Shown here: one piece after another, positions 1-40,789 of the stretch
Layout of the letters: each line of letters begins with the position of its first letter
Position numbering within the stretch: position 1 is the first letter of the stretch
Origin: Anaerolineales bacterium
Lineage (GTDB): Bacteria; Chloroflexota; Anaerolineae; Anaerolineales; UBA11858
Direction: 5' to 3'
DNA length: 40,789 nucleotides
Assembly (NCBI GenBank): GCA_024763275.1
Contig: JANTFT010000019.1
Coordinates: forward strand, 1-40,789
The notes under the pieces: model-generated
Databases searched by the model: none
Told to the model about the DNA's origin: nothing
The model's input: the letters and a program-made list of their open reading frames with translations, nothing else
Made by a program: the position numbers and the translations under genes

Positions 1-302
1 ACCGGGCTGGAGGGCTGATCCTTCCCCCGTTTTTCTCTGGTGAAAAGCCCCAGGCTGGAAAAGTCGATTTCCATCCCGGAGAGGAACATCAGAAAGACGA
101 ATCCCAGCTCAGCCAGCAGGTCAAGCACTATTTCATGGTGCTGCACCCAGCCAAAGCCGCTGCGGCCGACAATGACCCCGGCGATGATTTCGCCTACCAC
201 GATGGGCAGGCGCAGCTTTTTAAAGCGCGACAGGGCAATAGGCACCAGGAAAGCCAGAAAGATCACGATCAATAAAGGTAGAAAAGAAAGGGTTTCTTCC
301 AT
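1..302 (-). CDS. Kef-type K+/H+ (CPA2) antiporter, N-terminal part, truncated by the window edge
   Basis: Manual reverse translation from ATG at 302: MEETLSFLPLLIVIFLAFLVPIALSRFKKLRLPIVVGEIIAGVIVGRSGFGWVQHHEIVLDLLAELGFVFLMFLSGMEIDF. The 'PIVVGEIIAGVIVG' and 'FLMFLSGMEID' segments are typical of Na_H_exchanger family TM1-3. Absent from the ORF track because the ORF is open at the edge. Confidence 0.85.
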   Translation of the reverse strand, partial: MEETLSFLPLLIVIFLAFLVPIALSRFKKLRLPIVVGEIIAGVIVGRSGFGWVQHHEIVLDLLAELGFVFLMFLSGMEIDFSSLGLFTREKRGKDQPSSP

Positions 303-440
303 AGTAATTCAGGATTGAAGATTGAAAATAAAAATCGTTTGAATGAAAATTCCTGCCTGCATCCAGTGATCTATCTCACCTGATCGCCAGGTCTCCGGGT
401 CACAAGACCGATCCTCGGTCTTCGCTCCCGCCGCGGGCGC

Positions 441-1349
441 TTAAGCCCGCAGGGCTCTTACCTGCTCAGCGGCATGGTAGGAGGAGCGCACCAGGGGGCC
501 GCTTTCCACCCATCTAAAGCCCAGTTCCAGGCCATATTCCTCCAGCTGCTGGAACTCCTCCGGCGTATAGAAGCGCTCCACTGGCAGATGGTTCCTGCTG
601 GGTTGGAGGTACTGGCCGATGGTGAGGATGTCCACCTCCCAGCTGCGGATCTCTGCCATGGTTTCCTTGATCTCTGCCAGGGTGTCTCCCAACCCGACCA
701 TCAACCCGGATTTGGTAAGAGCCCCCGGCTGGAGTTTCTTGGCGTTGATCAAGGTGGCCCGGGAAGCAGCTAAGGAGCTCTGGGGCTGAATGGTTTTAAA
801 GAGGCGGGGTACGGTCTCAAGATTATGGTTGAGTATATCGGGGCGGGCGTCCATGACGATCTTGAGGGCTTCCAGGCTGCCCTTGAAATCAGGGATCAGC
901 ACTTCCACGCTGCAGCCGGGCTGCAGCTCGCGAATGCGGCGGATCACCATGGCAAAGATCGGCGCGCCGCCGTCCCGGCGCTCATCCCGGTTGACGCTGG
1001 TCACTACGGCATGCTCCAATCCCAGGGTCTGGACAGAGCGAGCGGTGCGCTCAGGTTCACCCCAGTCCAGCGGCCCCGGCTGGCCGTGTTTGACATCGCA
1101 GAATTTACAGGATCTGGTGCAGACGTCTCCCAGCAGCAGGAAGGTGGCTGTGCCTTCGCCCCAGCACTCGCCCCGGTTAGGGCAGAGAGCCTCCTGGCAG
1201 ACAGTATGCAGCGACAGTCCTTCCATCAGGGCACCTACTTCCTGGAAGGAGCGGCTGTGGTTGGCTTTGACCCTCAGCCAGGGTGGGAGGCGTTTGTGTT
1301 CGGTTTGCGGGGAGGCTTTCAACCTCTCCCGGGTGGGTTTGATTGCCAT
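441..1349 (-). CDS. lipA: Lipoyl synthase (radical SAM)
   Basis: 302 aa with auxiliary cluster motif [12 protein letters not shown], radical [11 protein letters not shown] (CxxxCxxC), [39 protein letters not shown]. Confidence 0.97.
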
Positions 1350-1353
1350 ATGG

Positions 1354-1815
1354 TTAGCCCGGGCTCAGCTGGGAAGTGCAGTGAGGGCAGCGGGTGGCCC
1401 CCTGGGGGATACTCGAAAGACAGAAGGGGCACTCCTTGGTAGCTGGTTCAGGGGCCTGCTCTTCCCCGGGTTTTCCCTGCTGCAGGCGGTTGACAGCCCG
1501 GATCAGGAGGAACATAGCCAGAGCAATGATCAGGAATGAGATGATGGCGTTGATGAACAGGCCGTAATTGACCGTCACCGCCCCGGCCGCCTGGGCGTCT
1601 GCGAGTGAGAGATAAGGGCCGGCGGGAGAGCCGCTGGCGATGGTGATGTAAAAATTCTCAAAATCCACCCCTCCCAGCAGCCATCCGAGGGGGGGCATGA
1701 GGATGTCCTTGACCAGCGAATTGACGATAGAGCCGAAAGCGGCGCCGATGATGATGCCGACTGCCATGTCCATCACGTTGCCCCGCAGGGCAAAATCCTT
1801 GAACTCCTTTAACAT
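1354..1815 (-). CDS. mscL: Large-conductance mechanosensitive channel with C-terminal zinc ribbon
   Basis: N-terminus [44 protein letters not shown] is a classic MscL sequence. C-terminus [19 protein letters not shown] is a two-CxxC zinc ribbon. Confidence 0.97.
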
Positions 1816-2046
1816 GCTGTCCTCCTGTGATCCCTACCTGTAAGTCCAGCCCCTATTATAACAAACCGGGGAGTTCAGAGAGTAAATGTTCTCTAAGAAG
1901 ACTTCCCGGTGGGGTGGGAGGACCAGGGTGGTGAGACTTGACAGCCCTGTAAGGTATTTTAATTCGCCCCCGGAGGGGCTGAAGTTGTTTGTTATAATCA
2001 ACTAAAGCCACCTGCAACCGTCTATCAAACAATTCAAAGGGGCCAT

Positions 2047-2631
2047 ATGAAGAGAGTTCCAGCGCTGCTGTTGCTTATCGGGTTGGTTTCCGGTGTCCTG
2101 ACCGCCTGCCTGCCGCTCACTCCAGTCGCCAATGGTCAGGTCTCGGAAGCCTATATCCAGACCGCTGTTGCCAGCACCCTGGCTGCGGAGAGGGCCAGGG
2201 AAGCCGGGGGAGCGCTGTCCTTCACCTCCACACCGGAAGGGACCCCCGCTGAGGAAGGCACTCCCGGCGCTGAGGAGGGGGAGGAAACCCCCGAAGCCAG
2301 CGACCCTGAACCGACCCTTGAAAACCCCTGGATGCTGCAGAGCTGGTGTGAGGACCACATGGATGGCTGTGTGAAATACGATCTCTCCAACCGCACGGAT
2401 TCCTGGCTGCAGATCGAGCTCAAGGAATCAGAAACTGGCGTGACGGGTTTTTTCACTGTGCGCAGCAAGACCACCGGCCAGATCACACTGATCCCGGGGT
2501 ACTACCAGGTCAAGTACACCTGGTGGTGCGACGGGGAGGTGGAAACTCTGATAGTGAACAAAGCCATCGGGTCCTGGATCGATGTCTTCAAATGCCCCCA
2601 GGGATTTTATCAGCGCCTGAACAAGCAATAA
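2047..2631 (+). CDS. Secreted lipoprotein of unknown function
   Basis: Signal peptide and lipobox (GVLTAC), then a Pro/Glu/Thr-rich linker and a C-terminal domain with several Cys/Trp residues. TATAAT at 1993-1998 upstream. Confidence 0.75.
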   Translation: MKRVPALLLLIGLVSGVLTACLPLTPVANGQVSEAYIQTAVASTLAAERAREAGGALSFTSTPEGTPAEEGTPGAEEGEETPEASDPEPTLENPWMLQSWCEDHMDGCVKYDLSNRTDSWLQIELKESETGVTGFFTVRSKTTGQITLIPGYYQVKYTWWCDGEVETLIVNKAIGSWIDVFKCPQGFYQRLNKQ

Positions 2632-2722
2632 TCCTGGCAGCTGGGTATCCCCATGGGTTGTAGCGGGGATATTTCAGCGACCATCACCCTGTTTTTCAGC
2701 ACCCAATCAAGGAGAGGATCAA

Positions 2723-3256
2723 ATGAAGAAGCTGGCCCTGCTTGTTATCCCTCTTATTTTGCTGGCAGCCTGCAGCTCACCGGCAGCGCCTGAGGCTGCG
2801 GCCCCGGGCAGCACAGGATTGGAGGCCCAGCTGGCGGAAAAAGACGCCACAATCGCTGAGTTGGAGGACCAGGTCGCCGGGCTGACCGAGCAGCTGGATC
2901 TGCTGCAGAGTGATTACAATGCCCTGCTGGCTGGCGATGCGGCTGGTTCCTCAGCGAACGCGTCTCCCTTTATGTGTGAATCCACCCTGGAGAACATGAA
3001 GTACACCAGTCCATCCAGTGCTGTTGATATCCTGGAAGGCTGGTTTGCCCTGCAGCCGGATGTGGCGGAGGTGCAGGGGAAGTACTCCACCCAGTTCTGG
3101 ACTGACGTCAATTCCCGCATCCACACCATCCGCTACATCTCGGCTGAGACGGGCCTGTCGGAGACGGCCACCTTTTTGATCTTCTTCGAGGAAGGCGGCT
3201 GGAAAGAAGGCCTGCTGGACATGACCAACCAGTGCTGGCTGGATTATCCGGACTAA
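2723..3256 (+). CDS. Lipoprotein with coiled-coil segment
   Basis: Lipobox LLAAC, then LEAQLAEKDATIAELEDQVAGLTEQLDLLQSDYNALL heptad pattern. Good SD (aggagaggatcaaATG). Confidence 0.8.
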   Translation: MKKLALLVIPLILLAACSSPAAPEAAAPGSTGLEAQLAEKDATIAELEDQVAGLTEQLDLLQSDYNALLAGDAAGSSANASPFMCESTLENMKYTSPSSAVDILEGWFALQPDVAEVQGKYSTQFWTDVNSRIHTIRYISAETGLSETATFLIFFEEGGWKEGLLDMTNQCWLDYPD

Positions 3257-3269
3257 CTGCTGGGGCTGA

Positions 3270-3298
3270 TTGACTGCTAAACTCCTCTTTGATATAAT
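3270..3298 (+). promoter_or_regulatory. Sigma70-type promoter for the tRNA pair
   Basis: TTGACT (3270-3275), exactly 17-nt spacer, TATAAT (3293-3298), lying 29 nt upstream of tRNA-Gly. Confidence 0.75.
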
Positions 3299-3326
3299 CT
3301 TCTGGCCTGGGGGAGAGGAGTTTAAT

Positions 3327-3398
3327 GCGGGTGTGGCCAAGAGGTAAGGCATCAGCCTTCCAAGCTGACATTCACGGGTTCGAATCCCGTCACCCGCT
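3327..3398 (+). tRNA. tRNA-Gly(TCC)
   Basis: Acceptor GCGGGTG/CACCCGC, T-loop GGTTCGAATCC, anticodon loop CTTCCAA flanked by TCAGC/GCTGA, discriminator T. CCA not encoded. Confidence 0.95.
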
Positions 3399-3436
3399 CT
3401 GGAGCATCCGGCAGGAGCGGACTCTGCCGGTTCTGC

Positions 3437-3509
3437 GGGCCCGTAGCTCAGCGGTCAGAGCGAGCGGCTCATAACCGCCAGGTCGCAGGTTCGAATCCTG
3501 CCGGGCCCA
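3437..3509 (+). tRNA. tRNA-Met(CAT), probably elongator type
   Basis: Acceptor GGGCCCG/CGGGCCC fully paired (no C1:A72 initiator mismatch), T-arm GCAGGTTCGAATCCTGC, anticodon loop CTCATAA. Could alternatively be the k2C tRNA-Ile(CAT). Confidence 0.88.
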
Positions 3510-3530
3510 TCGTCGTGATAGGAAGGATGC

Positions 3531-3691
3531 TTGTGGTAAAGACAGGTATCCTTTGTTGTTTAACTCTTGAGGTTAATTGCACGAGTAAGTCAGTCAGCAG
3601 TAAGCAGTGAACAGTGCTGGAGCCGATCTTGCCCGGGCTGAGGGCGGAGCACTGCTAACTGATAACTATTCCTTTCCCACCAGGCTGCAGG
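3531..3691. repeat. Dispersed repeat family A, copy 1
   Basis: By-eye alignment to 10314-10469 over about 155 bp with strong identity. Shared core: gagtaagtc[a/g]gtcagcagtaagcagtgaacagtgctggagccgatcttgcc ... actgctaactgataactatt. Confidence 0.85.
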
Positions 3692-3704
3692 CTATTTTGT
3701 TATC

Positions 3705-5144
3705 TCAAGGCTCCGGCACATCCAGCGGCTGACTGGTATAAATTCCAAAACTTAAATCTGCAGCCCCACTACTTTCTACTCCGCCACTTTTCCAACTATA
3801 ACCGATAAATGACAGAGTAACTGGTTGATTTTCTGCATCCATCGCACCGGGCCTGTAAAAATCAATTGTCATTCTTGGCATTGATATGGTGCCTGATTCC
3901 TGACGGGTGAAATAGAATTGCTCTATATTACTAAATTCATCGGGTCGCTGACATAGCACTGTTGATTCAATTGAAAATGTGCCGCTGCCTTCCCCCACGA
4001 ACCTGAACATTATACCGGACCCATCAGGAGGTGGTACAGCAGGCAGGTCGCTGAATGTGATCCGGGCATTGCCGGTGGCGTTTTCAAAATCATCTATAGT
4101 GGTACCGCTGTAATCCACCCAGCCGGAAGCGGTCAGCGCATCCCAGTCAATTTCCAGATGCACAGCGCCGGAATTAGTATTAAGACCCATTCCAAAGCAA
4201 TAACCTCTATCAGGTTGGGAAGGATGGGCCCACAGGATAATTCCAAAAAATTTATAGGCATCATCATTGGTGAAATCATAGACCGCAGTACCCGACCCTG
4301 AATCGCCCCCGCTGCTGGAGCCGGAATCTGCCTGAGGAGTCTTTTCGCGGGCTTCTCGAGTCGCATCCATTTCTTCCTGATCCATAAGAGCTGCATCCAG
4401 ACCAAACTCGGCTTCGTTGGTTTCCCAAACATGCGGATCATCGGTCGCTTGCCCATCAGCATAAGCAGCTTCCTGCCTCTGGTTGATCCGCTCAGCCAGC
4501 TTCTCCACTTCTTTCTCAAAAAGGGTGTGAACCCGTCTTTTCAAAAGCTGCCGTGTTACCTGCTTTACCAGATTGGCGTTCAGCGGCGCCCCACTCAGGA
4601 CTGCCTCTTTCAGTACCTTTGGAGCTACTTTCTCGATAGCAAACTCGGCCACCTTGCCAGCTCCCTCCATCGTCTTGCCCAACAACCAGCCAGTTGCCCT
4701 CCCCAGCTTTTTGAAACCATGGCGGATAAAACCGAATAATCCTCCCCTCCCGCGGCTGCGTTTGGCAGTCAATGCCTGGGCTTTTTTCTGTAAAGCCTGT
4801 ACCTTGGCTTCCAATTGATTGATCAGTTTTGCTTCCAGGTCCGGATCGTAGTTGCTGCCGGCTTTCAATTTGGCGATCTGATCGGCATACAGCTGGATCA
4901 GTATATCCAGCTCATTGCCTAAACCTGCCTGCTGTGATAGAGACATCAAATGACCCTTCGGCAGCAGAGCAGATTCCACTTCCCCGCCCAGACGCATCTG
5001 AGCTGAGAACATCAGTAATACCGAGTCGTCATACGGATGGGCGATATTGAATGTCAAAACCGGGTTTGTAGATGGTGCCAGGGCGAGCATCAGGCTGGCT
5101 GCTAATACCGTCAAAAGGATCTTCAACAATGATTTACTGGACAT
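3705..5144 (-). CDS. Secreted protein of unknown function with a long basic helical segment
   Basis: ORF 3705-5204. The internal ATG at 5144 (MSSKSLLKILLTVLAASLMLALAP) gives a signal peptide and overlaps the upstream gene end by 11 nt, which suggests translational coupling. Confidence 0.75.
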   Translation of the reverse strand: MSSKSLLKILLTVLAASLMLALAPSTNPVLTFNIAHPYDDSVLLMFSAQMRLGGEVESALLPKGHLMSLSQQAGLGNELDILIQLYADQIAKLKAGSNYDPDLEAKLINQLEAKVQALQKKAQALTAKRSRGRGGLFGFIRHGFKKLGRATGWLLGKTMEGAGKVAEFAIEKVAPKVLKEAVLSGAPLNANLVKQVTRQLLKRRVHTLFEKEVEKLAERINQRQEAAYADGQATDDPHVWETNEAEFGLDAALMDQEEMDATREAREKTPQADSGSSSGGDSGSGTAVYDFTNDDAYKFFGIILWAHPSQPDRGYCFGMGLNTNSGAVHLEIDWDALTASGWVDYSGTTIDDFENATGNARITFSDLPAVPPPDGSGIMFRFVGEGSGTFSIESTVLCQRPDEFSNIEQFYFTRQESGTISMPRMTIDFYRPGAMDAENQPVTLSFIGYSWKSGGVESSGAADLSFGIYTSQPLDVPEP

Positions 5145-5721
5145 GATCTTGCTCCTCAAAACCAATCGCCTCGACGTACACCAGATCCCCCGCCTGCAAG
5201 CCAAAGGTCAGACCGCTGGCATAGTACAGGTCAGCATCTGGCACCAATTCCTTCTCGACCGGCAGGATGAACCACTCCTCCAGCCCGGCCAGGGAAGCCA
5301 GCTGCTTGCGGTCCATGAATGCGAAAAACTGGTCCGGACTGTAGTGGGTCGGGAGGATCTCCGTCTTGGGGATCTCCGCCCGGCTGAGTTCCACTCCGTT
5401 CTCAAAGACCACCTGACTGCCCTGCGCCGGATAAGCCCACTCCTCATAGCGGATAGTTTCCACACTGCCTTGCAGCCCCTCCCTCTGGTAAAACAGAATA
5501 TAGAAACTCTGCGGCAGACCCCATTCATCCACCAGGTCCTGCTGTTGAACGGAATACGCATACCCATCTGGCACACTTGAGCCGAAATCAAAACCGGTCA
5601 CCATTCGGGGCAGATTCTCGAACTCATTGATCCCCAACAACAGCAAACCCGTGAGACAGATACCGGCCACAAAAAACACAAGAATCCTCTCCAAACTGTC
5701 AGTTCCCTTTTTACCTTTCAA
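5134..5721 (-). CDS. Hypothetical membrane-anchored protein
   Basis: 195 aa, N-terminal TM segment ERILVFFVAGICLTGLLLLG. Overlaps the downstream CDS start. Confidence 0.7.
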   Translation of the reverse strand: MKGKKGTDSLERILVFFVAGICLTGLLLLGINEFENLPRMVTGFDFGSSVPDGYAYSVQQQDLVDEWGLPQSFYILFYQREGLQGSVETIRYEEWAYPAQGSQVVFENGVELSRAEIPKTEILPTHYSPDQFFAFMDRKQLASLAGLEEWFILPVEKELVPDADLYYASGLTFGLQAGDLVYVEAIGFEEQDHVQ

Positions 5722-6406
5722 TTTCTCCTCACTTTCTTCTCACACCTCTCGTTATAGCCTACATGCCAGGGTGCAACTTTCAAGGTCCAAAAATATTCCC
5801 TGATAATTAAGACATCTGACATATCCAGAGACCAATTTGCAAAGAATTTATTAAAACCTGCAAAAGCTGTTCAAACCTGCCTTGCGATAGACGACTAAAC
5901 CACCATAATAGCTGCTTACAGACTTCTGCCTTTTCCCGAAAAGTACCCGGACATTTTTTGCCATTCAACCAGAAAGCGCAAAAGAAAATACTATGCTGGA
6001 CTTTATTCATTTGAACAACTAGATATAGGAGGATAAGCTAGGACTAATCTCCACCGAGAGAGGTGTCCATTGCTTACCCTGCCTGCTGAATATGATACTT
6101 TTCTTGCTAATATTCAGCAATATTTTTCCAGATGAATCTGGGAATTGGTAGTGACAATATTGATAGGGGGAAAACTTGTTCCAGGGAAGCGTACAGTGAC
6201 ATTAATCTTGAGGATCATGGGATTGAGCAATGAGAACTGGCTCGAGGAAATTCTGGCGCCTTGCGGCTCACGGTTTTTAAGCCAGAACGCTGTTTCCCCC
6301 GCCCGAAAAGTAACAATAAGTGGCTGTTCTGCGTTATTATAATGAAAATGAGTCCTTCCAGTCTCTTGTGTCCTGGATTTCAAGTGCCACCAATGGGGAG
6401 GTCACT

Positions 6407-7786
6407 ATGAACAATCATCTTAAACGTTTTTTCTTGCTGGCGATTATGGCGCTGCTGTTCGCCGGCCTGGCCTGCAATCTGTCCGGTCTGACTGAAACTG
6501 TTCAGGATAGCGATCTGCAGGCTTCTGTCGAGGCCGCCTTCGTTAATACGGCCGTTGCCCAGACGCTGGCCAGCGCAGAAGGTGCGAAGCCTGGGGAGGG
6601 GGAGGATTCCCAGCCAGCTTCATCCGGGGAGGCCGCGGCTACCCCGGAACCGGAGCCTACCGCGACGATCGAGCACCAGGCCCGCCCCGGGGAGCCCGGC
6701 CGGGCAAATACCTGGGTGATCGATCAATCGACCAAATCCCAGGCGGCCTCCCGGAGTTCCGGCGCTGACCTGTTCAACACCAATTACCTTGAGAGGCCTT
6801 TCACTTCCCAGGTGATGGATTATCAGGGCTATCTGGACCTTACCCGAGTCAACCTGGAGATCTCCCCTCCTTGGGTGTACGTCACCTATGTGCTGGAAGA
6901 ATCCCCCCCACAGGACTCCAACGCGTCTTATGCCCTGGAAGTTGACCTGGAAAGCGATGGCCGGGGAGATTGGCTGATTCGCGGAAAGGTCCCCACCGGG
7001 ACCGATTGGACTACTGAGGGCGCCCAAGCTTTCCGGGATACCAATGGGGATGTCGGGGGCTTCTCACCCATGAACGCCGAAGCTCCCAACCCCAGCTGGG
7101 ATGGCTATGAGACTCTGGTATTCGAGGATCACTTCGGCAGCGACCCTGATGCAGTCTGGGTCCGACGGGACCCCGGCAACCCGAAACAGGTCCAGTTGGC
7201 CTTCAAGTACAGCTTGATCGGCAGTCCCGGGGCCTTCGCTTTCGGTGGGTGGGCGGATGAAGGGCTGGCTGATCCGGCAGCCTTCGATTACAACGATCAC
7301 ATGACCTTTGATCAGGCTGGCTCCCCCTATTCCGAGAGCAGCAAATACCCGATCAAAGAGCTGGCCTCGGTGGATAACACCTGCCGCTGGACCTATGGTT
7401 ACGAGCCCACCACCAGCTTCCCGGGGGTCTGCCCCCTACCAGCTTCCCCCACACCAACACCGCTGCCGGGTTCGATCTCCGGTGGTGTCTATAATGATGT
7501 GAATGTAAACGGATCCCGCAACGGAGGTGAGCCAGGCATCCCTAATGTCACTGTCAGGCTCGGCCAGGGTGCCTGCGGATCCACTGGCTACGCAAACACG
7601 ACAACAGCCAGCAATGGCAGCTTCCAATTTACTGACCTGCCGGCGGGAACCTACTGTGTCTCCGTGAACATCCCTCTAAGCTGCGGCGGCTGGATACCTA
7701 CAACTGTTACCCAGCGGACAGTCACCCTCGGTGCGGGAGAGGATAAGGTGATCGTCTGGTTTGGATACGCCGTTTATGTTTGCTGA
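6407..7786 (+). CDS. Lipoprotein with C-terminal SdrD-B/Cna-B-like domain
   Basis: ATG at 6407 in frame with ORF 6320-7786. Lipobox AGLAC. C-terminal SISGGVYNDVNVNGSRNGGEPGIPNVTVRLGQ...NGSFQFTDLPAGTYCVSV is SdrD_B-like. Confidence 0.82.
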   Translation: MNNHLKRFFLLAIMALLFAGLACNLSGLTETVQDSDLQASVEAAFVNTAVAQTLASAEGAKPGEGEDSQPASSGEAAATPEPEPTATIEHQARPGEPGRANTWVIDQSTKSQAASRSSGADLFNTNYLERPFTSQVMDYQGYLDLTRVNLEISPPWVYVTYVLEESPPQDSNASYALEVDLESDGRGDWLIRGKVPTGTDWTTEGAQAFRDTNGDVGGFSPMNAEAPNPSWDGYETLVFEDHFGSDPDAVWVRRDPGNPKQVQLAFKYSLIGSPGAFAFGGWADEGLADPAAFDYNDHMTFDQAGSPYSESSKYPIKELASVDNTCRWTYGYEPTTSFPGVCPLPASPTPTPLPGSISGGVYNDVNVNGSRNGGEPGIPNVTVRLGQGACGSTGYANTTTASNGSFQFTDLPAGTYCVSVNIPLSCGGWIPTTVTQRTVTLGAGEDKVIVWFGYAVYVC

Positions 7787-7798
7787 TGAATTAATGCT

Positions 7799-7837
7799 AA
7801 AAACAGGTCCTTTTATGATGAAAAGGGCCTGTTTTTT
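7799..7837 (+). terminator. Rho-independent terminator
   Basis: AAAACAGGTCCTTTT-ATGATG-AAAAGGGCCTGTTTTTT just after the stop at 7786. Confidence 0.88.
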
Positions 7838-8060
7838 AGTAAATATGGCTGTGTATTCAAGTCCACTCCTGCAGGGCTCTCCAAAAAATTCCATAACACT
7901 TACCGGCTGCGATCGTGGTTCCTGCTGCCCAATTTCAGCCGGTTGGATTATCATAGAGTGGGGCACAGATCATGAGGGGAGGGTCTAAATGGGTGGAACC
8001 AGCGGGAGCGGCTCTGCTTATCCCCCCCACCGGAAGATTGAAGAAAATGGGAGTGTTTTC

Positions 8061-9425
8061 ATGAAAAGAATTGTCATTGTAATCTCTTTCCTGCTCTTAA
8101 TTCCGGCTTGCAGTTATTTCGAGGGCGGACAAACAGCCAGCCCGGTGCCAGGACAGACCCGCCCTCAACCAGTTGCCTCCCTGACCCAATCTCCGCTGAG
8201 CACCAGTACTCAGGTTGTGGATCAGCTTCTGGCGCCAACCCAGACATCTGCCTCCCTTCCGACACTGGTTCAGAAAGGAGAGGACCAGGTCTGCGGTTCG
8301 GGAGAAAACCGGGTGGTAGTATTGGTGAGCCCTGAGTTCGTTGGGGGAATTCGGGCTGGTTTAGACCAGTTCGAAACAGACTTATGCGCCGAGGGGTATT
8401 CAACCTGGGAACATGCAGAGGATTTTAAATCACCCGTTCAAGTCCGGGAGTGGTTGATTGAAAACTATCTGGAATCAAAAGGTGAGCTGCAGGGGGTTAT
8501 TTTCATTGGCAGTGTTCCTTATGCCTACCAGTCATTTCGGGTTACATACAGCAATCCTGAAATCGCTGATCATGATGAAGAAGTGATCAGCTACCAGTAT
8601 TACAGTGATTTGGACGGCGATTTTAGTACGTCTCCGGATTATGTTTCCCCGGGAGGACATCCTTTTTCGTTTGATATTCACCAGGGGGATGTTGATTGGG
8701 AAATCTGGACAGGTGTCCTGCCGGTTTACCGGGGAGATTCATCTCTGACGATAGATGCCCTGAATCGCTACTTTGAGAAGAACCATGCCTACCGGGTGGG
8801 GGAATATGATCTGCCAAGAGCGTATTTATTCGTTAACGAACATTTCTCAGCGCAAACACAGGAGGAATACCAGCTAGTAATCGAACAGCAGCGATCTGGT
8901 CAATATGCTTGGACGCCCTTCAGTGAGTCAGCCAATGCCTACTTATATTTTGACGCACCGCAAAACGGGATCACGGCAGTTGACGGCTACCAGGCGCTTT
9001 CAGATGGAGTCGCTGATTTCGCTATTCTTTCCGCACATGGTTATTGGGGTGGGCATGGCCAGATAGATCTGTCCTGGTTGAATGACCATCCTCTCAGGAC
9101 TGTATTCTTCTGGAGCAATGGCTGTGCGGTTGGAAACCTGGATTATCCGGGAAATTTCCTGACTGAGGCGCTGTACAGCCCGGGCAGCCTGGTACTGGCA
9201 GCCAAGGGGACCACAAATGATTCCGGAGGAATGGGAACCAACGAGCAGGGTTTTTTCGGACATAATATAGCTGAAGCAATGGCCGGAGGGGCCAGTATCG
9301 GAGACGCGATTTTGGCCCATGTCAATGTACCGCTGATCGAACCCTGGTTGAGCAACCAGGAACTGCATTTTGCACCTTCAATCTTGTTGGGAGATCCAAC
9401 CTTGAAACTAAGAGGTAACAAGTAG
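8061..9425 (+). CDS. Lipoprotein with gingipain/C25-like (caspase-fold) peptidase domain
   Basis: ATG at 8061 (MKRIVIVISFLLLIPACSYF). Contains ADFAILSAHGYWGGHGQ and TVFFWSNGCAVGN, resembling the C25/caspase-clan His-Gly and Cys motifs, then LVLAAKGTTNDSGG and a C-terminal SILLGDPTLKL block common in C25-like proteins. Confidence 0.72.
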   Translation: MKRIVIVISFLLLIPACSYFEGGQTASPVPGQTRPQPVASLTQSPLSTSTQVVDQLLAPTQTSASLPTLVQKGEDQVCGSGENRVVVLVSPEFVGGIRAGLDQFETDLCAEGYSTWEHAEDFKSPVQVREWLIENYLESKGELQGVIFIGSVPYAYQSFRVTYSNPEIADHDEEVISYQYYSDLDGDFSTSPDYVSPGGHPFSFDIHQGDVDWEIWTGVLPVYRGDSSLTIDALNRYFEKNHAYRVGEYDLPRAYLFVNEHFSAQTQEEYQLVIEQQRSGQYAWTPFSESANAYLYFDAPQNGITAVDGYQALSDGVADFAILSAHGYWGGHGQIDLSWLNDHPLRTVFFWSNGCAVGNLDYPGNFLTEALYSPGSLVLAAKGTTNDSGGMGTNEQGFFGHNIAEAMAGGASIGDAILAHVNVPLIEPWLSNQELHFAPSILLGDPTLKLRGNK

Positions 9426-9519
9426 AGTAACCTGCAGTAAATTACCACCCCAACCGATCAGGCCGGGTTGATATTGATGATTTAATGGTGAGCGACAAAA
9501 AAGGGGGAAGCTTTTGGGA

Positions 9520-9547
9520 TTGCATCCGGGATAATTGGTTCTATAAT
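9520..9547 (+). promoter_or_regulatory. Putative sigma70 promoter for the 9620 lipoprotein
   Basis: TTGCAT (9520-9525), 16-nt spacer, TATAAT (9542-9547). Confidence 0.45.
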
Positions 9548-9619
9548 GATTAATGAGCCTTGCTGCGGTTGAGCGGCGAAACATCCCCGGCTGAAGAAAT
9601 TCTGACAAGGAGACTAAAG

Positions 9620-10243
9620 ATGAATGGCAAACGAGCTGTGCTGGGAGCCTTCATCATGCTGAGCGTATTGGTTGCCAGCAGCTGTGCATTATCTGCGAAC
9701 AGACAATCCTCGCCCCCCCAGTTTGTTGAAAAGCCCTCTGAAACCCCAACACCAAATCTCGGGGGGCTGCAGACAACGCCAATGCCCACAATTGTGGATC
9801 TCCAGGGGAGTGTTGATTTTATCTTTGTCTATGCGGTCTATCATCCTGGAGACTTGGATTATTCTGTGACAATCAACATCCCCTTTCATCTTGATGTGAA
9901 TGATCCCCCTTATACCACTATCATTGGTGGAAGCGGTTCCGCCACTGGTTCTGGTGTCGAGGTCTATGAGGGTTGTGACATCAACATCACGGATACATTT
10001 AATATCAAAAACCTGGGAGGCAGTTTGATCACTGATGACCAGGGAAAGCTCCTGCTAGATTTCACCTGGCAAACCAATAATATGGGCGAGTACTATGTAG
10101 TATGTGACGATATAACTCTACCGCTGGGGGGCAGTGAATGGAGTGATAACGAGGTGACGCTGCCAGCGATCGATGGATACGAATATCCGTTAAGCCCGGA
10201 TGCTCCTGTCAGGTACAGGCTGCACCTGAATTCCCTTCCGTAA
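9620..10243 (+). CDS. Lipoprotein of unknown function
   Basis: ATG at 9620 after AAGGAGA. Lipobox VASSC, then a beta-rich C-terminal region. Confidence 0.75.
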   Translation: MNGKRAVLGAFIMLSVLVASSCALSANRQSSPPQFVEKPSETPTPNLGGLQTTPMPTIVDLQGSVDFIFVYAVYHPGDLDYSVTINIPFHLDVNDPPYTTIIGGSGSATGSGVEVYEGCDINITDTFNIKNLGGSLITDDQGKLLLDFTWQTNNMGEYYVVCDDITLPLGGSEWSDNEVTLPAIDGYEYPLSPDAPVRYRLHLNSLP

Positions 10244-10313
10244 GATCAAATTCGAGAGGGTCAATCCGGTGGGTGTGGATCGGAACGGCTCCCTTAACAT
10301 CAGCCGGTACCAT

Positions 10314-10469
10314 TTGGTTAAAACAGGTATCCTTTATTGTTTAATTCTTGAGGCAGATTCCGCGAGTAAGTCGGTCAGCAGTAAGCAGTGAACAGTGCTG
10401 GAGCCGATCTTGCCCTGAGGGCTGAACACTGCTAACTGATAACTATTAGTTTCCCGCTGGGCCGCAGGT
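10314..10469. repeat. Dispersed repeat family A, copy 2
   Basis: See 3531-3691. Same orientation and same relative position, between a + strand unit and the 3' end of a - strand gene. Confidence 0.85.
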
Positions 10470-10517
10470 TCGCCCCTCGGTTACTGCCCCTCCCGTCTCC
10501 AGCGGCCCGTTAATAGA

Positions 10518-10589
10518 ATACTCGGTTTCTCTTTGATTTCCAGGCCGGGGGTGTGAAACGCCAGGTTTGCAAATCGGGAAACCGAGTAT
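10518..10589. repeat. Perfect 12-bp inverted repeat (ATACTCGGTTTC / GAAACCGAGTAT) forming a long hairpin
   Basis: Arms 10518-10529 and 10578-10589, with additional internal GATTT/AAATC pairing. Confidence 0.8.
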
Positions 10590-10630
10590 CCTCTTTAGGC
10601 TTGAGGGCTGCCCCTCAAATTCGGAAATTA

Positions 10631-11188
10631 TTACGCAAAGACAGCTTTAATGAGCACTCCGTAGACCATCATGACAATAAAGACGCCGATGAAAGTGAGC
10701 ACGATGCTGACGAAGGCCTGCCAGATCTTGATCTTGGTGTATCCTGCCAGACCGAACATGAGGGCGAAATTGTAGGCCAGCCAGAAAGCGATTCCTGTCA
10801 AAACAAAGGAAGGGCCCAGCAGCAAACCGACAATCGAGCCCAGGATTGTCCAGATGATAGCGGCTCCATATACCCGCAGGATTTCGTCATAGGTGGGTTT
10901 CACCTTGAAGATGCGGATGACATAGACCATGATCAAGACACTCAAGAAGGTGCCGACCAGAACGCTTCCCAGCTCGCCGATGGCTGCGTTGATGCCGGTC
11001 AGGCCCATCCTGCCCAAACCGCTGGAACCGCCGTTGCCCTGGAAGAAGGCGATCACTGTGTCCAGGATCACCGAAATAGCGATCAGCACTACAGCGAAGG
11101 TTGTGTTCTTCTTGTCCTCACAAGCTTCCGCTATTTTGGTTTTGCTGAACTGCAAACCAGCCAATATTAAGTTAAAACCGTTCTCCAT
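10631..11188 (-). CDS. Yip1-like multi-pass membrane protein
   Basis: Preferred start ATG at 11188 (MENGFNLILAGLQFSKTKIAEACEDKKN). Several TM segments with a YIP1-like arrangement (YDEILRVYGAAIIWTILGSIV). Confidence 0.72.
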   Translation of the reverse strand: MENGFNLILAGLQFSKTKIAEACEDKKNTTFAVVLIAISVILDTVIAFFQGNGGSSGLGRMGLTGINAAIGELGSVLVGTFLSVLIMVYVIRIFKVKPTYDEILRVYGAAIIWTILGSIVGLLLGPSFVLTGIAFWLAYNFALMFGLAGYTKIKIWQAFVSIVLTFIGVFIVMMVYGVLIKAVFA

Positions 11189-11386
11189 ATCTTCTCCCTT
11201 TTTTAGTGCTGGAAATAAACGACACTCTATGGTATTTGTGTTGCCAATCCTTGTCAATAGCAAGTTTTCCCTGACAAAATTTCTGGCGATCATCAAGGAG
11301 TCAAGCCCTGGGCAGGCACAGTGTCCGAAGAGAATGGCTATCCGGGATTTCGGTCGTTTTGGAATTTACGGCTGACGATGTCCGGT

Positions 11387-13360
11387 TTATCTGTCTGCTA
11401 TGCTGGCGAAGATCCTGTCGAAGATCTCCGCCACCTCTTGAGCTCCAACTGTAGATAAGTGGTCGTCATCCACATATAAGGGTTTGTTGTCACTGACGAC
11501 CCGGCAGATGTTATCATCACATAGAATCGCGGCCGGATCTACTATCTGGACCTGGTTGTTTTGGTCTGCCAGTTTGCTCAGGATCGAAATCACAACCGCG
11601 TTCCTGGCCTGATATTCCTCCAGTGTCGGGGCAATAATGCTGGTGATGTCGCGGCCGGTTCTGACAGCCACAAAATAGGCTGAAGGAACATGATAGCCAA
11701 TCTCCGGAACCGGGGCAACCAAGACTACTTCAATGCCCATATTGACCAACTTATCTACAGTACGCTGTAGCCCGGTCTCAAACAGGACTTGATTGCTTGA
11801 TCCTTCCCCGTTCGGGTTTTCAGAATCAACGAGTTTGACTGGATTACCCTCTTCCGTTTTGAAACGCGTTCCATTAGCAGATATCACCCAGCGGCTGGAC
11901 AGGATCACGGTTTTTATCTCAGGATGGTCTTCCAGGAACAGGATAATTTTATTTGAAAATGTCGAACATTCTTGATGCGGATGGTCCGTTCTGTCAATAC
12001 CCAGCAGAGGAGGGCAGCCTGTCCTCCAGAACAGATATCCTGCCAGGGGTGTTTCTGAGGCAGAGTAATGAACAGCTGGAGCCATTGCATTGGCGTGGGA
12101 GTCGCCCCACAGCAGGAAGACAGGCGGCTGATCATCTGCTCCAATCAGGCAGGGCTTAATATCATCTCCAGTTTCACAATTCAGCCATTTCGTCTTTTCG
12201 CCGTGCCAGACCTTTCTATCCAGGATCTCTGCTTGCTCAGGTGGAATTCGGCTTGGAAGCCCCACTCTTTGATGAATGGTGAATCCTGCCAGACCGGTGA
12301 CTGCCATGACAGCTGCCGCCAGAAAGAAGATGCGTGGTTTCCTGACAAAGTCCAATGAGCGAAACGGGGTCTCGATATATTTCCATGATAGATATGAGAG
12401 CAGGAACGTTGCCGCAAACCAGAGTGCCAGCTCAAAGAGAGTGATTTCCCGGATCAGGTAATCACGGGCAAACACAAGCAAGGGCCAATGCCATAAATAA
12501 AGGGAATAAGAGATCTTGCCAATGAGAACAAAGGGCTTTGCCCTGAGGATCTTCTGGATCAGCGAGTCACCCTGAATCCCGGCTGCGATGATCAGGGCGC
12601 TTCCCAGAACGGGGGGAATGGCCGCCGCACCAGGGAAAGCGGTTTCTTCAGAGTAAAGCAGAACACTGGCCAGAATCAGGCTCATTCCACTGGCGGAAAG
12701 GAAATTCCTGGCCTTGGGCCCCATTTTCCCCGGATTGCTCAGAGCGAGCAAGCTCCCTGTTAACAGTTCCCAAATCCGGCTCTGGGTCAGGAAAAAAGCT
12801 GCGCTGGGATCCTGATCGAGGGTGTAGACAGCTACAATGAAGGACGCTTCAGCAATCAAGACCAGGATTAAGCGGACATGTTTCTTGAAATACCGGAACG
12901 AGAATACCAGCAGGAGAGGAAGCCCAAGGTAAAACTGCTCCTCGACAGAAAGGGACCACATGTGCAGGAGAGGTTTGAGTGCTGAAGGACTTTCAAAGTA
13001 TCCTGATTGGGTCCAAAAGAAGATATTGGATAAGAACAGGGTCGTAGCGGTAGCGCTTTGACCAAGTTCCCGGTAGGTGGCGATATCATACAACCAGGCG
13101 CCAACGGCCAGAGTCAGCAGGATGACAGTAAAGAGCGCCGGGTATATCCGGCGAATGCGCTTTTCGTAAAATCTACTCAGGGTGAATTTGTTTTCCAGGA
13201 TTTCTTCAGCGATCTTCTTTGTGATCAAAAAACCTGAGATCACAAAGAATACGTCTACTCCAACAAACCCCCCAGAAAACCGATTAAACCCGGCATGATA
13301 AAAAAGAACTGCCAGGACCGCAACGGCCCGCAATCCATCAATATCCGGTCTGTATTTCAT
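11387..13360 (-). CDS. OafA/YrhL-type membrane acyltransferase with C-terminal SGNH domain
   Basis: MKYRPDIDGLRAVAVLAVLFYHAGF...GGFVGVDVFFVISGFLITKKI, SLSVEEQFYLGLPL; SGNH GDSHANA and DDDHLS. Start chosen at 13360. Confidence 0.92.
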   Translation of the reverse strand: MKYRPDIDGLRAVAVLAVLFYHAGFNRFSGGFVGVDVFFVISGFLITKKIAEEILENKFTLSRFYEKRIRRIYPALFTVILLTLAVGAWLYDIATYRELGQSATATTLFLSNIFFWTQSGYFESPSALKPLLHMWSLSVEEQFYLGLPLLLVFSFRYFKKHVRLILVLIAEASFIVAVYTLDQDPSAAFFLTQSRIWELLTGSLLALSNPGKMGPKARNFLSASGMSLILASVLLYSEETAFPGAAAIPPVLGSALIIAAGIQGDSLIQKILRAKPFVLIGKISYSLYLWHWPLLVFARDYLIREITLFELALWFAATFLLSYLSWKYIETPFRSLDFVRKPRIFFLAAAVMAVTGLAGFTIHQRVGLPSRIPPEQAEILDRKVWHGEKTKWLNCETGDDIKPCLIGADDQPPVFLLWGDSHANAMAPAVHYSASETPLAGYLFWRTGCPPLLGIDRTDHPHQECSTFSNKIILFLEDHPEIKTVILSSRWVISANGTRFKTEEGNPVKLVDSENPNGEGSSNQVLFETGLQRTVDKLVNMGIEVVLVAPVPEIGYHVPSAYFVAVRTGRDITSIIAPTLEEYQARNAVVISILSKLADQNNQVQIVDPAAILCDDNICRVVSDNKPLYVDDDHLSTVGAQEVAEIFDRIFASIADR

Positions 13361-13515
13361 CTTATTGTGCACCGAAAATATCCTTGCCCTAAACAACCCT
13401 GAGCGACGAATTAGACCTTGTTGAAGAAAAAAAGACAGTCTAATCCGTTACAAATTCTCATGAGATGATAGTCCGAAAACCGATAATTGGAAAGGCGCAA
13501 TAAAATACTGGAGTT

Positions 13516-13545
13516 AAAAAAACAGAGCGTCTAAAGGACGCTCTG
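13516..13545 (-). terminator. Rho-independent terminator of the response regulator/kinase operon
   Basis: CAGAGCGTC-loop-GACGCTCTG. Read on the - strand it is followed by TTTTTTT. Confidence 0.85.
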
Positions 13546-13599
13546 GTCAAGAACCGAAGCCGAATCGATTGACTACTAGCAATCTACTTATAATCTGGA

Positions 13600-14250
13600 T
13601 TACCGTCTGACGATGCCCTGCTGCCAGGCATAGACCGCGGCCTGGGTGCGGTCAGCCAGGTGCAGCTTGCTGAGGATGTTGCTGACGTGACCCTTGACGG
13701 TGTTGACACTGATCACCAGCCCGTCAGCGATCTCGCTGTTGGACTTCCCCTTGGCAATCAGCTTAAGCACCTCCATTTCCCGGTCGGTGAGCTCGGTGAA
13801 GGGGTTGAGTTCTTCCCGGTTGGCGCCGTGCAGTTCCTGGATGACCCGGGAAGCGACCCGTGGGTGCAGGGTGGCTTCCCCCTGAGATGCCCGCCTGAGG
13901 GCGTCGGCTAGTTCGTCCATTTTCACGTCCTTGAGTATGTAGGAGATCGCTCCGGCCTGCAGAGCCGGGAATATGTATTCGTCCTGATGGTAAGAAGTCA
14001 GCACCACGATCTTAGTGCGGGGGCTGACGGCTTTGACCTGGCGGGTGGCCTCCACGCCGTCCATCTTGGCCATCACCAGGTCCATCAGCACCACATCCGG
14101 TACGGTTTTCTTGGCCAGCTCAACTGCCTCAGTACCCGATTTGGCTTCCCCGACCACTTCAAAGTCGGGCTGAGAGGCCAGAAAGGCGCTGACCCCGCTG
14201 CGGACCACCTCGTGGTCGTCTACCAGCAATACGGTAATAGGTGTGGACAT
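13600..14250 (-). CDS. NarL/LiaR-family response regulator (REC plus LuxR HTH)
   Basis: VLLVDDHEVVRSGV, VVLMDLVMAKMDG, LTDREMEVLKLIAKGKSNSEIADGLVISVNTVKGHVSNILSKL. Confidence 0.95.
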   Translation of the reverse strand: MSTPITVLLVDDHEVVRSGVSAFLASQPDFEVVGEAKSGTEAVELAKKTVPDVVLMDLVMAKMDGVEATRQVKAVSPRTKIVVLTSYHQDEYIFPALQAGAISYILKDVKMDELADALRRASQGEATLHPRVASRVIQELHGANREELNPFTELTDREMEVLKLIAKGKSNSEIADGLVISVNTVKGHVSNILSKLHLADRTQAAVYAWQQGIVRR

Positions 14251-14263
14251 AGGTTTTCCTTCC

Positions 14264-15847
14264 TCATAAGAGAGAATTTAAGGGTGCTCGAATGGTCAAT
14301 CTGGTCCCCAGTCCGGGCTGACTGATTATTTCCAGGGTTCCGTTTACCAGGTCAGCCCGCTCCTGGATGGATTTCAGCCCGATCCCGTAGGACTGCTCCG
14401 CCGGCTGGAAGCCGATCCCATCATCAGCGATCGAAAGCCGGATCTCCTCCCGGTTGTAAGCCAGCTGGATGTCCACGTTCTTAGCGAAGCTGTGGCGGGC
14501 CACGTTGGAAAGCGCGCCCTGCAGGATGCGGTAGAGGGTCTGCTCGATTTCCAGGGGGATGGTGCGCTCTCCTGTGACCCGGACGGATATGGGAATTCCC
14601 AGCATATTCTCGGTTTCCTCTGCCAGCTGGCGGGCAGCTTTCACCAGCCCCTCTCCCTTGAGGGCCGCCGGGCGCAGCTCGTGGATCAGGTCGGTCAGTT
14701 CGCGCCGCACATCATCCACCAGGCGCTCTGCTTCGGTCAGGTTGGCGACGGCCTGCTCGGGGGCATTGCTGCAAAGGGAATGGGCTGCCGCCAGCTGAGC
14801 GGAGGCGGCGAAAGCCTGCTGCTTGACGCTGTCGTGCAGCTCCCGGGCCAGGCGGTTGCGTTCTTCCATGATGGTGATTTCCTGGCGCTCATTCAGCAGG
14901 TTGTCCATCTGTACGGCCATATTGTTAAGGATATGGCCCAGTTCAGAGAGCTCATCCCGGTTGGGGTCATCCACCAGCACTGTGAAGTTGCCCTGGCTCC
15001 AGGCCCGGGCGGAAGCGGCAACCCGGTCCAGGCGTGAGGTGAGCATTTTAGCGGTCAGGAAGCCGAAAATGATCCCGAACAGCCCTGCTAAGCCAGTGGT
15101 GGCAATGAGAACGATAGCGATCTGGCGGGAAATCTGCTCCCACTGCAAAATTTCAGTGATGCGCGATTTGTGCTGAAAAGCCAGGAAGCCTACTGTATTG
15201 AGGGGATTGTCCTCATCTGGGATGGGCACTACCCCGACGATGACGTTCTCTTCCATGGGTTGGACCAGGACATCATAATCCCGGGAGCCATAGAGCGCTG
15301 CCTGGAGCGGACCTGCCAGACCGGGAATCTCATCGGGGTTGATGATCTCTCCCGGCTTGGTCTGCTGCAGCACACCGTGGGGAATGGAATCGATCAAATT
15401 GCCATCAGTGTCCAGATAGACAATGGACAGGATGTTGGTGTTGCTGGCGTTGATGATGAAGTTGCCGATTTCAATGGGCTTGATGTCCACCACGGTCTGG
15501 GAGAACGGACCCAGGAATTGAGCCAGGCCCTGGTTGTCGGGCGGAGAGCTGGAAAGGAAATGGCTGCCGATGGAGACATATTCGCCCAGAGATATGTCCA
15601 GGCGGTCGATCGCCAGTTTTTCTGCCAGCCGCTGGTCATCAAAGAAGACTTCCTGGGAAGTTGACAGCTGCTGGATGACCTCTTCCTTGGATACCCTGGC
15701 CTCCCGGACAACCCAGATCGTCATCCCCAGAATGCCGAACAGTTCGGCCATCACCAGGGCAATAATGGTCACGCCGAAATAGCTGAGCGTTAATTTCCAG
15801 CGCAGCCGGCTGAATCGATCCAGGAAGGTTGACCAGAATTTGATCAT
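14264..15847 (-). CDS. NarX/LiaS-type sensor histidine kinase (TM, HAMP, HisKA_3, HATPase)
   Basis: HAMP MLTSRLDRVAASARAWSQGNF; H-box EERNRLARELHDSVKQQAF; ATPase LSIADDGIGFQP...GIGLKSIQERADLVNGTLEI. Confidence 0.95.
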   Translation of the reverse strand: MIKFWSTFLDRFSRLRWKLTLSYFGVTIIALVMAELFGILGMTIWVVREARVSKEEVIQQLSTSQEVFFDDQRLAEKLAIDRLDISLGEYVSIGSHFLSSSPPDNQGLAQFLGPFSQTVVDIKPIEIGNFIINASNTNILSIVYLDTDGNLIDSIPHGVLQQTKPGEIINPDEIPGLAGPLQAALYGSRDYDVLVQPMEENVIVGVVPIPDEDNPLNTVGFLAFQHKSRITEILQWEQISRQIAIVLIATTGLAGLFGIIFGFLTAKMLTSRLDRVAASARAWSQGNFTVLVDDPNRDELSELGHILNNMAVQMDNLLNERQEITIMEERNRLARELHDSVKQQAFAASAQLAAAHSLCSNAPEQAVANLTEAERLVDDVRRELTDLIHELRPAALKGEGLVKAARQLAEETENMLGIPISVRVTGERTIPLEIEQTLYRILQGALSNVARHSFAKNVDIQLAYNREEIRLSIADDGIGFQPAEQSYGIGLKSIQERADLVNGTLEIISQPGLGTRLTIRAPLNSLL

Positions 15848-16068
15848 GTCTATACTATAAGCGACTTATCGCCTGTGGGCAAGTTTTGCAGGATGTGGTC
15901 TTTATCATAGTCTAACAATTCCCTGGGGACAATCTCAGAGGGTGTTGTCTTGTCCCCTCCTGGAGTAGGGGGAGAAATTCATCCGCTAGGAGCTGGGAAG
16001 AAAGCCGGGTATCAGCTATCATGATCACCAGAAAAAACCTGCTCTATTTTTTCTTCTTCTTTCTGAGA

Positions 16069-16107
16069 GGAGATGGACTGAATCCGTTCGGCCCATCTCT
16101 TTTTTTT
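16069..16107 (+). terminator. Hairpin plus T-run with no + strand gene immediately upstream
   Basis: GGAGATGG-a-CTGAA-tccg-TTCGG-c-CCATCTCT followed by TTTTTTTT. Confidence 0.65.
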
Positions 16108-16450
16108 ATTGGATGGAATGAGAATTTCAGTCCTGGATCGGTCTGGAATCCCCCTCTTGACTTAACAGATTAGCAGGAAAACCCTTAATGACCTGGCTCA
16201 GGCTAAGTTTTCTGTTAGGTGGGCTTGAAAACGAGAGCCCGGGAAGACGAACCGAGTATAATTAACGAGACTTGCACACTGTCGGGAAGTCCTTCCGGCA
16301 GCTGGGCAAGCGGTCATGTTAGAATACAGGCAAGGCGGCTGCTATTTTTCCGTCTGCCTGAGAGAAATGACTGCTCGCGCCGGAAGAGAGAAAACTTCCC
16401 GAGCGGATATTGGCGTCTCAGATGCAGGGTTTTTTTCTTAAGGAGAATGA

Positions 16451-17524
16451 TTGGTGGTCCAGTATTCAGTACTTATAGCGGATGGAGATCCCGATTATAT
16501 CCAATACCTGGCTGGCACATTAAAGGCCAACGGATTCAAGACTGCTGGCACCTCGTCGGGGGCCAATGCCCTGCAGCTCTATAAAAAAGAAAACCCGGGC
16601 CTGGTGATTGCCGACCTGGATCTAGCGGAAATGAACGGCCTGGACCTGCTCCAAGCCCTGCGGAACTTCAACCCCCGGGTGAAAATAATCCTGACGACTG
16701 ACTCGGCAACCAAGGAGCTGATCACGCGGGCGTTTCGGATGGGTGCCCTGGATGTCCTTGAAAAACCCATTGACATTGAACTTCTGACCAATAAGATCCG
16801 GGAAACCCTGAGCCGGGAGGACCGTGCTCTGGAAGGTGATTTGAGAATGATGAGTCTGTCCAGCATCATCCAGATCAACTGCGATGAGCGCAATCAGGCC
16901 CAGTTGATTCTGAATCATCAGGGTCGGGAAGGGATGATCTTCTTCAAAGAAGGAGAGATGGTCCACGCTGAATTCGGGGGTTTGATAGGTGAAGAGGCGG
17001 TTTACGCCCTGCTGGGTTGGGAAAAGGGCACTTTCCAGCTCAAAATGGGAGCTGAACCCAGAACCCGGACGATCACTAAGCCCTGGTCGGGAGTTTTGTT
17101 GGAAGGCATGCGGCGCATTGATGAATCCACCGCGGGCTGGAGCGCTGATTGGGAGGAAGACAGTGAGCTTTCCCCCGGAGAAGCCCAGGATGATCTGGCT
17201 CCCCGGATCATCAGATCGATCAGGAGCATCCGGGATGTCAGCAGCGCGATGATCTGCGGGAAGGATGGTACAGTACTTGCTCAGGAAAACGGCGCTGGTG
17301 AGAATGATATTCTGGGGCGGGGCATGTTCGTCAAGGAAAAGAGCGAGCTGATCGGCGGGTTTTTAGATGCCGGCGGCTTCGAGCGGGCTGCGCTTTCCGG
17401 TTCGGGAGGGCGAGTCTATTTGCAGCAGCGGGATGATCATTTAATACTATTGACCTTGAGCAATCGCTCATCAGCTGAATCCGTCTTCGAAAATGTGGAG
17501 ATGATCTACAAGCGCTATGAGTAA
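16451..17524 (+). CDS. Receiver, DUF4388 (PATAN-like) and C-terminal roadblock/LC7-like regulator
   Basis: REC residues present: ADGDPDY, LVIADLDLAEMNG, LTTDS, EKPID. DUF4388-like MMSLSSIIQINCDERNQAQLILNHQGREGMIFFKEGEMVHAEFGGLIGEEAVYALLGWEKGTF. C-terminal IRDVSSAMICGKDGTVLAQ...LIGGFLDAGGFERAALSGSGGRVYLQQRDDHLILLTL is LC7-like. Non-ATG start (TTG/GTG) after AAGGAGA. Confidence 0.85.
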   Translation: MVVQYSVLIADGDPDYIQYLAGTLKANGFKTAGTSSGANALQLYKKENPGLVIADLDLAEMNGLDLLQALRNFNPRVKIILTTDSATKELITRAFRMGALDVLEKPIDIELLTNKIRETLSREDRALEGDLRMMSLSSIIQINCDERNQAQLILNHQGREGMIFFKEGEMVHAEFGGLIGEEAVYALLGWEKGTFQLKMGAEPRTRTITKPWSGVLLEGMRRIDESTAGWSADWEEDSELSPGEAQDDLAPRIIRSIRSIRDVSSAMICGKDGTVLAQENGAGENDILGRGMFVKEKSELIGGFLDAGGFERAALSGSGGRVYLQQRDDHLILLTLSNRSSAESVFENVEMIYKRYE

Positions 17525-17545
17525 GCTTAAGTAAGGAAGGGTATT

Positions 17546-18562
17546 ATGATATTTCCTAGACGCGACGCGATCTACCAGAACCTGAATACTTCCTTTACAA
17601 ACTTTGGAGAACTGCTGGTCGACTTAAAAGAGAACAGTTTTACTGGAGTCGTGCAGGTCAGTTTCTGGGAGTACGAGGGCGTACTGCTCCTGGATAATGG
17701 GAACATCATCAATGCTGTTCAGGAGGATAATGGGGTTGTTATTTCCGGGCAGGAAGCCGTTAAATTGGTGATTGACAAGGCCAAAGAGAAAGATGGCTCT
17801 ATCAGTGTATATAACCAGACCGGGGAAATGGTAACCATGCTGGCCAGCGTGACAAAAAGCAAAGCGGTCTACCAGAACTTGAGCACGGAGTTTACCAGCC
17901 TGGAAGCCCTGATCGGCAAGCTGCAGAATGAAGAACACACCGGTTATATAGAAGTCAAATTGGAGGACAGCCACCAGGTCGGATACATCTTCCTGCTGAC
18001 CGGCCGGGTCATTGATGTCCTGCTGACCGCGGCCGGGGGGGAGGTCACCGGGGTCCATGTGCTCAACCGGATCATGGAGAAGATCTCCTCGACGGGCGCT
18101 GTCTTCAATGTCTACGAATCTGCAGTTGAGGAAGCGCTCTCGGACAGCGAGGTCATCAGGATCAGCTACAATCTACCCCGGCTGCTGGAAACCTGGGGCG
18201 TGGTGATCGGTGCTGTGGAATCCGCTGCTGACTCGCTGCTAAAGCCGGGTGATTTTCTGAATACCTTTAAAGATACATTAATTGCCAACGCAGAAGAATA
18301 TCCTTTCCTGGACCCCTTTGCCGCCAAGTTCCACTACCAGGATGGGGAGGTCACTTTCACCGGCGAGGTGAAAAAAGAGTTCAGCCGGGCGATTGCCAAA
18401 TGCCTGTGGGAGACCGTGGAAGTGCTGGCCGAGAATACCGCCCTGGGCGGCAAGGATTTATTCGGCCCTATCCGGACTGCCATCACGGAGGCCGCCGGAG
18501 AACATCAGGAGCTGATTGACCGCTTCAACATTGCTGTTTTGCTGCCGGAGTTATTTACCTGA
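17546..18562 (+). CDS. Protein with two tandem DUF4388-like units
   Basis: Internal duplication: IYQNLNTSFTNFGELLVDLKENSFTGVVQV... versus VYQNLSTEFTSLEALIGKLQNEEHTGYIEV... Confidence 0.72.
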   Translation: MIFPRRDAIYQNLNTSFTNFGELLVDLKENSFTGVVQVSFWEYEGVLLLDNGNIINAVQEDNGVVISGQEAVKLVIDKAKEKDGSISVYNQTGEMVTMLASVTKSKAVYQNLSTEFTSLEALIGKLQNEEHTGYIEVKLEDSHQVGYIFLLTGRVIDVLLTAAGGEVTGVHVLNRIMEKISSTGAVFNVYESAVEEALSDSEVIRISYNLPRLLETWGVVIGAVESAADSLLKPGDFLNTFKDTLIANAEEYPFLDPFAAKFHYQDGEVTFTGEVKKEFSRAIAKCLWETVEVLAENTALGGKDLFGPIRTAITEAAGEHQELIDRFNIAVLLPELFT

Positions 18563-18574
18563 TTCGGGAAAACC

Positions 18575-18952
18575 ATGAAAGCTGGACTGGGAGAGATCAA
18601 CCTAATACCAGGTGTGTGGGGCAGCCTGCTGTGCACTAACCAGGGTGAGCTGATTGAGAATCTCACTCCGCCCGGGCTGAATAAATCTACCCTGGAGAAT
18701 ATTTCCCGGCATATGGTGGAGCTGCTGTCTGGTACTGTTGATTCTATACCGGGATTGGGAGAAGTTGTCCTCCACTACCAGGACAGGAAGGTATTCGCTG
18801 TTGACTTGGAGCGGGCTGTCCTGATAGTGGTCTGCACGCCCAGTGTGGATATCTCCCTGCTGCGGCTGAACATCAATGTGGTGCTGACGCGCTGGGAGGA
18901 CGATCCCGGCGTCCAGAAACGGCTCCGGGAAAGATTTGTAGAGAGGATATAA
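18575..18952 (+). CDS. Roadblock/LC7-like protein
   Basis: 125 aa: LIPGVWGSLLCTNQGELIENLTPPGLNKSTLENISRHMVELL...GLGEVVLHYQDRKVFAVDLERAVLIVVC; spacing fits roadblock/LC7. Confidence 0.7.
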   Translation: MKAGLGEINLIPGVWGSLLCTNQGELIENLTPPGLNKSTLENISRHMVELLSGTVDSIPGLGEVVLHYQDRKVFAVDLERAVLIVVCTPSVDISLLRLNINVVLTRWEDDPGVQKRLRERFVERI

Positions 18953-19011
18953 AAGTAAGCTGAGGGAATACTGAGGAACCCAGTACTTATTCATTGAGTC
19001 AGGAGAATAAT

Positions 19012-19803
19012 ATGGTTGAAGTTCTAAAAGGAAATCTTGCCCAACTCTCTCTGCTGGACATCCTGCGCATGCTCAGCTCTTCCGGCCGTAGCGGCCGACT
19101 GGATGTGCGCCAGGGCAGTAAGACCGGAGAGATCTATCTGCGGCGAGGGAACGTGGTCCACGCCGTGACAGGTGTCCAGATGGGCGAGAAAGGCGTGTAC
19201 ACCTTGATGGGCTGGATGGAGGGAGAGTTCAGCTTCACCCCCGACGTGGAGGCTCCCGAGCAGTCCATTGAAACAGCTACTGAACAGCTGATGCTGGAAG
19301 CTTCCCGCCAGGCAGCACAGTGGGGGGACATCAAGGATGTGGTTTCCTCCACTGACGCGATATTCAACATCAGTCCTTCCGGGTCCACCAACACGGTCAG
19401 CTTGAAGCCGATCGAGTGGCAGGTGCTGACCCAGATCAACGGGGAGAAGTCAGTAGCGGATATTGCGGAAGCCCTGGACCTGCAGGAATTTGAAGTGGCC
19501 AAAATCGTCTACAGCCTGACTACCGCGGGTTTGCTGCATGAGGTTTCAGACGTTCAGCGGACATTCAAGGAGATCGTTGAGGAAAGCTTCTTTGAGGTGT
19601 TGGCCGACAATTTCACAGAGGTGATGGGTCCGATTGGACCGGTCATCATCGAGGATGAAATCAAACTGATGGGGGAAGCCCGGGATGCTTTTCCGCAAGC
19701 CAAGGCGGCAGAGCTGGTTGAACGGGTCAGTCTGGAGATCGTAGACAGCCGCAAGCGGGCAGAGTTTCAGAAGAAGATGGTGCTGGTATTAAAGGGGAGT
19801 TAG
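19012..19803 (+). CDS. DUF4388 plus winged-helix-like protein
   Basis: ATG at 19012 after AGGAG (the track start at 18994 is TTG). MVEVLKGNLAQLSLLDILRMLSSSGRSGRLDVRQGSKTGEIYLRRGNVVHAVTGVQMGEKGVYTLMGWMEGEFSF is DUF4388; LTQINGEKSVADIAEALDLQEFEVAKIVYSLTTAGLL is winged-helix-like. Confidence 0.85.
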   Translation: MVEVLKGNLAQLSLLDILRMLSSSGRSGRLDVRQGSKTGEIYLRRGNVVHAVTGVQMGEKGVYTLMGWMEGEFSFTPDVEAPEQSIETATEQLMLEASRQAAQWGDIKDVVSSTDAIFNISPSGSTNTVSLKPIEWQVLTQINGEKSVADIAEALDLQEFEVAKIVYSLTTAGLLHEVSDVQRTFKEIVEESFFEVLADNFTEVMGPIGPVIIEDEIKLMGEARDAFPQAKAAELVERVSLEIVDSRKRAEFQKKMVLVLKGS

Positions 19804-19859
19804 CGTTCCCTACACTGCCAGTTTAATGGACTGGCATTAAATACTGCAGGAGGCAATCG

Positions 19860-20660
19860 ATGCGACTTACATATATTAGAAGATTAATGGTCATTCAGGC
19901 TGTGATCGTGCTGCTGCTGGTTATTTCAGCGTTTTTCACCGCCACAAATTTGAACCGGTCCCTGGCTCTGACCATTGAGCTCACTAACCTTCAGGAAGGG
20001 GTGCAGGCAACGGGCAATATCGCGGACGCTTTGGAAGAAGAACGCATTGCTATTGGCCAATACCCCCTCACCGGCAGCGAAGATCTGCTTACCAGAATCG
20101 CAGACGCGCAGGCTGTTTACAATGAGAACTGGCAGGTTGTCACCCGGGTTTTCGGGGCCGAACAATCCCAGCTGCTGGCCGACATTGAAACCAGCCGGGC
20201 GACCTATGAAGATTATCTCAACAATATTATTACGGAATATCAATCCAACCCGGAGAACAATGATTCGGCTTCCTTTCTGAGAGACGCCATTAATTATTAT
20301 TTGCAGAATCTGGGTCCCAAGATCGCTGACCTGTCCGAACCCGCTTTTCAGAAATTGGTTTCCCAGGTGGAAACCGAGCGGGCGCGGGCTAAAAGGTTAG
20401 CAATTTTCTCCGGGGTTGCCCTCGCTTTTAGCGTCATCGTGGGTGTTATGGTTGTGGTGCTGGTGGCTGTGGTCCTGCTGTTCAGTGGGAGAATGATCCA
20501 GGCCATCCAGAATATTGTGGACGCCACCAACCAGATCAGCCGCGGTGACATGGATGCCTACATTGATGTGGACCAGGGTGGTGACATCGGAGATCTAGCC
20601 CAGGCTATTGACCGGATGCGCACCAGCCTCCGGGCGGCTATTGAGCGCCTGCGCCGCTGA
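19860..20660 (+). CDS. Four-helix-bundle/HAMP membrane sensor lacking an output domain
   Basis: Two TM segments flank an extracytoplasmic helical region. HAMP: MIQAIQNIVDATNQISRGDMDAYIDVDQGGDIGDLAQAIDRMRTSLRAAIERLRR, then stop. Confidence 0.85.
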   Translation: MRLTYIRRLMVIQAVIVLLLVISAFFTATNLNRSLALTIELTNLQEGVQATGNIADALEEERIAIGQYPLTGSEDLLTRIADAQAVYNENWQVVTRVFGAEQSQLLADIETSRATYEDYLNNIITEYQSNPENNDSASFLRDAINYYLQNLGPKIADLSEPAFQKLVSQVETERARAKRLAIFSGVALAFSVIVGVMVVVLVAVVLLFSGRMIQAIQNIVDATNQISRGDMDAYIDVDQGGDIGDLAQAIDRMRTSLRAAIERLRR

Positions 20661-20693
20661 AGATAATCAGAGAAAACCACAGAGGAAACTATC

Positions 20694-21182
20694 ATGAATC
20701 AAGGATTACACATACCTGAGGAGCTGCTGGACCGGATTGATCATATCCTGGCCCACCTGGCTGAAAAAGCCCATACCGACAGCATCGTGCTGGCGGATAT
20801 CAGCGGCCAGGTAATCTCCATTCAGGGCGTGATGGATGAAGGCACTCCCGCGGTGGTAGCTGCTCTGGCTGCCGGGGACGTGGCAGCCATGTCTGAACTC
20901 TCTAACCGCATTGGGGAATCCGATCCCCATGGATCTTTCTTCCACGAAGGCGAAACTAAAAGCATCTACCTGCATAATATTGCGGGAAGTTTCATCTTGA
21001 TCGTCATTTTCCGGTCGGAAACACCTATTGGCCTGGTGCGGCTGTTTGCCAAGAGAGCGGTGGAACAGCTCCTGCCGGTCACCGAAGAATTCGAGGAAAT
21101 CGTCGGCCCTCCTGCTGATTATGCGCCGGATGACTTTCGTAAAGGCATCACCCAGGAATTGGACGATACATTTACCGAGTAA
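20694..21182 (+). CDS. Roadblock/LC7 domain protein
   Basis: DRIDHILAHLAEKAHTDSIVLADISGQVISIQGVMDEGTPAVVAALAAGDVAAMSEL...GSFFHEGETKSIYLHNIAGSFILIVIF. Confidence 0.85.
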   Translation: MNQGLHIPEELLDRIDHILAHLAEKAHTDSIVLADISGQVISIQGVMDEGTPAVVAALAAGDVAAMSELSNRIGESDPHGSFFHEGETKSIYLHNIAGSFILIVIFRSETPIGLVRLFAKRAVEQLLPVTEEFEEIVGPPADYAPDDFRKGITQELDDTFTE

Positions 21183-21198
21183 GGATTTTATTTGAAGG

Positions 21199-21798
21199 AT
21201 GTTTATTAATTGGAAGTTGCGAGAGATCAACCTGAAGATCGTATATTATGGTCCTTCCCTGAGCGGAAAAACGTCCTCCCTGCAGTATATCCACCAGCGA
21301 ACGCGCCCGGACCGCCGGGGAGAATTGATCTCGCTTAAGACCCGCGAAGACCGCACCCTGTATTTTGATTATATGCAGTTCGAGATGGGAGAAATCAGCG
21401 GTTTGAAACCTCGCTTTAATATCTATACTGTCCCCGGCCAGGTATATTACCGGGGCACCCGCAAGCTGGTATTGAAAGGTGTGGATGGGATTGTCTTTGT
21501 AGCGGATTCCCAGATCAGACGTCTGAACGAAAACATAGCAGCCATCAATGACCTCTTCGAGGATCTGGAAGAGTTGGGCTTTAAGCCGGATGAAGTGCCG
21601 CTGATCCTGCAGTGCAATAAGCGCGACCTTCCGGAGATCATGCCTGTGCTCGCCTTGAAGGAATCTTTGGGCTTGAACGGTGTTCCTACCTTTGAAAGTG
21701 TGGCGGTGGATGGGGCAGGTGTGCTGGATGGATTGAAGAATATTATCAGCCAGGTAGTGACCAAGGCGCGGGGAAAGATCTATTCCAGTCCTGCCTAG
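21199..21798 (+). CDS. MglA-type small Ras-like GTPase
   Basis: P-loop YYGPSLSGKTSS; switch II YTVPGQVYYRGTRKLVLKGVDGIVFVADSQ; G4 CNKRDLP. The pattern strongly resembles bacterial MglA proteins. Confidence 0.95.
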   Translation: MFINWKLREINLKIVYYGPSLSGKTSSLQYIHQRTRPDRRGELISLKTREDRTLYFDYMQFEMGEISGLKPRFNIYTVPGQVYYRGTRKLVLKGVDGIVFVADSQIRRLNENIAAINDLFEDLEELGFKPDEVPLILQCNKRDLPEIMPVLALKESLGLNGVPTFESVAVDGAGVLDGLKNIISQVVTKARGKIYSSPA

Positions 21799-21809
21799 GA
21801 GAAGAAGAA

Positions 21810-22199
21810 ATGACCCGTCATTCACAGGGGATCGAAACGCCAGACACTTTTACTGAGATCCTGGAGGAGATGAATCAGGAGGGAGGTTTTTACCGTTCTG
21901 TTTTGGCAACCTCGGAAGGGCTGCCGATTGCCTCAGCCCCTGAGGAGCCAGACCAGGAGCTGGCCAGCGCCATGATCGCCATGCTCCAGAAAGTTGGTGT
22001 AGAAACCCAGGACCACCTTAGTCTGGCACCTGTAGATGAGGTGACCATCCGCACGGAAGAAAAGGAACACCTGGTTTGCCGGACGATCCCCTCCGGAAAG
22101 GATTGGGTCTGCCTCTGTGCCCTGGTACCCCCCGGTCAGTACTACCGCCGGGCAACCAACAGGGCAGTCCGGCGCATCCGGGAGATGATCGAAGAATAG
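21810..22199 (+). CDS. Roadblock/LC7 domain protein
   Basis: FTEILEEMNQEGGFYRSVLATSEGLPIASAPEEPDQELASAMIAMLQKVG...LVCRTIPSGKDWVCLCALVP. Confidence 0.85.
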   Translation: MTRHSQGIETPDTFTEILEEMNQEGGFYRSVLATSEGLPIASAPEEPDQELASAMIAMLQKVGVETQDHLSLAPVDEVTIRTEEKEHLVCRTIPSGKDWVCLCALVPPGQYYRRATNRAVRRIREMIEE

Positions 22200-22218
22200 A
22201 TTTGCTATTTCAAAATAA

Positions 22219-22247
22219 AAGGCTGCCCGGTCGTCGGGCAGCCTTTT
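22219..22247 (+). terminator. Rho-independent terminator closing the MglA/roadblock cluster
   Basis: AAGGCTGCCCG-gtcgt-CGGGCAGCCTTTTT after the stop at 22199. Confidence 0.92.
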
Positions 22248-22274
22248 TGGTTAATGGGGTTGGTAAAAAGAGGA

Positions 22275-23951
22275 TCAGGGCAGGTAGCCGTTGATCAGGT
22301 CAAATGTGTTCACGATACGCTCAAAAGCGCTGTAGTCCTCATCTGAAGTGACCTGGACGGTCACCAGCACCAGGTAAGCGGTGGGGTCGGCGATTGGCCT
22401 TACCCCCAGCACGTAGAGATCCGCGTTTTGGCCGCAGGTCCAGTAATCGTAGGCGCCCTCATAGACAGGGTCCTCGTACTTCTCGCGCCAATTATAGGTG
22501 CAGTCGTCCTCATACCAGTGTTTGACGCCGTCCAGCAGCATGATGTAGCCGCCAATATCTCCCCAGTCTCGAGAAGCGGAAAAGCTGACACCGGGAGCAT
22601 TATAATAGGAAAAGTAGTCTTCCAGATTAGGCGCGGCGGTGATGTCCACAGCGTCAAAGGACAGATCGCCCCAGTAATCTGACCAGGGAGTGCCGTCGAC
22701 CTGATTCCAGCTGGTGGGAATTTCCATGTACAGAGAGCTGGAATCATCTGTAACAGCCATGTAGCCGTCGTCAAACACCTCGAGGATGTTTACGGAGTCC
22801 AGCCCGGAGAATTCGCTGGTATCAGCGGTGTTGGTGGGGTTCTCGGCGTATCCAGGGTCAGCCAGGGGTCCGGTCACTGAGAGAGTCCGTCCATTAAATT
22901 GGCCTTCCATGAGCTCATTGGTTTGGAAGCGCATCACTTCCATTCCCAGGGTGTTTTCGTCACCCTGCGTGCGGATGATGTCGCAGTAGGTGGCCATGCT
23001 GCCGTCAGCTGCCAGGGGCAGTCCTTCCAGGGAGGTGATCAGGTCACCGGGCTGGACTCCGGCAGTATCGGCTGGAGAGCCTGATTTGACCGAGGAGACC
23101 CAAATGCCGCTGAGTGTACCGTCATCGGAAATGACAGCCATGCCGTTGATACCCAGAGAATCTACATCGTCCCCTGCTTTGAACTGCTCGATGATGGGCA
23201 GAGCGGCATCCCGTCCGATCGCAAAATACTGATTGGCTTCTGAATAGCTGGCGTAGTTTACGCCCACAACCTGGCCGTCCTCAGTTACCAGCGGGCCGCC
23301 CGAGTTGCCAGGGTTGATGGTGGCGTCGTGTTCGATGACCTGTTTGATTGAAGACCAGGTCGATTCTCCGCCGGCGTTCTCTTTGGAAACGATGCCTTTG
23401 GTCAAAGTGAACTCCGGGTCCCCTAAGGGGAATCCGGCTGCATAGACTTCCAGTCCAACTGTAATTGGATCGGGATACCACTTCAGGTAGGGGAATCCCT
23501 CTCCTTCGATGTCGATCAGGGCCAGGTCAGAGCATTCTGAGACAGCCAGGATGCGGGCGTTGTAGGTTGTGGTGGTGTCGCCGCCGATCCAGACGTTCAG
23601 CAGGGCTGCTCCGGTCACCACGTGGTTGTTGGTGATGGCCAATCCAGAGGGATCGATGATGAAACCCGAGCCATAACCGGCGCCGCTGTATTCTCCGAAT
23701 TCAGGATCCACAAATGTTCCCTGCGCTTCGATCTGGATCACGGCGTTCTTGACCTCACCCAGGCTGGTTACCAGATCTGGATCGGCAGGAGCAGGGCTGG
23801 GCTGCGCTTCTTCCTCAGCGGCAGCTTCTTCTTGTTCGCTGGCAGCAGATGGAGCCTGTTCAACTGCCGGACTGCCTCCGGTGCAGGCTGAGAGTATCAG
23901 ACCAGCAACAAGTGCCAGGGCGATTACTTGAAACTTCAAATATTCTTTCAT
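22275..23951 (-). CDS. HtrA/DegP-like trypsin-family serine protease lipoprotein with PDZ domain
   Basis: Lipobox LILSAC; triad motifs ITNNHVVTGA, DLALIDIE, GNSGGPLV; PDZ SGSPADTAGVQPGDLITSLEGLPL. Confidence 0.93.
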   Translation of the reverse strand: MKEYLKFQVIALALVAGLILSACTGGSPAVEQAPSAASEQEEAAAEEEAQPSPAPADPDLVTSLGEVKNAVIQIEAQGTFVDPEFGEYSGAGYGSGFIIDPSGLAITNNHVVTGAALLNVWIGGDTTTTYNARILAVSECSDLALIDIEGEGFPYLKWYPDPITVGLEVYAAGFPLGDPEFTLTKGIVSKENAGGESTWSSIKQVIEHDATINPGNSGGPLVTEDGQVVGVNYASYSEANQYFAIGRDAALPIIEQFKAGDDVDSLGINGMAVISDDGTLSGIWVSSVKSGSPADTAGVQPGDLITSLEGLPLAADGSMATYCDIIRTQGDENTLGMEVMRFQTNELMEGQFNGRTLSVTGPLADPGYAENPTNTADTSEFSGLDSVNILEVFDDGYMAVTDDSSSLYMEIPTSWNQVDGTPWSDYWGDLSFDAVDITAAPNLEDYFSYYNAPGVSFSASRDWGDIGGYIMLLDGVKHWYEDDCTYNWREKYEDPVYEGAYDYWTCGQNADLYVLGVRPIADPTAYLVLVTVQVTSDEDYSAFERIVNTFDLINGYLP

Positions 23952-24297
23952 GATACTTTTCCTTTATATGATGAATGCTGAGATCATAGGCCTGGAAAGG
24001 TTTCCGGGCATCGATGATTCAATTGGGAGAAACAACAACCCAATTTCCTAAAATATAACGCAGAAGAAAACCTTCAACAAGGCAGTAATGGATAATTCTC
24101 TTATCAATTCTGTTATCCGATTCGCTGCGTCGCTGGGAAGAGGTCGGGTTTTTTCAATTGCCTGGATAAGTTTCAGATGTGTTATAAATAGACATACCGG
24201 CAGGGGGTCCGAAGTAGGGGATGGGCCCGGAAAACTGCCGACCGAGGCGTCGTTTAACGATTGCCAGCTGGATTTCAATTTGCATTGTGGAGGAACC

Positions 24298-25101
24298 ATG
24301 GCATCCGATATCTATCATGAAATCAGGGATTTGCTAAGCAGCCCAAAGCCGGAGGAGATTCATCAGGGACTCTTGAAGATCCGGGAAGAACTGCCTTCTC
24401 TTGACGAGGAGTCTGCCCGTTCGCTGTTTGAAATGATTACCGTTTTGTTCCATGTCGATCTGTTTGACCACCCAGAACAGGCTGGCGTGATCGATGAAGC
24501 CATCAGCTTGGTGGCGGATTTCGGTGAAGTGGTGATACCCTACTTGCTGATGGACCTGGACGCAGGGGATATGAAAGCCCAGCTGGCCATTGGCCATGCC
24601 ATCGGCCGGGTTGGGGAGCCGGCTCTGGAGCCGCTGCTGGAATCATACGCCTGTGAGGAAAGTGAGGAATGCCGCATATTCCTGGTCTATGCTCTTGGTA
24701 AAATCCAATCCCCCCGGGTGCTGGAAGCCTTTGAATTAGTGCTCGAGGCTGCCAGATCGGACAATCTGGAGCTGCGCGATACCGCCATCCGGGCCTTGGG
24801 CGAATTTGTGGAGCACATCAAGCCAGAGGATCTGCCGGCTGAGTACAAAAGAGGCATGCTGGAGGCTGTCCAGAGAGATCTGGGAGACAGCAGCCCCGGC
24901 GTGCGCGCTAAAGCTGTCCGCAGCTACGGCAAGATGGCCCGCTACGGTCATCTGAATCAGGAGGAGAAAGAAAAACTGCAGGGTACCTGTGAGCTGCTGC
25001 TGGGTTTGGACGATAAGTATGATTGGGACCGGGCTTATATCGTGCGCAAAGAAGCCCAGGAAGCGCTGGACTGTATAGAAGGCTGTGGCGAAGGCGAGTA
25101 A
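24298..25101 (+). CDS. HEAT-repeat protein
   Basis: Preferred start ATG 24298 (GGAGGAACCATG). HEAT pattern: AQLAIGHAIGRVGEPALEPLLES, RIFLVYALGKIQSPRVLEAFELVLE, LRDTAIRALGEFVEHI, VRAKAVRSYGKMARYG. Confidence 0.85.
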   Translation: MASDIYHEIRDLLSSPKPEEIHQGLLKIREELPSLDEESARSLFEMITVLFHVDLFDHPEQAGVIDEAISLVADFGEVVIPYLLMDLDAGDMKAQLAIGHAIGRVGEPALEPLLESYACEESEECRIFLVYALGKIQSPRVLEAFELVLEAARSDNLELRDTAIRALGEFVEHIKPEDLPAEYKRGMLEAVQRDLGDSSPGVRAKAVRSYGKMARYGHLNQEEKEKLQGTCELLLGLDDKYDWDRAYIVRKEAQEALDCIEGCGEGE

Positions 25102-25135
25102 GAAGTAAGCGGGCATCAGCAATCTGCTGAGGTAA

Positions 25136-25172
25136 AAGGGCGACCCCTGAGTGTTATTCAGTGGTCGCCCTT
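25136..25172 (+). terminator. Rho-independent terminator
   Basis: AAGGGCGACC(C)CTGA-gtgttat-TCAGTGGTCGCCCTT followed by a T-rich stretch. Confidence 0.8.
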
Positions 25173-25348
25173 GTGATTTTGTTGGTCCCGTAAAGAGATT
25201 ATGAGGGGGTGTGAGGATTAATTGCGGGTTGGCCTCGTAAGCGGTGGGGAGGGATTGGCCCTTTTTCAGCATTCCGTCTTCGCGCTGCCCCCCGGGTTTT
25301 CAGGTAAAATAATCCTGACCAATATCCCGGATATAAAGGAATGCGTTG

Positions 25349-26245
25349 ATGAAAACCCGCGCCTCTCAGATCCTTGCTGTACTTATTGTCATGTCGGTTG
25401 TTCTTCCCGGCTGCCTGCCAGGTGGAGGTCAGGTGCCGGCTGATGACAGCAGCGCCGACACCATCGCTACGCTGGTGGCAGCCACCCTGGCAGCTGCAGA
25501 AGCTCCCCCTGACACGGCTGCGCAGCCCCCCTCTCCGACCTGGACAATCCAACCCGCCGTGACCGCTTCCCCTCCCGAACCTAATTTCAGTTACGCGGGA
25601 GTGAGCTTTTATTTCAATGACCTGCTGGCGGACAACATCTCCGCCGGGATCGCGCCCGGGCAGTACGATGAAAACAGCGCTATGTGGAGCATGCCGGACC
25701 ACCGCGAGTACAAGTTTAACGGTTGGGTGTTGTCAGATGCTTTTCTTGAGGCAAGCATCCGGATCTATCCAGTGGCGGAATTCAAAGCCCTGAACGAGAA
25801 CGTATCCAGCGGGCTTGAGACCCTGGATGCTGTCTTGAAACTTGATCCTCTCAACGGGGATGAACTGCGGGTGCCGGATCTATTCAATGCCGGTCAGTTA
25901 TATCACAGCAACGCCAAGCCGCTGCGCTTCCTGAACGGTTATGGGGCCCGCTGGCTGAGCCAGTATGGCCAGGCATACTCTCCCATCGGCTGGCCGGATC
26001 TGTTCTATACTTTCCAGGGTTTTACGGACGATGGGAAGTATTATGTCAGCATCATTTTCCCGGTAACCCATCCCTCCTTGCCGAATCCCGAGAATGTCAC
26101 CATGGACGACGCCTTCTACGAGAATTTCCAGGCCTATGCGGACACCACCCGCCAGGCCCTGGAGGCTGAGGCGGATAACAGCTTTATGCCCTCACTGGTG
26201 CTGCTGGACCAGCTGGTGTCCTCTCTGATGATTGGCGATCAGTAG
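25349..26245 (+). CDS. Lipoprotein of unknown function
   Basis: MKTRASQILAVLIVMSVVLPGCLPGG lipobox, then a Pro-rich linker and a folded C-terminal region. Confidence 0.8.
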   Translation: MKTRASQILAVLIVMSVVLPGCLPGGGQVPADDSSADTIATLVAATLAAAEAPPDTAAQPPSPTWTIQPAVTASPPEPNFSYAGVSFYFNDLLADNISAGIAPGQYDENSAMWSMPDHREYKFNGWVLSDAFLEASIRIYPVAEFKALNENVSSGLETLDAVLKLDPLNGDELRVPDLFNAGQLYHSNAKPLRFLNGYGARWLSQYGQAYSPIGWPDLFYTFQGFTDDGKYYVSIIFPVTHPSLPNPENVTMDDAFYENFQAYADTTRQALEAEADNSFMPSLVLLDQLVSSLMIGDQ

Positions 26246-26286
26246 GCTGGTTTTTTCCGTTCTCGGTCTTCCGTTCTCAGCTTGCG

Positions 26287-26369
26287 CCGACTTTAAACGA
26301 ATGCTTCAACGCCCGTCCCCGGGCGTTGCTGGAGACTGCCTGAGCCTCACCGGGGACGGTTCGGCGAGC
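26287..26369. repeat. GC-rich direct repeat unit R1
   Basis: ccgactttaaacgaatgcttcaacgcccgtcccc...gcctgagcctcaccggggacggttcggcgagc, matched by 26466-26547. Confidence 0.85.
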
Positions 26370-26465
26370 GGAGGCAGGATGGGACGGGTCTGTGAGCAAG
26401 GCAGGATAGGGCGGTTCGGCGAGCCCGGAGGGTGGTGTCACGGTCCAGCCGTCATTGCGAGGAGA

Positions 26466-26547
26466 CCGACTTTTAACGGATGCTCCAACGCCCGTCCCCA
26501 GGCGTCGGGGAGCCCGCCTGAGCCTCACCGGGGACGGTTCGGCGAGC
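26466..26547. repeat. GC-rich direct repeat unit R2
   Basis: ccgacttttaacggatgctccaacgcccgtcccc...gcctgagcctcaccggggacggttcggcgagc. Confidence 0.85.
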
Positions 26548-26575
26548 CCGGTGGGAGGGGATGGATCCCCATCTA

Positions 26576-26850
26576 TCCGTCATTGCGAGGAGGCTGAAAG
26601 CCGACGAAGCAATCCCCTGATTAACTAGCCTGCAAAATCTGTTTGCACAACCAGGTTCTGCGGATGAATTAAAATGACAGCAGCTGGCTGATGGGATTGC
26701 CGCGCTCCACTCCGTTCCGCTCGCAATGACAGCAATGGGGATTACCGTCTCCCCGTCCCCTTGTCCCCCCGTCCCCCGGTCCCGCCGACAGCTGCGAAGC
26801 AGCTCCGGTCTTCCGTCCTCCGTCCTCCGTCGGGAGCGCAGCGACCCTCT
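26576..26850 (+). repeat. Repeat family B, left copy (MITE-like), inverted relative to the right copy
   Basis: tccgtcattgcgaggaggctg..gccgacgaagcaatcccctgatta...cacaaccagg.tct.cgga.gaatt...tgacagcagctgg.tgatgggattgccgcgctccactccgttccgctcgcaatgacagca...ggtcttccgtcctccgtcctccgtc matches the reverse complement of 40523-40789. Confidence 0.9.
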
Positions 26851-26955
26851 CCGATCCTCGGTCTTCCGTCTTCGGTCCTCCGTCCTCCATCGGGCACGAA
26901 GTGCCCCTCCCCGGTCCTCCGTCCTCCGTCCTCCGTCGGGAGCGCAGCGACCTTT
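26808..26955. repeat. Tandem arrangement of 'GGTCYTCCGTCCTCCGTCGGGAGCGCAGCGACC'-like units
   Basis: Three successive ggtc[t/c]tccgtc...ctcc[g/a]tcggg blocks: two end in GGGAGCGCAGCGACC and the middle one ends in GGGCACGAAGTGCCC. Confidence 0.8.
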
Positions 26956-27034
26956 TTCTCAAAACCGCCGGGAAATCCCCACCAGTACCCCTACTGATAG
27001 GCTAGTAGATTCTAAAATCCCCCACAGGTGGGTA

Positions 27035-27063
27035 TTGATTTCCAAAACGTTTTGGTTTATGAT
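27035..27063 (+). promoter_or_regulatory. Sigma70-like promoter with a LacI-type operator in the spacer
   Basis: TTGATT (27035-27040), 17-nt spacer, TATGAT (27058-27063). The spacer contains the perfect palindrome CCAAAACGTTTTGG (27042-27055). Confidence 0.75.
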
Positions 27064-27073
27064 TATAGAGTAC

Positions 27074-27087
27074 CTGAAACGTTTTGG
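27074..27087 (+). promoter_or_regulatory. Second LacI-type operator half/variant
   Basis: CTGAAACGTTTTGG versus CCAAAACGTTTTGG; centres 32 bp apart. Confidence 0.7.
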
Positions 27088-27108
27088 ATAAAGACAGCTT
27101 CCCAGTTT

Positions 27109-28143
27109 ATGTCAGCTACATTGAAGGATATTGCCAACCGGGTTGGAAAATCTGTAACCACAGTTTCCAGGGCTTTGAATGACTTTGATGATGTCAGTCC
27201 GGAGACCAAGGCTGAAGTTCAGCGCGTGGCAGATGAGCTGGGCTACATCCCCAATATACTCGCTCAGCGCCTCCAGAAGCAGAGCACAGACACCATCGGG
27301 ATTATCCTTCCTACCTTTGGGCCGCGGTTTTCCGACCCGTTTTTCAGCGAATTCCTGGCCGGGATTGGGAATCAAGCTGCCAAATTAGGATATGATTTGC
27401 TGGTTTCAACCCGACCTCCCGGGAAAATAGAACTTGAAGCTTACCAGCAACAGGTCCGCAGCCCCCGGGTGGATGGTTTTATCATTGTCCGCACCCGCCT
27501 GCAGGATCAGCGCATTACCTTCCTTTCCCGGGCGGATTTCCCTTTTGTAGCTTTTGGCCGCATGCTGGATGATGACCGCTATATTTATGTGGATGAGGAT
27601 GGTGAATACGGCATGAAATTGATCACCGATCATCTGGCGGAGCTCGGGCACCAGCGTATCGGATACCTGGATGGACCGGCTGATTTGATGTTTGCCTATT
27701 ATCGGCGGGAGGGATTCGTGAACGGCCTGGCGGAGCAAGGGCTGAGCGCTGACAGGACTTTATTCGTCAGTGGAGATCTGACCCAGAAAGCAGGCTACAA
27801 GCTTGCGAATGAGCTTCTCAACAGGCCGGATGCCCCCAGCGCGATAGCTGCTTGCAACGATCTGATGGCTCTCGGTGCTATCAGCGCAGCCCAGGATCTG
27901 GGATTGGAAGTGGGAGAGGATGTGGCCATCACGGGATTTGATAATATCCCTCTGGCAGAGCACTGCCATCCCCCGCTGACAACCGTTCATCAGCCTATTT
28001 ATCAAATCGGCGAGATGGTCTGTAAGATGCTGATCAAACAAATCAGAAATGAATCTCTGGAGCAGGAACAAATCATCCTGCGGCCATCTTTGATGGTTCG
28101 CCAGTCAAGCACAGGCAAGAAAGTCCTGAGCGAGAATTCTTGA
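27109..28143 (+). CDS. LacI-family transcriptional regulator
   Basis: MSATLKDIANRVGKSVTTVSRALNDFDDVSPETKAEVQRVADELGYIPN...; effector domain DAPSAIAACNDLMALGAISAAQDLGLEVGEDVAITGFDNIPLAEHCHPPLTTV. Start 27109 preferred over the track start. Confidence 0.96.
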   Translation: MSATLKDIANRVGKSVTTVSRALNDFDDVSPETKAEVQRVADELGYIPNILAQRLQKQSTDTIGIILPTFGPRFSDPFFSEFLAGIGNQAAKLGYDLLVSTRPPGKIELEAYQQQVRSPRVDGFIIVRTRLQDQRITFLSRADFPFVAFGRMLDDDRYIYVDEDGEYGMKLITDHLAELGHQRIGYLDGPADLMFAYYRREGFVNGLAEQGLSADRTLFVSGDLTQKAGYKLANELLNRPDAPSAIAACNDLMALGAISAAQDLGLEVGEDVAITGFDNIPLAEHCHPPLTTVHQPIYQIGEMVCKMLIKQIRNESLEQEQIILRPSLMVRQSSTGKKVLSENS

Positions 28144-28221
28144 AAAGGAGGTGATTATTCTCAGAAATTGGGTAGCCTTTTTGTGTAAAGCATAAACTAT
28201 CACCAAGATGGAGGAAAAGAT

Positions 28222-29532
28222 ATGAAGAAGTTTTCTATCGTGTTATTGATCGTTCTCGTCGGAGCTGCCCTCCTGTCCGCTTGTCAGCCGCAGACCGTAG
28301 TCGAAACTGTGGTTGTTGAGAAGGAAGGCAAGACTGTCGTCGAGACCGTGGAAGTTGAAAAAGAGGTCAACAAGACCTTGGTTTTCTCTTCCCGTTTGTT
28401 CAGCCCGCCCCGTGAGCAGGAATTCTTCATCAATGAGATCATTAAACCCTTCGAAGAAGAACACGGAGTTACTGTCAACTTCCAGATCATTGATGACCAG
28501 ACCCTGCTTGACCGTGCAGAAGTGCAGCAAACCACCAATCACATCACCACCGATATCGTTGTGGCTCACAACAGCCGCATGCCTGAATGGATCGATGCTG
28601 GCTGGGTTGAGGACCTGACCGATCTCGTTGCCAGCTGGGATGACCGCACCTTCTCCACCGCGTTCTCTCAGGATACTGACAAAGACGGCCATCAGTATTT
28701 CCTGCCCGTTGGAGCTGATGTGTACCTGCTGCTCGCCAACAATAAAGCGCTGCCCTACCTGCCTGATGGTGTGGATCTGGATGCCATCACCTGGGATCAG
28801 TACGCTGATTGGGCGGTTGCCATTGCCGAAGGCGAGGGTGAGGGCAAGGTCTGCATCACCGGTATTCCTGCCAAATCCTGGATCTACATGTTCGGCGGCA
28901 CTGGGCTCTCCTACGGTGCTGGCTTCCCCGACGCCAATTCTGAAGGCGCCATGGAAGCCTGGAAGGTGTGGGAGAAGATCGGCAAGGCCAACGGCTTTGT
29001 GCCTTCTGTGCTCAATATCGACAGCTGCGTTGACCCGATGATGCGTGAGGAATCCTGGCTGACAGTCTTCCACAACGCTCGTGCTGGACAGGTTTACTCC
29101 TCGAACGAGACCGCCTTCACGCTGGCTCCCGCTCCCAGCGGACCCAATGGCATCGGCTCCATCGCCGGCGTCAGCGGCTATGCCATCATGAAGGGTGCTC
29201 CTAACTATGACCTGGCTGTAGCTTTCCTCGAGTACCTCACCCGCCCCGATATCCAGGTGAAACTGGCCAAAGGCACTGGTGGATTCATTCCGCCCGTGGA
29301 AGAAGCCATCAATTATCTTGGTGATGAGGCGATCGATGAGGTCATCAATAAGGCCGTGCTGGTCCTCAACAATGGTGTGGTTTCCGGCGTTCCCGCTGGC
29401 AACTACCAGGATTGGGGTGCAGTCAAGAAATGCTTCGATGATGTCTTTGCGGACACCATCTTGCCCGGCCTGGATGTCACTCAGGAAAGGCTGGACACTG
29501 CCCAGGCTTGTGTCGACGATCTCCTGAAATAA
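28222..29532 (+). CDS. ABC sugar transporter, extracellular solute-binding protein (family 1 type)
   Basis: Lipobox LLSAC; FINEIIKPFEEEHGVTVNFQI; AVAFLEYLTRPDIQVKLAKGTGGFIPP; followed by two permeases. Confidence 0.93.
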   Translation: MKKFSIVLLIVLVGAALLSACQPQTVVETVVVEKEGKTVVETVEVEKEVNKTLVFSSRLFSPPREQEFFINEIIKPFEEEHGVTVNFQIIDDQTLLDRAEVQQTTNHITTDIVVAHNSRMPEWIDAGWVEDLTDLVASWDDRTFSTAFSQDTDKDGHQYFLPVGADVYLLLANNKALPYLPDGVDLDAITWDQYADWAVAIAEGEGEGKVCITGIPAKSWIYMFGGTGLSYGAGFPDANSEGAMEAWKVWEKIGKANGFVPSVLNIDSCVDPMMREESWLTVFHNARAGQVYSSNETAFTLAPAPSGPNGIGSIAGVSGYAIMKGAPNYDLAVAFLEYLTRPDIQVKLAKGTGGFIPPVEEAINYLGDEAIDEVINKAVLVLNNGVVSGVPAGNYQDWGAVKKCFDDVFADTILPGLDVTQERLDTAQACVDDLLK

Positions 29533-29550
29533 GCTCCCTGTAAACTGAAT

Positions 29551-29580
29551 GGATAGGGCCGGGACCTCCCGGTCCTATCC
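29551..29580 (+). promoter_or_regulatory. Intercistronic hairpin between binding protein and permease genes
   Basis: GGATAGGGCCGGGA-cc-TCCCGGTCCTATCC, pairing complete except for one G-T wobble. Confidence 0.8.
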
Positions 29581-29602
29581 TTCCTTTAAAAAAGGAATAC
29601 CA

Positions 29603-30514
29603 ATGACAGCTGCCAGTCCTGCGAAAAGATTTCGTGACCTGGGATCCAAAGCTGTTCCTTACCTTTTGATCCTGCCTGTTGTGGTCTACTATTTTCTGTT
29701 CTGGTTGCGCCCGGTGCTGAAAACGCTGATCGATAGCTTTCGAACCGCGGCGGGGGGGTTCACTTTCCAGAACTACATCATGGTGTTCACAGACCCCAAT
29801 TTCATGCCCGCCCTCCGTAATACCGCAATTATCGTTGTCTTCTCCGTGTCCCTCGAGTTTATAGCTGCCCTTTTCCTGGCCCTGCTGATCAACCGCAAAT
29901 TCTTTGGCTCCAGCCTGTTCCTTTTTGTGGCCATGATCCCTATGGCGCTGCCGGCAGTCGCTGTAGGTGCTATGTGGCTGACAGGTCTTACAGCTCACGG
30001 CTGGATGAACAGCCTGCTCTACTATCTGAACATCATTGCTGAAAGCCATAAGATCTACTGGCTGACTGGGTCAGAATGGAAGTTGCTGGCCCTGATCATC
30101 GTGGTCGACGCCTGGCAGGTGATCCCCTCGGTGATGATCATCCTGCTGGCAGGTCTGCAGAACATCCCCGAGGAGACCATCGAAGCCGGCTACGTCTTTG
30201 GAGGCGATTATCTGACGGTGCTGCGCAAGATCACTGTCCCGCTGTTGGGGCCGACCATCCAGACCGCGGTCATCCTGCGTTTGATATCAGCGATCCAGAT
30301 CTGGCTGATCATCGTGCTGCTGGTTGGCTTCTCGCGCATGCCCGTCCTTGTGGAGAGGATTGTTTATTACCACGAGGAAGTGCCCGGCCTGGATATCAGC
30401 TTCCAGATGGCTTCCGGTTATACCATCATTGTCTCCCTGATCGTTTCCACGGCGGCTTTGCTGTATCTCAGGGCTTCTGGCGCGTTTGGGAGCAAGAAGG
30501 AGGCGGCCCGATGA
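29603..30514 (+). CDS. ABC sugar transporter permease (MalF/UgpA type)
   Basis: Start ATG 29603 (MTAASPAKRFRDLGSKAVPYLLILPVVVYYFLFWLRPV). EAA loop: EETIEAGYVFGGDYLTVLRKITVPLLGPTI. Confidence 0.92.
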   Translation: MTAASPAKRFRDLGSKAVPYLLILPVVVYYFLFWLRPVLKTLIDSFRTAAGGFTFQNYIMVFTDPNFMPALRNTAIIVVFSVSLEFIAALFLALLINRKFFGSSLFLFVAMIPMALPAVAVGAMWLTGLTAHGWMNSLLYYLNIIAESHKIYWLTGSEWKLLALIIVVDAWQVIPSVMIILLAGLQNIPEETIEAGYVFGGDYLTVLRKITVPLLGPTIQTAVILRLISAIQIWLIIVLLVGFSRMPVLVERIVYYHEEVPGLDISFQMASGYTIIVSLIVSTAALLYLRASGAFGSKKEAAR

Positions 30515-31584
30515 GCGAAAAAATCAAAAAACCCTTCAAGCTCTCCAGGCTGATCCGCAAGACCATCTTCTACCTTTTTATCGTCACCCTGGCTGTCGTC
30601 ATCATTCTGCCGGTGTTCTTCCTGGTATCACTGTCATTCCTTTCCACCCGGGAGGCTTACCTCTACCCGCTGCCGCTGCTGCCCTCTTTGAAAGCCAGAT
30701 ATTCCCTGACCTATGGGGAGCGGGGTTATCTGCTTAGTGTGTACGACGATTTCAATAAGGAATACCAGACCGTACTGGACACCAATGACTTTGAAAAAAT
30801 GTCGGTTTATATGCACTCCCAGATTGGCACACCATTCAGCATCCCTGAAATCGAGGAGGTTATTAAAGACCTGGAGAGCGGACCGGAGGATACGGTCTAT
30901 TTCAGCGCTCGCAAGGATCTTTTATATAACTATGATACTTTTTTCAAGGTTACCCGGGAGGCTGTACCGGCTCTGCTGCGCAGTCTGCAAATAGCCGGAA
31001 TGACCATCTTGATCTCATTGTCAATTGGTGGTTTGGCCGGCTACGCTTTCGCCCGCTATATCTTCGCCGGGAGGGATGCCTTGAAATTCAGCGTGCTCTT
31101 TGTGCGCATGTTCCCCGGTGTGGCCATTGCCCTGCCAATGGTGATCATCCTGGCCAATATGGGTTTCTACGACCGCCCGATCGGCCTTTCCCTGGTTTAT
31201 TCAGTTGGATCGATCTCGCTCACCATCTGGATCACCGCCAGTATTTTCATAGGAATTCCGGAATCCCTGGAGGAGGCGGCTCAGGTCTTTGGAGCAACCA
31301 AGGTTCAGAGCTTCCTGCGGGTGACCCTCCCGCTGGCCCTGCCGGGCCTGGCAGCCGCGGCCATGTACGCTTTCCTTGGTGCCTGGAACGAGACCGTCTC
31401 GGCCATCATTCTGACCCAGTTCAATCCCACCTTTTCGGTGGTCGTTTACCAGACTTTGCTGGGATCTGTCGGCCAGGTCAACCTGGCTGCAGCCGGAGGC
31501 CTGGTTATGGCCCTGCCTTCTGTGTTTTTCACCTTCTTCATCCGCAAGTACATCCAGCAGATGTGGGGAGGCGTGACCATTTAG
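30511..31584 (+). CDS. ABC sugar transporter permease (MalG/UgpE type) with an extended TM1-TM2 loop
   Basis: ATGA overlap with the upstream stop. EAA loop PESLEEAAQVFGATKVQSFLRVTLPLALPGL; C-terminus FFTFFIRKYIQQMWGGVTI. Confidence 0.92.
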   Translation: MSEKIKKPFKLSRLIRKTIFYLFIVTLAVVIILPVFFLVSLSFLSTREAYLYPLPLLPSLKARYSLTYGERGYLLSVYDDFNKEYQTVLDTNDFEKMSVYMHSQIGTPFSIPEIEEVIKDLESGPEDTVYFSARKDLLYNYDTFFKVTREAVPALLRSLQIAGMTILISLSIGGLAGYAFARYIFAGRDALKFSVLFVRMFPGVAIALPMVIILANMGFYDRPIGLSLVYSVGSISLTIWITASIFIGIPESLEEAAQVFGATKVQSFLRVTLPLALPGLAAAAMYAFLGAWNETVSAIILTQFNPTFSVVVYQTLLGSVGQVNLAAAGGLVMALPSVFFTFFIRKYIQQMWGGVTI

Positions 31585-31593
31585 GAGAAAACA

Positions 31594-32685
31594 ATGGCAA
31601 CTTTAAAGATGCAAAATGTCACCAAACAATTTGGCCGAAATGTGATCGCCGTCAGGGATTTTAACCTCGAGGTGAAAGAACAGGAGTTTCTGGTGCTGCT
31701 GGGTCCCTCCGGGTGCGGGAAAACCACCGCCATGCGTATGGTCGCTGGATTGGAGGAAGTCACCACCGGCAAGATCTTTATCGGTGACCGCGACGTCACC
31801 GATCTGCCGCCCCGCAAACGCAATGTCAGTATGATCTTCCAGAACTATGCGGTCTGGCCTCACATGACGGTTTATGACAACATCGCCTTTGCCCTGAAAT
31901 TAAAGAATCTGCCCGCTGAGGAAATTGACAGGAAGGTGAAAGAGGCTGCCGGGCTGGCCAAGATCGAAATGCTGCTGGATCGGCTGCCTGCCCAGCTTTC
32001 TGGCGGTCAGCAGCAGCGGGTGGCAGTCTCACGGGCCATCGCGGTTAACCCGGACATCTTCCTGATGGATGAGCCGCTTTCCAACCTGGACGCTAAACTG
32101 CGGGTTTCCATGCGCACCGAATTGAAAGCCATCCATGAAAAAGCGGGGTCGACTACGGTCTTTGTGACCCACGACCAATCTGAAGCCATGAGTATGGCTG
32201 ACCGCATCGTGATCATGAAAGACGGAGAGGTCATTCAGGTCGGCTCTCCTGATGATGTTTACCATCGCAGCCGCTCGATCTTTGTGGCTGATTTCATCGG
32301 CACTCCGCCCACCAACTTTATGGAGGTCGATGTCCGCAAGGAAGGGGAAGGGATTCATCTGGTGAACTCTCACCTGAACCTGCTGCTTGAGCCTGCCTTG
32401 GCTAAGCATTTGAACACTTACAGCAAAGATAAAATCATCCTGGGTGTCCGCCCGGAGAATATGTTGCTGGTCAGCGAAGACGAGGCTGCTCTTTCTGCCA
32501 GCTGCCTGGTCTCTGAACCTCAGGGATCCCACCAGGTGGTGGCCATTCAACTGGATGACAGCATCATCAAAGTCATCGCCCCGGCCAGCCCGACCATCCT
32601 GCCAGGTACGGCTGTGCATATGAGCTTCAAACAGGAAACTCTGCGGTTCTTTGACCCGGATACTACCCTGGCAATCAACGACTGA
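31594..32685 (+). CDS. ABC sugar transporter ATPase (MalK/UgpC type)
   Basis: GPSGCGKTTAMRMVAGLEE, LSGGQQQRVAVSRAI, DIFLMDEPLSNLDAKLR, C-terminal TOBE-like region. Confidence 0.96.
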   Translation: MATLKMQNVTKQFGRNVIAVRDFNLEVKEQEFLVLLGPSGCGKTTAMRMVAGLEEVTTGKIFIGDRDVTDLPPRKRNVSMIFQNYAVWPHMTVYDNIAFALKLKNLPAEEIDRKVKEAAGLAKIEMLLDRLPAQLSGGQQQRVAVSRAIAVNPDIFLMDEPLSNLDAKLRVSMRTELKAIHEKAGSTTVFVTHDQSEAMSMADRIVIMKDGEVIQVGSPDDVYHRSRSIFVADFIGTPPTNFMEVDVRKEGEGIHLVNSHLNLLLEPALAKHLNTYSKDKIILGVRPENMLLVSEDEAALSASCLVSEPQGSHQVVAIQLDDSIIKVIAPASPTILPGTAVHMSFKQETLRFFDPDTTLAIND

Positions 32686-32734
32686 AGGCTTTTCGAGCGG
32701 CATTGATTGCAGGCGGAAGCTAATTCGAGACCTT

Positions 32735-35700
32735 ATGCGCTACCAGAACCGTTTTACTCTGGAGAAAATCAGCCGCCGCCTGAAAGAGATTGAGGGGCTG
32801 GTTTATCAACACAGACAACCGCTCTCCCCCTTTTGGGGCAGGGAAGTGGACGTTCCGGGTCTGCCCCTGGATGAGACCCCGGGCCGGGAAGCGGGGTGGA
32901 AGCAAATCACACCGGGAAGCTACTGGATCCTGCCGCGGGTGAATTTCCAGCTGAAAACTGCGTTCACAGTCCCCCGCGAGTGGAAAGGGGAACAGCCAAT
33001 TGCCCTGTTCCTGGACATCGGAAAGGCCAGAGACTTCTCCCATCCCGAGGCGCTGGTATATATAGATGGTGAGCGTCTGGGAGCCTGCGATCGCTACCAT
33101 CAGGAACTTGGCCTGCCCGAAAGCTTCCAGGACGGTAAAGCGCACACCCTGCATCTCAGCGGGTGGAGCGGTATTGGCGGCGCCACTGTGGGGGATATGA
33201 CCCTGCGGCTGCAGATGGGGCTCAGCGAAATTGTTGCCATCCACCCTGAAACGCGCGCTTTCCTGGCGACAGCCCGGGTCACTCTGGGGATCCTGGATCA
33301 CCTCAGCGACCAGGACTCCCGTTTTTTCCATTTACTCAATGCCCTCAACGAAGCCATAACCCGGGTGGATTTACGCCTGCCTATCGGGGAGGGGTTTTAT
33401 AATTCGATTCCTGCAGCCCACCAGTATTTGCAGGGTAGGATTAAGACCGCGGGAGAACCCCTGGATGTGGATCTGTATGCGGCAGGCCACGCTCACATTG
33501 ATGTTGCCTGGCTGTGGACCCTTGCCCAGACCCGCCAGAAATCCCGCCGCTCATTTTCCAATGCCCTGGGGTTGATGGATGAGTTCGAATCCTTCACTTT
33601 TACCCAGAGCCAGCCCCAGCTTTATGCCTACCTGCAGGAGGATGACCCCGGGATGTTTGAGGAGATCAGACGGCGGGTGCGGGAAGGCCGCTGGGAACCC
33701 ATTGGAGGGATGTGGGTCGAGGCGGACTGCAATATCACCGGTCCGGAATCCCTGGTCAGGCAGCTGCTGCTGGGCAGGGAATACTTCCGGGAGCAGTTTG
33801 GCCCTGAGGCGGAATCTCCGGTCCTCTGGCTGCCGGATGTCTTCGGGTATGCCTGGAATCTGCCCCAGCTGATCAAGGAAGCCGGGCTGGAATATTTTTT
33901 CACCATCAAGATCGGTTGGAACCAGTACAACCGGCTGCCGTTCGATTCCTTCTGGTGGCAGGGCCTGGACGGAACCCGGGTCTTGACCCATTTCTCGACC
34001 ACCAAGAACCCTGATAGCGCCCATGCTTCGACCTATAATTCGGATGCCTCACCGGGACAGATCCTGGGCACCTGGCTCAATTTCCAGAACAAGGATGATG
34101 CTCCTCCAGGGGATTCTCTGCCCCTGCTGATGTCTTACGGTTGGGGTGACGGTGGTGGTGGGCCGACCCGGGAAATGGTCGAAAATATCCTGGAGCTGGA
34201 GAACTTTCCCGCTGCCCCCCGGGCCAGGCCTGGCAAGGTGATCGATTTTTTCCACCAGCTAGAAAGGGTCAGCCAATCCCTGCCGATCTGGAACGGCGAG
34301 CTGTACCTGGAATACCACCGGGGGACCTATACCACCCAGGCCAGGAACAAGAAAGCCAACCGCAAGCTGGAATTTGCCCTCCAGAACGCTGAGTTCCTGG
34401 CAGCGGCAGCAGGGCTGTTCGATCCGGATTACAGCTATCCCGGAAGGGATCTCAAAAGGGCCTGGAAGCTGGTGTGCCTGAACCAGTTTCACGATATCCT
34501 GCCGGGCACTTCGATCGCCCCGGTTTATCGGGAATCCCTGGAGCAGTACCGGAAAGCGGAAGAGCTTGCTGATGCGATCATCCACCAGGCTCTGACATCG
34601 CTTGCTGAGCAATTTGGTTCCCAACTGGTGGTGAACCCGACCTCATTTGAGAGAAACGAGCCTGTACAGATCGATGGGGAGTATGCCCAAAGCGGGCCGC
34701 TGCCGCCTTACAGCATTACCCCTCTGGTTGAGCTGCCCGCTGAACAGGAGAGAGGGGCATTGATCTGCAGGGAGGATCTGCTGGAGAACGATTTCCTGCG
34801 GGTGGAGCTGAATCGGGCGGGGGATATCCAGCGCATCTATGATAAAAAAGCGGGCCGGGAAGTGCTCCCGGAAGGAGCGCTTGCCAATCAATGGATCGCC
34901 TTTGAGGACCGCCCCCTTTCCTGGGATGCCTGGGATATCGAGATCTATTATGATGACAAGAGCTGGCTGGCTGACCCGGCTGCATCCATCAAGGTCCTGG
35001 AGCAGGGTCCTCTGCGGGGAACGCTGGAAATCACCCGGAAGATATTGAACAGCCCTTATGCCCAGCGGATCTCTCTGGCGCATAACAGCCCCCGGATAGA
35101 TTTTGATACGACCATAAACTGGCAGGAGCGCAAGGTCCTGCTCAAGGCGGCTTTTCCGGTAAATGTGCTCAGTCCGAAGGCCACCTACGAGATCCAGTGG
35201 GGCAACGTGGAGCGCCCCACCCACAGCAATACCAGCTGGGATTGGGCTCGTTTTGAGACCGCTGCTCAGAAGTGGGTCGATCTCAGTGAGGGGAATTATG
35301 GGGTCAGCCTGCTCAACGACTGCAAATACGGGCATGATATCCACGGAAACACTCTCCGGCTGACCCTGCTGCGCGGCACCACAGACCCGGATCTGGGGGC
35401 GGATCTGGGGGAGCACAGTTTTACCTACAGCCTTTACCCCCACCAGGGCTCCTGGGCTGAAAGCACCATCCGGGAAGCCTATGCCCTGAACAATCCCCTG
35501 CGGGTCTGGAAGGGAGACAATCAGGGGGGACCCCTTACTGAAGGACCATTCTCGCTGGTTTCCGTGGCTGAACCCAACCTGGTGATCGAAACCGTCAAGA
35601 AGGCCGAGGATGGAGAGGGGCTGATTGTCCGGATGTATGACTGCCGCCGGAGCCGAGGAGAGTTCACCCTGCGGATGGGCTTCCCGGTAGCAAGCGCCTG

Positions 35701-35818
35701 GCAGACCAATATCCTGGAAGAACCCCTGATCCCCTTGGAAGTTGCAGGATCCTTGATAAAAGGGAGTTATCGGCCCTATCAGATCATAACTGTTAGAATT
35801 GTTCCGGAAGGAAGGTAA
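32735..35818 (+). CDS. GH38 alpha-mannosidase
   Basis: AGHAHIDVAWLWTLAQTRQKSRRSFSNAL, WEPIGGMWVEADCNITGPESLVRQLL, VLWLPDVFGYAWNLPQ (nucleophile Asp), NQFHDILPGTSI. ATG at 32735 preferred. Confidence 0.95.
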   Translation: MRYQNRFTLEKISRRLKEIEGLVYQHRQPLSPFWGREVDVPGLPLDETPGREAGWKQITPGSYWILPRVNFQLKTAFTVPREWKGEQPIALFLDIGKARDFSHPEALVYIDGERLGACDRYHQELGLPESFQDGKAHTLHLSGWSGIGGATVGDMTLRLQMGLSEIVAIHPETRAFLATARVTLGILDHLSDQDSRFFHLLNALNEAITRVDLRLPIGEGFYNSIPAAHQYLQGRIKTAGEPLDVDLYAAGHAHIDVAWLWTLAQTRQKSRRSFSNALGLMDEFESFTFTQSQPQLYAYLQEDDPGMFEEIRRRVREGRWEPIGGMWVEADCNITGPESLVRQLLLGREYFREQFGPEAESPVLWLPDVFGYAWNLPQLIKEAGLEYFFTIKIGWNQYNRLPFDSFWWQGLDGTRVLTHFSTTKNPDSAHASTYNSDASPGQILGTWLNFQNKDDAPPGDSLPLLMSYGWGDGGGGPTREMVENILELENFPAAPRARPGKVIDFFHQLERVSQSLPIWNGELYLEYHRGTYTTQARNKKANRKLEFALQNAEFLAAAAGLFDPDYSYPGRDLKRAWKLVCLNQFHDILPGTSIAPVYRESLEQYRKAEELADAIIHQALTSLAEQFGSQLVVNPTSFERNEPVQIDGEYAQSGPLPPYSITPLVELPAEQERGALICREDLLENDFLRVELNRAGDIQRIYDKKAGREVLPEGALANQWIAFEDRPLSWDAWDIEIYYDDKSWLADPAASIKVLEQGPLRGTLEITRKILNSPYAQRISLAHNSPRIDFDTTINWQERKVLLKAAFPVNVLSPKATYEIQWGNVERPTHSNTSWDWARFETAAQKWVDLSEGNYGVSLLNDCKYGHDIHGNTLRLTLLRGTTDPDLGADLGEHSFTYSLYPHQGSWAESTIREAYALNNPLRVWKGDNQGGPLTEGPFSLVSVAEPNLVIETVKKAEDGEGLIVRMYDCRRSRGEFTLRMGFPVASAWQTNILEEPLIPLEVAGSLIKGSYRPYQIITVRIVPEGR

Positions 35819-35825
35819 TCCGTAT

Positions 35826-36434
35826 ATGACTGGATCCAGATTCGCACTTTATCTGCTACCGCCCTATCCCCTCGCGAGGGACATCGCCGAGGTGCACAGC
35901 ATGCTCCGCAAGCAGTTCGGGTTTGCTGCGGCTGACCGCTTCCCGGTCCACTGTACGGTAAAGGGATTCTTCAAAAAGAATGAGAAACCCGTTGACCGGC
36001 TGGTGGAGGAACTGGATGCATTTTTCACGGACCGGGGTCCGCTGCCGGTCAGTATTGAGAATCAGCGGGTGGATCCCATTGGCTTTGGACTCAGCCTGCT
36101 GAACCTGGACGGCAAACCCAACCAACCCTTCCTGAAGCTGCGAGAGGAAGTGGTGGAGATCATCCTTCCTTATATCGCCGATGATTGCGATTTCAGGGAG
36201 CACGATCTCGGTCATCCCTATCATCCTCATATCACCTTTGCTTTCCGGGATATCCCCAATGAGCTTTATGAGAATGTCTTTGCCTGGCTGGCCCCGGCAC
36301 CGGAGATGACCGGGCAGTTTTCCGCTGACACCTACCATTTTCTGGAGTTCTTTTCCGACGATTGGCCTGGAAACTGGTGGGAAACCATCCGCTGGCGGTT
36401 GATCAGATCGTGGCGCCTGGAGGAAAGGGCTTGA
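35826..36434 (+). CDS. 2'-5' RNA ligase/2H phosphoesterase superfamily protein
   Basis: Two HxTx motifs: FPVHCTVKGFF and HPHITFAF, with appropriate spacing. Confidence 0.85.
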   Translation: MTGSRFALYLLPPYPLARDIAEVHSMLRKQFGFAAADRFPVHCTVKGFFKKNEKPVDRLVEELDAFFTDRGPLPVSIENQRVDPIGFGLSLLNLDGKPNQPFLKLREEVVEIILPYIADDCDFREHDLGHPYHPHITFAFRDIPNELYENVFAWLAPAPEMTGQFSADTYHFLEFFSDDWPGNWWETIRWRLIRSWRLEERA

Positions 36435-37351
36435 TAAAACTGGAACGCCTCACTGAAAGACCTGTTCTCTCCCCCAACCCGCAGCACAGCTGGGAGGCTG
36501 CGGCGGTATTCAACGCGGCTGCGATTTTCCACAATCAGCTGGTCCATCTGATCTACCGGGCTACGGACATCACCTCCAACGGGCAGCAGGGCAGGTATAT
36601 TAACAGTCTCGGCTACGCGGTCAGCAGCGACGGGGTTCACTTCAACCGGCTGGTTGACCCCATCCTGAGGGCTGATGTTCCCCAGGAATCCCGTGGACCG
36701 GAGGACCCGCGGATCGTCTCCCTGGAAGGGAAATTCTACATGCTTTACACGGGCTACGGGGGGAGATTTGAGGGGGACTACCGCATCTGCCTGGCAATTT
36801 CTCCCAATTTGATCCACTGGAAGCGGCAGGGAGTGATGCTGGATGAACCCAATAAGGACGCCTCACTGCTGCCCGCGAAAGTCGGAGGGCGGTATGTGAT
36901 GTTCCACCGCCGGGCTCCCGATATCTGGGTGTCCTACTCGGATGATCTGAAAAGCTGGTCCGACCACCGATCGCTCATGGGCCCCCTTCCCAATTCGGAT
37001 TGGGAGTCCGACAAGATCGGCCTGGCAGGTCCGCCCTTGAGAACGGAATCGGGCTGGGTAATGATCTACCATGGGGTGGGTGGGAGCCCCCGCAAGTACA
37101 GCCTGGGCATCGCCCTGCTGGATGGAGAGGATCCGGGCCGGGTGATCTACCGCCAGCCGGAGCCCATCCTGGAGCCCGAACTGGACTGGGAGGTCAAGGG
37201 GTTTGTCCCCAATGTGGTGTTCAGCTGCGGCCAGGTCGTACTGGAGGACCGGCTGCTGGTCTATTACGGGGGTGCGGACCAGGTGATCGGGGTTGCCGGG
37301 TTAGACATGAAATTCATAAATGAATTCGGAGCACAAACCAATGGCATCTAA
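36431..37351 (+). CDS. GH130-family glycosidase/mannoside phosphorylase
   Basis: VFNAAAIFHNQLVHLIYRATD, SRGPEDPRIVSLEGKFYMLYTGYGG, KIGLAGPPLRTESGWVMIYHGVG. TTG start overlaps the upstream TGA (TTGA). Confidence 0.9.
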   Translation: MIKLERLTERPVLSPNPQHSWEAAAVFNAAAIFHNQLVHLIYRATDITSNGQQGRYINSLGYAVSSDGVHFNRLVDPILRADVPQESRGPEDPRIVSLEGKFYMLYTGYGGRFEGDYRICLAISPNLIHWKRQGVMLDEPNKDASLLPAKVGGRYVMFHRRAPDIWVSYSDDLKSWSDHRSLMGPLPNSDWESDKIGLAGPPLRTESGWVMIYHGVGGSPRKYSLGIALLDGEDPGRVIYRQPEPILEPELDWEVKGFVPNVVFSCGQVVLEDRLLVYYGGADQVIGVAGLDMKFINEFGAQTNGI

Positions 37352-38708
37352 AAAGACCATAGGCGTTTTCCATTACCAGGTTGGCGGCACCGATGGCGTG
37401 TCCCTGGAGATTGACAAGTGGAAGCTGATCCTGGAAGGGATGGGCCATACTGTGCACCTGATCGGGGGGGATCTGGGAACAGCCGAGGGGACCCTGGTCC
37501 GGGAAATGTACCATCACCTTCCTGAAAGCAAACGTCTGAACCGGAACACCTTCCAGGAACTGGTTGATTTTGACCCGGCGGGCTACCAGGCAGAGCTTGA
37601 GAGGATGACAGCTGAGATCGCGGAGCGGTTCAGGGAGGTGACCCGGGACAAGGGAATTGACCTGATCCTGGCTGAAAATGTCTGGTGCGTGGGGGCGAAT
37701 CCAGCGGTGGCGCCGGCCCTGGAAATCGTCCGCCAGGAACTGGAACTCCCGGCTGTAGCCCACAACCACGATTTTTACTGGGAGCGCCGGGAGGGTTTTT
37801 CCCTCACCTGCGCCGGGGCGGTGGCTTTAGCGGACTTGTATTTACCTCCCCACGATCCAGCTATCCGTCATACGGTGATCAACAGCCTGGCCCAATCCCA
37901 ACTGCTAGCCAGAAAGGGGATCCCCTCCACGGTTGTCCCCAATGTGTTCGACTTCGCTGGACCCGCCTGGGTAAAGGATCCCTACAACGAAGATCTCAGG
38001 GAAGAGATCGGGCTGACCCCAAATGACCTGGTGCTGCTGCAGGCGACGCGCATCGTCTCCCGTAAGGGGATTGAGCTGGCAATCGACTTTGCCAGTGCCC
38101 TTAATGACCCTGAGCGGCGGAAGTTCCTCCAGGAGAAGGGCCTGTATGACGGACGTTCCTTTGGGGAGAGCGACCGGATCGTCCTGGTGCTGGCTGGGTA
38201 TGCTCGCGATGATGCTACTGGCAAGTACAAGGATTTGCTGACTGAAAAAGCCCGCCAGAGCAACGTTCCCCTGCTGTATATTGAGGACCGGGTGGACGCT
38301 GAACGGGGTCAGCGGGAGGGTAAAAAAGTCTATTCTCTGTGGGATACCTACACTATGGCGGATCTGGTAACCTATCCCAGCCTGTGGGAAGGGTGGGGCA
38401 ATCAGTTCCTGGAAGGGGTGAAAGCCAGGCTGCCTCTGCTGGTATTCGAGTATCCTGTCTACCTGGCGGATATCAAGGACAAGGGGTTCCAGGTGATCTC
38501 CCTGGGCGACCAGCTTCAGGGTTATGATTCCCGGGGGTTGGCAGTGGTGGCCGAGGATGTCATCGAACGGGCCGCCGATCAGGCGCTGATCATGCTGACA
38601 GATCCCCGGGAAAGAGCCCGGGTGGTTGAAAGGAATTTCACGCTGGGGCGGAAGCATTATTCCCTAGAGGCGCTCCGCGGATATCTGGAGAGGGTTTTCA
38701 ATTTCTGA
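37341..38708 (+). CDS. GT4-like glycosyltransferase
   Basis: FHYQVGGTDGVSLEIDKWKLILEGMGHTVHLIGG acceptor domain; LLQATRIVSRKGIELAIDFASAL; DLVTYPSLWEGWGNQFLEGVKARLPLLVFEYPVY (E-x7-E region). ATG 37341 preferred; 37320 is also possible. Confidence 0.9.
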   Translation: MASKKTIGVFHYQVGGTDGVSLEIDKWKLILEGMGHTVHLIGGDLGTAEGTLVREMYHHLPESKRLNRNTFQELVDFDPAGYQAELERMTAEIAERFREVTRDKGIDLILAENVWCVGANPAVAPALEIVRQELELPAVAHNHDFYWERREGFSLTCAGAVALADLYLPPHDPAIRHTVINSLAQSQLLARKGIPSTVVPNVFDFAGPAWVKDPYNEDLREEIGLTPNDLVLLQATRIVSRKGIELAIDFASALNDPERRKFLQEKGLYDGRSFGESDRIVLVLAGYARDDATGKYKDLLTEKARQSNVPLLYIEDRVDAERGQREGKKVYSLWDTYTMADLVTYPSLWEGWGNQFLEGVKARLPLLVFEYPVYLADIKDKGFQVISLGDQLQGYDSRGLAVVAEDVIERAADQALIMLTDPRERARVVERNFTLGRKHYSLEALRGYLERVFNF

Positions 38709-38730
38709 ACGGAGTTGGTATACAGAAAAT

Positions 38731-40488
38731 ATGAGCAGGAAAGAGAGCTTGGATCGGATCAGGGAATATCTGCAGCGGCTGTATGGTGACCTTCAGACTC
38801 AGCAGCTCTGGCCGCGTTTAATGGACCTGATGGATTCCTATCGGCGCGAAGGAAAGGACCCCGGAAAGACCCCGGTTGACACGCTGCAGAATCTGGGCGC
38901 CCTGCTGATTACCTACGGCGACCAATTTCAGGTCCCCGATCAATCCCATTTCACCACCCTGGCTGAGTTCATCAGTGAATACTTGGAGGGGTTGATCTCC
39001 GCGGTCCACCTGCTGCCGTTCTTTCCTTATTCATCGGATGATGGTTTCTCTGTTATCAACTACAAAGAGGTGCATCCAGACTTCGGCAGCTGGGATGACC
39101 TCCTTCAGCTGGGCAGGTGCTGCTATCTGATGTTTGACGCCGTGGTCAACCACGTGTCCCGGGAAAGTGAATGGTTCCAGAAATACCTCCAGAAAGTGCC
39201 GCCTTACAGGGATTACTTTATTGAGGTGGATCCGGGAGTGGATCTGAGCCAGGTCGTCCGTCCCCGAGCCCGTCCCCTGCTCACTGAAGTTCAAACCGCG
39301 GAAGGGCCTGCCTGGGTCTGGACCACATTCAGTACCGACCAGATAGACCTGAATTATAAGAACCCCCAGGTGCTGCTGGAAATCATCGATGTGCTGCTCT
39401 TCTATGTTTCCCGGGGAGCGCGGATCATCCGCCTGGACGCGATCGCCTTCCTGTGGAAGGAGATAGGCACCCCCTGCATCCACCTCCCACAAACCCACCT
39501 GGTGATCAAGCTGATGCGGGCGGTCCTCGATGTGGTGGAGCCGGAAGTCATCCTGATCACGGAAACCAATGTACCCCAGGAGGAAAACAGCAGTTATTTC
39601 GGGGAGCCGCTGGGGAACAGCTCTGACAGGAACACGGCTGGCGATGAAGCCCAGATGGTATACCAGTTCCCGCTGGCACCCCTGATCCTGCATACATTCC
39701 GGACAGGAAACACGGAAGTCCTGACTGATTGGGCATCCACAATCGCAGTGCCTTATGATTCAGCGGCTTTTTTGAATTTCATTGCCTCTCATGACGGTAT
39801 TGGCCTGAGGCCTGCGGAAGGGCTGCTGACTGAAGCTGAAATCCAGGCCCTGGTTGACCAGACCCTGGCGCGAGGAGGCCGGGTTTCCTATCGAAGCGGA
39901 CCTGATGGAAACAAGAGCGTTTATGAGCTGAACATCACCCTGTTCGATATGCTGACTGATCCCGGGGAGGCTGATTTGGAAAAGTCAGTTGCCCGGTTTA
40001 TGGCCTCCCAGGCGATCATGCTCTCGTTGGCAGGCGTGCCGGCGATCTATGCCCTCAGCCTATTCGGAGCGCCCAATAACCAGGGGGAGGTTGAGAATAC
40101 CGGGAGGGCGCGATCCATCAACCGTCAGAAATATGTTCTCAGCGATCTGGAGCAAGCCCTGGCGGATCCATCCTCCCGGGCTGCCAGGGTCTTTTCGGCT
40201 TACCGGCAATTGTTGAAGGCCAGGAAGGACCATCCGGCGTTTCATCCTCTAGCTTCTCAACAGGTTCTCAAGCTGGATTCCCGGATAGTTGCCGTCCTGA
40301 GAACCGCCGGGGAAGGACGAGAATCGGTCTTGTGCTTGATCAATGTCGCCGCTGAGCCGGTCGAGCTGCAGGTAGAAGACTCCCTGCTGGGACCACGGGG
40401 CAGGGTCGATCTGCTGACCGGGACACCCTATCGGTCGGGGAGGCTGGCCCTGGATCCGTTCCAGACCCTGTGGCTTTCAGGGAAATAA
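38731..40488 (+). CDS. GH13_18 sugar phosphorylase (sucrose-/glucosylglycerate-phosphorylase-like)
   Basis: SAVHLLPFFPYSSDDGFSVINYKEV; ARIIRLDAIAFLWKEIGTPCIHLPQTH (nucleophile Asp); VILITETNVPQEENSSYFG (acid/base Glu); FIASHDGIGLRP (Asp). Confidence 0.92.
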   Translation: MSRKESLDRIREYLQRLYGDLQTQQLWPRLMDLMDSYRREGKDPGKTPVDTLQNLGALLITYGDQFQVPDQSHFTTLAEFISEYLEGLISAVHLLPFFPYSSDDGFSVINYKEVHPDFGSWDDLLQLGRCCYLMFDAVVNHVSRESEWFQKYLQKVPPYRDYFIEVDPGVDLSQVVRPRARPLLTEVQTAEGPAWVWTTFSTDQIDLNYKNPQVLLEIIDVLLFYVSRGARIIRLDAIAFLWKEIGTPCIHLPQTHLVIKLMRAVLDVVEPEVILITETNVPQEENSSYFGEPLGNSSDRNTAGDEAQMVYQFPLAPLILHTFRTGNTEVLTDWASTIAVPYDSAAFLNFIASHDGIGLRPAEGLLTEAEIQALVDQTLARGGRVSYRSGPDGNKSVYELNITLFDMLTDPGEADLEKSVARFMASQAIMLSLAGVPAIYALSLFGAPNNQGEVENTGRARSINRQKYVLSDLEQALADPSSRAARVFSAYRQLLKARKDHPAFHPLASQQVLKLDSRIVAVLRTAGEGRESVLCLINVAAEPVELQVEDSLLGPRGRVDLLTGTPYRSGRLALDPFQTLWLSGK

Positions 40489-40522
40489 GACCGGCAAGAC
40501 AGCTGGTATTCCGCGGGTAAGC

Positions 40523-40789
40523 AGGTCGCTGCGCTCCTGACGGAGGACGGAGGACGGAAGACCGGAGCTGCTGCGCAGCTGACGGCGGGACTTAGGGACT
40601 GGGGGACGTGGAGACGGTAATCCCCTTACCTGCTGTCATTGCGAGCGGAACGGAGTGGAGCGCGGCAATCCCATCATCCAGCTGCTGTCAACTGAATTCG
40701 TCCGGAGAGCCTGGTTGTGAAATCGAGCTCTGCGAGCCAGCTAATCAGGGGATTGCTTCGTCGGCCTCCAGCCTCCTCGCAATGACGGA
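40523..40789 (-). repeat. Repeat family B, right copy (truncated by the window end)
   Basis: Reverse complement reproduces 26576-26850 with small indels and substitutions. Confidence 0.9.

What the first reader, a model, noticed from the sequence alone, without database searches (positions are those of the whole stretch)
16451..22199. Compact eight-gene MglA GTPase / roadblock / DUF4388 signalling cluster
Seen: eight tightly spaced + strand genes ending in one strong terminator (22219-22247). In order they are REC-DUF4388-LC7, tandem DUF4388, LC7, DUF4388-wHTH, HAMP membrane protein, LC7, MglA-type GTPase, LC7. Established: MglB-type roadblock proteins act as GAPs for MglA GTPases in Myxococcus and Thermus polarity control. 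DUF4388 and PATAN-type domains occur in regulators but are poorly characterised. Inference: this is a complete receptor-to-GTPase switch with several candidate roadblock regulators per GTPase. I am not aware of a described pathway with this exact composition.
Basis: partly seen in the sequence, partly recalled or inferred. Interest (0 to 1): 0.85.

Follow-up and report, generated by a model that had tools for sequence, protein, structure and literature searches.

The report
Receptor-coupled MglA GTPase switch operon
An uncultured Chloroflexota bacterium carries a conserved eight-gene operon that appears to wire a membrane sensor without a kinase domain to a small Ras-like GTPase through adaptor proteins; this resembles the switches that steer moving bacteria, but the sensor-to-switch wiring has not been described as far as I could find.

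Summary
Eight co-directional genes with gaps of 11-56 nt end at a strong terminator. All eight domain assignments are supported, the weak ones (LC7 of g1, g3, tandem DUF4388 of g2) by profile-profile comparison. g7 is a Group 1 MglA (TVPGQ and intrinsic Arg finger). g6 is an MglB homologue with the acidic C-terminal helix. g8, g3 and the LC7 of g1 are shorter accessory roadblocks.

Synteny is conserved in 7 MglA-bearing species of the genus and in part far beyond it. New here: the receptor g5 stops just after HAMP. Its sensor is swapped between lineages (4HB or dCache), but a terminal SLxAAIERLR tail is invariant. In 298 class genomes the tailed receptor and the wHTH/C-terminal part of g4 occur in exactly the same nine genomes, and the pair persists where MglA was not found. 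I infer that the receptor tail signals through g4 to the roadblock/GTPase core.

A type IVa pilus is the likeliest output in this genus (6 of 7 MglA+, 0 of 14 MglA- genomes in the family), but class-wide MglA and PilT show no association. PATAN genes near MglA were noted before (Wuichet 2014). Verdict: new variant of a known kind. All functional steps are inferred.

The parts
16451..17524 (+). g1: response regulator, REC - DUF4388/PATAN - LC7 (phospho-acceptor motif ADLDLAEMNG present)
   Evidence: Pfam; LC7 part by iterative profile and hhalign
17546..18562 (+). g2: two divergent DUF4388 repeats plus a conserved C-terminal domain (YPFLDPFA motif)
   Evidence: AF2 pLDDT 80.7 with repeated beta/alpha units
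18575..18952 (+). g3: divergent stand-alone roadblock/LC7 protein
   Evidence: no Pfam hit but hhalign E 2e-16 against g8, PDB roadblock hit 7e-5, orthologue in L075 matches Robl_LC7 at 2e-4
18994..19803 (+). g4: DUF4388 - acidic winged helix - conserved C-terminal helical domain ('W4'); proposed adaptor for the receptor tail
   Evidence: wHTH net charge -5
19860..20660 (+). g5: membrane receptor, 4HB_MCP-like sensor - TM - HAMP - SLRAAIERLRR tail, no output domain
20694..21182 (+). g6: MglB homologue (roadblock plus acidic C-terminal helix QELDDTF), predicted GAP with possible exchange role
   Evidence: PDB MglB 8e-18 over residues 7-161; NF052242 63 bits, under its cut-off of 200; pN/pS 0.07
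21199..21798 (+). g7: MglA small GTPase, Group 1 motifs (GPSLSGKT, DRT Arg finger R52, TVPGQ, NKRD)
   Evidence: PDB MglA 8e-61; motif definitions PMC4316618; only MglA found in the genome
21810..22199 (+). g8: accessory roadblock/LC7 protein without MglB's C-terminal extension
22217..22248 (.). strong bidirectional terminator hairpin between convergent genes

Best explanation
The operon encodes a receptor-coupled MglA GTPase switch. Shown from sequence: g7 has all Group 1 MglA catalytic motifs; g6 is MglB-like, including the acidic C-terminal helix; g5 is a transmembrane sensor-HAMP protein that ends in an invariant helical tail and has no kinase; g1 carries a phosphorylatable REC; g1, g2 and g4 carry DUF4388/PATAN modules. 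Inferred, in order: (1) a periplasmic cue changes the HAMP signalling helix of g5; (2) its SLxAAIERLR tail docks on the C-terminal domain of g4, which acts as an adaptor rather than a DNA-binding repressor; (3) g4, with the DUF4388 protein g2 and the accessory roadblocks g3 and g8, sets the activity or place of the MglB (g6), which switches MglA between GTP and GDP states; (4) phosphorylation of g1, by a kinase encoded elsewhere, is a second input; (5) MglA-GTP acts on a surface machine, in this genus most plausibly the type IVa pilus encoded elsewhere in the genome.
For: g7 and g6 match MglA and MglB structures over full length and are the most constrained genes. The C-terminal QELDDTF of g6 is conserved in the genus and matches the acidic MglB helix known to bind MglA (PMC6785124). 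Synteny: the order is kept in genus members L037, L040 and L050; in L038 and L041 g5 has moved to the 3' end; L039 is truncated at its 5' end. g1-g5 are in the same order in G005 of another family (L132). Receptor tail: invariant in 12 clusters while the sensor is 4HB in some and dCache in others. In 298 class genomes the tail scores >= 86 bits in nine genomes, next best 60; full-length W4 scores >= 125 bits in exactly the same nine, next best 52 and wHTH only. Eight of the nine are MglA+, against 46 of 298 overall (p = 1.5e-6). The tail/W4 pair persists in G516 (closed genome) and G292, where no MglA was found; W4 keeps its C-terminal domain where the wHTH is lost (L053). g4's wHTH is acidic or neutral in the 16 clusters that have it. 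Output: a T4aP locus with PilB, PilC, PilM, PilN, PilD and PilT. T4aP motors in 6 of 7 MglA+ and 0 of 14 MglA- genomes of the family (p = 1.3e-4). MglA controls T4aP in Myxococcus (PMC7519303 abstract). PATAN regulators bind PilB in cyanobacteria.
Against: No biochemistry. The tail/g4 contact is inferred from co-occurrence only. The nine genomes fall in four families (six genomes in one), so they are not nine independent events, and the score thresholds were set after seeing the gaps. Homologues of W4's wHTH alone occur widely. Class-wide, MglA and true PilT do not associate (2 of 46 MglA+ against 18 of 252 others, p = 0.75). G005, which has a window-type g1-g5 cluster, has no T4aP PilT, and G305 in the genus lacks T4aP motors. 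The T4aP link in the family may be shared ancestry. No effector and no histidine kinase lie in the cluster. Genomes are draft MAGs, so absences are soft.
Confidence: 0.5

Rival explanations
1. Transcriptional output: g4 is a DNA-binding regulator whose activity is set by receptor, roadblocks and GTPase, so the system controls genes rather than a motility machine.
For: g4 has a Pfam winged helix. Group 3 MglA systems include a REC + wHTH protein and were proposed to regulate transcription (PMC4316618). Conservon cvn8 regulates specialised metabolism (title of PMC8510531).
Against: The wHTH is acidic or neutral in 16 clusters and is lost in L053 while the C-terminal domain stays. Fold search gave no significant DNA-binding match.
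Confidence: 0.2
2. The same switch, but acting on something other than T4aP (Tad pili, envelope or filament polarity, secretion); the T4aP correlation is ancestry.
For: Class-wide no MglA-PilT association. Most MglA clusters are in genomes without T4aP PilT, while PilT-like/Tad ATPases are widespread.
Against: Within the family the match is 6/7 against 0/14, and the closest MglA outside the genus (G009) also sits in a genome with PilT.
Confidence: 0.4
3. The receptor acts directly on the neighbouring MglB (g6) rather than through g4.
For: The g5 gene lies next to g6 in most clusters.
Against: The tailed receptor is kept with g4 in G516 and G292, where no MglA or MglB lies near and no MglA was found. 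In L038 and L041 g5 has moved away from g6.
Confidence: 0.15
4. A loose cluster of unrelated signalling genes.
For: Chloroflexota genomes are rich in REC and HAMP genes (many hits).
Against: Order conserved across species and, in part, across families with 33-50% protein identity; a rare tail/W4 pair shared by the same nine of 298 genomes.
Confidence: 0.04

Closest known systems
Group 1 MglA/MglB polarity module (Myxococcus xanthus, Thermus)
   Same: MglA motifs incl. TVPGQ and Arg finger; adjacent MglB with acidic C-terminal helix; additional roadblock paralogue(s) as with MglC; link to a response regulator
   Different: In Myxococcus the partners are encoded elsewhere; here they form one operon with a HAMP receptor and three DUF4388 proteins. 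No RomR-, RomX- or SgmX-like gene recognised in the cluster
Actinomycetota conservon (Cvn, Group 2 MglA)
   Same: one operon with a HAMP membrane sensor, roadblock, a conserved protein of poorly known function and an MglA-family GTPase; receptor with a conserved C-terminal peptide (LPxR there, SLxAAIERLR here)
   Different: CvnA has a histidine kinase module, g5 has none; the GTPase is Group 1, not Group 2; no DUF742; DUF4388 and REC proteins added
Group 3 MglA systems (beta/gamma-proteobacteria)
   Same: REC, wHTH, MglA and one or two MglB in one neighbourhood (PMC4316618)
   Different: There REC and wHTH are in one protein and the GTPase carries GTPGQ; no receptor or DUF4388 described
PATAN response regulators of cyanobacteria (PixG, PilG, TaxP2, PatA)
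   Same: DUF4388/PATAN plus REC in one protein (g1); several bind the T4P motor PilB
   Different: domain order reversed, an LC7 added, encoded with a GTPase
DUF4388-wHTH plus GTPGQ-type GTPase gene pair in other genomes of the class (e.g. L147)
   Same: g4-like N-terminal architecture beside an MglA-family GTPase
   Different: GTPase has GTPGQ (Group 5-like); g4's C-terminal domain and the tailed receptor were not detected there

Membership tests
MglA Group 1 | P-loop, TVPGQ in G3, Arg next to the G2 Thr, NKxD in G4 | tested here: met
   GPSLSGKT, TVPGQ, DRT (R52), NKRD in g7; conserved in 12 clusters apart from NKCD in L069; definitions
MglA Group 1 | position in the MglA family tree | not tested
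   no tree built with reference groups; assignment rests on motifs and the MglA PDB match 8e-61
MglB | roadblock/LC7 domain encoded within four genes of mglA | tested here: met
   g6 adjacent to g7; PDB MglB 8e-18
MglB | D/E-rich C-terminal helix beyond the roadblock fold, with basic MglA alpha5 | tested here: met
   QELDDTF in g6 aligned to MglB DIDNLF; Lys/Arg in the g7 C-terminal helix; literature. The motif is weaker in the extended clusters
MglB | NCBIfam MglB equivalog score over cut-off | tested here: not met
   NF052242 63 bits against a cut-off of 200: a homologue, not the Thermus equivalog
MglB | GAP activity on MglA | not testable with these tools
   biochemistry needed
Actinomycetota conservon | CvnA histidine kinase module | tested here: not met
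   g5 has 4HB-HAMP only and ends after HAMP
Actinomycetota conservon | CvnC DUF742 protein | tested here: not met
   no DUF742 match among the eight proteins
Actinomycetota conservon | Group 2 GTPase (GTPGQ, no Arg finger) | tested here: not met
   TVPGQ and Arg finger present
Group 3 MglA system | single REC + wHTH protein with a GTPGQ-type MglA | tested here: not met
   REC and wHTH in different genes, GTPase TVPGQ
DUF4388/PATAN proteins | PF14332 over cut-off | tested here: met
   g1 76 bits, g4 87 bits, g2 29 bits; cut-off 25

The most novel reading that the evidence does not exclude
A previously undescribed class of bacterial transmembrane receptor that, instead of a kinase, signals through a conserved HAMP-proximal tail and a dedicated winged-helix adaptor to small Ras-family GTPases. 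The GTPase can be MglA (as in the window) or, in relatives, a Rab-like GTPase fused to a receiver domain (for example L131, where REC-Ras, W4 adaptor and tailed receptor lie in a row with no MglA).
Probability: 0.35. Interest if true: 0.85.

Novelty: new variant of a known kind. Interest (0 to 1): 0.62.

Why it matters
How extracellular signals reach MglA-type GTPases is poorly resolved: in Myxococcus the sensor and GTPase are linked by a long, dispersed chain, and DUF4388/PATAN is still listed as a domain of unknown function. Here receptor, response regulator, PATAN proteins, roadblocks and GTPase sit in one conserved operon, and comparative genomics names one testable contact (receptor tail with g4). 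If true, it is a compact bacterial counterpart of receptor-to-small-GTPase signalling, and in related lineages it may couple to a two-component/Rab-like fusion protein.

Tried and rejected
Viral contigs: no relative of the GTPase. Anti-phage defence: no meaningful PADLOC hit. Fold search of the g4 and g2 models against the PDB: nothing at E <= 0.001; weak GATOR/KICSTOR and sliding-clamp matches were ignored. Homology of the C-terminal domains of g2 and g4: rejected (hhalign probability 0.4%). General MglA-T4aP link across the class: rejected (p = 0.75). Adjacent NarL-type kinase/regulator pair at 13600-15847 as the system's kinase: not supported, opposite strand with its own regulator, and the upstream gene differs in L041 and L050. 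Complex prediction (GTPase with each LC7) was not possible with the tools.
Full report
OBSERVATION. The window is contig C19 of a 2.55-Mb, 91% complete genome. In that genome this is the only MglA detected and the only place where PF14332 was detected; two other LC7 genes lie on other contigs. Pfam confirms REC, DUF4388, wHTH, HAMP, LC7 and GTPase directly for most genes. Three assignments were weak or missing and were tested by profile-profile comparison: g3 is an LC7 protein (E 2e-16 against g8), the two halves of g2 are repeats of one family related to DUF4388 (E about 1e-5), and the LC7 of g1 belongs with the others. All eight genes are under purifying selection against the L037 species (pN/pS 0.07-0.36).

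WHAT EACH PART IS. g7 matches Myxococcus MglA structures at 8e-61 and has the defining Group 1 motifs of Wuichet and Sogaard-Andersen (PMC4316618): TVPGQ and an Arg next to the switch-I Thr. g6 matches MglB structures over residues 7-161 (8e-18), including the acidic C-terminal helix that in Myxococcus binds MglA and promotes exchange (PMC6785124). It scores only 63 bits on the Thermus MglB equivalog, so it is a homologue rather than that equivalog. g8 and g3 are short roadblocks without that extension. Of the roadblocks, g6 is therefore the probable GAP and the rest are probably accessory, as MglC is in Myxococcus (PMC7949163 abstract). g1 has a phosphorylatable REC (motif ADLDLAEMNG, read from the sequence). 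g5 is a membrane sensor that ends right after HAMP.

CONSERVATION. In the genus, 7 of 10 species have the MglA; 0 of 11 other genomes of the family and 0 of 19 sampled genomes of the order outside that family do, which suggests acquisition or patchy loss. The gene order is the same in L037, L040 and L050; g5 has moved downstream of g8 in L038 and L041; L039 starts inside g2. In G005, of another family, g1-g5 occur in the same order (L132). An extended form occurs in L048, L064, L069, L074 and L075: REC-Ras, DUF4388-LC7, 2xDUF4388, LC7, wHTH-C, dCache-HAMP, MglB, MglA, extra genes, LC7s. Related MglA genes occur in about 46 of 298 class genomes when only the stronger matches are counted.

THE RECEPTOR TAIL. 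Alignment of g5 across 12 clusters shows that the sensor differs (4HB-type in the window group, dCache in the extended group) while the HAMP end and a tail SLxAAIERLR are invariant. A profile of HAMP plus tail found 11 hits at 86 bits or more in nine of 298 class genomes, all in open frames of 273-431 aa, and then a drop to 60 bits. A profile of the wHTH plus C-terminal domain of g4 (W4) found full-length hits at 125 bits or more in exactly the same nine genomes, then a drop to 52 bits with wHTH-only matches. The pair stays together where the rest is gone: G516, a closed genome of another class with no detectable MglA, has receptor, g2, g3 and g4 in a row; G292 has RR, REC-Ras, W4 and receptor and no MglA. 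In L053 the wHTH is missing but the C-terminal domain of W4 is kept. I infer that the C-terminal domain of g4 is the direct partner of the receptor tail. Caveats: six of the nine genomes belong to one family, thresholds were chosen after seeing the gaps, and some genomes are incomplete.

g4 AS ADAPTOR. Its wHTH carries a net charge between -5 and 0 in the 16 clusters that have it. AF2 gave a usable model (pLDDT 82.6) but no significant fold match. An adaptor role is more likely than DNA binding, but this is inference.

OUTPUT. The genome has a T4aP locus on contig C1 (PilB with an MshEN domain, PilC, N-methyl pilin, PilN, PilM, PilD, PilT). In the family, T4aP motor genes occur in 6 of 7 MglA+ genomes and in 0 of 14 MglA- genomes (Fisher p = 1.3e-4, within the genus p = 0.03; not corrected for phylogeny). 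MglA stimulates T4aP in Myxococcus (PMC7519303), and PATAN regulators bind PilB in cyanobacteria. Across the class there is no association of MglA with PilT (2 of 46 against 18 of 252, p = 0.75). T4aP is thus a fair hypothesis for this genus and not a property of the system.

PRIOR ART. PATAN genes near Group 1 and 5 MglA and near MglB were noted in 2014 and 2006. Conservons link HAMP-kinase, roadblock, CvnC and GTPase in Actinomycetota (PMC13343842, PMC8510531). Searches of the paper library for DUF4388, PATAN, MglA and Chloroflexi found no description of this operon, its receptor tail or the REC-Ras fusion. The library holds only open-licence papers, so absence is not proof.

JUDGEMENT. The mechanism is inferred throughout.

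Noticed in passing
L075:4539-5486 (+), L048:3450-4382, L064, L069, L074, L131:6448-7374, L133: REC domain fused to a Ras/Rab-like GTPase (PF00071 E 3e-40; best PDB match yeast Sec4, 4e-29), beside DUF4388/LC7/MglA genes or, in L131, only a response regulator, W4 and the tailed receptor. No description found in one literature search.
   Followed up: partly
L147:967-2343 (G010) and, by coordinates, G028:C301, G062:C24, G239:C116, G229:C269, G249:C530: DUF4388-wHTH gene next to a GTPGQ-type (Group 5-like) GTPase; wHTH matches of this kind occur in about 140 of 298 class genomes. Only L147 was read in full.
   Followed up: partly
L125:7785-12291 (G516, closed genome, other class): Tailed HAMP receptor, 2xDUF4388-C, LC7 and DUF4388-wHTH in a row with no MglA detectable in the genome.
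   Followed up: partly
L042:6739-8894, L051, L060, L073: Recurrent pair beside MglA clusters: a conserved ~440-aa protein without Pfam hit and a class-II glutamine amidotransferase-like protein (~265 aa).
   Followed up: no
L053:2732-4387 and 4927-7335: Tandem copies of the tailed receptor and two MglA genes in one cluster.
   Followed up: no
L091 (C70) and L092 (C11) of the same genome: Two further stand-alone LC7 genes outside the operon, closer to the Pfam consensus than those in the operon; partners unknown.
   Followed up: no
window 13600-15847 (-): NarL-type HAMP histidine kinase and LuxR-type response regulator pair upstream on the opposite strand; upstream neighbours differ in L041 and L050.
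   Followed up: partly
L075:10577-11239: XylR_N/V4R-domain protein inserted between MglA and the last LC7 genes in an extended cluster, a possible small-molecule input.
   Followed up: no
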